From positions 2,316,501 to 2,380,500 of the forward strand of contig NZ_QTJP01000001.1 in assembly GCF_003391115.1 (NCBI RefSeq): a stretch of DNA of 64,000 nt, in the 5' to 3' direction. The notes beneath the pieces were generated by a model. The model was not told the DNA's origin. It saw nothing but the letters and a program-made list of their open reading frames with translations, and searched no databases. Below are positions 1 to 64,000 of this stretch, one piece after another; position 1 is the stretch's first letter, and every line of letters begins with the position of its first letter. Position numbers and translations under genes: made by a program. This DNA comes from Sphingomonas crusticola. GTDB taxonomy: Bacteria; Pseudomonadota; Alphaproteobacteria; Sphingomonadales; Sphingomonadaceae.

Positions 1-306
1 CACGTCGCGCAGCGGGCCTTTCTTGGGACCCTCCTCGATCACATGCTTGGTCGCTTCGGTGACGAGGCCTTCCATGCCCTTGCAATGTTCCTTGGAGACC
101 TTCTCGCCCTGGCCGGCGATCAGCTCCTTGAGCATGTCCGTATGCTTCTCGATCCCGGCCTGCGACTTGGTCAGCATGTCCTTGAGCGTGGCGTCGCTCG
201 CCTTAGATACGATCTTCTTGAGCACGCGCTTCATCTGATCGTTGGCGGACCACAGATCCTTGAGCTCGTCCGTATAGATTTCCTTCAGATCCTCGGGCGT
301 CGACAT
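1..306 (-). CDS. DUF892 / YciF-like ferritin-fold protein (partial, C-terminus beyond window)
   Basis: The reading frame is open from an ATG at 306 to the window edge (102 codons), so the C-terminus is missing. The start reads MSTPEDLKEIYTDELKDLW, followed by an amphipathic helix with K/E repeats and then EKHTDMLKELI. This is the pattern of the DUF892 (YciE/YciF) family, small helical-bundle proteins with a ferritin-like fold linked to stress responses. GGAAAGGACC lies just upstream of the start as a Shine-Dalgarno region. No metal ligands can be judged from the fragment. The family call is from recognition of the N-terminal pattern; the function remains open. Confidence 0.75.
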   Translation of the reverse strand, partial: MSTPEDLKEIYTDELKDLWSANDQMKRVLKKIVSKASDATLKDMLTKSQAGIEKHTDMLKELIAGQGEKVSKEHCKGMEGLVTEATKHVIEEGPKKGPLRDV

Positions 307-475
307 GGGTGATGGTCCTTTCCTGCCACCGGCAGGATGCGCAATGACCCGGCTGGAGCGCGCCTGGCGTGCGGATGTTCCAGACTTTCGGCAAAAGCGG
401 CGTCGCCGTGGATCGTCGAACCGGCGGCGGTGCGACAGGTGCGGCACGACCGGCTTCGGAGCGCAGCGCCGCGGA
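307..475. other. Intergenic, nothing recognised
   Basis: About 170 bases lie between the DUF892 gene and the end of the DUF1801 gene. They should hold the promoter and leader of the leftward DUF892 gene. I see no convincing terminator, repeat or small gene. Confidence 0.5.
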
Positions 476-946
476 TCAACCCCGCCGCTTGTTCGCGCTC
501 AGGAACGGGATCCTCCCCGCCTGCTCGATCCATGCGATGAGCTGGCGTTCGTCGAGACCGGCCAGCGATGCCGGCTCCACGCCGCGGGTGGACTTGCCCA
601 TGCCGATCGGTTTGACCGGCGGCTCGGGCTGGAGCTCGGTGCCGTGGATGAACATCAGCTTCACATGCCCGACGAACGCGCCGGACGAAAAGCACCAGCC
701 GCCATCGGTCCCGTAATAGGCCATGCCCCACTTGATCGCGCGTTGCAGTCCGGGCAGCGCAATCGCGGCCAAGGCGTCGATCCGCTCGGCAATGTCCCGC
801 TGTGGCTGCGGCAGGCTGGCGATATACGCGAAGACCGGCGCGTCGCCTTCCGCCGCTTTCGCAGCGCTCGCCTTGCCGGTCATCGCGACCAACAGCTCCG
901 CCGGCTTCTCCTGCTCGGCCGATGTTGCGCCAGAAGATTTCGCCAT
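476..946 (-). CDS. DUF1801 domain-containing protein
   Basis: This is a 156-residue protein. The core reads YIASLPQPQRDIAERIDAL, followed by the family signature IKWGMAYYG and then a segment ending in FIHGTEL. DUF1801 proteins are small cytoplasmic proteins of unknown biochemical function. I prefer the ATG at 946 over the in-frame ATG at 985, because GGAG lies five bases before it and the extra N-terminal residues look non-conserved. The gene lies downstream of the phosphoribosyltransferase gene on the same strand, with a gap of about 50 bases, so co-transcription is possible. Confidence 0.8.
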   Translation of the reverse strand: MAKSSGATSAEQEKPAELLVAMTGKASAAKAAEGDAPVFAYIASLPQPQRDIAERIDALAAIALPGLQRAIKWGMAYYGTDGGWCFSSGAFVGHVKLMFIHGTELQPEPPVKPIGMGKSTRGVEPASLAGLDERQLIAWIEQAGRIPFLSANKRRG

Positions 947-996
947 CACCTCTCCGACCATCTGAGCGGCGCCCCCGTCATTCATCCGGCGCGATG

Positions 997-1542
997 CTAA
1001 TCGGCGATACGGCCCAACGCCATGCAGATCACGTCGCTGGCGCCGGCATCTTCGAGCAGCCGGCGGCAGGCGAGCATCGAATTTCCGCTCGATAGCACGT
1101 CGTCCAGCAGAAACACCCGCTCGCCCACGATCAGCTGCGGTGATTTCACCGCGATCGAATCCAGGTGCACCCGGATGTCGCGGCGCACGCCCGGCGCCAG
1201 CCTGGCTATCTTGGTGTGGCGGATGAGCGCCGCGGTAGCGTCGTACAGAGGCGTCAGCCCCGCGAGCCGCTTGGCGAGCTTGCGGATGCCGGGCCCCGTC
1301 TTGGTGGGGTCGCTCGAAGGCACGATGGCGATCACCCCGGGCGTCCTGATACGCGGCGCCATGAAGTCGATGAAATAGTGCAGGCCGGCCTCCTGCCCCG
1401 ATTTCACGTCCAGGATGCGGCCGCTATGTTCGGGATAGCTCGCGCCGTCGCCGCCTTCGTCCTTGTGCAAGCCCCACGGCTTGAACGCACCCAGCGTCGC
1501 AATCTCGATCCCGTCGATCTCGTCCTGGTGCATGTCGATCAT
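997..1542 (-). CDS. Phosphoribosyltransferase-fold protein
   Basis: This is a 181-residue protein with a type I phosphoribosyltransferase PRPP loop: FLLDDVLSSGNSM near residues 144-156, with two acidic residues after a hydrophobic strand and a small-residue loop. An upstream segment reads IAIVPSSDPTKTG. The substrate is not predictable; the family ranges from nucleotide salvage enzymes to competence-type ComF-like proteins. The start is the ATG at 1542; a GTG directly before it is an alternative. A longer frame runs upstream through rsgA, but that part is a shadow of rsgA. The gene follows rsgA by about 40 bases, so the two probably share a transcript. Confidence 0.75.
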   Translation of the reverse strand: MIDMHQDEIDGIEIATLGAFKPWGLHKDEGGDGASYPEHSGRILDVKSGQEAGLHYFIDFMAPRIRTPGVIAIVPSSDPTKTGPGIRKLAKRLAGLTPLYDATAALIRHTKIARLAPGVRRDIRVHLDSIAVKSPQLIVGERVFLLDDVLSSGNSMLACRRLLEDAGASDVICMALGRIAD

Positions 1543-1583
1543 CACGCCGCCTACCGCACCGCGGCCCGCGCGTCTAAGTAAAG

Positions 1584-2576
1584 CTAGCGCCGCGCCTTGG
1601 GATAAAGGGGGGTGGGATTTTCCTCGGCCGCCAGCTGACGCCAGCGATCGAAGCGGGCCGCCGTCAGCGTGCCGTCGGCCATCCCCGCCCGCACGGCGCA
1701 GCCCGGCTCGTTGCCATGCCCGCAATTGGAGAAGCGGCAGCTCTCCGCCGCCAGGATGAAATCGTCGAACACTTCGGAGATGCCCGCCGCCGCATCCGTC
1801 AGCTGCAGCTCGCGCATGCCCGGCGTGTCGAGCAGCCAGCCGCCGCGCGCCAGCCGGTGCATCTCGCGCACCGTCGTCGTATGGCGCCCCGTCGCGTCGC
1901 GGGCGCGGATCGCCTGGGTGGCGATGCTGTCGGAGCCCCGCAAGCTGTTGACCAGGGTCGACTTGCCGACCCCCGACGATCCGAGCAAAGCCACCGTCTC
2001 GCCCTGGCCGCACCAGCATGCGAGCCGCGCGACGCTCGCCGGATCGCGGCCGTTGACGGCTTCGACCCGCAACCCCGGCTCGATCGCGCGCGCCGCCGCC
2101 GCATAGCTCTCCGCATCCTCCGCCAGGTCGATCTTGGTCAGCACCACCACCGGATTCACCCCGACTTCGTGCGCCAGCACCAGATAACGCTCCAGCCGCG
2201 CCACGCTGAAATCCTGGTTGCACGATGCGACGATGAACAAGGTGTCGACATTGGCCGCGATCATCTGTTCCTTGCGCGCATTGCCGGGCGCGCGCCGCTT
2301 GAACAGGTTCATCCGCTGCAGCACGCGGATCGCCTGCCCGGTGGCGCCGTCGATCAAAAGCCAGTCGCCGACCGTCGGATGATCGTCCCCCGGTCTGGCC
2401 CCGGCGATGTTCGGCGCGATGAACCCTTGGCCCCCCGCACCGCTGATCGCGATCTTGCCGCGATGGACCGCCATCACCCGCACGGGATGCGCGTGCGCCG
2501 CCTCCTCGCGCGAAACCTGATCGCTGAAATAAGGCTTCCAGCCGAGGTCGTCCAAAGTGTCCGTGGTCGATGGCAT
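1584..2576 (-). CDS. rsgA: Ribosome small subunit-dependent GTPase A
   Basis: RsgA (YjeQ/EngC) is a circularly permuted GTPase that checks late 30S subunit maturation. The 330-residue protein has an N-terminal OB-like region, then the G motifs in permuted order: TKID (147-150), the P-loop GSSGVGKS (199-206) and DTPG (250-253). A C-terminal zinc knuckle is formed by C280, C285, H287 and C293. The ATG at 2576 gives the usual family length; earlier in-frame starts add an Arg/Pro-rich tail that looks untranslated. The zinc ligands and the G4-G1-G3 order make the assignment secure. Confidence 0.95.
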   Translation of the reverse strand: MPSTTDTLDDLGWKPYFSDQVSREEAAHAHPVRVMAVHRGKIAISGAGGQGFIAPNIAGARPGDDHPTVGDWLLIDGATGQAIRVLQRMNLFKRRAPGNARKEQMIAANVDTLFIVASCNQDFSVARLERYLVLAHEVGVNPVVVLTKIDLAEDAESYAAAARAIEPGLRVEAVNGRDPASVARLACWCGQGETVALLGSSGVGKSTLVNSLRGSDSIATQAIRARDATGRHTTTVREMHRLARGGWLLDTPGMRELQLTDAAAGISEVFDDFILAAESCRFSNCGHGNEPGCAVRAGMADGTLTAARFDRWRQLAAEENPTPLYPKARR

Positions 2577-2834
2577 CGGGCTGCGGCGGCGTCTTTCTGT
2601 CGGCCACGGCGCGGGGTTCCGCGTCGGCCAGGCGCCCGCCCTGCCAAGGCCGCCGCGAGTCCGCAAGGCTCGTGCCGGTCGCGGCCTTCGGGCGCTTCCT
2701 TGCCGACAACCTCCTCGCTTCGCCGCACGGCCGGCCCGGATCGCCCGCTCTCGCCGCGCTCCGGCCGCCCTTATTCATCCGCGGGACAGGTGGGCCTGAC
2801 ACGAACCGGGCCGCAATCTGAGAGGAGAGGCTCC

Positions 2835-3710
2835 ATGCATTTCACGTCCACCCGCTCGGGCGCCCGCGCGCTGCTCGTCGCTTTGTCCGTGTCCGCGTCC
2901 CTGACCGCGTCCGCAACCGCCTTCGCGCAGCAGCAGGACGCGCCCGACACCAATGTCGTCGTCAACGGCATCAGGACGCCAGGGCCCGATATCAAGGGCG
3001 TCATCACCGCGCGCAACGATCAGCGGCTGAAGGTCACCACCGCCGACGGCAATGCCACGATCATCGCCGTCAACGACGCCACCCAGATCCGCGCTGGCGG
3101 CGGCCTGTTCGGCATCCGCAGCAAGCTCGCGCAGGATTCGCTGCTCAACGGCCTGCCCGTCACCGTCAAGACCTGGCGCGCGGGCGATGGCCCGGGCGGC
3201 GAGCTCGTCGCCAGCCGGATCAGCTTCCGCAACAGCGATCTCAAGACCGCCACCATGATCCGCAACGGCACCAGCCAGCGCTTCGAGGAGCAGACCGCGG
3301 CGACCGAATCCCTGCGCGGCCGCCTCGGCGATATCGACAAATATAATATCAAGGGCACCACCGAGGTGCATTTCGACACCGGCAAGACGCAATTGTCCGA
3401 GCAGGACAAGGCCCAGCTCTGCAACACCGCCAGCACCGCCCAGCAGACCGAAAACGCCCTGTTGCTGGTCGTCGGCTACACCGATTCCACCGGCGGCGAC
3501 GATTACAATCAGGAGCTGAGCGAGAAGCGCGCCGGCCGCGTCATCAACTATCTCCAGCAGGCCTGCGGCTGGAAACCCTATCGCATGCTCACCCCCACCG
3601 GCATGGCCAAGGCCGATCCCGCCGCGCCCAACGACACGCCCGAAGGCAAGGCGATGAACCGCCGCGTCGCGGTCAACATCCTCGTCAGCAAGAGCGTCGA
3701 CGGCCTGTAA
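2835..3710 (+). CDS. OmpA-family outer membrane protein
   Basis: This is a 291-residue protein with a signal peptide ending near AFAQQQ. The middle domain (about residues 35-130) reads ITARNDQRLKVTTADG and resembles a small beta-rich DUF5666-like module. The C-terminal OmpA-like domain contains HFDTGKTQLS, GYTDSTGGDDYNQELSEKRA and NRRVAVNI, the peptidoglycan-binding pattern. It is probably an outer-membrane or periplasmic anchor protein. The start is chosen at 2835, after a clear GGAGAGG at 2823; the frame is open further upstream, but those codons lack a signal sequence. No operon partner is evident. Confidence 0.88.
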   Translation: MHFTSTRSGARALLVALSVSASLTASATAFAQQQDAPDTNVVVNGIRTPGPDIKGVITARNDQRLKVTTADGNATIIAVNDATQIRAGGGLFGIRSKLAQDSLLNGLPVTVKTWRAGDGPGGELVASRISFRNSDLKTATMIRNGTSQRFEEQTAATESLRGRLGDIDKYNIKGTTEVHFDTGKTQLSEQDKAQLCNTASTAQQTENALLLVVGYTDSTGGDDYNQELSEKRAGRVINYLQQACGWKPYRMLTPTGMAKADPAAPNDTPEGKAMNRRVAVNILVSKSVDGL

Positions 3711-3839
3711 CGGGCAGCCCGGGGGACCTCGCGCGCCGCGCAGCGGCCGGAGGCGGGGTTCCCCGGTCGGCCGCGATCGACGCATGCCGGGGCCGAATGC
3801 ATTTTCGATGCGTTCCGCATAGCCTAGGCAGGAGCCGTC

Positions 3840-4001
3840 ATGACCCAACATCCCGAAAAGCCGATCGCCCCCTTGCCCGACGCTGCCGGGACGCCGCCGG
3901 CCAATCCCGACGCGCACAAGTTCGGCGATGCCGCGACACAGGACGGCAAGGAGCAAGCCGCCGAAGACGACGCGGCTGAGCAATTGGGTAATTTCGCCTA
4001 G
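3840..4001 (+). CDS. Small acidic hypothetical protein (53 aa)
   Basis: A 53-codon frame begins MTQHPEKPIAPLPDAAG and ends with an acidic tail, AEDDAAEQLGNFA. AGGAG precedes the ATG at a usual distance. It is rich in Ala, Pro and Asp, has no membrane segment, and is probably disordered. Codon use matches its neighbours. No family is recognised; short proteins of this kind recur near SDR genes in sphingomonads, but that is only an impression. Confidence 0.5.
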   Translation: MTQHPEKPIAPLPDAAGTPPANPDAHKFGDAATQDGKEQAAEDDAAEQLGNFA

Positions 4002-4067
4002 CATCGCCGAAGCCGGGCGCTAATTGCCAGGGCGGCTCCTGCGGCGGGGCTGCTTGCGGAGGATGAC

Positions 4068-4820
4068 ATGGCGGGACGGGTAGCGCTGATCACGGGCGCC
4101 GGAACGGGCATCGGCCGCGCCGCCAGCCTCGCCCTCGCCGCGCGCGGCTACCGCATCGCGCTCGCCGGCCGCCATGCCGAGACGCTGGAGGCCGTGGGCG
4201 CGCAGGTCGAAATCGAAGGCGGCGAAGCCCTGGCCGTGCCCACCGACGTGACCGATCCGGACGCCGTCCGCGCGCTGTTCGACGCCGCGGTCGATCGCTT
4301 CGGGCGCGTCGATCTCCTGTTCAACAATGCCGGCACCAACGTGCCCGGCGTGCCGCTCGACCAATTGTCCTACGCGGATTGGCGCGCGGTCATCGACGTC
4401 AACCTGACCGGCGCCTTCCTGTGCCTCCAGAACGCCTTCCGCGTGATGAAGGCGCAGCGGCCCGGCGGCGGCCGCATCATCAACAACGGCTCGATCTCAG
4501 CGCACAGCCCCCGGCCCAACTCCAGCCCCTACACCGCCAGCAAGCACGCCATCACCGGGCTGACCAAAAGCGCGTCGCTCGACGGCCGCGCCTTCGACAT
4601 CGCCTGCGGCCAGATCGACATCGGCAACGCCGGAACCGACATGGCGCTCGCGATGACGAAGGGGGTGCCGCAGGCGAACGGCGCGATCGCGGTCGAGCCG
4701 GTGTTCGATGTGACCCTGGTGGGCGAAGCGATCGCCTACATGGACAGCCTGCCGCTCGACGCGAACGTCCAGTTCATGACCGTGATGGCGACCAAGATGC
4801 CGTTTGTGGGACGTGGCTGA
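4068..4820 (+). CDS. SDR family oxidoreductase
   Basis: This is a 250-residue classical short-chain dehydrogenase/reductase. The nucleotide-binding TGAGTGIG is at residues 9-16, NNAG at 86-89, a serine in GSIS near 142, and the catalytic pair Y155 and K159 in YTASK. It should reduce or oxidise a small carbonyl or alcohol with NAD(P). The substrate cannot be told, and the C-terminal substrate loop gives no clue. A GCGGAGGA ribosome site precedes the start. It is the last gene with host-like composition before the accessory island begins. Confidence 0.92.
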
Positions 4821-4974
4821 AAACGACTTCGAGTTAAGCGCAGGATTGGCCGGGAGTGGCGTTGATGGCCTGTAGAAACTGCGGCATGATGACCTCTTGC
4901 GATTGGCCACGACACGCCCGCGGAGCTGTCCTTCTGAACGATGTATCACCGCCACAAGAACGTATAGAGAACAC

Positions 4975-5002
4975 TTGCGCAAGCTGGCCGGTGTGATACG
5001 GT
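4975..5002 (+). promoter_or_regulatory. Possible promoter of the island methyltransferase
   Basis: TTGCGC at 4975-4980 and TACGGT at 4997-5002 are separated by 16 bases and lie about 45 bases before the methyltransferase ATG. Both boxes are only partial matches to the sigma70 consensus. The surrounding 230 bases hold no controller (C-protein) gene that I can see. Confidence 0.25.
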
Positions 5003-5048
5003 ACGCTTGTGGCGTGGGAAACGCTCGGGCACGCATTCTGAGGGCATC

Positions 5049-6125
5049 ATGAGCTATCGCCTTATCGATCTTTTCGCAGGCGCTGGCGGTATGACGCTGG
5101 GCTTTACCGATAATCGCTTCTGCGGTGGTTTCGAAAGTGTATGGGCACTCGACATCGATCGATCAGCAGTAGCGACCCACCGGCGTAATTTCGGCCCGCA
5201 TGCTACATGCGCTGATATTGAACATTGGCTCGAAACCGACAGGCCGATCCCTGCGGCGGATGTGGTTGTAGGTGGCCCGCCCTGCCAAGGTTTCAGCCTT
5301 TTAAATAAGCAGCGCGCCGGAGATCGTCGCAGAGAATTATGGCTGCCGTTTCTAGATGTGGTGGAGCGTTGCGGAGCTTCCGTTTTCGTGATCGAGAACG
5401 TGGCTGAGCTTCGTTCTTCACCGGAATATTCGGAGATCGAAAAGCACGCCAACAAAATGGGATTTGACGTCGTCAGCGAGGTGTTGCTGGCTGCTGATTA
5501 TGGTGCGCCGCAGTCTCGTAAACGGACGGTTATTCTGGGATATCGGCGCGATTTGGTCGCCGGAGTAACGTTTCCTCCGTTAGCTACACATGCAGCTCCT
5601 AAGTCAGGGAAGAATTTACCGCCCTGGAGAACTGTGTGGGACGCTATTGCCGACTTGCCAAATCCCGTGGGCACCGAAATCCGCCGCGTGAAAGCACCCT
5701 TGGACCTTCATTTTGGTCGTAACCCGACGTCAAAGAGTGCCGCTCGCTATCGCGCGGTTCCGCCCGGCGGCAATCGTTTCGATTTACAACGCAACGCCCC
5801 GGAAATTACGCCTGACTGCTGGATACGCAAAACTTCCGGTGGAACTGACCTTTTTGGCCGGTTGTGGTGGGATCGGCCGTCCGTCACAATTCGCACGGAG
5901 TTCTTTAAGCCCGAAAAGGGTCGTTACCTTCACCCTGATGAGCACCGGCCTATCACGCACCGGGAAGCGGCGCGATTGATGGGGTTCCCGGATGACTTCA
6001 AATTCGAAGGGACGAAGATCGACATCGCCCGGCAGATCGGAAACGCAGTTCCACCGCCGTTAGCGGGCGCGATTGGACAATTGGTGCGTCAAATACTCGA
6101 CGGCCGAATGCGGGCTGCTGCCTAA
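5049..6125 (+). CDS. DNA (cytosine-5-)-methyltransferase
   Basis: This is a 358-residue m5C methyltransferase. Motif I is DLFAGAGGMTLGF (7-19). Motif IV is GGPPCQGFS, with catalytic C79. Motif VI is ENV (116-118), motif VIII is QSRKR (155-159), and motif X is GNAVPPPLAGAI near the C-terminus. The variable region between VIII and IX should read the DNA target. Because an NgoMIV-type endonuclease lies in the same island, the target is probably GCCGGC, by inference. The ATG at 5049 follows GAGGG closely. GC content is visibly lower than in the flanks. The gene converges on, and directly abuts, the HNH gene. Confidence 0.95.
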   Translation: MSYRLIDLFAGAGGMTLGFTDNRFCGGFESVWALDIDRSAVATHRRNFGPHATCADIEHWLETDRPIPAADVVVGGPPCQGFSLLNKQRAGDRRRELWLPFLDVVERCGASVFVIENVAELRSSPEYSEIEKHANKMGFDVVSEVLLAADYGAPQSRKRTVILGYRRDLVAGVTFPPLATHAAPKSGKNLPPWRTVWDAIADLPNPVGTEIRRVKAPLDLHFGRNPTSKSAARYRAVPPGGNRFDLQRNAPEITPDCWIRKTSGGTDLFGRLWWDRPSVTIRTEFFKPEKGRYLHPDEHRPITHREAARLMGFPDDFKFEGTKIDIARQIGNAVPPPLAGAIGQLVRQILDGRMRAAA

Positions 6126-7091
6126 CTATTCGACGTCAAGGACGCCCGCTCGGTGCACTTCGTCATGATGCAAATTGCAAAGCGTAACGAGGTTTTCGAC
6201 GGAGTTTGCCCCGCCTTCAGCGTGATGCTCGATGTGATGAGCTTCTAGAAAACGATGGTCTTGGGGCGGGAAACCCGTTGGCCATCCGCAACCGCGCCAG
6301 CGGCAGGACCAATGGTCTCTTCGCATAACTTCGCGACGAACAACTTCCGGAATGTGGCGATCATGAAGCGGTGCCTGCTCATCGCGTTCCAACACATACG
6401 TTCCAACCGGCAGCGTTGGATCGCCGGTATTCCTGGTCATCACCGGCCAGCCCATCTCAGTTCGCAATTCACGCGTTCGGCGCGCCCACTCGGTCGCATC
6501 GCCTGCTACATACCGAAGCTCCTCGGATGTTACACGCTGACCGACATTTTCTCTGAAAAAGCGTAGAAGCTTGTCACGAGTGCTGGCGGTACTTCGCCGG
6601 ATCTGGTTCGCCATATTCCAGCGAAATGCCGCGTCGCGGTCTTGTGAGTCTTCCAGGAGAAGATACTGCGAAGGTAGCATTTGCGGCAGCGATAGGTCCT
6701 CGTACTCGCCCTCGACGCGACCTTCTTCAAACTCATCCCGCATTTCGCTCGCGGTGATTCCGGAGAGTATTGGCCAACCTTCTTGCTTGCGAAGTTCCCG
6801 AATTCGGCGGGCATATTCGCTGATGCCAGCGACAACCATTAGCTCGTCCCCGTCGATGACGATGCCGGGAAATAGCCGCAGATAAGCTAGGATGCGGTCT
6901 CTAGCGGAGAGATAGCCTCCTTCTGGCAAGAGTGAGCTTCCAAGATCGCGTAACAGATGATTGGCCGGAACTAGGTTACGCACCTGCTGTCGCAGTTCTG
7001 AATGCTCCAAATGCCATTCGAAATTTGTCAGGAGGTCAATCAGATCTCGCCGCAGTTTGTCGGGAGCCTTCTCCCTCGGTCGCCTCGCCAT
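6126..7091 (-). CDS. HNH endonuclease with duplicated winged-helix-like module
   Basis: This is a 321-residue protein. The C-terminal HNH domain (about 240-312) has a CRWRGC half-knuckle, AHHIEHHAEGG, NLV and LCNLHHDEVH, giving the His-Asn-His ligands near H286, N300 and H309. Before it lie two similar blocks. Residues 64-110 include ARRIRELRKQEGWPI and residues 172-220 include ARRTRELRTEMGWPV. Each is followed by a short YLLLEDSQ or YVLERDEQ strand, as expected for tandem winged-helix DNA-binding domains. The start lies inside the end of vsr, with a 56-base overlap. It may be a nuclease of the restriction system or a separate defence enzyme; its target is unknown. Confidence 0.85.
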   Translation of the reverse strand: MARRPREKAPDKLRRDLIDLLTNFEWHLEHSELRQQVRNLVPANHLLRDLGSSLLPEGGYLSARDRILAYLRLFPGIVIDGDELMVVAGISEYARRIRELRKQEGWPILSGITASEMRDEFEEGRVEGEYEDLSLPQMLPSQYLLLEDSQDRDAAFRWNMANQIRRSTASTRDKLLRFFRENVGQRVTSEELRYVAGDATEWARRTRELRTEMGWPVMTRNTGDPTLPVGTYVLERDEQAPLHDRHIPEVVRREVMRRDHWSCRWRGCGWPTGFPPQDHRFLEAHHIEHHAEGGANSVENLVTLCNLHHDEVHRAGVLDVE

Positions 7092-7512
7092 CTACCCTGC
7101 TGTCCCGCCCTGTGGCGCCGTCAATGCGCTTTGTGACTTTGTCCTGATACTTAAGCTCGCACTCCCATACTGTCACTGTCGCGATGCCAAGCGTCTGCAA
7201 GCTGCTGACCGCCATGCAATCTCTGAGCCGGTTCTGGCCGATTTTCGTGGTCCAGAATTCTCTACGCGTCTCGGGCAGCTTCGCTCTTTTGCACCCCGTA
7301 TGACCGTGCCAAAAGCAACCATGTACGAAAATCGCGAGCTTGTATTTCGGCAGAAAAATGTCGGGTCGGCCCGGTAAATCCTTACGGTGCAGCCGGAATC
7401 TATATCCGAGCCTATGTAGGATTTTTCGTACCAAGAGTTCTGGCTTGGTGTTCTTTCCTCTAACTCGCCGCATGTTATTGCTGCGAGCTTCGGGGCTAAT
7501 ATGGTCAACCAC
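7036..7512 (-). CDS. vsr: Very short patch repair endonuclease
   Basis: Vsr nicks DNA next to T:G mismatches left when 5-methylcytosine deaminates, which protects sites methylated by a partner m5C methyltransferase. The protein is 158 residues. E25, D51 in GRPDI, H64 and H69 in HGCFWHG match the active-site positions of the E. coli enzyme. C66, H71, C74 and C118 (in WEC) fit the structural zinc site. Val replaces the usual Thr at 63. The start is GTG at 7512; M14 is a possible alternative. Its presence beside the m5C methyltransferase is typical of m5C restriction systems. Confidence 0.95.
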   Translation of the reverse strand: MVDHISPEARSNNMRRVRGKNTKPELLVRKILHRLGYRFRLHRKDLPGRPDIFLPKYKLAIFVHGCFWHGHTGCKRAKLPETRREFWTTKIGQNRLRDCMAVSSLQTLGIATVTVWECELKYQDKVTKRIDGATGRDSRVDGEATEGEGSRQTAARSD

Positions 7513-7539
7513 GTTTAAATTACATGTTCAGTTTGTGGT

Positions 7540-8391
7540 TCATATCGCAAGATCGAGCGGCAAATCCGCCACGTCCTTGAGTCGCTGCTGTTCTATCATG
7601 AGTTTAAGTAAATCGCGTTGCTTGTGGTGCGCGATGTTTTCTACCGCTGCCTCAAGCTCGGGCAGAGCAATATGATACACGCAGTCGATATCGCCCGTCC
7701 CCAGAGCGAGCGAGGCCAGTCGGCTCGGCGTGGGTTCGGCTGTTAGCACTACGATGTGCGGCACGCGTCCCCGGCGGCTTCGAATGAGATTGAGGGCTTC
7801 TGATCGTGCATTTTGCGCCCGGTCGCTCCGCATAGTCCATTTGCAAGAGATGCAAGCATGCAGGCTAGGCTTTGAGTGACTCGACGCTCGAAGCGACGCT
7901 CGGTTGGCTGTTACGCTATCGACTAACGCCATTGCTGCATTGATCGCGCTATCCGCCTCCGGCCTCCGTGAGATCACTACGTCTGATGCGATATTGTAGT
8001 TCAAACCCAAGAGGGCGCGGATCTCTGGCCTATCCTCGGCAGCTTTCTCTATGAGCCCAAGATGCGAGTATTGCTCGTACTGCGCGATGGAAACTCCACT
8101 ACGCGACTTCACGTGATGAACCTCCCAGTCACCGGGTCGTAACGCACCCAGCTCCAGAAAGGTTTTCTGGAGGTATAAGGTTGTTAACGCTTCGAATTCC
8201 CCACCAGCCGCTTGGGGACTTAGGGCAGGGCCCTCCTTGACAGCTAACGTTTGCGCTAAGTGCCTTGCTATAGCGGTGCTATTAGGCTGCTTTTTGTCTG
8301 CGTTCGATGGCTTGCCGCCCTCGTCCAGCACGAATAGCTTTTGCCGGAGGCTCGCGTGAAACTCTGCACGTGCGTTTGTGATCAGGCCCAA
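7540..8391 (-). CDS. NgoMIV-type type II restriction endonuclease (predicted GCCGGC)
   Basis: This is a 283-residue protein that closely resembles NgoMIV along its length. The CCGG-family active site S-x-K-x13-E is intact: S182, K184 and E198, with D137 and E67 at matching spacing (a uniform offset of three from NgoMIV). The recognition block RSDR is at 188-191, and the tail reads RLKDVADLPLDLA. NgoMIV is a Mg-dependent tetramer that cuts G^CCGGC. The frame has no ATG: the first usable start is TTG at 8391. An in-frame ATG directly followed by TAG lies 24 bases upstream. This may keep expression low or mark a nonsense mutation at codon two. Confidence 0.93.
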   Translation of the reverse strand: MGLITNARAEFHASLRQKLFVLDEGGKPSNADKKQPNSTAIARHLAQTLAVKEGPALSPQAAGGEFEALTTLYLQKTFLELGALRPGDWEVHHVKSRSGVSIAQYEQYSHLGLIEKAAEDRPEIRALLGLNYNIASDVVISRRPEADSAINAAMALVDSVTANRASLRASSHSKPSLHACISCKWTMRSDRAQNARSEALNLIRSRRGRVPHIVVLTAEPTPSRLASLALGTGDIDCVYHIALPELEAAVENIAHHKQRDLLKLMIEQQRLKDVADLPLDLAI

Positions 8392-8637
8392 GTTGGTCTC
8401 GATGTTTTTCTACATGATCGTGTATGGCAGAAGCGCAAGATAATTGCACCGGTGTTGCCGCTCCTCGACCCCCGCTCAATTGCCGGTTTCGCACCACACG
8501 GCGATCGCCGTCGACCTACCGCCCTGCCACGCTTGGCTGGCGCGTTCTGGCCACTGTTGGCCGGGGGGGGGCGATCCAGATTGAGCTTGGGCGAAGGAGT
8601 GAAGACGATGGCTTCCCCTTCTGCGCGGCGCCACACC
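8392..8637. other. GC-rich gap inside the AT-richer island
   Basis: About 245 bases lie between the restriction endonuclease and the next nuclease gene. Composition is clearly GC-richer than in both neighbours, and a run of nine G lies at 8563-8571. Open frames exist on both strands, but none has family-like sequence or a ribosome site. It must contain the promoter for the leftward endonuclease gene. It may be a scar of an older insertion or deletion; I cannot identify a source. Confidence 0.4.
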
Positions 8638-9924
8638 CTAGCTTTCAGCAGGCGCGTTCACGTGCTTTTGCGTTCCATCAAACCTGGCTAAGACTATTTC
8701 AAACGGCTTCAGAGAGATGGGTTCGCCCTTTGGCACAGCAATGGCTAGCCCCGATGCTTGCTCCACTAGATGGATATGCCAGTAGGTGCCTCGTGGGTTT
8801 TTATCGGTAGTGTTCAATAGGGGAAGCAACTTACTTATCGTTTTGTGAGGGATCGCAAACGCTGTGCTGCGGTCCATGCAGCCCAAAACAAAATAGCCTT
8901 TATCGACCTCTCCTAGGAACGCATCCCACTGGGGGTGATAAGCATACCAGTATGGGGCCTGGTTTTTGCCGGTATAGCGTTTCGACACAGTACACGCGGC
9001 TCGGACGCTATGTTCCGTATTCCAATAAAGTGCTCTACTCTTGCGAATTAGGTTGGTGCTTTCAAATCGAGCTAACGCTTTAACCATATCTTCGCGTTTG
9101 GCTTGAAGAAGCTGACTATCGGTAAATTCCCAAGCTGATTTGGCAGCGATCTTTTGTTTGAGTACTGAAGGTGCAGAGGCCGACGGCAAATCCGTTGTGG
9201 AAGCGCCTTCTACCGCCTGATGCGAGAGCTCGGAATCGTCCTCCAGGTCAACAGCAGTCGTGAACATCACGTCGACCATACGGTCTAACCGAGTATATTC
9301 TATGGGCGTGAGCAGGCTGCGCATTTTGAGGCCGGTTTCATCTGATTCCGTATTCTCTTTCAGGAGGACCAATTTGATCAGTGCTTCGGCGCTAATCACC
9401 CTGATGTCCCAGGCGTGACGGGATCCTCGGATTTGCGCTTCGAGCTCTCCCGTATCTTGCCGTCCGACGATGATAAGAATCGAGGATTGCGAGGTGATTT
9501 TACTCTGCTCGCTGAGCTTCGATCGATAGTTGGACAGCGCGTCGAGAGAGATCCGATATGCGTCAGTAGTCTTTACCTCGACGATTAAGGTATGTTGTTC
9601 GGGGGAAAGCCAAAGCCCGTCAAATCCGACTTGTCCCTGAACACCCTGATACCTCCCATTGGTGACCCTGTAATCGAGGCGTCGTCCGAGCTCGTTGACA
9701 AGATCTTGTAGAACTAGGCCGCTTCGGTTGAACGAAACTGACAGGCAATGATCAATGTATAGAGCTATCTTCTCGGTCGATATCTTACTAAAGTACTCAC
9801 GAATTTCGAGGGCGCACACGGAATCATCTTTTAAAATCCCGTCGCCAGCGGTCGACACGACCTGCTCAATGTTAAGCATGTCGACACTGTCCGCCGCGGA
9901 GTCGTAAAGGGAAAGCAGAGGCAT
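8638..9924 (-). CDS. Uncharacterised PD-(D/E)XK nuclease-like protein of the restriction island
   Basis: This is a 428-residue protein. Its N-terminal half has a PD-(D/E)XK-type core: D102 in VGFDGLW, then E116 and K118 in IVEVK, followed by a helix and by the strand ILIIVGRQD. The middle (about 215-265) is acidic and serine-rich, probably a linker. The C-terminal domain (about 300-420) has YWYAYHPQWDAFL, GYFVLGCMDR, FAIP and a final YWHIHL. I associate that layout with uncharacterised restriction-linked proteins, but no named family is claimed. It has low GC and the same strand as the endonuclease genes. It could be a type IV-like or accessory nuclease. Confidence 0.7.
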   Translation of the reverse strand: MPLLSLYDSAADSVDMLNIEQVVSTAGDGILKDDSVCALEIREYFSKISTEKIALYIDHCLSVSFNRSGLVLQDLVNELGRRLDYRVTNGRYQGVQGQVGFDGLWLSPEQHTLIVEVKTTDAYRISLDALSNYRSKLSEQSKITSQSSILIIVGRQDTGELEAQIRGSRHAWDIRVISAEALIKLVLLKENTESDETGLKMRSLLTPIEYTRLDRMVDVMFTTAVDLEDDSELSHQAVEGASTTDLPSASAPSVLKQKIAAKSAWEFTDSQLLQAKREDMVKALARFESTNLIRKSRALYWNTEHSVRAACTVSKRYTGKNQAPYWYAYHPQWDAFLGEVDKGYFVLGCMDRSTAFAIPHKTISKLLPLLNTTDKNPRGTYWHIHLVEQASGLAIAVPKGEPISLKPFEIVLARFDGTQKHVNAPAES

Positions 9925-9970
9925 GAAATCAGCCTAGCGCCCAGGAAGCCAATCGCAACTGTTTACGCCC

Positions 9971-10189
9971 TCAAATCACCCGCCTCTCCACCTCCCACGC
10001 GCGCATCAACTCCTCCACCCCCGCCAGCTCCGCCTCCAGCCGCTGCCGGCACCCATTCCCCGCCGCATTGCCACTCGACCGTTTCTTCCCCTCATCCGTC
10101 CGCGGCCCGGTCGAGTGCGCCCACGCCTGGCGCGCCTTCATCATCCGTGCATAGGCCGCGCGCCGTTCAGGCGTCCAACCCTTCGCCAT
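9971..10189 (-). CDS. Conserved hypothetical protein (72 aa)
   Basis: This is a small basic protein beginning MAKGWTPERRAAYARMM, with the block STGPRTDEGKKRSSGNA, a motif that recurs in short alphaproteobacterial proteins of unknown function. The C-terminal helix LEAELAGVEELMRAWEVE could be amphipathic. It overlaps the end of the upstream gene by 23 bases, which suggests translational coupling. Composition is host-like, so it marks the right-hand edge of the island. Confidence 0.65.
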   Translation of the reverse strand: MAKGWTPERRAAYARMMKARQAWAHSTGPRTDEGKKRSSGNAAGNGCRQRLEAELAGVEELMRAWEVERRVI

Positions 10190-10718
10190 ACGCCTCCCGC
10201 ATCATGTTGCGTGCCGCCCAATCGTCCCCCGGCCCGTCGTCGCCCAAGTCCATGTCGCGCGCCGCGCCGGGTTCGCGCGCGGTCACGATGATGCGCTCGA
10301 TCCGCGTGATCTGCCGCGGCGGCTCCGTCTCGCTGCTCGGCCGGTTGGCCATGTCGCTTAGCGCGCGCACGGTCGCGCGGCACTGCGCCTGCGCCCGCAC
10401 CGCCAGCCTTATATAGCGTTCGGCGGCAATGCCCGGCCGGCCCAGCGCCGCCTGGCCGCGCCGCGCCATCTCGGCGAAGATCGCGTTGAGCGCGATCGCC
10501 TGTCCCATCAGCATCGTCTCCGCGCCGGCCAGCCCGCCGTCGCGCGCCGCCTGCACCTGCTCCAGCACCGCCTCATAGCCCGCCTGCGGATCGATCGCGG
10601 CGCCGCCCGTCTCGTCCCAGAACGCCGCCACCACCGCCGAACTCGTCACGCACGGGTCCACCGCCTGCGCCGCAATCTCGCGCCGCCGGGCTGCCTCGTC
10701 CGTCTCGCTCACCCCCAT
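10167..10718 (-). CDS. Hypothetical protein (183 aa)
   Basis: The protein is Ala-rich and mostly helical, beginning MGVSETDEAARRREIAAQA. The central block YIRLAVRAQAQCRATVRAL and the acidic C-terminus DMDLGDDGPGDDW are the most distinctive parts. I recall similar Q-C-R-A-T blocks in uncharacterised proteins next to small STGPRT-type proteins, so the pair with the downstream 72-residue gene is probably a real unit. No catalytic motif or membrane segment is visible. A role in a cryptic mobile element is possible but not shown. Confidence 0.6.
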   Translation of the reverse strand: MGVSETDEAARRREIAAQAVDPCVTSSAVVAAFWDETGGAAIDPQAGYEAVLEQVQAARDGGLAGAETMLMGQAIALNAIFAEMARRGQAALGRPGIAAERYIRLAVRAQAQCRATVRALSDMANRPSSETEPPRQITRIERIIVTAREPGAARDMDLGDDGPGDDWAARNMMREAYGEGLDA

Positions 10719-10736
10719 CGCATCCCGCCTTTCCGC

Positions 10737-10765
10737 TTGACTAAAGTACGTTTAAAGCGTACACA
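10737..10765 (+). promoter_or_regulatory. Candidate valS promoter overlapping an inverted repeat
   Basis: TTGACT at 10737-10742 is a near-consensus -35 box. TACACA at 10760-10765, 17 bases later, is a weak -10. Between them GTACG (10746-10750) and CGTAC (10758-10762) form a perfect inverted repeat around TTTAAAG, so a regulator bound here would cover the promoter. The site lies about 210 bases before the valS start and just upstream of the leftward hypothetical gene, so it could serve either. Confidence 0.35.
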
Positions 10766-10975
10766 ATCGCGAGGAAAAGTCAAGTTAATTACGCCATCTG
10801 CGTACGATGTCGCTCTTTCTCATGTCGGTTGGTCAACGCGCCGGGCCTCGGCCGCCGCACCGCCGTCCCCGCAATCATCAAGTTCGTTTCTGGTGTTTTT
10901 TTATTTTTGGGCCGGCCCAGCGGAGTAGCGGCCCTCTCGCATCGGCGCCGCACTCCCTCTAAGGCCACCGGCGCC

Positions 10976-13843
10976 ATGACCATCGACAAGACCTTTGATC
11001 CCGCCGCCATCGAATCCCGCTGGTACAGCCATTGGGAGGAGGGCGGCCTGTTCCGCCCCGCGCGCGACGATGCGCAGCCCTTCACCATCGTCATCCCGCC
11101 GCCCAACGTCACCGGCTCGCTCCACATCGGCCACGCGCTCGACGTGACGTTGCAGGACATCCTCGTTCGCCACGCCCGCCTTCAGGGCAAGGACGCGCTG
11201 TGGGTGGTCGGCACCGATCATGCCGGCATCGCCACGCAGATGGTGGTCGAGCGCAACCTCGCCGCCGAGGACATCACCCGCGCCTCGGTCGGCCGCGACG
11301 CCTTCATCGCCAAGGTGTGGGAATGGAAGGCGGAGAGCGGCGGCACGATCACCCGCCAGCTCCGCCGCCTCGGTGCGTCCTGCGATTGGGCCAATGAGCG
11401 CTTCACGATGGACGCGGGCTTCTCGCGCGCCGTGCTCCACGTCTTCGTCGCGCTCTACAATCAGGGCCTGCTCTATCGCGACAAGCGCCTGGTCAATTGG
11501 GATCCGCACTTCCGCACCGCCATCTCCGATCTCGAGGTCGAGACCAGGGAGGTGAATGGGAAGTTCTGGCACATCCGCTATCCGCTGGAGGATCGGCCCG
11601 GCTATATCTCGGTCGCGACCACGCGGCCCGAAACCATGCTTGGCGACATGGCCGTCGCAGTCCATCCTGACGACCAGCGTTACAAGCATCTCATTGGCGA
11701 GATGATCCGCTTGCCGATCACGAGCCGGCTCATCCCGATCATCGCCGATGAACATGCCAATCCTGAGCTCGGATCGGGCGCCGTCAAGATCACGCCCGGG
11801 CACGACTTCAACGACTTTCAGGTCGCCCGACGGGCTGACATCCAAACGTCGGATATGTGGAACATCCTCGATGCAGAGGCTCGGATTGTGGCGCCTCCCG
11901 GCTGCGGAGTTCCTGCCGATCTTGTCGGCCTCGACCGGTTCGAAGCCCGCGACTTCATCGTCAAGCTTCTGGACGAGGCCGGTGCGCTGGAGAAAGTCGA
12001 GGATCGCGTCATCCAGACGCCTTATGGCGATCGCTCCGGCGCGGTGATCGAGCCGTGGCTGACCGATCAATGGTATGTCGACGCCAAGACGCTCGCCGGC
12101 CCCGCGCTCGAAGCGGTGCGTTCCGGCGACATCCGCGTCGTCCCCGAAACCTGGAAGAAGACCTGGTATAATTGGCTCGAGAATATCCAGCCCTGGTGCG
12201 TCAGCCGCCAGCTCTGGTGGGGCCACCAGATCCCCGCCTGGTATGACGAAGACGGCCAGGTCTACGTCGCCGAGAGCGAGGCTGAGGCGCAGGCCTTGGC
12301 CGGCGACCAGCCCCTGACCCGCGACACGGATGTGCTCGACACCTGGTTCTCCAGCGCCCTCTGGCCCTTCGCGACATTAGGGTGGCCGGGGCACTCCAAC
12401 ACCGTTCGTGCTGAGCCTGTCGAACCGGAGGTCGCCGAGAGGCAAGCACCGTCCTTCTCTTCGTCTGGCGCAGGAAGCAGTACAGCCCTTCGACAGGCTC
12501 AGGGCGAACGGGAGATTGTTCACACCAAGTCCCTGGTCTCCCGCCACTACCCCAACGACGTCCTCATCTCCGGCTTCGACATCCTCTTCTTCTGGGATGC
12601 GCGCATGGCGATGCAGGGGCTGCATTTCATGGGGGAGAAGCCGTGGAAGACGCTCTACCTCCACGGCCTCGTCCGCGACGCCCACGGCGCCAAGATGTCC
12701 AAGTCCAAGGGCAATACCGTCGATCCGCTCGGCCTGATCGACAAATATGGCGCCGATGCCTTGCGCTTCACGCTCGCGGCGATGGAAAGCCAGGGCCGCG
12801 ACATCAAGCTCGATGAGAAGCGCGTCGAGGGCTATCGCAACTTCGCGACCAAGCTGTGGAACGCCGCCCGCTTTGCCCAGTCGAACGGCATCGGCGGATC
12901 GACCACGCTGGAGCCGCCCCGGGCCGAGCTCGCGGTCAACCGCTGGATCCTCGCCGAGACCGTCAAGACCATCCAGGCGCTCGACCTCGCGCTCGCCGAC
13001 CTCCGCTTCGACGAGGCCGCCAACACCATCTACCACTTCGTCTGGGCCAGCTTCTGCGACTGGTATCTCGAACTGATCAAGCCTGTCATTGGAAATACCG
13101 TTCGTGCTGAGCTTGTCGAAGCACCGTCCTTCTCTACGTCGGGTGCAGAAGAAAGCAGCGCAGCCCTTCGACAAGCTCAGGGCGAACGGAATGAGAGCCC
13201 CGAAGCCCAGGAAACCCGCGCCGTCGCCGGCTGGGTGCTCGACCAGATCCTGGTCCTGCTCCACCCCTTCATGCCCTTCCTCACCGAGGAATTGTGGCAC
13301 GCGCTCGCGGATCGCCCCAACGATCTGATCCTCGCCCGCTGGCCGATGGCCGACGCGCGCGCGATCGATCCCGCCGCTTCGGCCGAGGTCGAATGGCTGA
13401 TCAAGCTGGTCAGCGAGATCCGCGCCGCGCGCAGCGAGCTCAACGTGCCCCCCGGCGCGCGCCTCCATCTCTTCGCGAGCGACGTCTCCGACGAGACGAT
13501 CGACCGCCTCGACCGCCAGCATGCCGTCCTGTCGCGCCTCGCCCGGCTCGATTCGATCCAGCTCTCGCCCTTTGCCGGTACCGGCGCGGCGCAGGTCGTG
13601 GTGGACGAAGCGACCTACGCCTTGCCGCTCGAAGGCGTGATCGATCTCGCCGCCGAGCGCGCCCGCCTCGCCAAGGGTGCGGAGGCGGCCGAGAAGGAGC
13701 GCGACGGCCTCGCCGGCCGCCTCAACAACCCGGCCTTCGTCGAGAAAGCCAAGCCCGAAGCGGTCGCCAAGGCGCGGGAGGACCATGACGCCAAGGCCGC
13801 CGAAGCCGAACGCCTCCGCGCCGCGCTGGCGCGGTTGGGATGA
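10976..13843 (+). CDS. valS: Valine--tRNA ligase
   Basis: ValRS charges tRNA-Val and edits misactivated threonine. The 955-residue protein shows the class Ia motifs: [16 protein letters not shown] near residue 42, the editing-domain pattern [10 protein letters not shown], and [12 protein letters not shown] in the second half. A C-terminal Arg/Lys-rich coiled coil reads [19 protein letters not shown]. The ATG at 10976 begins [13 protein letters not shown], the usual N-terminus; earlier in-frame codons are untranslated leader. Two palindromic repeats are inserted in frame (about residues 476-512 and 708-738), both in places where other ValRS proteins have loops. The stop overlaps the next gene's ATG. 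Confidence 0.97.
12402..12511. repeat. Palindromic repeat, copy 1, inserted in frame in valS
   Basis: The outer arms at 12402-12424 and 12489-12511 are inverted copies that match at 21 of 23 positions. The left arm begins CCGTTCGTGCTGAGCCTGTC and the right arm begins TTCGACAGGCTCAGGGCGAA. The translated element gives RAEPVEPEV and ends [10 protein letters not shown] second copy with the same arms lies 700 bases downstream. This is a dispersed intergenic-type repeat that I recognise from sphingomonad genomes. Confidence 0.9.
13098..13189. repeat. Palindromic repeat, copy 2, inserted in frame in valS
   Basis: The arms at 13098-13120 (CCGTTCGTGCTGAGCTTGTC followed by GAA) and 13167-13189 (TTCGACAAGCTCAGGGCGAA followed by CGG) are inverted copies. 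The translated element gives [11 protein letters not shown] and ends ALRQAQGER, the same peptide family as copy 1. It sits between the conserved WYLELIKPV segment and the next anticodon-domain helix, where a loop of variable length is expected. Confidence 0.9.
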
Positions 13844-14280
13844 CGCGCGCGGCCGCCGCCGACCCGGAGATTGGCACGCTTTCCCCCGACGACGTCGAAC
13901 AGGCGATCGAGCTGTGGGCTGAAGCCGGGGTTTCGCATCCCTGGAACGATGCGCATGCGGACATCGCCGCGGCGCTGGCCTGTCCGACCGGCACCATCCT
14001 CGCCGCGCGCGCTGCCGGACGGATCGTGGCGACGGTGATGGCGGGCTATGACGGCCATCGCGGCTGGCTTTATTATGTCGCGGTCGCCAACAGCCATCGC
14101 GGCACCGGCCTCGGCCGCGCGATCGTCACCGCCGCCGAGGATTGGTTGCGCGGGCAGGGCGCCCACGTCATCCGCCTGATGGTGCGCCGGTCCAATGAAC
14201 AGGCGGTCGGCTTCTATGAGGCGCTCGGCTTCGAGGCCGGCGACCTCATCGTGATGGGCAAAAGGTTCGGCGCCGGTTGA
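13840..14280 (+). CDS. GNAT family N-acetyltransferase (YpeA-like)
   Basis: This is a 146-residue GNAT-fold protein. The central acetyl-CoA-binding segment reads [19 protein letters not shown], followed by the helix [18 protein letters not shown] and the strand-turn [17 protein letters not shown]. The substrate is unknown; YpeA-like members act on small molecules or protein N-termini. It starts in an ATGA overlap with valS and is therefore probably translated from the valS transcript. Confidence 0.88.
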
Positions 14281-14299
14281 CGCCGCTCAGGCTAGTGGA

Positions 14300-14680
14300 T
14301 CAGCCGCCGCACTGGCTGGGCAGCGCGATCGGCGCATCGCCCTTCACCGCCCAGACCCCGCCGACATTGTAGGCGCGGCCGGGCCTAAGCTTGGCGAGCG
14401 TGTTGCAGCCGACCGACACCGCGAACGCCTCGATCGGGACATTCTTGGCCTGCGCCACCTGCGTGTAACCCTGGCGGCGCTTGATGTTGATCGCATCCAC
14501 CTCCGCCTTGAGGGCCGGGGAGGGCGGGCGCGCGAAGCCGAGATACCCGTCCGCCTGCTCGCCGACCGTGCCCGACGCCAGGGCCGCTTCGACTGCCGCG
14601 CTCTGCGCCAGCGCGGGTGCGGCAGCGAGCAGCGACAGACCGGTCAGGGCGGCGAAGATGGAGAAACGGTGCTTTGTCAT
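14300..14680 (-). CDS. ydbL: YdbL family periplasmic protein (DUF1318)
   Basis: This is a 126-residue secreted protein. A signal peptide (about 1-26) ends APALAQS, then come AALASGTVGEQADGYLGF and the DUF1318 core, in which AEVDAINIKRRQGYTQVA and GCNTLAKL are the clearest motifs. It is the third gene of a ydbH-ynbE-ydbL set on the minus strand, overlapping ynbE by 4 bases. In E. coli YdbL assists the YdbH-YnbE intermembrane bridge that supports outer-membrane lipid homeostasis. The start at 14680 is chosen because it begins the signal peptide. Confidence 0.9.
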   Translation of the reverse strand: MTKHRFSIFAALTGLSLLAAAPALAQSAAVEAALASGTVGEQADGYLGFARPPSPALKAEVDAINIKRRQGYTQVAQAKNVPIEAFAVSVGCNTLAKLRPGRAYNVGGVWAVKGDAPIALPSQCGG

Positions 14681-14910
14681 TTCGGGAACAGGTCCGGATT
14701 GGAGGCGATGAAGTCTTCGGCATCCTTCTTCAGGCTGACGACGACCTCCTGCTTCACGTTGATGTTCAGGTTGATCTCGATCGGTTTGTCGGGAGCCTTT
14801 ACCGTGATGCAGCCTGACAGCATCAGGCCGGCACAACAGAGAAAGGGCCACCGCGTCATCGGCCAAGGGCTCGCACCCGAACGCTTGAGCGTCAAGCATG
14901 GGCTGTTCAT
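14677..14910 (-). CDS. ynbE: YnbE family outer-membrane lipoprotein
   Basis: This is a short lipoprotein with the lipobox LMLSGC, followed by the conserved IEINLNINVKQEVVVSLKKD and the C-terminal SNPDLFPK. In E. coli YnbE pairs with YdbH by beta-strand augmentation to bridge the periplasm. I chose the ATG at 14910 (77 aa) because GGAG precedes it and it overlaps the ydbH stop in an ATGA. The in-frame ATG at 14859 (60 aa) would give a more compact signal peptide but has no ribosome site. Confidence 0.88.
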   Translation of the reverse strand: MNSPCLTLKRSGASPWPMTRWPFLCCAGLMLSGCITVKAPDKPIEINLNINVKQEVVVSLKKDAEDFIASNPDLFPK

Positions 14911-17900
14911 CGCACGTCTCCGGTTGCGGGGGGCTGAATGCCCGGTTCAGCCTGGGTTGGCTTTGCTGGCGGCGGCACCTGCGTCAGCAATAGGCGAGGG
15001 TCGATATAGGCGCGCGCCGATCCGACCAGTCCGCGGAACGGCGCGCGGATCGCGATGTTGAAGCGGAAGGGCAGGTTGCGGATCAGCCTCGTGACCAAAC
15101 TCTGGTCGGGCGTCGCCTCCCGCACGCCGGTGAACCGCACGCGGCTCACCATCTCGCCGTCGAGCCGCCCGTCGAGACTGATGTCGAGCGCGGAGTAACG
15201 GATCGCCTTCAATGCGTCGAAAGCAAGCTTGCCCATCGTTCCCAACTGCGCGTTGGACAGCTCGCCGATATAAGCCAGCGTGCCGCTGCCGCGCGCCTTG
15301 ATCAGCCCGCCTTCGACCCTGCCGCCCGACTGGTCGAAGATCATCGGCAGCGCGCCGTCAAAGGTGCCCGTCGCCGAGATGTTGGGGAAATCGAGCTGCT
15401 GGATGAACGCCGCAGCATCCAGCGCTTCGATCCGGAACGTCAGGTGCCGCTCGGCGCTGGCGGAAAAGTCGAGAATGCTCGGTTCCAGCCGCAGCGTGCC
15501 GCCCGCGAACGGCCAGCGCGCATCCTCGATCCGCACCCGGTTCTGACCGATCAACTGGTAATGGGCGACGCCGTTGGTGACGGATACGCCGGGATTGATC
15601 TCTGCGATCGTCGCCTCCTGATGGGGCGCGCTGACCAGGCCGAGCAGATCGGTGAAGTGAAGCCGGCCCTTGATGCCCGTCACCGGACCGAACGCCGCGG
15701 CAAGGTCGATCCGGTCCGTCCCGAAATCGCCGCGGCTGGTGACGCCCTTGGGGCTCCAGTCGATCCGGCCGTCTCCCGAAACGACGCCGGCGACATTGGC
15801 GATCACGCCCAGGGTCAGCGGCGTCAGCGCCTCAGGCTGCAATCCCTTGGGCACGAAGAGGATGCCCGGCACGGTAAGCGTCGCCTGACCCACCCCGGCC
15901 GATAGATCGTGGTTAAGGGACACGCGGGCCACCTCGCTGTGCGTCGCCGGTTCGCGCAACGTCGCCGCCGCAGTGACGATGCCATCGCGCAGGCGCAGCG
16001 CGGCGTCGTCGGTGATGAGCGGATTGAAGCGCGCCGACTTGTCGGCATCGCCCACGCGCAAGGCACCGCTTAGCTTGAATGTGTCGCCAACCAGCGTCCA
16101 CGCGCCCGAGGAGTCGGTGATTTCGAGCGGCACGTTGCCGATCGCGCCTCCGGCCTCCGCGAAGGTTCCAGCCAGCTGGCCGTTGCGGAACCGTCCCTCG
16201 AGCATGCCGATCGCCAACTGTGTCGGCTGCGCGGGCGCTCCCAAAGTGGTCGCCACATCCTGTGCCGCGAACCCCTGCCGGGAAAGGCGCAGGCGTGTCG
16301 CCGCCAGCGTGACCGGCGCGCCGTCACTGGTGTGACCCGCCAGCCGGATCCGCTCGGCGCGTGCATCGACGTGCAGAACGCCGTCGGCAGAGCGTGCAAT
16401 CAGAGGCTGGCCACAGATAGGCACGCTCGCCGCGTCCAAATTGAATGAGCTCAGCCGCAGCTGCCGAAAGCTAATAGTGTGGCAGCCCGGGCGGAGGGCC
16501 AACGCACCCGCCATATCGGCATAGCCTTCCACCGGCATTGCCAGGCCGCGCACGAAACCCCCCGGGATCGGTCCGTCCAGCGTCAGGATAGTCTGGAAAT
16601 CCGCGCGCGCGCCGTCCCATGTGAATCGCACCGGCGTCGCCGCAAGCCGTGCAGTGCCCGCCCGGTAGGGCTGAAGCACGGCAATTCCGGACAAAGGCGC
16701 GCCCGCTGTTGCCTGGTGTAGTCTGACGACGAGCGCCGGCAGCCCATCGCCTGAGCTGGCGATGTCAGCGTCGAGCCGTAGCCCGGCGCGCGTCCAGGAT
16801 AACCCGGCGCGCTCGGTCGCCACCAATCGTGCGCCGTTGGTTCCGGCCACCGTAACGCGATGGAGACGCACTTCCAGCGGCTGTTGCGGCCCGCTCGTGA
16901 TGTTGAGATCGGCGGTGGCCTCGGCCTGACGCAGCAAAGTGGCAAAGCCGGAGATCGCACGGTTGGCCAGAGCGTCGAGTGGCGTGCCGCTTGCCATGCC
17001 CATCGAAGCGAACCGGGCCTTCGCATAGTCAGGAGCGGACGCGGATTTGAGGGTGAGCTTAACCGCCGCGCCCACCCCGCTCGCCGACCGCGATCCGGAT
17101 AGGGCGCCCTTGATGGCGGCGAATTGCACGGCCTGCACGTGGCCGCCAAAGCCCGCCAGATTGGCATCCAGCATCAGCCGTTGGAAGCGCGCGTCCGATG
17201 CGAGCGCGATCTGCGCGACGCCTTGTCCGAGCATTAGTTTCTGTCGCGGGCAGATCAGTCCGCTAATCCGCACCGGGCCGTTGGCATCGGGCTTGCCGTC
17301 ATTGCTGGCGATCTCGAGCATTGCGGCGACGTCGCGCGCAACGCAGCCGCCTGCACGCAGCGAAAGCGCGGCCAGTCTGGCGTTGCCCCGGAAACGCCGC
17401 GCCGGATTGCCCTCGCCCGTAATCGCAACGCTCAACGCGCCCGCAGGCGTTGAGAGCGCGAGTGCGGCGTCATGGATCGACAGCGGCATATCCGGCAGTC
17501 CGGCCTTGCCACCGGCGCTCGGGAGCAGCCGATCCAGCGCGCCGAAGCTGAGACCGCGTGCATCATAACTGCCCCGCAGCCGCACGCCATCCACGGTGAT
17601 GTGCCTTATGATCGGTCCTGAAAAGCCATAGCCGATCGCCACGTCGATCCGATCGGCCACGAGATCCGGCTTGGCCGGGTCGCCGAGACGCACATCCTCC
17701 ATCCGTTCGAGAAAGGGGCCGATCCGGGTGATGCGGTAGGATGCGGGCACTTGGGCCGTGGCCAGCTTGCGGTCGACGATCGCGGCCGCAATGTGGAAAC
17801 GCAAAAACCATGCTATCAGCAATACCACGGCGAGGATCACCGCCAGCGTCAGCGCTGCGGCTAGGAGAGGACGCTGTCTTATCCGCGCCATGAAACTGGT

Positions 17901-17912
17901 AAGCCGGCCCAC
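14907..17912 (-). CDS. ydbH: YdbH family AsmA-like protein
   Basis: This is a 1001-residue protein with one N-terminal membrane helix (about residues 15-37, LAAALTLAVILAVVLLIAW) and a long repetitive beta-rich periplasmic body, as in AsmA-like lipid-transport bridges. The C-terminal part contains the YdbH (dicarboxylate-transport-annotated) domain: AIRYSALDISLDGRLDGEM and LPFRFNIAIRAPFRGL. In E. coli YdbH, TamB and YhdP are redundant proteins that move phospholipid to the outer membrane. It is the first gene of the operon with ynbE and ydbL, which is the family's typical context. Confidence 0.9.
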   Translation of the reverse strand: MGRLTSFMARIRQRPLLAAALTLAVILAVVLLIAWFLRFHIAAAIVDRKLATAQVPASYRITRIGPFLERMEDVRLGDPAKPDLVADRIDVAIGYGFSGPIIRHITVDGVRLRGSYDARGLSFGALDRLLPSAGGKAGLPDMPLSIHDAALALSTPAGALSVAITGEGNPARRFRGNARLAALSLRAGGCVARDVAAMLEIASNDGKPDANGPVRISGLICPRQKLMLGQGVAQIALASDARFQRLMLDANLAGFGGHVQAVQFAAIKGALSGSRSASGVGAAVKLTLKSASAPDYAKARFASMGMASGTPLDALANRAISGFATLLRQAEATADLNITSGPQQPLEVRLHRVTVAGTNGARLVATERAGLSWTRAGLRLDADIASSGDGLPALVVRLHQATAGAPLSGIAVLQPYRAGTARLAATPVRFTWDGARADFQTILTLDGPIPGGFVRGLAMPVEGYADMAGALALRPGCHTISFRQLRLSSFNLDAASVPICGQPLIARSADGVLHVDARAERIRLAGHTSDGAPVTLAATRLRLSRQGFAAQDVATTLGAPAQPTQLAIGMLEGRFRNGQLAGTFAEAGGAIGNVPLEITDSSGAWTLVGDTFKLSGALRVGDADKSARFNPLITDDAALRLRDGIVTAAATLREPATHSEVARVSLNHDLSAGVGQATLTVPGILFVPKGLQPEALTPLTLGVIANVAGVVSGDGRIDWSPKGVTSRGDFGTDRIDLAAAFGPVTGIKGRLHFTDLLGLVSAPHQEATIAEINPGVSVTNGVAHYQLIGQNRVRIEDARWPFAGGTLRLEPSILDFSASAERHLTFRIEALDAAAFIQQLDFPNISATGTFDGALPMIFDQSGGRVEGGLIKARGSGTLAYIGELSNAQLGTMGKLAFDALKAIRYSALDISLDGRLDGEMVSRVRFTGVREATPDQSLVTRLIRNLPFRFNIAIRAPFRGLVGSARAYIDPRLLLTQVPPPAKPTQAEPGIQPPATGDVR

Positions 17913-18022
17913 GCCAGTCCTCTAGCCGGACTTGGCAGCGTGCGTCACCTCGGGCGATATGCAAGAATGCGGCGGACCCCATCGGTCAGCCGGTCGTTAA
18001 GCCGCAAACGGGAGTTTGCACC

Positions 18023-18652
18023 ATGCTCGAACATGTTCCCCACTGGCTCGGCGCGCTGCTGCACAATGTCCGGGCCGGCCATTCGAAACTGGCAATCGTC
18101 GATCCCGATCTGGACGTTGGCTCCGCCAGCCTGGAATTGGCCAGCCCCGCTTTCGCCAACGAAGCGCGCCTTCCTGAACGCTTCACGGCGGATGGCGAGG
18201 GCGTGTCGCCGCCGCTCGTGTGGCGCGATCCCCCCGAGGGGACGACCAGCTTCGCGCTGATCGTCGAGGATCCCGACGCGCCCGCGCTCCAGCCGCTCGT
18301 TCACGCGGTCGTGTGGAACATCCCGGCCGACGTACGGCGCCTGGCCGAAGGGGCGATCGCGAGCGACGGAAAGGGCGGGATGGACGGCAGTGATGTCGGC
18401 CACAACAGCTTCTTCAGCGAAGGTTGGCTTCCGCCCGATCCGCCGACCGGCCATGGCAGCCACGATTATGTCTTCCAGCTGTTCGCATTGCGCGATCCGC
18501 CCGTGCTCGGCCCAAACCCCGGCCGGGACGAGCTGGTCAGGGCATTGCAGGGCCGTGTTCTCGCCGCCGGGCTTCTGGTCGGCACCTATTCCCGCGGCGA
18601 AGAGGGAATGGTGGGCAGGGCGCCGATCGGCGCCGCAGTCGCGCCTGCTTAA
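18023..18652 (+). CDS. YbhB/YbcL family Raf kinase inhibitor-like (PEBP) protein
   Basis: This is a 209-residue phosphatidylethanolamine-binding-protein-fold protein. It shows FTADGEGVSPPLVW, ALIVEDPDAP, the ligand-site strand VHAVVWNIP, and the GSHDYVFQLFAL segment of bacterial PEBPs. An N-terminal extension of about 35 residues precedes the domain. Bacterial members are of unclear function. GGAG stands before the ATG. It is divergent from ydbH and converges on the DUF2218 gene, with a 4-base overlap at the stops. Confidence 0.9.
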   Translation: MLEHVPHWLGALLHNVRAGHSKLAIVDPDLDVGSASLELASPAFANEARLPERFTADGEGVSPPLVWRDPPEGTTSFALIVEDPDAPALQPLVHAVVWNIPADVRRLAEGAIASDGKGGMDGSDVGHNSFFSEGWLPPDPPTGHGSHDYVFQLFALRDPPVLGPNPGRDELVRALQGRVLAAGLLVGTYSRGEEGMVGRAPIGAAVAPA

Positions 18653-19062
18653 AGATCGCGCCAGTCGAACGGGAGCGGCGCTTCGCGGAAGGCGAAGCGG
18701 TCGAGGTGGCGGGCAACCGCACCCTTCAGTCCGTCGCGCTGTTCCGGCGAGGTGGCGTCGATCCGCACGAGAAGCGCATCTGGCTGGGCGTTGAACGTCA
18801 CGAGTGCGTCGCCCGGATGGTCCGCGCCGCGCGCGTCCTTCGGAAAGACGACGGTGCCGTGGTCCGGCGTGAATTCGACCGTCAGATTGTGGGTCCAGTG
18901 CTTGCATAGTTGCTGGAGATATCGACTACCGCTCGCCGTCGGAACGGCAGCTTCGGCGGCAAATACTTGGGTCAAATTTCGGATCTCCCGGGGATAGAGT
19001 TCGATTGCGGCCGCAGCCGGCGCAATGCCCAGCCGCTGCCGCAGCAGCGTAAGACGTGTCAT
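18649..19062 (-). CDS. DUF2218 domain-containing protein
   Basis: This is a 137-residue protein. The family pattern is clear: TASGSRYLQQLCKHWTH, then a GTVVFP strand, LLVRIDATSPEQRDGLK, and the C-terminal HLDRFAFREAPLPFDW. The function is unknown; in actinobacteria and proteobacteria such genes often accompany siderophore or metal uptake. The start overlaps the stop of the PadR regulator gene in an ATGA, so it is co-translated with, and probably controlled by, that regulator. Confidence 0.88.
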   Translation of the reverse strand: MTRLTLLRQRLGIAPAAAAIELYPREIRNLTQVFAAEAAVPTASGSRYLQQLCKHWTHNLTVEFTPDHGTVVFPKDARGADHPGDALVTFNAQPDALLVRIDATSPEQRDGLKGAVARHLDRFAFREAPLPFDWRDL

Positions 19063-19628
19063 TTCTCGAGGCGTTCGATCTTGCGTGCCGCCTCGTCGAG
19101 GATTGCCGCCACGTCGTGGACGAGATCCTCGCGTCCGCGAGCCGCGCCCAGCGTATCGCGCAGAGCCATGCCGAGACCCATCATTGCGCGCTTGATCGGG
19201 GCAGCGCCGGTGCGGCCTTCCTCCTGGCCCATGCGCGACAGGCGTTCGAGCAACGCGTCGACCTCGCCGCGCTTCTCCGTGAGGTGGGCTCGGCCGGCGT
19301 CGGTAATCGCATAACGCTTGCGGGCGCCTTCCTCCTTCACCTCGTCGATATGGCCCATCTCATCGAGCATGGTGAGCGTCGGGTAAACCACGCCGGGGCT
19401 CGGCGCGTAGCTGCCGCCTGTCTGCTCCTCAATCTCGCGGATGAGGTCGTAGCCGTGGCGCGGTTGCGCCTCGAGCAAGGCCAGCAATACCAGCCGCAGC
19501 TCGCCGCCGTCGAATACGCGTCGGCGTCCGCCGCCACGTTCGTGATGGCCCCAGCCGCCGCGATGCTCGCGGCCGCCCGGTCCAAAGCCACCGCCAAGCC
19601 AGCGGCCATAGCCGTGTCCAAATCGCAT
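19059..19628 (-). CDS. PadR family transcriptional regulator with His/Gly-rich N-terminus
   Basis: This is a 189-residue regulator. A Gly/His/Arg-rich leader (about residues 1-35, with HGYG, GGWGHHERGGG) precedes the winged helix: ELRLVLLALLEAQPRHGYDLIREIEE, then PSPGVVYPTLTMLDEMG and KRYAITDAGRAHL. The His-rich leader resembles the YqjI type, which responds to nickel or iron, so metal sensing is possible. The ATG at 19628 follows AGGAG at normal spacing. A perfect 12-base palindrome sits about 35 bases upstream and is a likely autoregulatory site. Confidence 0.9.
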   Translation of the reverse strand: MRFGHGYGRWLGGGFGPGGREHRGGWGHHERGGGRRRVFDGGELRLVLLALLEAQPRHGYDLIREIEEQTGGSYAPSPGVVYPTLTMLDEMGHIDEVKEEGARKRYAITDAGRAHLTEKRGEVDALLERLSRMGQEEGRTGAAPIKRAMMGLGMALRDTLGAARGREDLVHDVAAILDEAARKIERLEK

Positions 19629-19661
19629 TTTTATAATCTCCTGTATCATCGAATCGGATCT

Positions 19662-19673
19662 AAGATATATCTT
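19662..19673. promoter_or_regulatory. Candidate PadR operator
   Basis: AAGATATATCTT is a perfect palindrome in the otherwise GC-rich gap between the divergent PadR and rarA genes. PadR-family operators are often short AT-rich palindromes of this kind. Its position 34 bases upstream of the PadR ATG fits autorepression. Confidence 0.5.
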
Positions 19674-19738
19674 GACGCAATTCAAGACGATTTGGGTGAA
19701 GCGTGGCTATGGCGCCCGCCGCACCCTATATTCCGGCG

Positions 19739-21058
19739 ATGGCCGACCTCTTTCCCGCTGCCTTGCCTAGCGCTGCGCCCTCCGAACCTGCCGCGGGCGC
19801 CCCGCTTGCTGACCGGATCCGGCCGCGTGCGCTCGATGAAGTGATCGGGCAGGAGCATTTAACCGGTCCGGAAGGTGCGATCGGCCGTATGGTTGCGGCC
19901 GGTAGACTGTCGTCGATGGTGCTGTGGGGACCGCCCGGAACCGGCAAGACGAGCATCGCCAGACTGCTCGCGGACGCAGTGGGACTGCGCTTCGTTGGTA
20001 TTTCGGCGGTGTTTTCGGGCGTCGCGGAGCTCAAGAAGACCTTCGCGGAAGCGCGCGAATTCGCCCGCGCCGGCCAGCGGACGCTGCTTTTCGTGGACGA
20101 AATCCACCGCTTCAACCGCGCCCAACAGGACGGTTTCCTTCCCTATGTCGAGGATGGGACGGTCGTTCTGGTAGGGGCCACGACGGAGAATCCCTCGTTC
20201 GAGCTCAACGCTGCCTTGTTGTCGCGCGCGCAGGTTTTGATCCTGAACCGCCTCGATACGCCGGCCTTGGAAAAGCTACTCGCCCGCGCGGAAGCGATCG
20301 AGGCGCGGCCGCTTCCGCTGAACCCCGATGCTCGGGGCGCGCTCATTGCCAGCGCTGATGGTGACGGACGCTTCCTGCTCAACCAAGCGGAGACCTTGTT
20401 CTCCATAAACCTACCGGAGCCGCTCGACCCGGCCGGCCTCGCGGCCCTGCTGCACCGGCGGGTCGCGGTGTACGACAAGGACCGCGAGGGTCATTACAAC
20501 CTGATTTCGGCGCTTCACAAAGCGGTGCGCGGCTCCGATCCGCAGGCGGCGCTTTACTATCTCGCCCGCATGCTGGTGGCGGGCGAAGAGCCGCTCTATC
20601 TGCTCCGGCGCATGGTACGCATGGCAAGCGAGGATATCGGTCTCGCCGATCCGCAAGCATTGGTGCAATGCCTGGCGGCCAAGGACAGCTATGACTTTCT
20701 AGGGTCGCCCGAAGGGGAATTGGCGATCGCCAATGCGCTAATCTATCTGGCGACCGCGCCAAAATCCAACGCCGGTTATGTCGCCTGGAAGGCGGCGGCG
20801 CGATCGGCCAAGGAGACCGGATCGCTGATGCCGCCCAAGAACATCCTCAACGCGCCAACCAAGCTGATGAAGACGATCGGTTACGGCAAGGGTTATGCCT
20901 ATGATCACGATGCCGACGAGGCGTTTTCCGGCGACAATTACTGGCCCGAGGAAATGAACCCGCAGACCTTCTACGCGCCGACGCCGCGCGGCTTCGAAGC
21001 CAAGATCGGGGAGCGGCTGGCTTACTGGCAGAAATTGCGTGAGGAGCGGCAGGGGTGA
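19739..21058 (+). CDS. rarA: Replication-associated recombination protein A (AAA+ ATPase)
   Basis: RarA (MgsA) acts at stalled replication forks together with SSB. The 439-residue protein has RPRALDEVIGQEHL, Walker A GPPGTGKT (64-71), Walker B LLFVDEIHRFN, sensor 1 GATTENPSFE, and the C-terminal tetramerisation region with MPPKNILNAPTKLMK and GYGKGYAYDHDADEAF. The ATG at 19739 (MADLF) is preferred to the one 36 bases earlier, which only adds low-complexity residues. The stop overlaps the next gene. Confidence 0.95.
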   Translation: MADLFPAALPSAAPSEPAAGAPLADRIRPRALDEVIGQEHLTGPEGAIGRMVAAGRLSSMVLWGPPGTGKTSIARLLADAVGLRFVGISAVFSGVAELKKTFAEAREFARAGQRTLLFVDEIHRFNRAQQDGFLPYVEDGTVVLVGATTENPSFELNAALLSRAQVLILNRLDTPALEKLLARAEAIEARPLPLNPDARGALIASADGDGRFLLNQAETLFSINLPEPLDPAGLAALLHRRVAVYDKDREGHYNLISALHKAVRGSDPQAALYYLARMLVAGEEPLYLLRRMVRMASEDIGLADPQALVQCLAAKDSYDFLGSPEGELAIANALIYLATAPKSNAGYVAWKAAARSAKETGSLMPPKNILNAPTKLMKTIGYGKGYAYDHDADEAFSGDNYWPEEMNPQTFYAPTPRGFEAKIGERLAYWQKLREERQG

Positions 21059-21393
21059 GCCTCGATTGGGAGGCGGTGGTCGCGCACGCGCTGGCGCTGC
21101 CGGACACGACGCTCACAACTTATTATGGCGCGCCGGCGGTCAAGGCGAACGATCGGCCGATCCTCTCGCCAAGCCACGATCCCGGCAGCTTTTGCCTGCA
21201 TATGGATCGCGACAAGATCGAGATGCTGAAACAGATCGATCCCGACACCTTCTGGCAGACGCCGCATTATGAGGGCTATGCGGCGCTGCTCGTCCGCTAC
21301 GCGACGGATAATCCGGATATGGTATTGGATCAGATCGCGGCCTCGCGCGATTGGGCCATGGCCCGGCCGAAGCCCAAACCGCGCAAGAAATAA
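21055..21393 (+). CDS. MmcQ/YjbR family protein
   Basis: This is a 112-residue protein of the MmcQ/YjbR fold, a small DNA-binding-like or cyclophilin-like domain of unknown role. Motifs are ALALPDTTLTTYYGAPAVK, FCLHMDRDKIEMLKQ and DTFWQTPHYEGYAALLVR. It starts at GTG 21055 inside the rarA stop (GTGA), so it is translated after rarA. The Lys/Pro/Arg tail is short and probably disordered. Confidence 0.88.
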   Translation: MSLDWEAVVAHALALPDTTLTTYYGAPAVKANDRPILSPSHDPGSFCLHMDRDKIEMLKQIDPDTFWQTPHYEGYAALLVRYATDNPDMVLDQIAASRDWAMARPKPKPRKK

Positions 21394-21432
21394 TTCAGCC
21401 CGAGTTCAAGGCTGGCCCATCAGGAAGACATC

Positions 21433-22035
21433 ATGTTTCGCATTGCCCTCGTCATGGCGCTTGTCGCTACCGCACCCGCCTCGGCTGCCACCGGCGGCCT
21501 CGCCCAAGTGCAGGCGCATCTGCGCGCGGTGTCCACAATGACCGCGAGCTTCGCGCAGACGGATCGCACCGGCCGCACCTTGACGGGGACGATCACGCTG
21601 AAGCAGCCGGGCAAGATCCGCTTTCAATATCAGAAAGGCGTGCCGCTACTCATTGTCAGCGACGGCAAGGCGTTCACCTTCATCGATTACAAGGTCAATC
21701 AGGTCTCGCGCTGGAAGGTGGGGGATTCGCCGCTCGCTTTGTTGCTCGATCCCTCCAAGGACATATCGCGTTACGCGCATATTGTACCTGGTATGCAGGA
21801 CGGCCGGATCGTCATCGAAGGGCGCGACCCGAAACACCCCGAATTTGGAACGATCACGATCGGCTTTGCCGAGAAGGCCGGCGCGCCCGGCGGACTCACG
21901 CTCGCCGGCTGGCAGGTGCTCGATGCGCAGGGCAACCGCACCACCACAATCCTGTCCGGACAGCAATTTGGCGGCGTCGTCAGCGATAAAACGTTCCTCT
22001 GGCGCGACCCGCGCCCGGTAAGCCGCGGTCGTTGA
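21433..22035 (+). CDS. lolA: Outer-membrane lipoprotein carrier protein LolA-like
   Basis: This is a 200-residue periplasmic protein. A signal peptide of about 19 residues is followed by LRAVSTMTASFAQTDRTGR, LTGTITLKQPGKIRFQYQKG and LLIVSDGKAFTFIDYK, the open beta-barrel pattern of LolA. It carries lipoproteins from LolCDE to the outer membrane. The C-terminal strands are LAGWQVLDAQGN and FLWRDPRP. It follows the rarA and MmcQ-like genes on the same strand. A structured region with an intrinsic terminator lies immediately after it. Confidence 0.88.
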   Translation: MFRIALVMALVATAPASAATGGLAQVQAHLRAVSTMTASFAQTDRTGRTLTGTITLKQPGKIRFQYQKGVPLLIVSDGKAFTFIDYKVNQVSRWKVGDSPLALLLDPSKDISRYAHIVPGMQDGRIVIEGRDPKHPEFGTITIGFAEKAGAPGGLTLAGWQVLDAQGNRTTTILSGQQFGGVVSDKTFLWRDPRPVSRGR

Positions 22036-22087
22036 GTGGTTCATTCATTTTCGGGACAGGAATGCTGGCCTAAATGAAGTTTGCGGC

Positions 22088-22205
22088 TGCGACGCTGCTC
22101 CCGGGATTCCCCCCTGTTGCTCGGGACGAGCGTCGCACCCCACCTGCGTGACGAACGCCAGGTCGGCCCTCGCTCCAGCCCCCGGAGCGGGGGCCCTTCC
22201 TTTTT
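22088..22205 (+). ncRNA. Candidate structured small RNA after lolA
   Basis: Three consecutive hairpins lie in a gap without genes. First, TGCGACGCT (22088-22096) pairs perfectly with AGCGTCGCA (22129-22137), with an inner TCCCG/CGGGA stem and a C-rich apical loop. Second, ACCTGCGT pairs with ACGCCAGGT (22142-22163), with one bulge. Third, a GC-rich terminator is followed by T residues. The C-rich loop resembles anti-Shine-Dalgarno loops of some alphaproteobacterial small RNAs. No promoter is clear, so it may instead be a processed lolA 3' UTR. Confidence 0.45.
22178..22205 (+). terminator. Intrinsic terminator
   Basis: GCCCCCG at 22178-22184, loop GAG, CGGGGGC at 22188-22194, then CCTTCCTTTTT. 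It ends the lolA transcript or the candidate small RNA. Confidence 0.85.
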
Positions 22206-22254
22206 AGATCGCTGGATTGGAGCGGCTCACGCCGCAGCAGCCGCCTTTCCGACG

Positions 22255-22737
22255 TCAGGCAGCCGGCTTTTTTTGCCGTGCTTTCTTGGGAGCGGCGCCG
22301 CCGCCGTCAGGCTTGGCTAGGGGAGCGATGGGCAGGGTAGCCAGGTCCATCATAGCTTCCATGGTCGATCCCGCGGCTTTGACCATAGCGGTCAACGCGT
22401 CGACCACCTGATAGGAAGCGAAAGGCGGGCATAACCATGAATAAGGGCCAGGAAACCACGAACCCTGTTCATAGCCGACGAACAGAAACGGCACATCGCG
22501 CTGTTTCGGAGAGACGTCTGCAAACATCGCACGCCCGAGGTCGACCACCACGCAAGCGGTGATCGAAGCCCAGTCGTCAGGCGACAAGTTGGCGAACGCC
22601 TCGGTCGGAGGTCCAGGTGGCGTGAGTACAGGAACGCCGCAAAGCTGCAGCGAGCGGCGGATATAAGCAGCGTTGAAGCTGTCAGGTGGGGACAAGAGAA
22701 GGACCCGCCCCGCGAGCAGTTGCGTTGGCCTGTCCAT
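22255..22737 (-). CDS. Hypothetical protein with receiver-like fold
   Basis: The protein is about 160 residues. The order VLLLSPPDSFNAAYIRRSLQ, ACVVVDLG, VPFLFVGYE and VVDALTAMVKAAG follows the alternating strand/helix pattern of a response-regulator receiver domain, but the usual paired acidic residues and the lysine are not evident. It may therefore be a pseudo-receiver. The tail is Lys/Ala/Pro-rich. It lies 39 bases downstream of the glycosyltransferase/mutase fusion gene, so they may be co-transcribed. An upstream in-frame start at 22764 is possible. Confidence 0.55.
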   Translation of the reverse strand: MDRPTQLLAGRVLLLSPPDSFNAAYIRRSLQLCGVPVLTPPGPPTEAFANLSPDDWASITACVVVDLGRAMFADVSPKQRDVPFLFVGYEQGSWFPGPYSWLCPPFASYQVVDALTAMVKAAGSTMEAMMDLATLPIAPLAKPDGGGAAPKKARQKKPAA

Positions 22738-22776
22738 CCTCGTTCCCCGATCCGGCCTTCCCAAGCCTTGTTATCG

Positions 22777-25134
22777 TCAGGCAGCCACTTGGTCCGAGAC
22801 GCGCGCTGCCGTGCGACGATCCTCGGCCGTCATGCGCCGATAAGTGGCGAGCGCCTGGCCCACGACCTGATCCATATTATAATATCGATAGGTCGCCAAC
22901 CTTCCAACGAAGGTCACGTCGGGCTGGGCGATCGCGAGTGCCTCATAGCGCTTGAACAGCGCCTGATTCTCCTCGCGCGGGATGGGATAATAAGGATCAC
23001 CTTCCGCTGCCGGATATTCGTAGGTGATGCTCGTCTTTGGCGCAGTTTGACCCGTCAGATATTTATATTCGGTGATGCGGGTGTAGGGCACATCCTCGGC
23101 AGGATAATTGACCACCGCCACGGGTTGCAGCCACTCCTGGTCCAAGGTTTCGTGGCGGAAGTGGAGCGAGCGGTACGGCAACTTGCCGAAGCGATAGCCG
23201 AAATATTCGTCGATCGGGCCGGTAAAGACGAGGTGATCGTGCGGATAGGCTGCGCGTGTTTCCGAATAATCGACGCCGAGCAGCAGATCGATGTTGGGAT
23301 GATCCAGCATGCGCTCGAACATCGCCGTGTAACCCTCAAGCGGCATCGCCTGGAAGCTGTCGTTGAAATAGCGATCATCGGTGTTCGTGCGGGTCGGCAC
23401 GCGCGCCGTTACCGCCTTGTCGAGCTCGGACGGATCCATGCCCCATTGCTTGCGCGTATAGCCACGGAAGAATTTCTCATAGAGCTCCTGGCCCACTGCC
23501 GAGATGACCACGTCGGCCGACGTACGGACAACGTCGACCGGCTCGGCGCGTGAGGCGAGATAGGCCGCGGCTTCTTCGTCGGTTTTCAACTCAAGCTTGT
23601 AGAGCATGTTGAGCGTCGTGCGATTGATCGGGATCGGCACCAACATGCCATCGACGCTTGCCAGGACACGATGCTCGTACGGCCGCCAATCGGTAAAGCG
23701 CGATAGATAATCGACGATATCCTGGCTGTTCGTATGGAAGATGTGCGGCCCATATTGGTGGATCAGCAGGCCATCTTCGTTGAGTAGGTCGAATGCATTG
23801 CCAGCGATGTGCGGGCGTCGATCGACCACCAGGACCTTCTTGTTCGATCCCGCCGCCAGCCGTTCCGCCATGACGGCGCCCGCAAAGCCGGCGCCAACCA
23901 CCATTACGTCATAAGCCTTGGGCCGCTCGGCCGGCCAAACCGTGGGAGACACGATCGGCTGGACATGCTGGGCCCGAGCCACCCTGTCGCCGATCAGTTC
24001 CGCCATCTGGCGATAGGTGCGATCCCAGGAAATCTGCGCCAGCAGCGCGTCAACCTGGACGCGCCAAGCGCCATCGTCCTGGCGAAGTGCCAAGGCGGCG
24101 TCGCAAGCGGCAACGAATTCGTCCGCCGTGCCCGCGATCTTTACCGCGTCGACATCGCCATAATGGCGCACGACGTCGGTGATCGGCGTGGACACGACCG
24201 GCAATCCCCCGGCGAGATATTCGGGCGTCTTGGTCGGGCTGATGAAACGCGTTGCCTCGTTGATCGCGAACGGCATCAGCGCCACGTCCCAGCCGCGCAG
24301 GTAAGCGGGCAGCTCGGCATAGGATTTGCCGCCGAGATAATAGAGGTTCGGGCGACGGGGCAGATCGCCCTCGCTAATCTTGACCACCGGTCCGACGATC
24401 GCGATCGACCATTCCGGTCGCGCGTCTGCCATCGCTTCGAGCAGCGCGAGGTCCATCCGTTCGTCCACGACGCCGTAAAAGCCGAAGCGCGGGTGCGGCA
24501 GATCCGCCAGGTCGTCGGGCTCGATCAACTTACCTCGCGCCTGGGCGAAATGGTCGACCTCAACGCTGGAGGGGAAGGGATGGATGCTGGGATGACGGTC
24601 CCGTTTGGCCTCATAGAGGCTATAGCCTCCGGTAAAGACCAGGTCTGCCTGCGATAGCAACTTCTGCTCCAGCGGCAGCAATTCGGGCGGCGCTCCCTTG
24701 AAGTTAGCGAGCTCGTCCATGCAATCATAGACGACGCAATCGGCTGCCACATGCTCCGAGAATGGGAGCATCATGGGAGTGTAATACCAACGGACGACAG
24801 GGCCATCCTCGCCGGCGAGAAAGCTGTCCAGCAGGCGGCGCAGGGTGTCCTCATGGCCGGAGCCTTCCGGAAGTTCGGGCGCTACCACCGTGACATTGGT
24901 CTGTTCGCAACGCCGAATATCCAGCCGCGCCTCGGCGAGATCCGCACGAAACCGCGGTTCTTCCCAAAAGATCACCCGGTTTTCCCGCGCGAAGCGGCCC
25001 ATCAGATGCTGGGGCCGCTGGAACACGAAATCCCATCGCAAATGGCTGAAGCAGAGGATGGTTGCACCTACCACTCCGGCGTTCCCGCTCCCCCTGTCGG
25101 GGCCGGGTTGGGCGGAGATTGGCGTAGGCTGCAT
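22777..25134 (-). CDS. glf: Glycosyltransferase fused to UDP-galactopyranose mutase
   Basis: This is a 785-residue two-domain protein. Residues 25-390 form a GT-B-like glycosyltransferase: HLRWDFVFQRPQHLMGRFA, FTGGYSLYEAK, then SPTKTPEYLAGGLPVVST with the acidic donor-site pattern. Residues 408-785 form UDP-galactopyranose mutase: the FAD-binding VGAGFAGAVMAERLA, HIAGNAFD, YGPHIFHTN, the RKQWGMDPSEL segment and TEYKYLTGQ. The mutase makes UDP-galactofuranose, and the fused transferase may use it or act in the same glycan pathway. The ATG at 25134 is preferred over a TTG at 25203, which lacks a ribosome site. It is divergent from the GH1-like gene. Confidence 0.9.
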   Translation of the reverse strand: MQPTPISAQPGPDRGSGNAGVVGATILCFSHLRWDFVFQRPQHLMGRFARENRVIFWEEPRFRADLAEARLDIRRCEQTNVTVVAPELPEGSGHEDTLRRLLDSFLAGEDGPVVRWYYTPMMLPFSEHVAADCVVYDCMDELANFKGAPPELLPLEQKLLSQADLVFTGGYSLYEAKRDRHPSIHPFPSSVEVDHFAQARGKLIEPDDLADLPHPRFGFYGVVDERMDLALLEAMADARPEWSIAIVGPVVKISEGDLPRRPNLYYLGGKSYAELPAYLRGWDVALMPFAINEATRFISPTKTPEYLAGGLPVVSTPITDVVRHYGDVDAVKIAGTADEFVAACDAALALRQDDGAWRVQVDALLAQISWDRTYRQMAELIGDRVARAQHVQPIVSPTVWPAERPKAYDVMVVGAGFAGAVMAERLAAGSNKKVLVVDRRPHIAGNAFDLLNEDGLLIHQYGPHIFHTNSQDIVDYLSRFTDWRPYEHRVLASVDGMLVPIPINRTTLNMLYKLELKTDEEAAAYLASRAEPVDVVRTSADVVISAVGQELYEKFFRGYTRKQWGMDPSELDKAVTARVPTRTNTDDRYFNDSFQAMPLEGYTAMFERMLDHPNIDLLLGVDYSETRAAYPHDHLVFTGPIDEYFGYRFGKLPYRSLHFRHETLDQEWLQPVAVVNYPAEDVPYTRITEYKYLTGQTAPKTSITYEYPAAEGDPYYPIPREENQALFKRYEALAIAQPDVTFVGRLATYRYYNMDQVVGQALATYRRMTAEDRRTAARVSDQVAA

Positions 25135-25324
25135 GTGTCGGACACCTTGCTGGGGAATGAACCAACTTAACGGTGCGATCCGACGGGGGTTCCGCAGCAA
25201 CAAGTAATAAAGTGCTGATTTAACATGTATTTATTAATGTAGATCAATGTTCTCCGCAAATTCAAGAATTGCGCAACTTTGCTCTCGTTGTTCCGTTACG
25301 GACAACCAGGGATCGGAGACGTCA

Positions 25325-26938
25325 ATGGACACGCTCGAACTTTGGGGCGGACCGGAATGTACGGTCAATCGTGTCGGAGACCATTTCCGGGATCAGCTGC
25401 GCGAGACGGGTCATCACGACCGGCTGCCTGACCTCGACCTTTTCGCGGAGCTTGGCATCTCGGCGCTGCGCTATCCGGTGTTGTGGGAGCGTGTTTCGCC
25501 GCACCGGCCGGATAGCTTCGACTGGAGCTGGTCGGATGCCCGACTTGCCCGGATATGCGAGCTTGGCATGCGGCCGATCGCCGGTCTGGTCCACCATGGC
25601 AGCGGACCCGCCTACACGAACCTTCTGGCCGACAATTTCGCGCCTGGGCTCGCGCAGTTCGCGGGGGCGGTGGCCGCCCGCTACCCCTGGATCGAGGACT
25701 GGACGCCGGTCAACGAACCGGTGACGACCGCTCGCTTCTCCGCCCTGTACGGCCTGTGGTACCCGCATCATTGCGACGAACGCAGCTTCTGGCTCGCCTT
25801 GCTCAACCAGATCGATGGCGTACGGCTGGCGATGACGGCGGTACGCGCCGTCAATCCGGCAGCGAGGCTGATACAGACGGACGATCTGGGCAGGACCTAT
25901 GCGACCGCCGCGATGGGTGATCAGGCCGCATTTGACAACGTGCGGCGCTGGATGAGTTGGGATCTGCTATGCGGCCGCGTTGTGCCCGGCCACCCGCTGT
26001 GGCGGCGGCTTTGCACATACGGTTTTGAACCGCGCCTGCGTTCGATCGCGGAGGCGCCGTGTCCGCCCGACGTCATCGGCGTGAACCATTATCTAACCAG
26101 CGATCGCTTTCTCGATCATCGGATACAGCGCTATCCGGCGCACCTGCGCGGCGGCAACGGAGCAAAGACGTTCGCCGACACCGAGGCCGTACGCGTGCTT
26201 GACCCGCCCCCGCCCGGGTTGCGCGGCGTATTGCGGGAAGCGTGGGCACGCTATGGCATCCCGCTGGCGGTGACCGAGGTGCATAATGGCTGCACGCGCG
26301 AAGAGCAGATGCGCTGGGTGGCCGATGCGTGGCAGACCGCCCGCGAGCTGCGCGCCGAGGGCATCGAGATCGGCGCAGTCACAAGTTGGGCAATGTTCGG
26401 AAACCGTGGCTGGAACACGCTGTTGACCGCGTCCGGCGAGTATGAGCCGGGTGTATTTGACGTCAGCGGGGGGATGCCGCACCCCACCGCGCTTGCAGCG
26501 CTGCTGAAGACGCTGGTGGCGCAGCAGGAGACGCACCCTGCCGCGAGAGGTGCCGGATGGTGGCGGCGCAAATCGCGGCTGCTCCACCCGTCGGTCGCAC
26601 GGCCGGCTCCCATGCGGGATCGCCATATTCCGCGGGTCGAGAGGTTCACGCCGTCCCTGCTGCTAGCCGGAAAGGATCTCGACGAGCTCGCGACCGTCTG
26701 CCGCCACCGCGGCCTAGCCTACCGCCTGGCGGATCCAGCCGATGAAGCTGGCGCGACGGCGGTGTTGGCGGAGGGGCCATGGGCAGTTATCGCGTCGGGT
26801 GACGCGTACGGACTGCTCGTCGGAGATTGTGCCGAGCGCGGCATCACGATCGTCGATGGCTCGAGCTGCAAATCGGCCGACGCGCTGCTGGACAAGATGA
26901 TCGATTGCGACGCCTGCGCTCAGCCGATGGCCGCCTGA
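25325..26938 (+). CDS. GH1-like glycosidase domain with degenerate RmlD-like C-terminal tail
   Basis: This is a 537-residue protein. Residues 1-400 are a family-1-like TIM barrel: LRYPVLWERVSP, the acid/base E131 in TPVNEP, GVNHYLTSDR, and the nucleophile candidate E318 in AVTEVHNG. After an Arg-rich linker, residues 445-515 read like the first half of a dTDP-4-dehydrorhamnose reductase-type domain (LLLAGKDLDELA, HRGLAYRL, GPWAVIASGDAYG, CAERGITIVDGSS). It lacks a normal GxxGxxG loop and ends early. GGAGA precedes the ATG. Full-length GH1-RmlD fusions are known in rhizobia and relatives; this copy looks decayed at the 3' half. Confidence 0.8.
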   Translation: MDTLELWGGPECTVNRVGDHFRDQLRETGHHDRLPDLDLFAELGISALRYPVLWERVSPHRPDSFDWSWSDARLARICELGMRPIAGLVHHGSGPAYTNLLADNFAPGLAQFAGAVAARYPWIEDWTPVNEPVTTARFSALYGLWYPHHCDERSFWLALLNQIDGVRLAMTAVRAVNPAARLIQTDDLGRTYATAAMGDQAAFDNVRRWMSWDLLCGRVVPGHPLWRRLCTYGFEPRLRSIAEAPCPPDVIGVNHYLTSDRFLDHRIQRYPAHLRGGNGAKTFADTEAVRVLDPPPPGLRGVLREAWARYGIPLAVTEVHNGCTREEQMRWVADAWQTARELRAEGIEIGAVTSWAMFGNRGWNTLLTASGEYEPGVFDVSGGMPHPTALAALLKTLVAQQETHPAARGAGWWRRKSRLLHPSVARPAPMRDRHIPRVERFTPSLLLAGKDLDELATVCRHRGLAYRLADPADEAGATAVLAEGPWAVIASGDAYGLLVGDCAERGITIVDGSSCKSADALLDKMIDCDACAQPMAA

Positions 26939-27054
26939 CGCCCCTCAAGAATCTGTCTGCCGCCTAACCGCGGCATTCAGGAAAAATACAATGTTGCGCC
27001 CTTATAGACCCTGACTTACCATCCACCCGCATAGGAAACCCGGGGGGGTTCGAT

Positions 27055-27360
27055 ATGACCAGAAGAGTGCGCGACTTCATCCACGTTCCCGATCATTCGT
27101 CGCTCGACGCGATGATCGAGACGCTCATTGCCTTGCGCGACCGACTTCCCGCGGACAGTCAGGCAACTTTACGTATGCAGGGCGATGAAACATTCGGCCG
27201 GCACTTCTCCATTTCCTATCTGCGTCCGCAGACGGCGGACGAGGCGGCATGCGATGCGCGCTACGCGCAGGCACATCCGCATCAGCCGGGCGAAGGGGGG
27301 ACGAGCAATGTTCCTCCGTCTCACCAGGCCGGCGATCCCAAGTTAAGCCTCGCCGCTTAG
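27055..27360 (+). CDS. Hypothetical protein (101 aa)
   Basis: The protein begins MTRRVRDFIHVPDHSSLDAM, with a helix LIALRDRLPADSQATLR and a short hydrophobic strand HFSISYLRPQT. The C-terminus is low-complexity Gly/Pro/Ser. Charged and small residues suggest a soluble protein. A GGGGGGG run lies before the start. No family is recognised. It sits between the two GH1-like genes, which does not give a clear role. Confidence 0.5.
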   Translation: MTRRVRDFIHVPDHSSLDAMIETLIALRDRLPADSQATLRMQGDETFGRHFSISYLRPQTADEAACDARYAQAHPHQPGEGGTSNVPPSHQAGDPKLSLAA

Positions 27361-27498
27361 TGCGGCCCCGGGGAGCCGTCCTCCCGCCTCTGCCGGATTT
27401 GCTCGCGCAATCGGTGAGACACTGCGCGACCTACCAGGCCGATGCCGAGGATGATGATCGGTAGCAGGATGAGCAAGAGTTTATGCGACTGGGCCATG
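27357..27498 (-). pseudogene. Possible frameshifted small membrane protein
   Basis: On the minus strand an ATG at 27498 begins MAQSHK and then runs into an AAAA tract. Removing one base there would give LLLILLPIIILGIGLVGRAV and a basic tail ending at a TAA at 27357-27359, a convincing small membrane protein of about 46 residues. As sequenced, the frame is broken. It is either a real frameshift, a base-call error, or coincidence. The stop overlaps the end of the upstream plus-strand gene. Confidence 0.3.
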
Positions 27499-27581
27499 CG
27501 CGCGTGCTGGCCTGGCGCCGCCCCGGCGTCGTTGCGGTAGATTAGCGCAGGCTTGCCGGTCTGTGCGTTTTCAAGCCGGTG

Positions 27582-28892
27582 TCAGCGTCCGATCTCTTCC
27601 CGCTGCGGCGCCGCCGGGGTGCGATGGAGCATGCGGTCCGCGCGCCGTTCCTGCTCGCGCGCATCGATGCGTCCGGCATGGGACGGCGGCACGACCGGTA
27701 CGGTTAGGCAAACGCTCTGCGCGGGCAGCACATCGCGCCAGTCTTGAATGAGCTGCCGATACGCTTTGCCGACCGGACGAATATTGCGATCGAGGTCATA
27801 GAGGCCGAGCGGATTGACGTTGCCATTCTGCTCCCGCAGCGCGCTGTCCCAATCCACCTGATCTGTCAGCGAATACCAAGTGAAGCCGACGGTCGGGATG
27901 CCCACATTGCGCAGCCTCAGCACATTGGCCCATTCCTTCCACAGCCAATTGACCGCCTCGTCACCATTGGGCCCTTGCCGAAAGTTGGTCTCGGTGTGCA
28001 TCACCGGCAAACCATAGCGGCCGTAATATTGGCGCGTGATCTCGCTATAGCCGAACACCTCGCCTGAGGCCCAGGTCCGCCCGTCCTGATGCACGCGATG
28101 CTCGTTGGTGCAATAATAATCGTTGCCGAGAATGCAGTGCTGCTTGAGGCGGTTGTTGAGGAAGAAATGATATTCTTCCTTGGTCATGCCGCTATCGAGC
28201 AGATATTCGTACATCTCGCTGTCGACCCGGACGCCATAGTTGAGATCGAGGCTGAGGAAGCGTTTGGCGTTCATGATCTCGGCCGGGCCGATCGCAGCGG
28301 GGCTGTCTGCATGAAAATATTCCGAGGATTCGCTCTGGATGAAGATCGCGTCGGGGCGGCGCTTGAGGATTTCCTGCATCGCCAGAACATTCGCTTTGAC
28401 GATATGCTTGAGCGCGGTGACGAACGCCTGATCGCTGGAGAGCTGCTCGTTCCACCAGCCATATTGCGCCGAGAAGACCGCGCAGACGAACATCTCGTTC
28501 ACTGGCGTGTAGAGCTGGACCCAATGATAGCGCTCGGCGAAATCGGCGGCATAACGCGCGAACAGCATCGGGAAATCGGGGTTCTGGAAATTGCCGATCC
28601 AGTCCGGCACGCCGAAATGGCAGAGGTCGACGATCGGCGTGATGTCGCGTGACTTGAGGTCGCACAGAGTGAGATCCGCGAACTCCCAGTCGTAGCGGCC
28701 GGGGCCGAGGAAGGCTTTGTGCAGCGGCGGCCCGAAGCGGAGATACTGGATCCCCATATCCTCGACGAGGTCGAAATCCTCGCGCCACCGCCGGTAATGG
28801 CCGCAGACTTCCATCTGATCGACCCGGGTGCGGCCATTGTTAATGGTCGGGATGCTATTCTCGATCCCGGTCGCGAACATGAAATTGGCCAT
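27582..28892 (-). CDS. GH1-like family glycosyl hydrolase
   Basis: The protein is about 436 residues and begins MANFMFATGIENSIPTING-like sequence. A family-1-type barrel is seen: QYLRFGPPLHKAF, DWEFADLTL, the acid/base E133 in YTPVNEMF, GNDYYCTNEH, nucleophile candidate E301 in VMHTETNF, and the aglycone-site WYSLTDQVDWDSAL. It is somewhat shorter and less typical than beta-glucosidases. The final 45 residues are Arg/Pro-rich and unlike the family. An in-frame GTG 24 bases earlier is possible. With the other GH1-like gene and glf it forms a carbohydrate cluster. Confidence 0.85.
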   Translation of the reverse strand: MANFMFATGIENSIPTINNGRTRVDQMEVCGHYRRWREDFDLVEDMGIQYLRFGPPLHKAFLGPGRYDWEFADLTLCDLKSRDITPIVDLCHFGVPDWIGNFQNPDFPMLFARYAADFAERYHWVQLYTPVNEMFVCAVFSAQYGWWNEQLSSDQAFVTALKHIVKANVLAMQEILKRRPDAIFIQSESSEYFHADSPAAIGPAEIMNAKRFLSLDLNYGVRVDSEMYEYLLDSGMTKEEYHFFLNNRLKQHCILGNDYYCTNEHRVHQDGRTWASGEVFGYSEITRQYYGRYGLPVMHTETNFRQGPNGDEAVNWLWKEWANVLRLRNVGIPTVGFTWYSLTDQVDWDSALREQNGNVNPLGLYDLDRNIRPVGKAYRQLIQDWRDVLPAQSVCLTVPVVPPSHAGRIDAREQERRADRMLHRTPAAPQREEIGR

Positions 28893-29044
28893 CGCAATCT
28901 TTCGAATGAAGCCCACCGTGGGCGTCGGGTAGCAACGCGCGTCCGGAGCTTAAGTCCCTCGGCCCGTCGCGCGTCGCCACCGTCTCCATCCAGCCCCACG
29001 CCGTCAATCTTCCATCCCCGCCTCCCGCTCGCTACATGCCGAGC

Positions 29045-29848
29045 ATGGCAGCTCTCAAGATCGCATCGTGGAACATCAATTCGGTGCGGGCGCGGATCGG
29101 CATCGTCGAACGCTTCCTCAAGGAAGAGCAGATCGACATATTGTGCCTGCAAGAGACCAAGGCGGCGGACGACGTCTTCCCGGCCGACGATTTCAAGCGG
29201 ATGGGTTATGTCCACCAGCGACTCCATGGCCAGCGCATGCATCACGGCGTCGCGATCCTGTCGCGACAGCCCTTCCGCGACGCGCACAATGATTGCTGGC
29301 GGTTCGACTGGCAGGACAATGGTGAGGCGCGGCATGTCGGTGTCTGGCTGGAGGCGGGCTTCCGGCTGGAGAATGTCTATGTTCCCGCCGGCGGCGACAT
29401 CCCCGATCCGGCGGTAAACCCCAAATTCGCGCAGAAGCTCGCCTTCCTCGAGCGGATGACGCAATGGGCGGATTGCCTGAGCGAGCCGACCTTGCTGGTG
29501 GGCGATTTCAATGTCGCGCCGCTGCCGGAAGATGTCTGGAGCCACAAGCAGTTGCTCGATGTCGTCAGCCACACGCCGGTCGAGGTCGATGCATTGGGCC
29601 GGCTGCAAGCGGCGCATGACTGGGTCGATCTCGGCCGCCATTTCTACCCGGCGCCGGCACGACTGCACACCTGGTGGAGCTATCGCTCACCCGACTGGAC
29701 CGTAAACGATCGCGGGCGCCGGCTCGACCATATGTGGGCAAGCCGAGAAGTTGCGGCCAAGGCGACGAAGCACGTGGTGCACGAGGCGTGCCGCAACTGG
29801 CTGAAACCATCGGACCATGTGCCGCTCGTGACGGAGTTCGCGGTGTGA
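29045..29848 (+). CDS. xth: Exodeoxyribonuclease III
   Basis: This is a 267-residue AP endonuclease/3'-5' exonuclease of base-excision repair. The motifs are IASWNINSVRAR, LQETKAADD, the metal/His site segments GVAIL and GDFNVAP, RRLDHMWAS and the terminal SDHVP. Asp, Asn and His catalytic residues are in place. The ATG at 29045 (MAALKIAS) is preferred over one nine bases earlier. Its stop TGA overlaps the GTG start of ribA. Confidence 0.93.
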   Translation: MAALKIASWNINSVRARIGIVERFLKEEQIDILCLQETKAADDVFPADDFKRMGYVHQRLHGQRMHHGVAILSRQPFRDAHNDCWRFDWQDNGEARHVGVWLEAGFRLENVYVPAGGDIPDPAVNPKFAQKLAFLERMTQWADCLSEPTLLVGDFNVAPLPEDVWSHKQLLDVVSHTPVEVDALGRLQAAHDWVDLGRHFYPAPARLHTWWSYRSPDWTVNDRGRRLDHMWASREVAAKATKHVVHEACRNWLKPSDHVPLVTEFAV

Positions 29849-30906
29849 GCGATCCGCGCGATGCGGCCCGGGCGATCGACGCGCTGCGGCGCGGCTGGCC
29901 GGTTCGGATCGATGGTAGCGACGGCGGCCTGGTGCTGTTGGCAGTCGAGCGCGCCGACGATGCTCGCCTGGCGGCGTTCGATCCGGATGGTACGGCCGAG
30001 CTGCTGCTTTCGGCCGAGCGCGGCGCGATCCTCAAGCTCGCCAACCAGCGCGATGCCGCCACGCCGGGTCAGCCGGTATTGATCGAACGCGTGCCGTGGC
30101 TCGATCTGCCCGCGGCGCTGGCGCTGGCCGATCCCGCCAATGATCTCGCCAATCCCTTCAAGGGTCCATATCGCACGCGAGCCGTTGCGGCTGTCGAGGC
30201 CGCGTCGGCCGCGTTGACCCTGGCGCGCGTTTCCGGGCTGCTGCCGGCGTTCTTCGTGCGGGCGGCGGGAGAGGCCGCCGCGCAGGTGACCGCTGCCGAC
30301 ATTGCGGCACACGAGCGTGAGGACGATCTTGCCATCGTCGCGCGTGCCCGCCTTCCGGTGGGGGGCGCGGAGAATAGCGAGATCATCGCCTTCCGCTCGC
30401 CGGCCGACGCTGCGGAGCATGTGGCTTTGGTGATCGGCGCGTCCGATGGCACGCCGCCGCTGGTACGCCTTCACAGCGAATGTCTCACGGGCGACGTGCT
30501 CGGCAGCCTGAAATGCGATTGCGGGCCGCAGCTTCACGCCGCGATCGAGGCGATTGCGCAGAGCGGCTGGGGCATATTGCTGTACCTGCGCCAGGAAGGG
30601 CGCGGGATCGGGCTGATCAACAAGCTGCGCGCTTATGCCTTGCAGGATCAGGGTTTCGACACGGTCGAATCCAATCTGCGGTTGGGCTTCGCCGTCGATG
30701 CGCGCGATTTCAGCATTGCCGCCGCGATGCTGCGCCTGCTGGGACAGGACCGGATCCGGCTGCTCACCAACAATCCCGCCAAGGTATCGGCGCTGGAAGC
30801 GGCGGGGGTGACGGTCGTCGAGCGCGTGCCGCACAAACTCCCGCCCAATCCGCATAATGCCCATTATCTGGACGTGAAGCGGGATCGCACCGGCCATCTG
30901 CTGTGA
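29845..30906 (+). CDS. ribA: GTP cyclohydrolase II
   Basis: RibA opens GTP in the first step of riboflavin synthesis. The 353-residue protein has its catalytic domain in the second half: HSECLTGDVLGSLKCDCG with the three zinc-binding cysteines, YLRQEGRGIGL, DTVESN and RLLTNNPAK. The N-terminal 170 residues form an extra domain typical of alphaproteobacterial members, resembling a degenerate dihydroxybutanone-phosphate-synthase-like or DUF region. The start is GTG in a GTGA overlap with xth. Confidence 0.92.
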   Translation: MSDPRDAARAIDALRRGWPVRIDGSDGGLVLLAVERADDARLAAFDPDGTAELLLSAERGAILKLANQRDAATPGQPVLIERVPWLDLPAALALADPANDLANPFKGPYRTRAVAAVEAASAALTLARVSGLLPAFFVRAAGEAAAQVTAADIAAHEREDDLAIVARARLPVGGAENSEIIAFRSPADAAEHVALVIGASDGTPPLVRLHSECLTGDVLGSLKCDCGPQLHAAIEAIAQSGWGILLYLRQEGRGIGLINKLRAYALQDQGFDTVESNLRLGFAVDARDFSIAAAMLRLLGQDRIRLLTNNPAKVSALEAAGVTVVERVPHKLPPNPHNAHYLDVKRDRTGHLL

Positions 30907-31406
30907 AGCTGGTAGCCGACGGCACGGCCGGGCTTCTGCATGTCGAAGGGCAGTCCATCCCATGCAGTATCGGCAAAAGCGGCCTGGTGGCGGCGGCAGC
31001 CAAGCGCGAAGGTGACGGCGCCAGCCCTATCGGGCTCTGGCCGATCCGGGGCCTATTGCTGCGACCCGACCGGGTAGCTCTGCCCGCTGGGTTGCGTCTG
31101 CCGTGGCGCTGGTTGCGGCCCGACGACGGCTGGTCCGACGGGGTTTCCGACCCGGCCTACAATCGGCCGGTGCGTCACCCCCATCCTTTCTCGGCCGAGC
31201 GGCTGTGGCGCGAGGACGGGCTCTACGACGTCATCGTCGTGCTGGGTCATAACGACGCGCCGCCGGTTCCCGCTGCGGGCAGCGCGATCTTCTGGCATTG
31301 CTGGCGCGACGGTGCGCCAACCGAAGGCTGTGTCGCGGTTGCGCGCGCCGAGCTGCTGAAGTTGCTGCCGGCGCTGGCGCCGGGTGATGCGCTCGAGATC
31401 CGCTAG
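30903..31406 (+). CDS. L,D-transpeptidase family (YkuD) protein
   Basis: This is a 167-residue YkuD-fold protein. The catalytic block FWHCWRDGAPTEGCVAV carries the conserved His and the nucleophilic Cys; GASPIGLWPIRGL and VVLGHNDAPP precede it. There is no signal peptide, so either it is cytoplasmic or the start is upstream. YkuD enzymes cross-link peptidoglycan or attach proteins to it. It begins at GTG within the ribA stop (GTGA) and so is coupled to ribA. Confidence 0.88.
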   Translation: MKLVADGTAGLLHVEGQSIPCSIGKSGLVAAAAKREGDGASPIGLWPIRGLLLRPDRVALPAGLRLPWRWLRPDDGWSDGVSDPAYNRPVRHPHPFSAERLWREDGLYDVIVVLGHNDAPPVPAAGSAIFWHCWRDGAPTEGCVAVARAELLKLLPALAPGDALEIR

Positions 31407-31415
31407 CGCATTGCG

Positions 31416-32087
31416 TTAGGTGCGGGCGCCGAACAGGGCCGTGCCGACGCGGACGCAGGTCGCACCCAGCATCGCTGCCGTTTCATAATCTCCGGACATA
31501 CCCATGCTGAGCTGGCTCAGGCCATGGTCGCGCGCCAATTTGGCCAGCAACGCAAAATAGGGTGCGGCTTCGGTGCCGGCCGGCGGGACGCACATCAACC
31601 CGGCAATATTTAAACCGAGCGCGCGGCAATGCGCCAGCAGCGCGGGCAGGTCACCGATCGCGCAGCCGCCCTTCTGCTCCTCGCCGCCGATATTGACCTG
31701 GACGAACAGGGTGGGGGTGCGGTTCGCCTTTTCCATCGCCCTGGCCAACGCATTGGCGAGGCTCGGCCGGTCGAGCGCGTGGATCGCGTCGAACAGGGCG
31801 ACGGCGTCATCCGCCTTGTTCGACTGAAGCTGGCCAACGAGATGAAGGCGGACATCGGGGTGGGCCGCCTTGAGCGCGGGCCATTTACCCTGCGCTTCCT
31901 GCACGCGATTCTCGCCGAAGCTGCGCTGGCCGGCCTCGATCAGCGGTGTGATCTCTTCCACGCCGTGTGTCTTCGAAATTGCGATCAGTTCGATCGCGCC
32001 TGACCCGCGCCCGGCCAAAGCGGCGGCGCGCGCCAGTTTTTCGCGAACCGCGGCAAGGCGCGTGGCGGGAGTATCGGTCGGGAGCAT
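31416..32087 (-). CDS. YggS family pyridoxal phosphate homeostasis protein
   Basis: This is a 223-residue TIM-barrel protein of the YggS/PROSC family, which buffers pyridoxal 5'-phosphate. Lys in LIAISKTHGVEE is the PLP Schiff-base residue; FGENRVQEA, HLVGQLQSNKA, VNIGGEEQKGG, GLMCVPP and LSMGMSGDYETA complete the pattern. It is a single cytoplasmic domain of usual length. It is divergent from the ThiE-like gene, with only a short intergenic gap. Confidence 0.93.
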   Translation of the reverse strand: MLPTDTPATRLAAVREKLARAAALAGRGSGAIELIAISKTHGVEEITPLIEAGQRSFGENRVQEAQGKWPALKAAHPDVRLHLVGQLQSNKADDAVALFDAIHALDRPSLANALARAMEKANRTPTLFVQVNIGGEEQKGGCAIGDLPALLAHCRALGLNIAGLMCVPPAGTEAAPYFALLAKLARDHGLSQLSMGMSGDYETAAMLGATCVRVGTALFGART

Positions 32088-32109
32088 GGCGGCGCTATAG
32101 GCGAGCGCG

Positions 32110-32685
32110 ATGCGCTCCCGCCAGCCTCTCCCGCGCCTGTGGCTGATGACCGACGAACGTATGGGCGAAGGCCTGTGGGAAGCGCTTGGTCGACTGCCGC
32201 GCGGGAGCGGCGTGATCTTTCGCCATTATGGCGCGGGTGAACGCAGGGCATTGTTCGAGCGCGTGCGCAAGATCGTGCGAAAACGGCATCTGGTCCTGAT
32301 CCTGGCCGGAACCCCGCGCGAAGCAGCGGCGTGGCGCGCGGACGGGGCACATGGGAGATCGCGGCATTTGCGTGCGTCCCGGCCGCTTATGCGCACCGCA
32401 CCCGCGCATGACCCGCGCGAAGTGGCAGCGGCGCGCGCGCATGCGACCTTGTTGTCGCCCGTGTTCGCAACCCGCTCACATCCCGCCGCGAAGGGGCTGG
32501 GCGCCGTACGGTTCGGATTATGGGCGAGGGGGGCGCGCGTGCCGGTAATCGCGCTCGGCGGGATGAACGGTCACGCCTTCCGCAGGCTGGCGCAATTAGG
32601 GGCTTATGGCTGGGCCGGTATCGACGCGTTCATGATGTCAAACCGGCTTTCGCCGGATCAGAATTTGAAGGTCGTGCCGAGATAG
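32110..32685 (+). CDS. Thiamine phosphate synthase-like (TMP-TENI) protein, divergent
   Basis: This is a 191-residue ThiE/TenI-type barrel. TLLSPVFATRSHP and VIALGGMNG match the phosphate-binding strands of the family. However, the usual G-Q-(E/S)-D motif that helps hold the pyrimidine diphosphate is missing; the place holds GAHGRSRHLRASRP. It is therefore probably not the housekeeping ThiE; a TenI-like or lost-activity role is more likely. The 3' end overlaps the convergent barrel-protein gene by 28 bases. Confidence 0.75.
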   Translation: MRSRQPLPRLWLMTDERMGEGLWEALGRLPRGSGVIFRHYGAGERRALFERVRKIVRKRHLVLILAGTPREAAAWRADGAHGRSRHLRASRPLMRTAPAHDPREVAAARAHATLLSPVFATRSHPAAKGLGAVRFGLWARGARVPVIALGGMNGHAFRRLAQLGAYGWAGIDAFMMSNRLSPDQNLKVVPR

Positions 32686-33383
32686 ACGGCCTGGCTGTCG
32701 CGGCGGTCGTCGGTGAGGCTCTGCAACTGGTCGCGCTGCGTCTTGTAACGCACGCCGCCGGTCACGTTGAAGCGGCGGGTAAGCGCGTAGGAACCGCCGA
32801 CACCGACCGACCAGCTTTCGTCGAGCCCGGTGGCTGCAGGGATGCGCGCGCCGGAGGCGCGTTCGCCGGCGACCTGAAGCTCGGTGGCCCAGCGCTTGCC
32901 CGAAAAGATCAGGCCCAGATCGGCGGACTCATGCCCATTGGGTAACAGGCCGCCATCGACCTTCTGAACGTCGCCCGACAAAGCGAAGCGCTTCCAGCCG
33001 ATCGAGGCGCCCAGGCTGTAAGCGGAGGGGGCAAGGCCGTCGCTCGGCAGCGCCATGCTCTTGGCCGCCTGTTGGCGCGTGAAAGAGCGCGAGCGGACTG
33101 CGACCGTGATCGCACGCTTGCTGGCGCCCGTACCCGACGGCGTGAAGCGGAATGCGCCCTCATTGAAATTGGTAGCGCCAAGGCCGCTGCGCGCGAACAA
33201 AGCCGCGAGGCGCGGATCGGCGGCGGCCGGGGTGAAGGCGCTGAAACCCGGCGCAAGCGCCGCCGCAGGGGCGCGGCTATGCTTGCGGACCTTGGCGTCG
33301 GCGGATGTTGCGGGCACGGCAAGCAGGGCGAAAAGCGCCACGGCGCTTCCCCACTTTCCAAATCTCCCGCGATTCGTTTTCAT
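32658..33383 (-). CDS. Predicted outer-membrane beta-barrel protein
   Basis: This is a 241-residue protein with a signal peptide (cleavage near PATSADA). The C-terminal half has alternating aromatic strands: AYSLGASIGWKRFALSGDV, SWSVGVGGSYALTRRFNVTG and VYLGTTFKF, with the terminal Phe used by the BAM complex. The substrate is unknown; porin-like or small adhesin-type barrels are both possible. The N-terminal 80 residues are Ala/Pro-rich and may be a periplasmic linker. Confidence 0.75.
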   Translation of the reverse strand: MKTNRGRFGKWGSAVALFALLAVPATSADAKVRKHSRAPAAALAPGFSAFTPAAADPRLAALFARSGLGATNFNEGAFRFTPSGTGASKRAITVAVRSRSFTRQQAAKSMALPSDGLAPSAYSLGASIGWKRFALSGDVQKVDGGLLPNGHESADLGLIFSGKRWATELQVAGERASGARIPAATGLDESWSVGVGGSYALTRRFNVTGGVRYKTQRDQLQSLTDDRRDSQAVYLGTTFKF

Positions 33384-33605
33384 TTCCGGTCCATATGGGT
33401 CGCGTTACAGGAAGCCGCTACCCCTCACGCGCAACTCTGTTCCGGTTTGATTGCCGATTCATTTCGGTATGTTGCAGAGGCTCCACATTTTATGGCGCAG
33501 CTGCCGCAAATCCAGGCATGCGCAGCCCGCCGCACGCGGCTTGCGGGTACGCGACGAGCTTCTATAACGGCGCCGCCAGCCCGACCGCAAAGGTTTTCCC
33601 CGCGT
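33384..33605. other. Divergent promoter region
   Basis: About 220 bases lie between the leftward barrel-protein gene and the rightward DUF3576 gene. They must carry both promoters, but I cannot pick clear -35/-10 pairs. Base composition is slightly less GC-rich than in the genes. No hairpin with a T-run is present. Confidence 0.4.
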
Positions 33606-34046
33606 ATGATCCCTTCCTCCCGCCCCCTGATCGGCCTTCTGATGATCGCCAGCCTCGCCGGCGCGGCCGATGCCCGCAAGAAGCCGAAACAGCCACAGAT
33701 GGCGCCGGTCAATGTCACCACCATTGGCGTCAACGCCTATCTCTGGCGGGCCGCGCTCGAGACGCTGTCGTTCATGGCGATCGCGCAAACCGACAGCAAC
33801 GGCGGCGTGATTGTTACGGATTGGTACCTGAATCCGGCGGTGCCGACCGAGCGAATGAAGGTTTCGGTCTCGATCCTCGATGCCGCATTGCGCGCCGACG
33901 TGGTCCGCGTCGCCACCGCGCGCCAGGTGTACCAGAATGGCCAGTGGGTCGACGCGGCGGTCCAGGCGGCGACTAACGCCAAGCTTGAGGAGATCATTCT
34001 CCAGAAGGCGCGCGACCTGAGACGCAACGCCGCCGCGAACGGCTGA
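33606..34046 (+). CDS. DUF3576 domain-containing protein
   Basis: This is a 146-residue protein with a short signal peptide (ends SLAGAADA). The body [21 protein letters not shown], then [11 protein letters not shown] and [20 protein letters not shown], is the DUF3576 pattern found in alphaproteobacteria directly before leuS. It is probably periplasmic, and may be a lipoprotein-like envelope factor. leuS starts 7 bases after the stop, so it leads the leuS-lptE-holA operon. Confidence 0.9.
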
Positions 34047-34053
34047 TAATATC

Positions 34054-36585
34054 GTGAGTGAGCGGTTCGAACCCCGCGACAGCGACGCACGCTGGCAGCG
34101 GGAGTGGGAGACGCGCGGCACCTTCCACGCCGACGACGCGTCCCCCAAGCCAAAAAGCTACGTGCTGGAGATGTTCCCCTATCCGTCGGGGCGCATCCAC
34201 ATGGGGCATGTGCGCAATTACACGATGGGCGACGTGCTCGCGCGCTATCGCCGGATGCGCGGTATGGAAGTGCTGCATCCGATGGGGTGGGACGCGTTCG
34301 GCATGCCCGCCGAGAATGCGGCGATGGAGAAGAACGTCCATCCCGGCGCCTGGACGCGTGCCAATATCGAGGCGATGAAGGCGCAGCTGAAACGGCTCGG
34401 CTTCGCGCTCGACTGGAGCCGTGAACTGGCCACCTGCGAGCCGGATTATTACGGGCAGGAACAGGCGCTGTTCCTTGACCTGTATGCGGCGGGCCTGGTC
34501 TATCGCAAGGAAAGCGCGGTCAATTGGGATCCGGTCGATATGACCGTGCTCGCCAACGAGCAGGTCATTGACGGGCGTGGCTGGCGCTCGGGTGCATTGG
34601 TCGAGCGGCGCAAGCTCAGCCAGTGGTTCCTCAAGATTACGGACTTTGCCGACGAACTGCTCGATGGGCTGGATAGCCTGGAGCATTGGCCCGACAAGGT
34701 GAAGCTGATGCAGGCCAATTGGATCGGCCGATCCAGGGGGCTGCGCTTCAAGTTCGAACTGGACGGCGGTCCATTGCCACAGGTCGAGGTGTTCACCACC
34801 CGGCCCGACACCATCTTCGGTGCGTCCTTTGTCGCGGTGTCGATCGATCATCCGCTGGCGCAGGCGCTGAAGGACAGCACCCCCGGCCTCAACGAATTCA
34901 TCGACGATTGCCGTCATACCGGCACCGCCGCCGCCGAGATCGAGACCGCCGAGAAGAAGGGCTTCGACACCGGCTTGAGCGCGGCACATCCGCTCGACCC
35001 GGCGTGGAAGCTGCCGGTGTTCGTGGCGAACTTCGTGCTGATGGAATATGGCACCGGCGCAGTGTTCGGCGTGCCCGCGCACGATCAGCGCGACCTCGAT
35101 TTCGCGCGCAAATATATGCTGCCGGTGACGCGCGTCGTGGCGAAGTCGGCGGATCATGCCAATGATCCAATTGCCGACGAGGCGGACACCGATCCCGGCG
35201 TGATCGTGAATTCGCGCTTCCTCGACGGTCTAGGCTCGGAAGAGGCCAAGAGCGCGATCGTCGCGCGTGCCGAAAGCGAGGGCTGGGGCGTCGGCACGAC
35301 CGTCTATCGCCTGCGCGACTGGGGCGTCAGCCGCCAGCGTTATTGGGGCACACCCATCCCGATCGTCCATTGCGAAGGCTGCGGCCCGGTCGCGGTGCCG
35401 AAGGATCAGTTGCCGGTCGTGCTGCCGGAGGATGTCAGCTTCGACATTCCGGGCAATCCGCTCGACCGCCACGCGACCTGGAAGCATGTCGACTGCCCGA
35501 ACTGCGGCAAGCCGGCGCGGCGCGAGACCGACACCCTCGATACTTTCGTCGATTCCAGCTGGTATTTCATCCGCTTCGCCAGCCAGCCCAAGGACCAGCC
35601 GTTCGACCGCGCGGTGGCCGAACAATGGCTGCCGGTCGGCCAATATATTGGCGGCGTCGAGCATGCGATCCTGCATCTGCTCTATGCCCGCTTCTGGACG
35701 CGCGCGCTCAAACATATCGGCCGGCTCGACATTGCTGAGCCGTTCACCGGCCTGTTCACGCAGGGTATGGTAACGCACGAAACCTATTATACGACTATCG
35801 AAGACGGCGTTGGGGAACGGGTTGTTTGGTTCAGCCCCGAAGAAATCGACCGGCGAGAAAACGCAGTCTTCCTCAAGGATGGCGGACCGGAGATCAAGAT
35901 CGGCCGCGTCGAGAAGATGTCGAAGTCGAAGAAGAACACCGTCGATCCGGCGCCGATTCTCGATCATTATGGCGCCGACGCGGTGCGCTGGTTCATGCTG
36001 TCGGACAGCCCGCCCGAGCGCGACTTGCCGTGGAGCGTGTCGGGCATTGAAGGCTGCGCGCGCTTCGTCCAGCGGCTGTGGCGCGCGACGGCTGTGGGGG
36101 GCGGTGCGGGCGAAGATGCCGCGCTGACCCGCAAGCTCCATCAGGCGATCGCAGGCGTTGCTGCCGACGTAGAATCGCTCTCGTTCAACAAGGCGGTGGC
36201 CAAGCTTTACGAACTGGTGGGCGCGATCGAGAAGGCCAAGCCCTCGGCCGCGCGCGACGATGCCGCGCGGGCGCTGATCCGGCTCACGGCGCCGATGGTG
36301 CCGCATTTCGCGGAGGAAGCGTGGGCGCGAATCGGCGGCGACGGGTTGGTGGCGGATGCGCCATGGCCGGAGGTCGATCCGGCGATGCTGGTCGAGGACG
36401 AGGTTACGGTCGCGATCCAGGTCAACGGCAAGCTGCGCGACACGCTCACCGTTGCCAAGGGCCTGGAAAGAGGCGCGATGGAGGACACAGCGCTGGCTTC
36501 GCCCAAGGTCCAGGCGTTCCTCGCCGGGGCGGCGCCGAAGAAAGTGATTGTCGTGCCCGACCGGCTGGTCAACATCGTCGCATGA
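34054..36585 (+). CDS. leuS: Leucine--tRNA ligase
   Basis: LeuRS is a class Ia synthetase with a CP1 editing domain. The 843-residue protein shows [14 protein letters not shown] near residue 47, [12 protein letters not shown] in the editing domain, the [11 protein letters not shown] segment, and [12 protein letters not shown] near 630. The anticodon-binding C-terminus has the final beta-rich [14 protein letters not shown] domain. The start is GTG at 34054, closely following DUF3576. The stop overlaps the lptE ATG. Confidence 0.97.
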
Positions 36586-37091
36586 AACGGCTCGCGCGCC
36601 TTGGTTTCCTGCTGCCGATCGGCCTGACCTTGGCCGGGTGCGGGCTACAGCCGATGTATGCCGGCGGCAGCCATGGGTCGGTCGCGCGCACACTCAGCGG
36701 GATCGAGGTCGGGCAGATTGCGGGTCAGCAGGGCTGGCTGATGCGTAACGCGCTGGTCGATCGGCTCGGCGCCAGCGGCCATGGTGCCTCGCGTTACCGG
36801 CTGGACGTGCTGCTCGATGATCAGATCACCGGCTTCGGCATCCGTAGCAACAATACGGTGACGCGCGAGCGGCGCACGTTGCGCGCGCGCTTCAAACTGA
36901 TCGACGCATCGAACCAGACGGTGCTGCTGGATAACACGGCGCAGTCGGATGCCGGGATCGATGTCGTGACATCCGAATATGCGGTGATCGCGGCTGAACA
37001 GACCGCGCTCGAACGCCTGTCGGGCGAAGTCGCCGAGCAGATCGTGGCTCAGGTCGCGCTCTATGCCCGGCGCCATCCGCCCGCGGAATGA
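36582..37091 (+). CDS. lptE: LPS assembly lipoprotein LptE
   Basis: LptE plugs and assembles the LptD barrel that inserts lipopolysaccharide. The 169-residue protein has the signal/lipobox LTLAGC at about residue 16-21, GLQPMYAGG, and a C-terminal helix [19 protein letters not shown]. The leuS-lptE-holA order is conserved in alphaproteobacteria. It starts at ATG 36582 in an ATGA overlap with leuS and overlaps holA in the same way. Confidence 0.92.
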
Positions 37092-38113
37092 AGCCGGAAG
37101 AAGCCCGGTTCCGCCACGCGCTCGACAGCGCCGATCCGAGCATCCGTTTCTATCTGATGTACGGCCCGGACGAGGCCGGATCGCGTGCGCTTGCTGACCG
37201 GCTGGGCGCTGCCGTGGGGCCGGACGCGGAGCGGATCGACCTCACGTCGTCGGCGCTCAAGAGCGATCCGGCACGACTGGCGGATGAGGCGGCGGCGATC
37301 AGCCTGTTCGGCGGCAAGAACTGGATCCGGCTCGATCCCGCGACCGATGATGCGGTCGAGGCAGTTCAGGCGCTGCTGGAAGCGCCTGCCGCCGGCAATC
37401 CGGTAGCGGCGATCGCAGGCGCATTGCGCAAGGATTCCAAGCTGGTGAAGCTTGTCCAGAGCAGTCCGGCAGCGTTGGCGCATTTGAGCTACGTCCCGGA
37501 GGGGCGCAACGCGGCGACACTGGTCAGCGAGATAGGGCGCGAACTGGGCCTGCAGATCCGCAACGACGTCGCCGGACGTATCGCCGCCGCCTGTAACGGC
37601 GATCGTGCATTGATCAGCCGCGAGCTGGAAAAGATGGCACTTTATGTCGATGCCGCGCCGGATCGGCCCAAGCCGCTGGAGCATGAGGCGCTGGAAGCGG
37701 TCGGCGCGGCGATGGAGGAAGGCGATCTGTCCAAGCTCGCCAACGCCGTATTCTCGGGCCAGCCGCAGCATGCCGACGACGAACTCGCGCGTCTTGCCAG
37801 CGAAGGGATCGAGGATATCCCGGTCATCCGCGCGCTTGCCCGCCGCGCCCTGCAGCTGGCGCAGCTGCGCGGCCAGATGGCCGAAGGTGAAAGTATCGAT
37901 CGGGTGATGGAAACCGCTGGCCGGGCGATCTTCTGGAAGGAAAAGCCGATCATTCAGGGGCAGCTCACCCGGTGGACGCCGGATGGGCTCGCTACCGCGT
38001 TGACTCGGCTCGCCGAAGCGGAACGCCAGGTAAAATCTCCCGGCTACCCAGGCAGTGCGCTGGTCGAGGAGGAGATAATGGCGATTACCCGGTTTGCGGC
38101 GCGGCGGCGTTAG
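37088..38113 (+). CDS. holA: DNA polymerase III subunit delta
   Basis: HolA is the clamp-loader subunit that opens the beta clamp. The 341-residue protein begins [19 protein letters not shown] and shows YLMYGPDEAGSRALADRL, VSEIGRELGLQIRNDVAGRIAAAC and ELEKMALYVD, the delta-fold pattern of AAA-like, lid and collar domains. No Walker box is expected in delta. The ATGA overlap with lptE supports the start. Some distance to E. coli HolA is normal for this group. Confidence 0.92.
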   Translation: MKPEEARFRHALDSADPSIRFYLMYGPDEAGSRALADRLGAAVGPDAERIDLTSSALKSDPARLADEAAAISLFGGKNWIRLDPATDDAVEAVQALLEAPAAGNPVAAIAGALRKDSKLVKLVQSSPAALAHLSYVPEGRNAATLVSEIGRELGLQIRNDVAGRIAAACNGDRALISRELEKMALYVDAAPDRPKPLEHEALEAVGAAMEEGDLSKLANAVFSGQPQHADDELARLASEGIEDIPVIRALARRALQLAQLRGQMAEGESIDRVMETAGRAIFWKEKPIIQGQLTRWTPDGLATALTRLAEAERQVKSPGYPGSALVEEEIMAITRFAARRR

Positions 38114-38180
38114 CAACCATTCCAGCGGCTAGGGGTTGGACGCGCTCACGTCCGCCACCCAATCCCTCAGGCTGAAGAAA

Positions 38181-38747
38181 ATGACTGATACCCTCGATCC
38201 CAAGAGCTTCCTCAATCCGGCCATCCTGCTCGCCGGCACGGTCGATGACCAGATGTATGCGCAGTTCCGCGAGCAACTCGACAAGGCTCCCGCGGAAGGC
38301 GTGATCGCGATCGAGCTGTCCACGCTCGGCGGCGATCCGGAAATTGCCCGCATGATCGGCGAGGACATGCGTTACCATAGCGAGCATGACGACGCGCGAA
38401 GCTTCGTTTTCCTCGGCAAGACGGCGGTCTATTCGGCCGGCGTCACGCTCATGAGTTTCTTTGCACGCGAGAACCGCTACCTCGCCCGCGGCACACGGCT
38501 CATGATTCACGAGCGTCAAATGCATAAGGAGCTCGCCATCGAAGGTCCTTTGACCAGCGCGATCGAGATCGTGCGCGCGTCACTCCATGAAATCGAAGCA
38601 TCGATCTCGATCCAGAACGAAGGCTTCGAGAACCTGATCAAGGGGTCGCAGCTGACGATGGAGCAATTGCTCCAGAAGACACCGTCGAACTGGTATCTGA
38701 GCGCGCAGGAGGCCCTGGAACTCGGCTTGGTGCAGGCGATCATCTAA
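38181..38747 (+). CDS. ClpP-like serine protease family protein (non-canonical)
   Basis: This is a 188-residue member of the ClpP/crotonase superfamily. ELSTLGGDPEIA, the putative nucleophile S85 in VYSAGVTLMS, and H110 in LMIHERQMHKE line up with the Ser and His of ClpP. The sequence is unusual and lacks the standard N-terminal loops that dock ATPase partners. It is most likely a paralogue of the housekeeping ClpP, which is not in this window. AAGAA precedes the ATG. Confidence 0.82.
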   Translation: MTDTLDPKSFLNPAILLAGTVDDQMYAQFREQLDKAPAEGVIAIELSTLGGDPEIARMIGEDMRYHSEHDDARSFVFLGKTAVYSAGVTLMSFFARENRYLARGTRLMIHERQMHKELAIEGPLTSAIEIVRASLHEIEASISIQNEGFENLIKGSQLTMEQLLQKTPSNWYLSAQEALELGLVQAII

Positions 38748-38765
38748 GGCCGGCGGCGCGGCGGC

Positions 38766-39470
38766 TCAGAGGCTCTGATCGTCCTTATATTTGAGTTCGA
38801 GATAACGGCCTTGTGTGGCCAGTTTCTGGAGATCGCCGGTCGCAAGGTCCGCGCTCATGCGCGCGAGCTCGCTGTCGACCACGCCAAGTGCCTCGATCAG
38901 CTGCTTGTCGGGCGCAACGCCATGCCGGTCGTCGGTCCGTAGCCCGACCGGTACGCGGGTATAGCCGTCGATCAACTCGGGCAGCTCCGTGGCGAGCAAT
39001 TTGCGCACCTCGGCGGCGGCCGGCTCGCGCGGATCGAGATTGATCAGCTGGGGCGCCAAAGCTTCAAGCTTGAGGCCGATGCCGTCAGCCAGCCGCTGCG
39101 CCGGCGCGGGCAATGCCGGGCGCTGACGCTGCAGCCATGCCTCGGTCTTTTGCGGCAGCAACGTGATGTCGCTCACCGCCAGGCTCTGCGCGGTTTCCTC
39201 CGGCTCGTGGCTCATCGCAAAGATCGCGACCCATGCAATCGCCAGCGCGATCAGGGCGGCGAGGAAGCCCATCTGCCCAATCGGAAAAACGAAGCCGACC
39301 GCAATTGCCGCGAGGATGATTACCACCGAAGCGGCGATCGCGCGACCGAGCGCCTTCATCAGCGCACGGCGGCGGCGCTGGCGGGCGCGCTGGGCAAGCC
39401 TGCGACCTTCGGGGGAAACGCGCTGCAGCAGCGCTTCCGCATCGGCCATCACACGATTCGGATCGGGCAT
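38766..39470 (-). CDS. XpaC-like protein (5-bromo-4-chloroindolyl phosphate hydrolysis family)
   Basis: This is a 234-residue protein with two adjacent membrane helices (about residues 44-85, VIILAAIAVGFVFPIGQMGF followed by a second hydrophobic run) and a cytoplasmic helical C-terminal part, LPELIDGYTRVPVGLRT. Pairing with a TelA gene, as here, is typical of the XpaC family. Its start overlaps the telA stop by one base. The molecular function is unknown; the family name comes from a phenotype in Bacillus. Confidence 0.8.
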   Translation of the reverse strand: MPDPNRVMADAEALLQRVSPEGRRLAQRARQRRRRALMKALGRAIAASVVIILAAIAVGFVFPIGQMGFLAALIALAIAWVAIFAMSHEPEETAQSLAVSDITLLPQKTEAWLQRQRPALPAPAQRLADGIGLKLEALAPQLINLDPREPAAAEVRKLLATELPELIDGYTRVPVGLRTDDRHGVAPDKQLIEALGVVDSELARMSADLATGDLQKLATQGRYLELKYKDDQSL

Positions 39471-40684
39471 CAGATCGCCTTGAACGGGTCTTCGGCGGGC
39501 GTGCCGCCGCCGGAGGTGAGCCGCGCCTGTGCCGCACCTTCCGCCCGGGCGATATAGCCGCGCGATTTCTCGACCTCCGACGACAGGCTGGTCACGGTGG
39601 TCTTCATCGAATCGAGCGCCTCCAGCTTGAAGCGGTCGACGGCGTCCATCGTGTCGTAGATGTTCTGGAAAGCACGCTTGAGCGTCTCGATCGGGATCGT
39701 CGCGGAAGCCGCCTGCTGGTGGATCTGCGCGGTCTGGTTGCGCAGCATGTCTCCGGTCGAATCGATGATGTTGGCGGTGGTGGTGTTGAGCTGGGTGATC
39801 TGCTCCAGCACCAGCTTCTGCCCGACCAGCGCCTGCGCCACGGTTACCGCGGTCTTGAGCGCGGCCACCGTGGTCGTGGACGCGCGATCCACGCCCTTCA
39901 TCAGCTCGACATTGTTCTTCTTGACCAGATCGAGCGCCAGATAACCCTGCACCGTCACCGCCATCTGGGTCAGCAGATCCTGATGGCGCTGGCGGACGTA
40001 GAACAGTGCGCTCTCCCGGATCGCCTTTGCCTTGGCGGGATCGCTTGCGTCGAGCTCGCTGGCCTTGTCCTCCAGCAGGCTATCCGCCGTCTGGGCGTAG
40101 TGGATCATCTGCTCCAGCCGGCCCATCGCCGCCCACAATGCCTGGCGCTCGGTATCGATCGCGGCATTGTCCTTGAGCAGCTCGTCCTTGCCGTTCTTCA
40201 AGGAGACGAGGATCGCCGAGATGTGGTTTTGCGAGCTTTTATAGCTGTCGAAATAATTGCGCAGCTTGTTGCCGAACGGGATGACGCCGAACAATTTGCG
40301 CGGGGCGAGCAAATTGCCCTTCTTGGCCGGATCGAGATCCACGATCGTGCGGCGGAGCTCGGCCAGGTCGGCACCGACGCCGTTTTCGCCGTCCATTGCG
40401 CGCACCGGCCGGTCGAGGAAGCGGTTGGAGTGGCTCGCCGCGTCGCGAATCTCCTTCTGGCCAAGATTGGAGATCGTATCGACGCGTTTGCCGAATTCGG
40501 GCGAGTTCGAATCGAGTTGCGCGAGCTCCTCGACGAATGCGCCGACGCGTTTGTCGAGCTCGGTCCTGGTGGAATCGTCGAGGGGGACCAGCCCGGCCGC
40601 CTTGGCCGGCGCAATTGCCTGCACCGGCGCGGGTGGCGTCAGCACAAGCTCGTCGGTCTTCGTATCGGTCGCGGTCGTGGCCAA
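39470..40684 (-). CDS. Toxic anion resistance (TelA) family protein
   Basis: This is a 404-residue, mostly helical cytoplasmic protein. Pattern blocks are SNRFLDRPVRAMD, LEQMIHYAQTADSL, SALFYVRQRHQDLLTQ and TVAQALVGQKLVLEQI, typical of TelA/KlaA. TelA was named for tellurite resistance, but its role in chromosomes is unclear. The start is TTG at 40684 because GGGAGA stands six bases before it; an ATG 51 bases upstream is in frame but lacks this site. It lies upstream of the XpaC-like gene. Confidence 0.85.
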   Translation of the reverse strand: MATTATDTKTDELVLTPPAPVQAIAPAKAAGLVPLDDSTRTELDKRVGAFVEELAQLDSNSPEFGKRVDTISNLGQKEIRDAASHSNRFLDRPVRAMDGENGVGADLAELRRTIVDLDPAKKGNLLAPRKLFGVIPFGNKLRNYFDSYKSSQNHISAILVSLKNGKDELLKDNAAIDTERQALWAAMGRLEQMIHYAQTADSLLEDKASELDASDPAKAKAIRESALFYVRQRHQDLLTQMAVTVQGYLALDLVKKNNVELMKGVDRASTTTVAALKTAVTVAQALVGQKLVLEQITQLNTTTANIIDSTGDMLRNQTAQIHQQAASATIPIETLKRAFQNIYDTMDAVDRFKLEALDSMKTTVTSLSSEVEKSRGYIARAEGAAQARLTSGGGTPAEDPFKAI

Positions 40685-40828
40685 GTGAAATCTCCCGTTG
40701 GCGACAAGATAGGGGGCAATCACTGTATTATTCAAGCGACACGCTTCAGATCGACGTCTGACAGCCGCCTTTCTTGCCTCCGCTTGGTAACGCCAACCGC
40801 TTTCACGCGATCCTTTCGGCGGTGCGGG

Positions 40829-40857
40829 TTGTTGCAGCGCCGCAATTCGGCTACAGG
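40829..40857 (+). promoter_or_regulatory. Candidate typA promoter
   Basis: TTGTTG at 40829-40834, a 17-base spacer, and TACAGG at 40852-40857 lie 37 bases before the typA ATG. Spacing is ideal; the boxes match the sigma70 consensus at four and three of six positions. Confidence 0.4.
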
Positions 40858-40893
40858 CGCGCCGACTTCGAAAACCAAAAACGAAAGACCACC

Positions 40894-42726
40894 ATGCGCC
40901 TTCGCAACGTGGCCATCATCGCGCACGTCGATCATGGCAAGACTACTCTGGTCGACCAGCTCTTCCGTCAGTCCGGTACTTTCCGCGACAATCAGCGCGT
41001 TGAAGAGCGCGCGATGGACTCGAACGACCTCGAGAAGGAGCGTGGCATCACGATCCTTGCCAAGTGCACTTCGGTCGAGTGGCACGGCAAGGATGGCGAC
41101 ACCCGCATCAACATCGTCGACACGCCCGGCCACGCCGATTTCGGCGGAGAGGTGGAGCGCATCCTGTCGATGGTCGACGGGGTGATCCTGCTGGTCGATT
41201 CGTCCGAAGGCGCGATGCCGCAGACCAAGTTCGTGACCGGCAAGGCGCTGGCGCTCGGCCTGCGGCCGATCGTGGTGGTCAACAAGATCGATCGTTCGGA
41301 CGCCCGTACCCAGGAAGTGCTGGACGAGGTGTTCGATCTGTTCGTCAGCCTGGAAGCAACCGACGAGCAACTCGATTTCCCGGTATTGTTCGCGTCCGGC
41401 CGCAACGGCTATGCCAGCGACGATCCCGAAGCGCGCGAAGGCACACTGGCCCCGCTGTTCGAGAAGATCGTCGAGCATGTGCCGCCGCCGAGCGCCGATC
41501 CCGATGGTCCCTTCAAGTTCCTCGTGACGCTGCTCGACCGCGACAATTTCCTCGGCCGCATTCTGACCGGCCTGGTCTTCTCCGGCTCGGTCAAGACGAA
41601 CATGCCGATCCACGCGCTCGATAACGACGGCAAGGTCGTCGAGACCGGCCGCGCGTCCAAGATCATGGCGTTCCGCGGGCTCGAGCGCGTACCGGTCGAC
41701 GAAGCGGAAGCGGGCGATATCATCTCGATCGCCGGCCTCACCACGGCGACCGTCGCCAACACCATCGCCGATCCGAGCGTGACCGAGCCGCTGCATGCGC
41801 AGCCGATCGATCCGCCGACGCTGTCGATGCGTTTCGCCGTCAACGATTCGCCCATGGCGGGCCGCGAGGGGACGAAGGTCACGTCGCGCATGATCCGCGA
41901 CCGGTTGCTGCGCGAAGGCGAGTCCAACGTCGCGATCAAGGTCACCGAATCGGACGACAAGGACAGCTACGAAGTCGCCGGTCGCGGCGAACTCCAGCTC
42001 GGCGTGCTGATCGAGACGATGCGCCGCGAGGGCTTCGAGCTCAGCATCAGCCGCCCGCGCGTGCTGTTCCGGGATGGCGAGAATGGCCGCGAGGAGCCGT
42101 ACGAGACGGTCGTGATCGACGTGGACGAGGAATATTCGGGCACGGTCGTGGAGAAGATGGCCAACCGCAAGGGCGAGATGACCGACCTGCGTCCGTCGGG
42201 CGGCGGCAAGACCCGCATTACCTTCTCGGCGCCGTCGCGCGGCCTGATCGGCTATCATGGCGAGTTCCTGTCGGACACGCGCGGCACCGGCATCATGAAC
42301 CGGCTGTTCGAGAAATACGGCCCCTACAAGGGCAATATCGAAGGGCGGAAGAACGGCGTGCTGATCTCCAACGGCTCGGGCGAGGCCAACGCTTATGCGC
42401 TCGGCCCGCTCGAGGAACGCGGCATCATGATGGTGGCCCCCGGCGAGCAGCTCTATGAGGGCATGATCATCGGCGAGAACGCCAAGAATGACGATCTCGA
42501 AGTCAATCCGATGAAGGCCAAGCAGCTGACGAACTTCCGCGCCAGCGGCGGCAAGGACGACGCGATCCGGCTGACGCCGCCGCGCCGCCTGACGCTGGAG
42601 CAGGCGATCGCCTATATCGACGACGACGAGCTGGTCGAGGTCACGCCCAAGAACATCCGTCTGCGCAAGCGCTATCTCGATCCGCACGAGCGCAAGCGCG
42701 CGAGCCGGGCCAAGCAGGCCGCCTGA
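40894..42726 (+). CDS. typA: Translational GTPase TypA/BipA
   Basis: This is a 610-residue translation-factor GTPase that binds the ribosome and helps in stress and cold adaptation. The G motifs are AHVDHGKTTL (G1), ERGITI (G2 region), DTPGHADF (G3) and NKIDR (G4). The C-terminal BipA-specific region includes GEFLSDTRGTGIMNR and KQLTNFRASGGKDD. The ATG at 40894 is clear. It is the only large gene in its transcription unit and is divergent from telA. Confidence 0.97.
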   Translation: MRLRNVAIIAHVDHGKTTLVDQLFRQSGTFRDNQRVEERAMDSNDLEKERGITILAKCTSVEWHGKDGDTRINIVDTPGHADFGGEVERILSMVDGVILLVDSSEGAMPQTKFVTGKALALGLRPIVVVNKIDRSDARTQEVLDEVFDLFVSLEATDEQLDFPVLFASGRNGYASDDPEAREGTLAPLFEKIVEHVPPPSADPDGPFKFLVTLLDRDNFLGRILTGLVFSGSVKTNMPIHALDNDGKVVETGRASKIMAFRGLERVPVDEAEAGDIISIAGLTTATVANTIADPSVTEPLHAQPIDPPTLSMRFAVNDSPMAGREGTKVTSRMIRDRLLREGESNVAIKVTESDDKDSYEVAGRGELQLGVLIETMRREGFELSISRPRVLFRDGENGREEPYETVVIDVDEEYSGTVVEKMANRKGEMTDLRPSGGGKTRITFSAPSRGLIGYHGEFLSDTRGTGIMNRLFEKYGPYKGNIEGRKNGVLISNGSGEANAYALGPLEERGIMMVAPGEQLYEGMIIGENAKNDDLEVNPMKAKQLTNFRASGGKDDAIRLTPPRRLTLEQAIAYIDDDELVEVTPKNIRLRKRYLDPHERKRASRAKQAA

Positions 42727-43403
42727 GCGCTTCCGGCAACCTGACGTTCGACCAAGACGGCGCGCTGCTGTTTCGCCGCGCGCTGTCCGAACCTGCCCTG
42801 GAGCAGATCGAGGCCGCATTGGCGGGATTGCCGGACGAGCGTGCCGGCGTAAGACTGCGGGACCGCGATGCGCTCGGGCAATGCCTCCGTGCCGATAGGC
42901 CGATCGGCAGCATTGCCGCGTCGATATTGGGTCTGGGCAGCTTTCCGGTGCGTGCCATCCTCTTCGATAAGACCGAGAAGACCAATTGGGCACTCGGCTG
43001 GCATCAGGATCGCACGATCGTGGTGCGCGAGCGCCGCGAGATGCCCGGATACAGTGCATGGACCCACAAAGAGGGAATGATCCACGTGGCACCCCCGCCC
43101 TCGGTGCTCGCGAACATGGTCACGCTTCGCGTTCACTTGGACCCCGTGCCCGACACCAACGCGCCATTGCTCATCGCGCGGGGCAGCCATCGGCAGGGGG
43201 CAATACTCGAAGCTGATATCGAGTCGGCGGTTTCCCGATCCGTCATAAGCACGTGCCTGGCAGAGCGGGGCGACGTCTGGCTATATGCTACCTTAATCCT
43301 TCACGCCTCCGCCGCCGCGGTTAAGCCGGCGCGGCGGCGCGTGCTGCAAGTCGATTATGCGGCTGAGCCGCTTTCGGGTGGTCTGGAATTTCTAGGCGTT
43401 TAG
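42723..43403 (+). CDS. Phytanoyl-CoA dioxygenase (PhyH) family protein
   Basis: This is an Fe(II)/2-oxoglutarate-type oxygenase fold of about 225 residues. HxD is in GWHQDRTIV, the distal His in LILHASAAA, and an Arg for 2-oxoglutarate lies in ARRRVLQVDYA. The substrate is unknown. The N-terminal sequence LTFDQDGALLFRRALSEPAL looks genuine. It begins only at a CTG that overlaps the typA stop (CTGA at 42723); the first standard start, TTG at 42819, would cut that segment off. A rare CTG start is likely, but the exact start is uncertain. Confidence 0.78.
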   Translation: MSASGNLTFDQDGALLFRRALSEPALEQIEAALAGLPDERAGVRLRDRDALGQCLRADRPIGSIAASILGLGSFPVRAILFDKTEKTNWALGWHQDRTIVVRERREMPGYSAWTHKEGMIHVAPPPSVLANMVTLRVHLDPVPDTNAPLLIARGSHRQGAILEADIESAVSRSVISTCLAERGDVWLYATLILHASAAAVKPARRRVLQVDYAAEPLSGGLEFLGV

Positions 43404-43466
43404 CCCTTCCTGCGGAACGCCCCCGCGGGCACCGCCGTTTATTGGCGGCAAGTATGGAGGCGTATC

Positions 43467-43652
43467 ATGGCTAATAACGTAACTCAGAAGCGTGGTTTGA
43501 CGACATTCGGCTGGCTGGCGCTGGGCGGCGTGGCGGCGGCTTTGCTCAGCAGCAAGGACCGGCGCGACAAGGTGCTCAATTCCGCCAAGGACCTCGCCGG
43601 CAAATTTGGCGGCGCGGGCTCGGAGCAAAGCGGCGCGACGACCTCCGCCTAA
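43467..43652 (+). CDS. Small membrane-anchored hypothetical protein (61 aa)
   Basis: The protein begins MANNVTQKRGLTTFGW, has one hydrophobic segment (WLALGGVAAALLS), and continues with a basic helix, DRRDKVLNSAKDLAGKF. This is a layout seen in many short sphingomonad proteins and is vaguely YtxH-like. TATGGAGG precedes the ATG. No function is known. Confidence 0.65.
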   Translation: MANNVTQKRGLTTFGWLALGGVAAALLSSKDRRDKVLNSAKDLAGKFGGAGSEQSGATTSA

Positions 43653-43707
43653 GATATTGACCTGACCCCGGGCGCCGGCTCTGATGCGGCGTCCGGGGAG
43701 GTCTTCA

Positions 43708-44301
43708 ATGATCAACGTCCACCAGCAGCCGATTGGCATCCCCGCGATCGTCATCCTGTTGGTGGGCGGGCTCCTGTTCCTGCTGCTCCTGCTGGTGCGG
43801 GATAAGCGACCATCATCCGCCGACGAGAGCGGCCGATCGCGGCGCTCGATCCTGGGTATCGCCGTTCAGATTCTGGCTTTTGTCGCAGTCGGCTTCGGCC
43901 CAGTTAAACCAACGTTGCCCGCTACTTCGGTTGCTGCAGTAGAGCAGGCAGCGTTCGTTCTTTTGCTGATGGCGACTACCTGTGGCCTGTTCTACGCGTC
44001 CAAGCGGGCGATGGGACGGAATTGGAGCCTGGTTGCGAGGACCCGGTCCGATCACGAATTGGTGACTTGGGGGCCGTTCGCCTACATCCGCCATCCCATC
44101 TACAGCGCCTTGTTTACCTGGTTGCTCGCGGTGGCAGCGGCGTTGGGCCATTATTGGGGTTTGGTGCTTGCGGTACCGCTCTACTGGATCGGCACTGCCT
44201 TGCGCGTGGGCGAAGAGGAAAAGCTGCTGCGCGCGCATTTCGGTGCGGCTTATGAGGCCTATGCTGCGCGCGTTAAGCGCTTCATGCCGGGCGTCATCTA
44301 G
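43708..44301 (+). CDS. Isoprenylcysteine carboxyl methyltransferase family protein
   Basis: This is a 197-residue membrane protein with about four hydrophobic segments. The C-terminal ICMT/PEMT signature is GPFAYIRHPIYSALF, then ALRVGEEEKLLRAHFGAAYEAY and VKRFMPG. These enzymes methylate small or lipid substrates with S-adenosylmethionine in the membrane. Bacterial substrates are usually unknown. GGGGAGG lies before the start. It converges on the SET gene with a 4-base overlap. Confidence 0.88.
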   Translation: MINVHQQPIGIPAIVILLVGGLLFLLLLLVRDKRPSSADESGRSRRSILGIAVQILAFVAVGFGPVKPTLPATSVAAVEQAAFVLLLMATTCGLFYASKRAMGRNWSLVARTRSDHELVTWGPFAYIRHPIYSALFTWLLAVAAALGHYWGLVLAVPLYWIGTALRVGEEEKLLRAHFGAAYEAYAARVKRFMPGVI

Positions 44302-44723
44302 TCTGCCCGGCTGAAGCTCGCATAGAGCACCGTCAGTTCCTCGCCCGCTGCAATGTCACGCGCGGCGATCATCTGAAAATCGCCCGTCACCTCAAGATTG
44401 GCATCTTCGCCAGGTGCGGGCTCGTTGCAATACCAGCCGACGCTGAGCAGATCGAAATGGGCCGGGCAGCCGATCAGCGCGCCCGCGCGTATCCCGAAAT
44501 CCTCGTAGAAGCGGCGCTCGGGCGAGTTGGCGGGCAGGGCGGCGATTGCCTCCATAGGCAACCAGATGATGTCGCGCTGGTCGTTGGCGAAGACATTGGT
44601 GCCGCGGGCGATGGCGCGGATCGCGATCGCGCCCACGCCGTGAATCCGGGAAGGGCCGATCCGTGCCCACACGCCTTCGTGCGGCAGCAACTTCAGCTGC
44701 CTAGATCGAGCAGGACCGCCCAC
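44298..44723 (-). CDS. SET domain-containing protein
   Basis: The protein is up to 141 residues. The SET pattern is RIGPSRIHGVGAIAIRAIARG, then VGWYCNEPAPGEDANLE, and the closing ARDIAAGEELTVLYASF. SET proteins methylate lysines; free bacterial ones have few known targets. The reading frame extends to a GTG at 44723 inside the EVE gene, but the conserved part begins at LKLLPHEGVW. There a CTG overlaps the EVE stop (CTGA) and a TTG follows. The true start is probably one of these. Confidence 0.82.
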   Translation of the reverse strand: MGGPARSRQLKLLPHEGVWARIGPSRIHGVGAIAIRAIARGTNVFANDQRDIIWLPMEAIAALPANSPERRFYEDFGIRAGALIGCPAHFDLLSVGWYCNEPAPGEDANLEVTGDFQMIAARDIAAGEELTVLYASFSRAD

Positions 44724-45094
44724 TCGTCATCCCGTACCGGCGTTACCGACAGACGCGACTGGCGCAGCATCTCGAGCGACTTCAAACCCGGTGTCGCCTT
44801 GATCGTTTCCAGCGTCACCGGCGGGGCGAGCTTGCGCACCGGCTTGACCGCCACGCTTGCCCATTTGCCGTCGTCACCATCGGGCTGCCAGGCGCGGGTG
44901 ATCTCCATGATGCCGACCGCCGCCTTTTCGGTGTTGCTATGGTAGAACAGCGCTTGGTCGCCCGGCTGCATCTCCTTCAGGAAATTGCGCGCCGTATAAT
45001 TGCGGACGCCGTTCCATTCGGTGGCGCCGTCGCGCACGAGATTGTCCCACCCATAAGAATCGGGTTCGGACCGCAGCATCCAATATCGCATCAT
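44693..45094 (-). CDS. EVE domain-containing protein
   Basis: This is a 133-residue EVE/PUA-like fold that may bind modified bases. Pattern: YWMLRSEPDSYGWDNLVRD, EWNGVRNYTARNFLKEM, GDQALFYHSN and VGIMEITRAWQPD. EVE proteins are linked to RNA or modified-DNA binding. The ATG at 45094 overlaps the stop of the preceding thioesterase gene. It forms a tight cluster with two thioesterases upstream and SET downstream. Confidence 0.92.
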   Translation of the reverse strand: MMRYWMLRSEPDSYGWDNLVRDGATEWNGVRNYTARNFLKEMQPGDQALFYHSNTEKAAVGIMEITRAWQPDGDDGKWASVAVKPVRKLAPPVTLETIKATPGLKSLEMLRQSRLSVTPVRDDEWAVLLDLGS

Positions 45095-45498
45095 TGTCCT
45101 CCCGGAGCGCCGATCGCGAGGTTCATGCGCGCGGCCGCGATGATGCGTTCCGGATCGCCCTGCCAGGCGGTCACCGCGACATTGGCGATCCGGCCGCCGA
45201 CACGCACAACCTCCCCGCAGGCATAGACGTCGGCTGGCACTCCGGGGCGCATGAAATCTACGGTAACCGTGATCGGCTTGAAGATCGCGCGCGCCTGCTC
45301 GCGATCCTCCAGCGTCGCGTCGATGGCCGCGATCGCGGCGATTTCGAGCAGTCCGGAGACGGCGCCGCCATGCAGGCTGCCCTGCAGGTTCAACAGCCCT
45401 TCCGAGAAGGGCATGACCAGCAAGGGTGCGCCATCGCGCTCGCCATGGACCTGAATGCCCAGGAAATCCGCATAAGGCAGCAGGGTCACGGCGCTCAT
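45091..45498 (-). CDS. PaaI-like hotdog-fold thioesterase (first of a pair)
   Basis: This is a 135-residue hotdog protein. LNLQGSLHGGAVSGLLEIAA is the catalytic-helix segment of the PaaI subgroup, followed by TVTVDFMRPGVPADVY and VRVGGRIANVAVTAW. It hydrolyses acyl-CoA thioesters, with unknown substrate. The start is the ATG at 45498, within the stop overlap of the upstream thioesterase gene; the upstream part of the open frame is a shadow. Confidence 0.88.
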   Translation of the reverse strand: MSAVTLLPYADFLGIQVHGERDGAPLLVMPFSEGLLNLQGSLHGGAVSGLLEIAAIAAIDATLEDREQARAIFKPITVTVDFMRPGVPADVYACGEVVRVGGRIANVAVTAWQGDPERIIAAARMNLAIGAPGGQ

Positions 45499-45923
45499 GC
45501 CGGATCGCCCAACAGCATGAAGGTGCCGGCAAGGTGCGCCACCGGATCGGACGGGTCGCCATCGTGGGCGACGCCGCGCACGAACGCGATGCGGCGCGTG
45601 ATCCGATAGCATTCGGCGCGGCCGATCACCGCTTCGCCGACATGCGAGGGCCGCAGATAATCGAGCCGCAGATCGAGCGTGGCTTGTGGTGCGAACGTGC
45701 CGCGGCGCGTCCACACCGCAAAGCCCGCGGCTGTGTCCATCAACGATACGATGGGCCCGGAGGCAAGGATCCCGCTGGTCGCGTCGGACACCAGGCGGCG
45801 GTCATAATCGAGTGCGAATTCGCACCAATCGTCACCATGGGCGACGTGGCGCAGCCCAAGCGCGACGATATGCCCGCCTTTGGCGGATTTAAGCAGTTCA
45901 AGGGGGTCGAAGCCGGGCGCCAT
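45495..45923 (-). CDS. PaaI-like hotdog-fold thioesterase (second of a pair)
   Basis: This is a 142-residue hotdog protein. LASGPIVSLMDTAAGFAVW takes the place of the usual HGG motif with a SLMD variant, then LDLRLDYLRPSHVGEAVIGRA and RIAFVRGVAHDGD. Like its neighbour it is a PaaI-type acyl-CoA thioesterase. The two overlap in ATGA and are not closely similar, so they may form a heteromeric pair. Confidence 0.87.
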   Translation of the reverse strand: MAPGFDPLELLKSAKGGHIVALGLRHVAHGDDWCEFALDYDRRLVSDATSGILASGPIVSLMDTAAGFAVWTRRGTFAPQATLDLRLDYLRPSHVGEAVIGRAECYRITRRIAFVRGVAHDGDPSDPVAHLAGTFMLLGDPA

Positions 45924-45993
45924 ATTGGCTCCGGCATATGGAAGGGATGTTCCGCCTACAAGCGCGCAAAGGCTAGCATGGCCATTATCCCGT

Positions 45994-46449
45994 TCAGCTC
46001 AGCCGGTCGATCGCCTCGTCGCTGAGCGAGCCGGGGATGATCATCACCGGGCAGCTCATCTTGCCGGCATCCGCGCCGGCGAAATGGGCGACAAGCAGGC
46101 CGGGTCCACCCTCCTTGGCCGCGCCCAACACAAGCGCCGCGACATCCGGCCGCTGCTTGAGCAACTCGCGCACCACCGCCACGGGCTCGCCATGGCGGAC
46201 GATGATATCGGGCTGCAGGCCGGTTTCCTTGATCAGCGCGCCGGCGGCTTCCGCCACCATTCCTTCGACGCGCAACCGTTCTTCCTCTTCCATCGCCGCC
46301 TGCACGCCCGACCATTGGACGAATTCCGCGGCGGGCACGAGCGCGAGGATGGCGATAGCCCCGCCGGTCTTGGCGGCGCGGCGTGCGGCGAAGCGCAACG
46401 CGGTGCGCGCTTCGGGCTGGTCGTCGATCACGGTTAAATAAGTGCGCAC
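45994..46449 (-). CDS. Universal stress protein A family protein
   Basis: This is a 151-residue UspA-fold protein. The N-terminus [19 protein letters not shown] and the C-terminal [19 protein letters not shown], then CPVMIIPG, are typical. The usual G-x2-G-x9-G(S/T) nucleotide loop is only partly kept, so ATP binding is uncertain. The start is a GTG at 46449; the longer open frame upstream is a shadow of the pdhC region. It is divergent from pdhC. Confidence 0.88.
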
Positions 46450-46663
46450 CGATAAGAAGATCGCGCGTTCCGACACTTGTGGCAAGCTGGCGCGGCTTTT
46501 GAATCCCATTACGTCGGATCGGCCGCTCCAGCCCATTGAACTGTCGCGATTTCCGAGTCGCGGGATACCGATCCCGCTGGAAGCCGCTCTAGCCTTGACC
46601 ATCACGGCATGCTGTCCGAAAGGAACGCCCCTGTTCGCCCCGCCTGGAGAGGCCCGCCCACCC

Positions 46664-48022
46664 ATGCCGATTGAGATCAAGATGCCCGCTTTGTCCCCGA
46701 CCATGGAGGAGGGCACGCTTTCCAAATGGCTGGTGAAGGAGGGCGATACCGTCAAATCGGGCGACATCCTTGCCGAGATCGAGACGGACAAGGCGACGAT
46801 GGAGTTCGAGACGATCGACGAGGGCACGGTCACCAAGCTGCTTGTCGCCGAGGGCTCCGATGGCGTGAAGGTTGGGGCCACCATCCTGATTCTCGCAGGG
46901 GAAGGCGAGGACGCCTCGGCTCCTGCGCCGAAGGCTGACGCTGCACCGGCCGCCGCGCCGCAGAAGCCGGCCGAACCGCAGAAGGAACCGGAGGTCGCGG
47001 CCAAGGAGCCGCCCGTATCTGAAAAGGGCTATGGCGCCAGCCCGGCCACCGATCCGAGCCCGCAGGAAACCAACAAGGGTGGCGGCGGCGGTACCGTTGG
47101 TGACGGCAAGCGCGTCAAGGCGAGCCCGCTCGCCCGCCGCTTGGCCGAGCAGCAGGGGCTCGATCTTTCATCGCTGACGGGCTCTGGTCCCAACGGCCGT
47201 ATCGTCAAGGCCGACCTTGAGGGGGCGCAGCCCGGACAGGCAAAGCCGGCCGTAGCCGCTGCCGCGGCGCCTCAGGCCGCTGCTCCCGAAGCGCCGAGGC
47301 CCGCAATTGCGCCCGCTCCGGCGCCCGAGGGCGTGCCGTCCGAGACGAGCAAGCTGTCCAACATGCGCAAGACGATCGCACGCCGCCTGAGCGAGTCGAA
47401 GCAGAACGTCCCGCACATCTATCTGACGGTCGACATCAATCTCGACGCGCTGCTCAAGCTACGCGGCGAGCTCAACAAGGGCCTGGAAAGCCGCGGCGTG
47501 AAGCTGTCGGTCAACGACATGCTGGTGAAGGCGCAGGCGGTGGCGCTGATGGAAGTGCCCGCGGTCAACGTGCAGTTTGCGGGCGACACGCTCATCCAGT
47601 TCAAGCGCGCCGATATTTCGGTCGCGGTGTCCATCCCCGGCGGCCTGATCACCCCGGTGGTGACCGGCGCCGACACCAAGTCGCTGTCGGCGATCGCGAC
47701 CGAGATCAAGAATCTCGCCGGCCGCGCCCGCGAAGGGAAGCTGCAGCCGCACGAATATGCCGGCGGCACCGCGAGCCTGTCCAACATGGGCATGTACGGG
47801 ATCAAGCAGTTCGAGGCGATCATCAACCCGCCCCAGGCGATGATCCTTGCCATCGGCGCGGGCGAGAAACGGCCCTACGTCGTCAATGACAGCCTCCAGA
47901 TCGCGACCGTGATGAGCGCGACCGGCAGCTTCGATCACCGCGCGATCGACGGCTCCGATGGTGCGGCCTTCATGGCGGCGTTCAAGCGCCTAGTCGAAAA
48001 CCCGCTGGGCATGCTGGCTTGA
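46664..48022 (+). CDS. pdhC: Pyruvate dehydrogenase complex dihydrolipoyllysine acetyltransferase (E2)
   Basis: This is a 452-residue E2. One N-terminal lipoyl domain carries K43 in ETDKATMEF. An Ala/Pro-rich linker follows, then the E3-binding domain ([20 protein letters not shown]), a second linker, and the catalytic core ending in [13 protein letters not shown] with H425 and D429. The ATG at 46664 begins [17 protein letters not shown], typical of PDH E2. E1 genes are not in the window; lpdA follows after one thioesterase gene. The stop overlaps the next start. Confidence 0.95.
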
Positions 48023-48414
48023 GCGCCGAAGATCCGGCGCTGCCGTCCGGGGAACCTGCCATCCGCGTGGTCGCCATGCCGGCGGACACCAATCCCTATG
48101 GCGATATCTTCGGCGGCTGGCTGATGTCGATCATGGACGCGGCCGGCGGCACGGTCGCGGCGCGCTATTCGAAGGGCCGTGCGGTCACGATCGCGGTCGA
48201 CGGCATGATCTTCCACAAACCGGTCAAGATCGGCGACGTCGTGTCGGTCTATGCGGACGTGGTCTCGGTCGGCCGATCGTCGATGAAGGTCGACGTCTCC
48301 GCCTGGCGCCGCGTCCGCGCCGGCGAGGAAGTGGATCGCGTGACGCATGCGGTCTTCACCTTCGTCGCTATCGGCGAAGACGGGCGGCCGAGGGTGATAC
48401 GCGAAGAGAGCTGA
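48019..48414 (+). CDS. Acyl-CoA thioesterase (YciA-like hotdog)
   Basis: This is a 131-residue hotdog-fold protein. [20 protein letters not shown] is the YciA/BACH signature, then [19 protein letters not shown] and [14 protein letters not shown]. It hydrolyses acyl-CoA. The start is TTG inside the pdhC stop (TTGA), so it is coupled to pdhC. Its position between E2 and E3 genes is common in sphingomonads and may guard the CoA pool during pyruvate oxidation. Confidence 0.9.
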
Positions 48415-48469
48415 CTATATTGCAATCTGATCGTCGCCAGTACGACGATACGCTGAAAAAGAGGCACAA

Positions 48470-49867
48470 GTGGCTGACACCTACGATCTCGCAATCCTTG
48501 GCTCCGGGCCGGGCGGCTATGTCGCTGCGATCCGCGCGGCGCAGCTCGGCATGAAGGTCGTGATTATTGAACGCGAGCGATTGGGCGGCATCTGCCTCAA
48601 CTGGGGGTGCATCCCGACCAAGGCGCTGCTGCGCACGTCCGAAGTCTATCATTACATGACGCACGCCGCGTCCTACGGCCTGACCGTCGACAAGGCCGGC
48701 TTTGACCTGCCCAAGATCGTCGACCGCAGCCGCAAGGTCGCAGGGCAGCTCAATGCCGGCGTCAAAGGCCTCATGAAGAAGAACAAGGTGACGGTCGTCG
48801 AGGGAATCGGCACGCTCACCGGCAAGGGTAAGCTCCAGGTCAAGAATGGCGACCAGACCACCGACATCGTCGCCAAGAACATCATCCTCGCCACGGGCGC
48901 ACGGGCGCGCGACCTGCCCTTCGCGCAGGCCGACGGCGACCGTATCTGGACCTATCGCCACGCTATGACGCCGAGCGAGATGCCGACCAATCTGCTCGTG
49001 ATCGGCTCGGGCGCGATCGGCTGCGAATTCGCCAGTTTCTATTCGGACATGGGCGCCAAGGTGACGATCGTCGAGATGCTCGACCGCATCCTCCCGGTCG
49101 AGGATGCCGAGGTGTCCGCCTTCGTCCAGAAGCAGTTCGAGAAGCAGGGCATGACGATCCTGGCCAAGCATGGCGTCGAGAAGATCGACGTGAAGCCGGG
49201 CCGCTCGGTCACCGCCACGATCAAGCTGCCCGATGGCAAATCCGAGACGCAGGAATATTCGCACGTCATCGTGGCGGTCGGCATCGTCCCCAACACCGAG
49301 AATATCGGGCTGGAAACGCTGGGCATCGAGACGGCGCGCGGCCATGTCGTGATCGATCCGATGTGCCGCACCAACGTCGAAGGCGTTTACGCGATCGGCG
49401 ACATCACCGGCGCGCCGTGGCTGGCGCACAAGGCGAGCCACGAGGGGATCATCGCGGTCGAGCATATTGCTGGCGGCCACCCGCACGCGATGGACGTGCG
49501 CAACATCCCGGGCTGCACCTATTCGCGCCCGCAGGTGGCGAGCGTCGGCTATACCGAGGCCAAGGCCAAGGAATTGGGCTATGACGTCAAGGTCGGCAAA
49601 TTCCCGTTCATCGGCAACGGCAAGGCGATCGCGCTCGGCGAGGCCGAAGGCTTCGTGAAAACGGTGTTCGACGCCAAGACCGGCGAGTTGCTGGGGGCGC
49701 ACATGGTCGGCCCGGAGGTCACGGAGCTGATCGAGGGCTATACCGTGGCCAAGCAGCTCGAAACGACCGAGGCGGATTTGATGGAGACGATCTTCCCCCA
49801 CCCGACGCTGAGCGAGGCGATGCACGAGAGCGTGCTGGCGGCGTATGGCAAGGTGATCCACATCTGA
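48470..49867 (+). CDS. lpdA: Dihydrolipoyl dehydrogenase (E3)
   Basis: This is a 465-residue flavoprotein that reoxidises the lipoyl groups of 2-oxo acid dehydrogenases. Residues: FAD loop GSGPGG (11-16), redox disulfide C42/C47 in GGICLNWGCIP, the NAD loop VIGSGAIGCEFASF, and the catalytic H444/E449 pair in HPTLSE. The start is GTG at 48470. It lies behind pdhC and the thioesterase, so it is the PDH-linked E3. Confidence 0.96.
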   Translation: MADTYDLAILGSGPGGYVAAIRAAQLGMKVVIIERERLGGICLNWGCIPTKALLRTSEVYHYMTHAASYGLTVDKAGFDLPKIVDRSRKVAGQLNAGVKGLMKKNKVTVVEGIGTLTGKGKLQVKNGDQTTDIVAKNIILATGARARDLPFAQADGDRIWTYRHAMTPSEMPTNLLVIGSGAIGCEFASFYSDMGAKVTIVEMLDRILPVEDAEVSAFVQKQFEKQGMTILAKHGVEKIDVKPGRSVTATIKLPDGKSETQEYSHVIVAVGIVPNTENIGLETLGIETARGHVVIDPMCRTNVEGVYAIGDITGAPWLAHKASHEGIIAVEHIAGGHPHAMDVRNIPGCTYSRPQVASVGYTEAKAKELGYDVKVGKFPFIGNGKAIALGEAEGFVKTVFDAKTGELLGAHMVGPEVTELIEGYTVAKQLETTEADLMETIFPHPTLSEAMHESVLAAYGKVIHI

Positions 49868-49919
49868 TCGCGCACTGCCGTGAGATGGCGAGGCAGCGGG
49901 CGCGTCTGATGGGATTAGG

Positions 49920-49998
49920 GTCATCGCGAGGCGCCGAACGCGCCGTGGCGATCCAGGCCCGGAACTGGATTGCTTCGCTCCGCTCCGCTCGCAATGAC
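49920..49998. repeat. Dispersed palindromic intergenic repeat
   Basis: A left arm GTCATCGCGAGGCGCCGAAC (from 49920, to 49956) faces an inverted right arm CTGGATTGCTTCGCTCCGCT (from 49965) that ends GCAATGAC at 49998. The two arms are only moderately complementary. The GTCATTGCGAG / CTGGATTGCTTCG words are the ones that I recognise from a widespread intergenic repeat in alphaproteobacteria. It lies between lpdA and the GH3 gene and could form a hairpin in the lpdA transcript. Confidence 0.75.
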
Positions 49999-50133
49999 GA
50001 TGAAGGAAGATACGGCCGACTGCTCCTCAGGAACGTAACGCCCAACCTTCGTGGCGGTTTGTCGGAGACTACTGGCTGATATAGGCTCGGATGACGGCGT
50101 CGCCATGATGCAGCGCCGCGCGGGAGGATGCGG

Positions 50134-52308
50134 ATGGTTTCGGCTGGGCGAGGTATCCTGATCGCGATCGGCGCGTTGCTGGCGATCGGAGCGGCCGCAG
50201 CCCCGAATGCCCCTTACTTCAATCCCGATCTTCCGGCCGATCAGCGGATCGCGAACCTGCTGTCGCTGATGACCCTCGACGAGAAGATCGATGCACTCAG
50301 CACCAATTCGGGCGTGCCACGGCTGGGGGTGCCGAACTTCGGATCGTCGGAAGGCATTCACGGGCTGCAGCAGCGCGGCAATGAGGAGCGCCACCGCACC
50401 GCGATCCCGACCACGCAATTCCCGCAGCCGCCCGGCATGGGCGAGAGCTGGAACCCGGATCTGGTGCGCCAGGCGGGCGGGGTGGAGGGCTATGAGGCGC
50501 GCTACATCACCCAGACGCCGAGCTATGATCGCCCTATCCTGATGCTGTGGGGGCCGCAGGCGGATCTAGCGCGCGATCCGCGCTGGGGACGCAGCGAGGA
50601 GGTTTATGGAGAGGATCCCTTCTTTAACGGGGTGATGGCGACGGCGTTCGCACGCGGTTTGCAAGGCGCCGATCCGAAATATTGGCAGGCGGCGCCCTTG
50701 CTCAAGCACTTCCTCGCCAATTCGAATGAGAATGATCGGACCCGTACGAGCTCCAATTTCGACGAACGGCTGTTTTGGGAATATTATTCGGTGCCGTTCC
50801 GGATGGCGTTCGAGGATGCCGACGCCAGCGGTGTGATGGCGTCCTACAATGCTTGGAACGGGACGCCGATGACCGTCCACCCGGTGCTGCGCGATGTGGT
50901 GATCGGGAAGTGGGGCGTCGATGTCGTCTCCAGCGACGGCGGCGCAATCAAGACATTAGTCAAGGATCACAAGAGTTCGGCCAACCAGAAGGATGCTGCG
51001 GTCGCGGCGCTGAAGGCTGGGATCAACCAATATCTCGACGTCTATAAGGATGAGCTGCGCGCCGCGCTGGTCGACGGCTCGATCACAGAGGCCGATCTCG
51101 ATGAGGCACTCGAACGCAAATTCCGCACGACGATCAAGCTTGGGCTGCTCGATCCGCCGGAGCGCGTGGCTTACACCAGGATCCACGGCGGTGCGCCGCC
51201 GTGGGATGGCGCGCGCCATCGCGGCGTCTCGAGGCAACTGGCGCTGGAATCGATCGTCCTGCTCAAGAACAGCGCTGGCGCCTTGCCACTCAACAAGGCC
51301 AGACTGAAGTCCGTTGCGGTGATCGGCCCGCTTGCCGACAGCGTTCATTGGGATTGGTATGGCGGCCAGCCGCCTTATGCCGTGACGCCGCTGCAGGGCA
51401 TCCGGGAAGCGGTCGGCCCCGGCGTGAGAGTGAATTACGCACCCGATGACAGTGCGGGAGCCGCCGTGGCGGCGGCGCGGGCGTCCGACGTCGCGATCGT
51501 CGTGGTCGGCAACGACCCGACCTGCGGACCCAATATGGCGCACGATTGGACCGACAACGGCACGAAGCCTTGCGCCGATGCGGGTGATGGCCGGGAAGGC
51601 CGCGACCGCCAGACGCTCACTTTGGCCCAGGAGGATCTGGTCAGGAACGTTATGGCCGCCAACCCGCGCACGATCATGGTGCTGGTATCGAGCTTCCCCT
51701 ACACGATCAACTGGTCGCAGGAGCACGTACCCGCGATCCTCCACATGGCGCATTCGTCGCAGGACGAGGGCTGGGCGCTCGCCCAAGTGCTGTTCGGTGC
51801 TTACAATCCGGGCGGCCATCTGGTCGTCACCTGGCCGGCCTCGATCGCTCAGCTGCCGGCGATGATGGATTATGACATCCGTCACGGCCGCACTTACATG
51901 TACGCCAAGGGTAAGCCGCTTTACCCGTTCGGTTACGGCCTGAGCTATACGCGCTTTCGTTACGCTAATTTGCGTACCGACAAGCCGGCCGTCGCGCGTA
52001 ACGGCCGGACGATCGTGAGCGTGGACGTGACCAATGTCGGCGATCGCAGCGGCGATGCGGTGCCGCAGCTGTACGTGCGCCATCGCGGGTCGAAGGTCGA
52101 ACGTCCGGCGCTGAAGCTGGAAGGGTTCAGCCGCGTGACCGTTGCGCCGGGCGAGACGAAGACCGTGCGCATCCCACTCAAGGCCGCGCAGCTTGCTTAT
52201 TGGAACGGCGCCCAGAAGGCGTTTGTGGTCGAGCCGGAGCCGGTCGAGCTGATGATCGGTGCCTCCTCCGCCGATATCGAGTTACGCAGTACGCTTCAGA
52301 TACGCTAG
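50134..52308 (+). CDS. Glycoside hydrolase family 3 protein (beta-glucosidase/xylosidase-like)
   Basis: This is a secreted protein of 724 residues. A signal peptide (about 1-24) precedes DQRIANLLSLMTLDEKI. The TIM barrel holds the nucleophile D268 in VSSDGGAIKT, the KHFLANSNEND segment and a typical second sandwich domain (SIVLLKNSAGALPLNK, VVVGNDPTCG). A C-terminal fibronectin-III-like domain follows. Substrates of this family are beta-linked glucosides or xylosides. GGGAGG lies six bases before the ATG at 50134; the ATG two codons earlier is too close. Confidence 0.92.
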   Translation: MVSAGRGILIAIGALLAIGAAAAPNAPYFNPDLPADQRIANLLSLMTLDEKIDALSTNSGVPRLGVPNFGSSEGIHGLQQRGNEERHRTAIPTTQFPQPPGMGESWNPDLVRQAGGVEGYEARYITQTPSYDRPILMLWGPQADLARDPRWGRSEEVYGEDPFFNGVMATAFARGLQGADPKYWQAAPLLKHFLANSNENDRTRTSSNFDERLFWEYYSVPFRMAFEDADASGVMASYNAWNGTPMTVHPVLRDVVIGKWGVDVVSSDGGAIKTLVKDHKSSANQKDAAVAALKAGINQYLDVYKDELRAALVDGSITEADLDEALERKFRTTIKLGLLDPPERVAYTRIHGGAPPWDGARHRGVSRQLALESIVLLKNSAGALPLNKARLKSVAVIGPLADSVHWDWYGGQPPYAVTPLQGIREAVGPGVRVNYAPDDSAGAAVAAARASDVAIVVVGNDPTCGPNMAHDWTDNGTKPCADAGDGREGRDRQTLTLAQEDLVRNVMAANPRTIMVLVSSFPYTINWSQEHVPAILHMAHSSQDEGWALAQVLFGAYNPGGHLVVTWPASIAQLPAMMDYDIRHGRTYMYAKGKPLYPFGYGLSYTRFRYANLRTDKPAVARNGRTIVSVDVTNVGDRSGDAVPQLYVRHRGSKVERPALKLEGFSRVTVAPGETKTVRIPLKAAQLAYWNGAQKAFVVEPEPVELMIGASSADIELRSTLQIR

Positions 52309-52392
52309 CCGCGGAGCGGAAGTTCAAGAGGACGGGCTTTGTCGGGCGTTAGGAACTTCCCGGCGGGGCGGTTTCTCTCCTAAAGGGGGCGG

Positions 52393-53880
52393 ATGGAGGG
52401 GGAAGAAGCATCCAATTCGGTGGTCGTTGAGCGTTCGCGCTCGCCCATCCCATGGCTGCTATGCGCCTTTCTGCTGTTCGGCATCACGATTGGGATGCGC
52501 ACGCCGGGCGTCGCGATGTACGACAGCGTCGCGCAATATGAGCAGGCGGTGGCGGGCGAATATGCCGATTGGCACCCGCCGATCATGGCCCGCACCTGGG
52601 CTTTGCTCAATCATTACCAGGACGGCACCGGCCCCTTCTTCTTTCTCCAGATGCTGTTGTGGTGGGGCGGACTTGGCTTGTTGTCCGTGGGCCTGGGGCG
52701 ACAGCGTAAGCATGGTGCCGCGGCCTTGGTGCTGGTGGTGGGGATCGCTCCGCTATGGCTTGGCTGGGCGACAGTCGTGCTCAAGGACGCGCAGATGGCT
52801 TGCTGTCTCGTCGCGGTGACCGGCCTTTGCGCCTTTTGGCGACTGGATGGGCGCAAGGTGCCGCAAGGGGCGCTCGCCGCGATCGTGCTGCTGCTGAGCT
52901 ATGCGACGCTCGTGCGGGGCAATGCGGTGTTCGCGACCATCCCGTTCGCACTGGCGTTGTTCGATTGGCCTTCACCGACACGCACGTGGGTGAAAGGCGC
53001 GGCGGCGATCGTCCTGATCCTGGGCGTGCTGGCGATCAGCCCGCTCATCAACCGCCATCTCCTCGGCGCCCAGGCAAGCGGCGTAGAGCGCGCGCTGCCG
53101 CTGTATGACCTTGCCGGCATCGCGCACCATGCCCGGCTGCCGACGATCGCAGCCCTGCCCTCCGCCCAATGGGCCGAAGCCGAGCGTAAGGGCTGTTACA
53201 CGCCCTATTTCTGGAATCCTTATGGCGAGCCAAGGCAATGCGGCGAGGCCGGCACGGCTGCCGTATTCGAGGAGGGGGCCGCACCCCATCTGTTGCGGGA
53301 GTGGGTAGGGCAGGTGGTGCGGCACCCGCTTGCTTATGTCCGCCACCGGCTGGGCCATCTCAACGCCAATCTCCGCTTCTGGGTGAGCGCGGGCGAGCCT
53401 GACGCGATACCGCCGCTGGAAAGCGAGCCCAACGAATATGGGCTGGGGGCGCCCGCCAATGCCGCGGCGCGCAGCCTGGTCGCGGCGGCGACGGTGATGG
53501 CGGCGAGCCCGCTCGGCTGGCCGATAGTGTGGCTGGTCATTGCCGCCGGGCTGCTGTGGGCATCGACGGGGCGGGTGGAGCCGCAGGTGCGACTCGGGCG
53601 CGCGCTCGCCTTGTCCGCCTTGTGCATGAGCGCGAGTTTTGCGGTAGTCAGCATCGCCAGCGACCTGCGCTATCATTTGTGGTCGATGGTCGCGGCGGCG
53701 CTGGCCCTGATCCTGCTGATCGATGCAAAGGCGCTCGATCGGCGGCGCAGTATCGTCTCCGCCGTTATCGTGCTGGGGGTGGTCCTGACCGCCACGGCGG
53801 CGCGACTGGGCCTCGCCGCGCCGCTTTACGTGCCTTTACCCGCGCAAGCGGCGCCAACAAGCGGCCTCAGCGCGCATTAG
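52393..53880 (+). CDS. GT-C type multi-spanning membrane protein
   Basis: This is a 495-residue protein with about ten hydrophobic segments. Near the start, in the first outer loop, YDSVAQYEQAVAGEYADWHPPIMA carries the Asp/Glu and His-Pro-Pro pattern of GT-C glycosyltransferases (GT39/PMT-like), and VLKDAQMACC follows. It is probably a lipid-linked sugar transferase; neither donor nor acceptor can be named. No signal or partner gene is seen. It starts 84 bases after the GH3 gene. Confidence 0.7.
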   Translation: MEGEEASNSVVVERSRSPIPWLLCAFLLFGITIGMRTPGVAMYDSVAQYEQAVAGEYADWHPPIMARTWALLNHYQDGTGPFFFLQMLLWWGGLGLLSVGLGRQRKHGAAALVLVVGIAPLWLGWATVVLKDAQMACCLVAVTGLCAFWRLDGRKVPQGALAAIVLLLSYATLVRGNAVFATIPFALALFDWPSPTRTWVKGAAAIVLILGVLAISPLINRHLLGAQASGVERALPLYDLAGIAHHARLPTIAALPSAQWAEAERKGCYTPYFWNPYGEPRQCGEAGTAAVFEEGAAPHLLREWVGQVVRHPLAYVRHRLGHLNANLRFWVSAGEPDAIPPLESEPNEYGLGAPANAAARSLVAAATVMAASPLGWPIVWLVIAAGLLWASTGRVEPQVRLGRALALSALCMSASFAVVSIASDLRYHLWSMVAAALALILLIDAKALDRRRSIVSAVIVLGVVLTATAARLGLAAPLYVPLPAQAAPTSGLSAH

Positions 53881-54625
53881 CCATTGCCCCCGGTGTCGAG
53901 GCTTGCGCGCGCCGTTGCGCCCGGGCCTCCGCGTGGCGGGTGATCGTAACCGGGATGCAGCACAAGACCGCGACCAGATAGCCGACATAGAACGCGTCGA
54001 TCGCCAGCAAGGCTGCCATCGCCGGCAACGGCTTGCCCAGGCTGAGGAAGTTCAGCGCATAATGGACCGCCATCGCGGGCAACATCGCGATCACGCCGAA
54101 CGGCAATGCCCACAGTAGATCGCGGCCGACGAGCCGGACCGAGCCGGAGGGGCTGGCATCGCCCTCGCCGAGGGGCGCGCGTGCGACCCATTGCGAGAGC
54201 AGGATGTTCAATATCAGCAGTAGGGGAAACGAGCCGAGCGCAAGCAATTGCCCGGTACGGCCGCCAACCAATTGAGGCACCCACAGGCCGAGCATATTGA
54301 CCACCACGCCGTAGATCAGCACCGGCACGTAACCGCGCACGCCCTCAGCCTGCCAAGCCCCGGCGCGTGCGCCGTCTCCCCACCATGCGAACCGCGCCAC
54401 CCAATAGCCGGGGAAGAGCAAGGCCACGACTTTGATCGAGCCGAAGAGCAGGCGCAGTCGGTCATTTTCCAGCGCCTTGGCATCCGCCACGCTGGAGAAC
54501 ATGCCGATCTTATATTCGACCACGTGCTGGACGAGCTCCGGCACGACCGGCACCAGGAACAATAGGGGGCAAGCGAGCACGAATGCGCCCGCGGTCCGAT
54601 AGGTATGGAACATCGCCTTGAGCAT
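53867..54625 (-). CDS. Hypothetical membrane protein, third gene of DUF2975 operon
   Basis: This is a 252-residue protein with about six membrane segments, for example AGAFVLACPLLFLVPVVPEL and LLALGSFPLLLILNILL. It ends with a basic cytoplasmic tail, TRHAEARAQRRAQA. It follows the XRE regulator by 4 bases and overlaps the convergent GT-C gene by 14. No family is recognised. It probably shares control with the DUF2975 and XRE genes. Confidence 0.65.
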   Translation of the reverse strand: MLKAMFHTYRTAGAFVLACPLLFLVPVVPELVQHVVEYKIGMFSSVADAKALENDRLRLLFGSIKVVALLFPGYWVARFAWWGDGARAGAWQAEGVRGYVPVLIYGVVVNMLGLWVPQLVGGRTGQLLALGSFPLLLILNILLSQWVARAPLGEGDASPSGSVRLVGRDLLWALPFGVIAMLPAMAVHYALNFLSLGKPLPAMAALLAIDAFYVGYLVAVLCCIPVTITRHAEARAQRRAQASTPGAMANAR

Positions 54626-54629
54626 CGCG

Positions 54630-54839
54630 TCACTCCTCGCGTGTGAAGATGATCAGTTCGCCAGGCTGGCAATCGAGTTCGCGGCAGATCGCCTCGAGAG
54701 TGGAGAAGCGGATCGCGCGCGCCTTGCCGGTCTTCAGGATCGACAGATTGGCGAGCGTGATATCGACGCGCTCCGCCAGTTCGGTGAGCGTCATCCGGCG
54801 CTGGTGCAGCAATTCGTCGAGCCGGATCTCCACCGGCAT
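54630..54839 (-). CDS. XRE/Cro-type helix-turn-helix regulator (YozG-like)
   Basis: This is a 69-residue regulator. RRMTLTELAERVDITLANLS carries the helix-turn-helix, followed by the acidic LEAICRELDCQPGELIIF that defines the YozG-type small regulators. These often sit next to DUF2975 membrane proteins and are thought to form a regulator/membrane-sensor pair. Its start overlaps the DUF2975 stop by one base. The operator upstream of the DUF2975 gene is its likely target. Confidence 0.93.
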   Translation of the reverse strand: MPVEIRLDELLHQRRMTLTELAERVDITLANLSILKTGKARAIRFSTLEAICRELDCQPGELIIFTREE

Positions 54840-55345
54840 CAGACGGTCCCCTCGATCTCGTCACGCATCTCCGCGCCCTGGCGGAAGACGCGCGCCAGGA
54901 TGAACAGCAGCAGCACCGCCAGCCACCCGGTGAGGCCAAAGCTCCACGGAATCGGTTTGTGCGCGATCGACCCGATGTGGAGCGCCAGCGCGCCGAAGCA
55001 GAGATCCAGAAGCTGAATGGCAAGTAGCGCCCAGGCGATATGGTGCAGCCGCGCCGCGTTCGCCAATTGGAATGGATCGCCGGCATCCAGCGTGGCCAGG
55101 ATCGCCAGCAGCCGCCGGAACAGGATGTCCACGGCAAAAACGACGGCTATGCCGATGGCAACCAGGCCTTCGACCGCGCGCAGGAGCGCGTGCTCATACC
55201 CCGGGTAGGCGTCGCGCATGATGACGTGGGTGGCAAATGGGGCCGTGCCAGTGGCGAGCAGTGCCAGCAACACGACTGCTCCGGCAAAGAACAACCAGTT
55301 CCCCGTGTTGAGTATCAGCAACAGCCAGCGCGACACCCGCAACAT
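54839..55345 (-). CDS. DUF2975 domain-containing membrane protein
   Basis: This is a 168-residue protein with four hydrophobic segments (LLILNTGNWLFFAGAVVLLAL, LRAVEGLVAIGIAVVFAVDIL, and two near the C-terminus). DUF2975 proteins are bacterial membrane proteins, commonly paired with an XRE regulator as here. It is the first gene of a three-gene operon. AAGGAGAAGG gives a strong ribosome site just before the ATG. Confidence 0.88.
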   Translation of the reverse strand: MLRVSRWLLLILNTGNWLFFAGAVVLLALLATGTAPFATHVIMRDAYPGYEHALLRAVEGLVAIGIAVVFAVDILFRRLLAILATLDAGDPFQLANAARLHHIAWALLAIQLLDLCFGALALHIGSIAHKPIPWSFGLTGWLAVLLLFILARVFRQGAEMRDEIEGTV

Positions 55346-55356
55346 CCGCCTTCTCC

Positions 55357-55388
55357 TTATCGATAATCAATATACAAGTTATCGATAG
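55357..55388. promoter_or_regulatory. Twin-site operator for the XRE/DUF2975 operon
   Basis: TTATCGATAA at 55357-55366 and TTATCGATAG at 55379-55388 are two nearly identical, self-palindromic sites 22 bases apart centre to centre, that is, two helical turns. They form an inverted repeat around TATAC, so they cover the likely leftward -10. Positions upstream of the DUF2975 start fit autorepression by the XRE protein. Confidence 0.6.
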
Positions 55389-55469
55389 TCGGCAAGAGGC
55401 TTCGATGGCAGCGCATTGCCACCGCGCCCACTCGCGCTAGACAGGACGTTCGCTACACAAGGGGAATAT

Positions 55470-56753
55470 ATGCCGCGCTTCGGATCTGCCGTGATGGCAT
55501 TGGTGCTGGCCGCAAGTTCGGGCCAGGCGGCGACGGTCGTCACCGCCGCGCATATGCTCGATCCTGCCAAAGGCGTGATCGTCGACAATCCGGTGATCGT
55601 GATCGGCGACGACGGCCGCGTGACGTCGCTCGTCTCGGGCAACGCTGCCCGGCCCAACATTCCGGCGGACGCCAAGCGGATCGACATGGGCGATGTCACC
55701 ATCCTGCCGGGGCTGATCGACATGCACGTCCACCTTACCAGCGATCCGACTTTGTCCGGCTATCAAGGCCTGGAATATACGGACAATTTCTGGACCGTGG
55801 TCGGCGTCGCCAATGCAAAGCGTACGCTCGAAGCGGGTTTCACGACGGTGCGCAACGTCGGCTCCGCCAATTATGACGACGTCGCGCTGAAGCAGGGGAT
55901 CGACCGCGGCTACGTACCGGGGCCGCGGATCGTGCCGGCGACCTATGCGATCGGCGTCACCGGCGGCCATTGCGACGCCACCGAATTCCCGCCCTCGGTG
56001 AAGGTGCCGACGCCCAACATCGCCAACAATCCTCAGGATTTCCGCGGCCTCGTCCGCACGCTGCGCAAGTATGGCGCCGAGGTGATCAAGGTGTGCATGA
56101 CAGGCGGCGTGCTGTCGAAGACGGACTCGGTCGGCGCGCAGCAGCTTTCCTTCGACGAGATCAAGGCGATCGTCGACGAGGCGCACATGCTCGGCATGCG
56201 GGTGGCGGTCCACGCCCACGGCACCGATGGCATCAACGATGCACTCCGTGCGGGCGTCGACACGGTCGAGCATGCCAGCCTCGCCAATGCCGAATCGTTC
56301 AAGCTCGCCAGGGCACATGGCGCCTGGTTCAGCATGGACATTTACGATGACGATTACATCCTGGCCGAAGGCGCCAAGAACGGCGTGTTCGCCGAGAGCC
56401 TGGCCAAGGAGAAGGAGATCGGCCGCAAGCAGCGCGAAACCTTCCGCGACGCCCATGCGGCAGGCGTGAAGATGGTGTTCGGAACCGACGGCGGCGTTTA
56501 TCCCAACGGCAATAACGCGCTGCAATTCGCCAAGATGGTGGAATGGGGCATGACGCCGGTCGAGGCAATCCGCGCCGCCACTTCGGAGGCCGCGATCGCG
56601 CTCAACCGCGTCAACGATGTCGGTCAGCTCACCCCCGGCCATTATGGCGACATCGTCGCGGTCGCCGGCGATCCGACCAGGGACGTCCGCCTGCTCGAAC
56701 ATCCTTCGTGGGTGCTCAAGGGTGGGCAGGTCGTCACCAGCCCCGCGCGCTGA
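55470..56753 (+). CDS. Secreted amidohydrolase family protein (imidazolonepropionase-like)
   Basis: This is a 427-residue protein. A signal peptide ends near SGQA. The metal site shows H86 and H88 in DMHVHLTS, a Lys in VIKVCMTGGV, His in VHAHGTDG and EHASLANAE, and Asp in FGTDGGVYP. This is the arrangement of Xaa-Pro dipeptidase/imidazolonepropionase-like hydrolases, which are common in sphingomonads. The substrate may be a dipeptide or a toxic amide. GGGGAA precedes the ATG. The stop overlaps the CDF start. Confidence 0.9.
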   Translation: MPRFGSAVMALVLAASSGQAATVVTAAHMLDPAKGVIVDNPVIVIGDDGRVTSLVSGNAARPNIPADAKRIDMGDVTILPGLIDMHVHLTSDPTLSGYQGLEYTDNFWTVVGVANAKRTLEAGFTTVRNVGSANYDDVALKQGIDRGYVPGPRIVPATYAIGVTGGHCDATEFPPSVKVPTPNIANNPQDFRGLVRTLRKYGAEVIKVCMTGGVLSKTDSVGAQQLSFDEIKAIVDEAHMLGMRVAVHAHGTDGINDALRAGVDTVEHASLANAESFKLARAHGAWFSMDIYDDDYILAEGAKNGVFAESLAKEKEIGRKQRETFRDAHAAGVKMVFGTDGGVYPNGNNALQFAKMVEWGMTPVEAIRAATSEAAIALNRVNDVGQLTPGHYGDIVAVAGDPTRDVRLLEHPSWVLKGGQVVTSPAR

Positions 56754-57682
56754 TGGCTGAGAGCAACAACAAGCTCGTCTTGCTGGCGGCGCTCGGCGCC
56801 AACCTCGGTATTGCCGTCGCCAAGTTCGTAGCGGCGGCATTTACCGGATCCTCGGCCATGCTGACCGAGGGCTTCCACTCGGTGGTCGATTCCACCAACC
56901 AGCTGCTGCTGCTTTATGGCGAGCGCGCGTCGCAGAAGCCGGCCGATGAGATCCATCCGCTCGGCTATGGGCGCGAGCTGTATTTCTGGAGCTTCGTGGT
57001 CGCGATCCTGATCTTCGCGACCGGCGCCGGTCTGTCGATCTACGAAGGCGTGCATCACATCATGGCGCCGGAGCCGATCGAGGATGCGACGATCGCCTAT
57101 GTCGTGCTCGGCGTCTCCTTCCTGCTGGAAGGCGCTTCCTGGCTGACAGCGTTGCGCGAGTTTCGCGTCACGCAGGGCGAGCTCGGCTGGTGGAAGGCGA
57201 TACGGCGATCCAAGGATCCGGCCACCTTCATCGTTCTGTTCGAGGATTCGGCCGCCATGTTTGGGCTGGTCGTGGCCGCGATCGGCGTGTTCCTGGCACA
57301 TTGGACCGGCAATCCGACCTGGGATGGAGCGGCCTCGGTCGTCATTGGGACAGCGCTCGCGATCGTCGCCTTCATGCTGGCGCGTGAATCGAAGGGCCTG
57401 CTGATCGGCGAGCGCGCCGACCCGCGCATGGTCGACGCCATCCGGGCCGCCTTCGACGATCGGCCGGAAGTCACCGGGGTGCAGGAGGTCATCACCATCC
57501 ACATCGCCCCGCAAAAGGTCTATGTTTCCGCCAGCGTCGATTTCGAGGATGATGTTCCGGTTGGCGCCATCGAGCGCCTGATCGCGGAGACAGAGGCATC
57601 GCTGCGTCAGGCCTGGCCGCAAATCACCAGCGTTTACATCAAGCCGAAGGCCGCGGTTCAGTCGGCCGGCACCACGATGTAA
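56753..57682 (+). CDS. Cation diffusion facilitator family transporter
   Basis: This is a 309-residue divalent metal exporter of the CDF family. Membrane helices include LVLLAALGANLGIAVAKF and FWSFVVAILIFATGAG. The site residues show HSVVDSTNQ and FEDSAAMFGL, each with the Asp of the metal pore, followed by a cytoplasmic C-terminal domain (EVITIHIAPQKVYVSASVDF). The likely substrate is zinc, iron or manganese. The TGATG overlap with the amidohydrolase stop suggests co-translation. It converges on the next gene with a 25-base overlap. Confidence 0.92.
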   Translation: MAESNNKLVLLAALGANLGIAVAKFVAAAFTGSSAMLTEGFHSVVDSTNQLLLLYGERASQKPADEIHPLGYGRELYFWSFVVAILIFATGAGLSIYEGVHHIMAPEPIEDATIAYVVLGVSFLLEGASWLTALREFRVTQGELGWWKAIRRSKDPATFIVLFEDSAAMFGLVVAAIGVFLAHWTGNPTWDGAASVVIGTALAIVAFMLARESKGLLIGERADPRMVDAIRAAFDDRPEVTGVQEVITIHIAPQKVYVSASVDFEDDVPVGAIERLIAETEASLRQAWPQITSVYIKPKAAVQSAGTTM

Positions 57683-59154
57683 AGATCGTCGGGCAGGACC
57701 TGCGCCACCCGATACCGCGTTTCCATCAGCCGGTAGAAATCGTCGGGCAGGCGACCGCGTCCGGCCATATAGCGATTGTCGCGCAGCTCGACGAACGCCC
57801 CGATCTGCTTGCGGGCGATCTGCTCGCGTAGCCCGATCGGATCGTGGCCTTTGCGTAATTTCTGCCCGTAATTGGAAACGTCGAGCGCATAGGGCTTGCC
57901 CGACCAATAGCATAAGGCCGGCCGCTCGCATGCCACCGCGCCGGGCTGGCGGGCGAGCAAGGCAATCGCCTGCTGCCAGCGTGCGTCGGTCTGCTTCATC
58001 GCAGAGGCTTCGCGCAGATTCTCCGGCGCCTTGCGCGCGACCCGCGCCGCCAGCGGGGCGACCATGACCGCCAGCACCGCAAGCCGCAGCCACACCGACC
58101 GTAGCCCGATCATCCCGCACGAGAGGACGATGCCGGCAAGGATCGTGAGCGCGATCGCGCCGTCGAAATGGGCATTTTGCGACACGCCGACGCCGAGCCG
58201 TTCGAAGATACCGACCAGGACCGCGATCGGCGCGAAGATGAGCAGCAAGGAGATGCGCGGATCGCGTGGGCGGGAATAAGCGAGTAGGCCCGCGAGCAGC
58301 ATCTCGGGCAAGGTATAGCTCACCGAATGAAGCGCACCGCCGATGAGCTTCACACTGACGATGCGCTGATGGTGGAGTACCTGGTCGAAAAAGGGATGGC
58401 CATAGATCAAGGCCAATGCCGCCAGCGCCGCACCGCCGGCGACGGCAGCGGTGACAAGCCAGATGGCCAGGCCGCGACGATGATAGAAAGCGAGCCAGAC
58501 CGTCGTCGCGATCGGCAGCGCCACCTGGTTATGCTTGATCAGGCCGCCCAGCAGCATCAGCAAGCAGGCTGCGACCAGTCGGGCGCGGGACGGCATCTCT
58601 GCCGTGCGTCCGATCAGGAGCAACAGGCTCGCCACCATCGGCGCTTCCGCCAGCCATTGCGGGTCGTCGGCAGCGAGATAACGCTGCGCGACCGTGGCGA
58701 TGATCAGCAGGAACACCGCCGCGGCGGCCGCGCCCCACCAGCGGGACCCGCCGAATCGCGCGATGATCCGTTCGATCAGCAGTGTCGTCGCGATGAGGCT
58801 GCCAAGACAGATGATTCGCCCGGCGATGATCGGATCGCCGATCAGCCGCCCGAATCCGCCGACAATGTAGAAGGACAGGGGCGGATAATTGTTGCTGATC
58901 GGCGATGCCGCATCGGTGTAGAGCGGCTGGCCGGCCAGCGCGCGTGCCGTCCAATAGGCGTTCCAGCCTTCGTTATTGTTCCACGACACGTGGAAAGGCA
59001 GTGCCGCGAGCGGCCAAGCAAATTGCACGGTGAGCGCGGCGAGAATTACTAGCCACAGCGCCGTAAACAGCCATCGCGGCGCTCTTCCAGCCGCTGGCTG
59101 AAATGGGTTTGTTTCGGCAGGGCTCGCGGCCGGCGCGGTAAGCAGTTCGGGCAT
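57658..59154 (-). CDS. GT39-like (GT-C) glycosyltransferase family membrane protein
   Basis: This is a 498-residue multi-spanning protein with about ten hydrophobic segments. The first outer loop SWNNNEGWNAYWTARAL has the Glu seen in GT-C catalytic loops; YPPLSFYIVGGF and LKQTDA-type loops follow. It is an ArnT/PMT-like transferase using a lipid-linked sugar; the target is unknown. The ATG at 59154 is preferred; an in-frame ATG at 59190 has no ribosome site. Confidence 0.75.
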   Translation of the reverse strand: MPELLTAPAASPAETNPFQPAAGRAPRWLFTALWLVILAALTVQFAWPLAALPFHVSWNNNEGWNAYWTARALAGQPLYTDAASPISNNYPPLSFYIVGGFGRLIGDPIIAGRIICLGSLIATTLLIERIIARFGGSRWWGAAAAAVFLLIIATVAQRYLAADDPQWLAEAPMVASLLLLIGRTAEMPSRARLVAACLLMLLGGLIKHNQVALPIATTVWLAFYHRRGLAIWLVTAAVAGGAALAALALIYGHPFFDQVLHHQRIVSVKLIGGALHSVSYTLPEMLLAGLLAYSRPRDPRISLLLIFAPIAVLVGIFERLGVGVSQNAHFDGAIALTILAGIVLSCGMIGLRSVWLRLAVLAVMVAPLAARVARKAPENLREASAMKQTDARWQQAIALLARQPGAVACERPALCYWSGKPYALDVSNYGQKLRKGHDPIGLREQIARKQIGAFVELRDNRYMAGRGRLPDDFYRLMETRYRVAQVLPDDLYIVVPAD

Positions 59155-59276
59155 TGGGGCCGCCTTGCCGCAGAAAGCTGCACGGTTCATGAACCAAGCA
59201 ATCGATCCATCTCGGGCCGATGGTTCGCGATGGCATGGATCAATCGCTGGTCCAAGGGTTTGCGGCCCTCCGACGG
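59155..59276. other. Gap between GT-C gene and str-operon promoter
   Basis: About 120 bases, probably holding the leftward promoter of the GT-C gene. No gene or repeat is seen. Confidence 0.4.
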
Positions 59277-59305
59277 TTGACCGACAGCGCTGCTCTCGAT
59301 ATAGG
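59277..59305 (+). promoter_or_regulatory. Likely str-operon (rpsL) promoter
   Basis: TTGACC at 59277-59282, a 17-base spacer, and TATAGG at 59300-59305. Each box is close to the sigma70 consensus, and the pair gives a leader of about 150 bases before rpsL. It is the best-matching promoter in the window. Confidence 0.65.
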
Positions 59306-59368
59306 GCGCGCCGTCCGCACGGCCCCTGGCCGGTGTCGGGCAGCATGAACATTGCCGGTGCCTGCCAT

Positions 59369-59399
59369 GGCCCGGGGGGTCTTAATGACCGCCGGGGCC
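59369..59399 (+). promoter_or_regulatory. Leader hairpin of the str operon
   Basis: GGCCCGGGGGGTC (59369-59381), loop TTAAT, GACCGCCGGGGCC (59387-59399): 11 of 13 positions pair. It lies in the rpsL leader. There is no T-run after it, so it is not a simple terminator; attenuation or ribosomal-protein binding is possible. Confidence 0.45.
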
Positions 59400-59462
59400 G
59401 TCGTGCATTTCGCGCGAACGTTTGGGCACGGTAAAGTAACCGCATGAAAGGTGAAGGCTTCA

Positions 59463-59834
59463 ATGCCGACGATTAACCAGTTGATCCGCAAGGGTCGTGA
59501 GCCGCAGATCGCCAAGTCCAAGGTGCCTGCGATGGAAAAGAACCCGCAGAAGCGTGGCGTTTGCACGCGCGTCTATACCACGACCCCGAAGAAGCCGAAC
59601 TCGGCTCTGCGCAAGGTTGCCAAGGTTCGCCTGACCAACCAGCGCGAAGTGATCAGCTACATTCCCGGCGAGGGCCACAACCTTCAGGAGCATTCGGTGG
59701 TCCTGATCCGCGGCGGTCGTGTGCGCGACCTTCCCGGTGTGCGTTATCACGTTCTGCGCGGCGTGCTGGACACGCAGGGTGTCAAGAACCGCAAGCAATC
59801 CCGCTCCAAGTACGGCGCCAAGCGTCCGAAGTAA
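59463..59834 (+). CDS. rpsL: 30S ribosomal protein S12
   Basis: This is a 123-residue decoding-site protein. The pattern is [34 protein letters not shown] (K43 conserved), [19 protein letters not shown] and the basic C-terminus. Position 88 is Arg (in RVRDLPGVR) instead of the usual Lys, the residue changed in some streptomycin-resistant mutants elsewhere. GTGAAGG precedes the ATG at 59463. It is the first gene of the str operon. Confidence 0.98.
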
Positions 59835-59886
59835 GCCGATCGGCATATCGTTCGATCACCCGGCTGAAGTTTAGAGGAAGAAAAAG

Positions 59887-60357
59887 ATGGCTCGTCGTCG
59901 TCGTCCAGAAAAGCGCGAAATCCTGCCCGATCCCCGGTTCGGCGATGTCGTGCTGTCCAAGTTCATGAATTCCGTCATGCTCGACGGCAAGAAGTCCACC
60001 GCGGAGAGCATCGTCTATGGTGCGCTCGAGACGGTCGAGACGCGTGCCAAGCGCGAGCCGCTCGGCGTGTTCCATGATGCGCTCAACAATATCCGTCCGG
60101 GTATCGAAGTGCGCAGCCGCCGCGTCGGTGGCGCCACCTATCAGGTTCCGGTCGAGGTTCGCCCCGAGCGTAGCCAGGCATTGGCGATCCGCTGGCTGAT
60201 CACGGCCGCACGCGGCCGTTCGGAGCATACCATGTCGGCCCGCCTCTCGGGTGAGCTTATGGATGCCGCCAATAACCGCGGCAACGCGGTCAAGAAGCGC
60301 GAAGACACGCACCGCATGGCGGAAGCGAACCGCGCCTTCTCGCACTACCGCTGGTAA
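59887..60357 (+). CDS. rpsG: 30S ribosomal protein S7
   Basis: This is a 156-residue 16S rRNA-binding protein, the nucleating protein of the 30S head. It begins [20 protein letters not shown] and shows [35 protein letters not shown], and the C-terminal basic helix. AGAGGAAGAA precedes the ATG. It is 52 bases after rpsL in the usual str order. Confidence 0.98.
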
Positions 60358-60397
60358 GGCCGGACGCTCTAGCGCCCGCTTAAATCATACCTACATA

Positions 60398-60426
60398 GTG
60401 GGGAGCTGGATCGTCCGGCTCCCCAC
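60398..60426 (+). promoter_or_regulatory. Hairpin in rpsG-fusA gap
   Basis: GTGGGGAGC (60398-60406) and GCTCCCCAC (60418-60426) form a perfect 9-base stem with an 11-base loop. No T-run follows. It may serve RNA processing or S7-mediated translational control, which is known in the E. coli str operon though at another position. Confidence 0.4.
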
Positions 60427-60447
60427 ATCGCTAAGGAAGTTCACGTC

Positions 60448-62523
<2,076 letters not shown>

Positions 62524-62603
62524 GCCGAAAAAGCTGCTATTGGCGCGCTCCGCGAGCGGGGCGTGCCCCTTTCTCCCAATATTTCGAAGCAAGGTAGGAA
62601 ATC

Positions 62604-63794
62604 ATGGCTAAGGCTAAATTTGAGCGGACGAAGCCGCACTGCAACATCGGCACCATCGGCCACGTCGACCATGGCAAGACGTCGCTCACGGCCGCCATCA
62701 CCAAGGTTCTCGCCGAAACCGGCGGCGCGACCTTTGTAGACTATGCCAATATCGACAAGGCTCCCGAAGAGCGCGAGCGCGGCATCACCATCTCGACCGC
62801 ACACGTCGAGTATGAGACGCAGGCCCGCCACTATGCCCACGTCGATTGCCCGGGCCACGCCGATTATGTGAAGAACATGATCACCGGCGCTGCGCAGATG
62901 GACGGCGGCATCCTCGTCGTTTCGGCCACTGACGGCCCGATGCCGCAGACCCGCGAGCACATCCTGCTCGCACGCCAGGTCGGCGTGCCGCAGCTTGTCG
63001 TGTTCATGAACAAGGTCGACTTGGTCGACGACGCCGAGATCCTCGAGCTCGTCGAGCTGGAAATCCGCGAACTGCTGTCGTCCTACGACTTTGACGGCGA
63101 CAACATCCCCGTCATCCAGGGTTCGGCGGTTTGCGCACTCAACGGCACCAAGCCCGAGATCGGCCATGCTGCCGTGCTCAAGCTGATGGAAGCTGTCGAC
63201 ACGTTCATCCCGCAGCCCGATCGTCCGCTGGACAAGCCGTTCCTGATGCCGATCGAGGACGTGTTCTCGATCTCCGGTCGCGGCACGGTCGTCACCGGTC
63301 GCGTCGAGACGGGCGTCGTCAAGGTTGGCGAGGAAGTCGAGATTGTCGGTCTGACCGACACGAAAAAGACCGTCGTCACCGGCGTCGAAATGTTCCGCAA
63401 GCTGCTCGACAGCGGCCAGGCGGGCGACAATATCGGCGCGCTGCTGCGCGGCGTTGGCCGTGACGACGTTGAGCGTGGCCAGGTTCTCTGCAAGCCGGGT
63501 TCGATCAAGCCGCACACCGAATTCTCGTCGGAAGTCTACGTGCTGTCCAAGGAAGAGGGTGGCCGTCACACGCCATTCTTCGCCAACTACCGCCCGCAAT
63601 TCTACTTCCGCACGACCGACGTGACCGGCGAAGTCGTCCTCCCCGAGGGCACCGAGATGGTCATGCCGGGCGACAACGTGAAGCTGGGCGTCAAGCTCAT
63701 CGCGCCGATCGCGATGGAGCAGGGCCTGCGTTTCTCGATCCGCGAAGGCGGTCGTACCGTCGGCGCCGGGGTTGTCAGCTCGATCACCGCGTAA
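62604..63794 (+). CDS. tuf: Elongation factor Tu
   Basis: This is a 396-residue aminoacyl-tRNA carrier. The GTP motifs are [10 protein letters not shown] (G1), ERGITIS (G2), DCPGHADY (G3) and NKVD (G4), and domains II and III read [16 protein letters not shown] and [16 protein letters not shown] lies just before the ATG. An 80-base gap after fusA has a GC-rich hairpin-like stretch at about 62540-62570 but no T-run. A second tuf copy may exist elsewhere. Confidence 0.98.
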
Positions 63795-63814
63795 TATAAG
63801 TACGTCATCGCAGC

Positions 63815-63854
63815 CGCCCGACTCCCTCTGCGGAGTCGGGCGGTTTGCTTTTTA
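63815..63854 (+). terminator. Strong intrinsic terminator after tuf
   Basis: CCGCCCGACTCC (63815-63826), a six-base loop, GGAGTCGGGCGG (63833-63844), then TTTGCTTTTT. The stem is perfect over 12 bases. It should end the str operon before rpsJ, unless read-through occurs. Confidence 0.93.
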
Positions 63855-63910
63855 TGAGAGGGGCGTACCTTTAGGGATCGCCCCCAGGCTCTTTCGCATC
63901 GGTAGGAACC

Positions 63911-64000
63911 ATGGACAGCAATATCCGCATTCGCCTGAAGGCGTTCGACCATCGCGTGCTCGATCAGGCAACCGGCGAGATCGCCGACACCGCCCGACGT
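63911..64000 (+). CDS. rpsJ: 30S ribosomal protein S10 (partial)
   Basis: This is the first 30 codons of S10 (NusE), beginning [20 protein letters not shown]; the rest lies beyond the window. GTAGGAACC precedes the ATG. The tuf-rpsJ order leads into the S10 operon, as usual. S10 is also part of the Nus antitermination complex. No clear promoter lies between the tuf terminator and this start. Confidence 0.95.

Follow-up and report, generated by a model that had tools for sequence, protein, structure and literature searches.

Why should a single DNA methyltransferase be accompanied by four nuclease-type genes, and which of the four would belong to it? The question is raised by a window of 64,000 nucleotides from Sphingomonas crusticola, the whole stretch of DNA analyzed here. 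A sequence-only reading of this DNA had placed four nuclease-type genes on one strand, facing a methyltransferase gene. Five intact open reading frames were indeed found there, and they span positions 5049-9924 of the window.

The gene block and its setting

The five genes lie inside a sharp dip in GC content, which is 0.547 over positions 4900-9960 versus 0.677 on the left (1-4820) and 0.668 on the right (10000-14000). When the whole window is sampled stepwise in 5-kb stretches, GC is lowest in the one that starts at 5001. The low GC suggests that the block was probably acquired, as had been proposed from the sequence. No tRNA gene is present within the window, in agreement with the first inspection, and the flanking repeats around the block are only weak, chance-like pairs. 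A search for an empty site with the 801 bp right of the block in 21 genomes did not show the insertion site. The nearby valyl-tRNA synthetase (ValS) was searched in seven genomes of the genus, including its own; in the four ValS-upstream regions that were read, the four other flank genes tested were unmatched, and therefore no insertion site could be shown. The ValS gene itself (10976-13840) contains two similar in-frame stretches (NTVRAE...LRQAQGER), as if a repeat element had entered the coding sequence, and the ValS matches of four relatives from the same genus are interrupted at about residues 706-746, close to the second of these stretches.

Read from the right, the minus strand carries the genes for a PD-(D/E)XK-like protein, an NgoMIV-type restriction endonuclease, Vsr and an HNH nuclease, with the methyltransferase gene on the opposite strand. 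The latter (5049..6125, plus strand) encodes an m5C DNA methyltransferase of 358 aa, hereafter M, which matches Pfam PF00145 at 7.3e-58 and whose relatives adjoin HNH, NgoMIV or both. The HNH nuclease (6126..7091, minus strand, 321 aa) matches Pfam HNH at 1.9e-6. The Vsr mismatch endonuclease (7036..7512, minus strand, 158 aa) matches PF03852 at 3.2e-31 and TIGR00632 at 2.6e-42, with 143.8 bits against a cut-off of 97.85. Its C-terminal tail (7036-7140) runs over the HNH start, and the protein is longer than the Vsr of loci L025 (134 aa) and L137 (133 aa).

The NgoMIV-type enzyme (7540..8391, minus strand, 283 aa) matches PF09015 (NgoMIV_restric) at 1.3e-100 and aligns over its full length with the NgoMIV structure 1fiu (1.6e-81). 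In this alignment it keeps E70, D140, K187 and E201, which we take to be the four catalytic residues of NgoMIV, and it groups with the enzyme of L025. The genes are closely packed: 27 nt separate NgoMIV from Vsr, and the final 56 nt of the Vsr gene run into the beginning of the HNH gene.

The trio of M, NgoMIV and Vsr also occurs in L025, L038 and L140, and so the earlier view of these three as a coherent m5C restriction unit is supported. In L025, the M beside NgoMIV and Vsr is 79% identical to the window M, and no HNH match was found at E 1e-3. The NgoMIV site is given as G|CCGGC in the relevant part of PMC4081073, and we infer the specificity GCCGGC for the window system from homology and from the partner enzymes. 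The window locus thus resembles the NgoMIV type II (IIF) restriction-modification (R-M) system in having a full-length homologous endonuclease and an adjacent m5C methyltransferase, although the window M shares no more than about 27-30% identity with the clade of the M beside gonococcal NgoMIV. It differs in its additional HNH nuclease. NgoMIV-type R-M systems usually, though not strictly, have one endonuclease per methyltransferase, and here HNH and NgoMIV share the same M; the remark that the block has more nucleases than one methyltransferase needs is supported.

Exchange of the nuclease beside M

The link between the HNH protein and M is constant. A near-clade M lies within 4 kb of 31 of the 31 distinct two-module HNH genes in all of the fetched loci, where a gene was counted at 45% or more identity over at least 150 residues and some of the genes are near-identical. 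The M-seeded scan of viral contigs gave 64 loci, 61 of them with 46% or more identity. The scan with an HNH profile gave 41, made up of 27 two-module and 14 short or weak matches; 26 of the 27 are on contigs already found by the M scan, and L201 is truncated by the contig end. At L091:69-2189 and L094:8001-10121, on haloarchaeal-looking contigs, M and the two-module HNH are a single chain of 707 residues, predicted to be a one-chain restriction-modification enzyme. An HNH motif in fixed association with a methyltransferase, by which HNH type II enzymes are recognized, is thus found for all of these genes and in two fusions. On a Pandoraea plasmid, a gene annotated vsr (L036:8581-9939) covers both Vsr and HNH and looks like a fusion.

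HNH and NgoMIV replace each other under one M family, and NgoMIV appears at three separate places of the M tree. The tree was made from 67 loci, which clustering of each label at 97% identity reduced to 42 representatives, with a neighbor cut-off of 6 kb (12 kb for L137 alone). The label HNH takes in three loci (L087, L090 and L138) whose HNH is short or matches weakly; loci in which M is broken or partial (L095, L098 and L099) or the contig ends after M (L057, L088 and L089) were left out. The window is the only compact dual locus, its relatives holding one nuclease, and HNH and NgoMIV together were found nowhere across the whole fetched viral loci. A search for NgoMIV remnants in L043, L035, L147 and L148 gave nothing better than E 0.11.

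The three nearest relatives of the window M are each without one of the two nucleases. This would fit a chance pile-up in the window, with one nuclease already inactive or silent, a reading that is compatible with a shared site and does not exclude it. We consider such a pile-up somewhat unlikely: both genes are full length with their catalytic residues kept, NgoMIV, Vsr and HNH are tightly packed on one strand, and dN is 0.20-0.43 with dS saturated in four of the five comparisons and 3.8 in the fifth.

The putative recognition region of M, presumably residues 239-284 as judged from the general anatomy of the family, is conserved across this exchange. Between HNH- and NgoMIV-partnered Ms it is 0.787 identical versus 0.588 for the rest of the protein, and it is the more identical part in 252 of 252 pairs; the same holds in 225 of 225 HNH-NgoMIV pairs without the three short-HNH loci. 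Without L038, L097, L138, L139 and L140 the values are 0.857 versus 0.640 (182/182 pairs). Among the HNH-partnered Ms they are 0.826 and 0.593, and therefore a change of partner lowers the identity of the region little. With the five loci just named left out, the region ranks 40th of 312 equal windows; it is therefore conserved, though not the most conserved part of M. The most divergent recognition region, 0.53 identical to that of the window, belongs to the M of L139, which lies beside unrelated large proteins.

A second M clade, about 27-30% identical to the window M, displays the same exchange, among NgoMIV (15 rows), a shorter, one-module HNH (10) and NaeI (3). Its tree needs six partner changes, and the starred branches force two each for NgoMIV and the short HNH. 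On an Acidithiobacillus plasmid, a short HNH has as its neighbor an M that shares 68-85% identity with NgoMIV-partnered Ms and 69% with the methyltransferase adjoining gonococcal NgoMIV. The gonococcal M is 69% identical to that of L037. NaeI relatives in L169, L170 and L175 adjoin Ms that are 65-71% identical to that of L037, in the clade that also partners NgoMIV. The NaeI site is GCCGGC. In PMC4081073 it is printed, where it appears, as GCC|CCG, an apparent misprint.

A second-clade M lies within 4 kb of 10 of the 14 distinct short HNH genes, and the other four are without one. The short winged-helix HNH proteins of L204, L205, L207, L211 and L018 (51-60% identical to that of L037) are without the usual partner M clade, and a second specificity is possible for them.

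The specificity of M could be wider than that of each nuclease, and HNH and NgoMIV might then read different sites that M covers by chance, with the HNH enzyme cutting, for example, at the inner CCGG or a degenerate form. This is unlikely in our view. NgoMIV and winged-helix HNH enzymes are partners of both M clades, whose mutual identity is only about 28%; one shared site is the simplest account of this. Moreover, the recognition region of M varies between partners hardly more than it does among the HNH-partnered Ms.

The HNH protein and the PD-(D/E)XK-like protein

The HNH protein has a helical N-terminus, two winged-helix modules at about 60-150 and 166-238, and a C-terminal HNH domain at about 245-315. 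Aligned with one another, the two modules give an E value of 1.8e-23, which bears out the repeated DNA-binding module described by the sequence-only reading. In Pfam, NCBIfam, PADLOC and PHROGs, the phage cluster phrog_119 ('HNH endonuclease', 1.1e-45) alone spans both modules and the HNH domain. The best fold match of the reading module is the DNA-binding domain of NaeI, a type IIE enzyme; the sequence similarity between NaeI and the modules is weak by hhalign. The nuclease of NaeI is of the PD-(D/E)XK kind, according to the portion of PMC4081073 that treats it, unlike that of the window HNH enzyme. The same source, in the part consulted, lists HNH-family type II enzymes (KpnI, SphI, PacI and Hpy99I), which are similar in partnering an HNH motif with a methyltransferase; the window enzyme differs from them by its two winged-helix modules, putatively NaeI-like. 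The GHKL ATPase (MORC and paraMORC) restriction systems, as outlined in PMC2292703, were also counted among the closest known systems.

EcoKMcrA, a modification-dependent enzyme, is the top PDB hit of the HNH domain by sequence and also stands first in the Foldseek results, and proteins that combine a winged helix with HNH are described, in the section seen of PMC11037411, as 6mA-dependent. One could therefore regard the HNH protein as a type IV enzyme that acts on methylated phage DNA as a second layer of defense, much as the sequence-only reading had supposed for other modifications. We find this very unlikely. The m5C methyltransferase is a constant neighbor, even within a single chain, and HNH occupies the place of NgoMIV in the exchange; in loci with M and HNH, an enzyme that cleaved the methylated site should damage its own host, and Pfam, scanned at E up to 1, gave no DpnI-type winged helix in the protein. 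Because of the M link, the swap with NgoMIV, the conserved recognition region, the second clade and the NaeI fold match, the most likely role of the HNH protein is that of an alternative enzyme for GCCGGC.

The PD-(D/E)XK-like protein (8638..9924, minus strand, 428 aa) was labeled by eye, from D102, E116 and K118, and its AlphaFold model, in which residues 24-216 match type II nucleases, backs the label. It had no match in Pfam, NCBIfam, PADLOC and PDB sequences (E up to 1) or in PHROGs (E up to 0.01), and no plasmid match; the viral scan gave no relative. Of 196 genomes sampled from the order, 2 have it, one of them being the window's own. That all four nuclease genes make up one multi-nuclease defense unit would agree with their common strand and common GC dip but is extremely improbable, given that none of ten PD-(D/E)XK relatives lies near NgoMIV or an HNH of the window type, the very comparison named beforehand as able to refute the idea, and that 246 bp separate this gene from the NgoMIV gene downstream. 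On these neighborhoods we ruled the protein out as a member of the unit; one of the ten relatives (L006) lies beside Vsr and a distant methyltransferase. It is probably unrelated cargo, an independent passenger nuclease gene. Druantia was also rejected: M matches the DruM2 model (2e-96), but the other four proteins have no Dru match at E up to 1.

A predicted two-nuclease unit and its meaning

We think it quite probable that the block holds a type II R-M unit in which one m5C methyltransferase would serve two non-homologous endonucleases for the same site, GCCGGC. Presumably M methylates this site in the host, and NgoMIV would cleave it when unmethylated, acting as a type IIF tetramer that engages two sites. 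In the HNH enzyme, the two NaeI-like winged-helix modules in tandem would read GCCGGC, each perhaps taking one half-site, and the HNH domain would cut. Vsr would start the repair of T:G mismatches that follow m5C deamination at the site. A two-site NgoMIV and a possibly single-site HNH enzyme would complement each other. Alternatively, the window locus may be a retained intermediate between the HNH-only and NgoMIV-only forms, a step in the replacement of one nuclease by the other.

In small genome samples, 5 of the 396 genomes from the order have the near-clade M (its own, G030, G094, G977 and G1000) and 8 of the 289 from the class have the HNH protein (the 7 others are partial matches), while NgoMIV and NaeI were found in 4 of 398 and 2 of 299 genomes sampled from the phylum; the counts of HNH versus NgoMIV partners depend on the seeds and are not frequencies. 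The near-clade M had no match in phages at E 1e-60. Neither an HNH isoschizomer of NgoMIV nor a dual-nuclease GCCGGC system appears in the titles and abstract openings listed by our open PMC searches, and a REBASE annotation may exist.

A restriction enzyme must fit the protection that its host already has, and so its swap for an unrelated nuclease is a puzzle. In these loci M is retained while its nuclease is replaced, at several points of one clade and likewise in the second, and both nucleases occur together in the window. A wider reading, which we hold to be about evenly balanced, is that the HNH family with NaeI-like tandem reading heads shares the specificity of NgoMIV and NaeI and was swapped under two distant GCCGGC M clades. 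The window, with two unrelated nucleases kept on one site under one M, would then represent both a backup cutter, a single-site HNH beside a two-site NgoMIV, and the missing step of a nuclease replacement without loss of self-protection. The site of an uncharacterized HNH family would thereby be predicted from its partners, and a two-site cutter together with a possibly single-site cutter on one sequence may be a simple hindrance to phages that evolve few sites.
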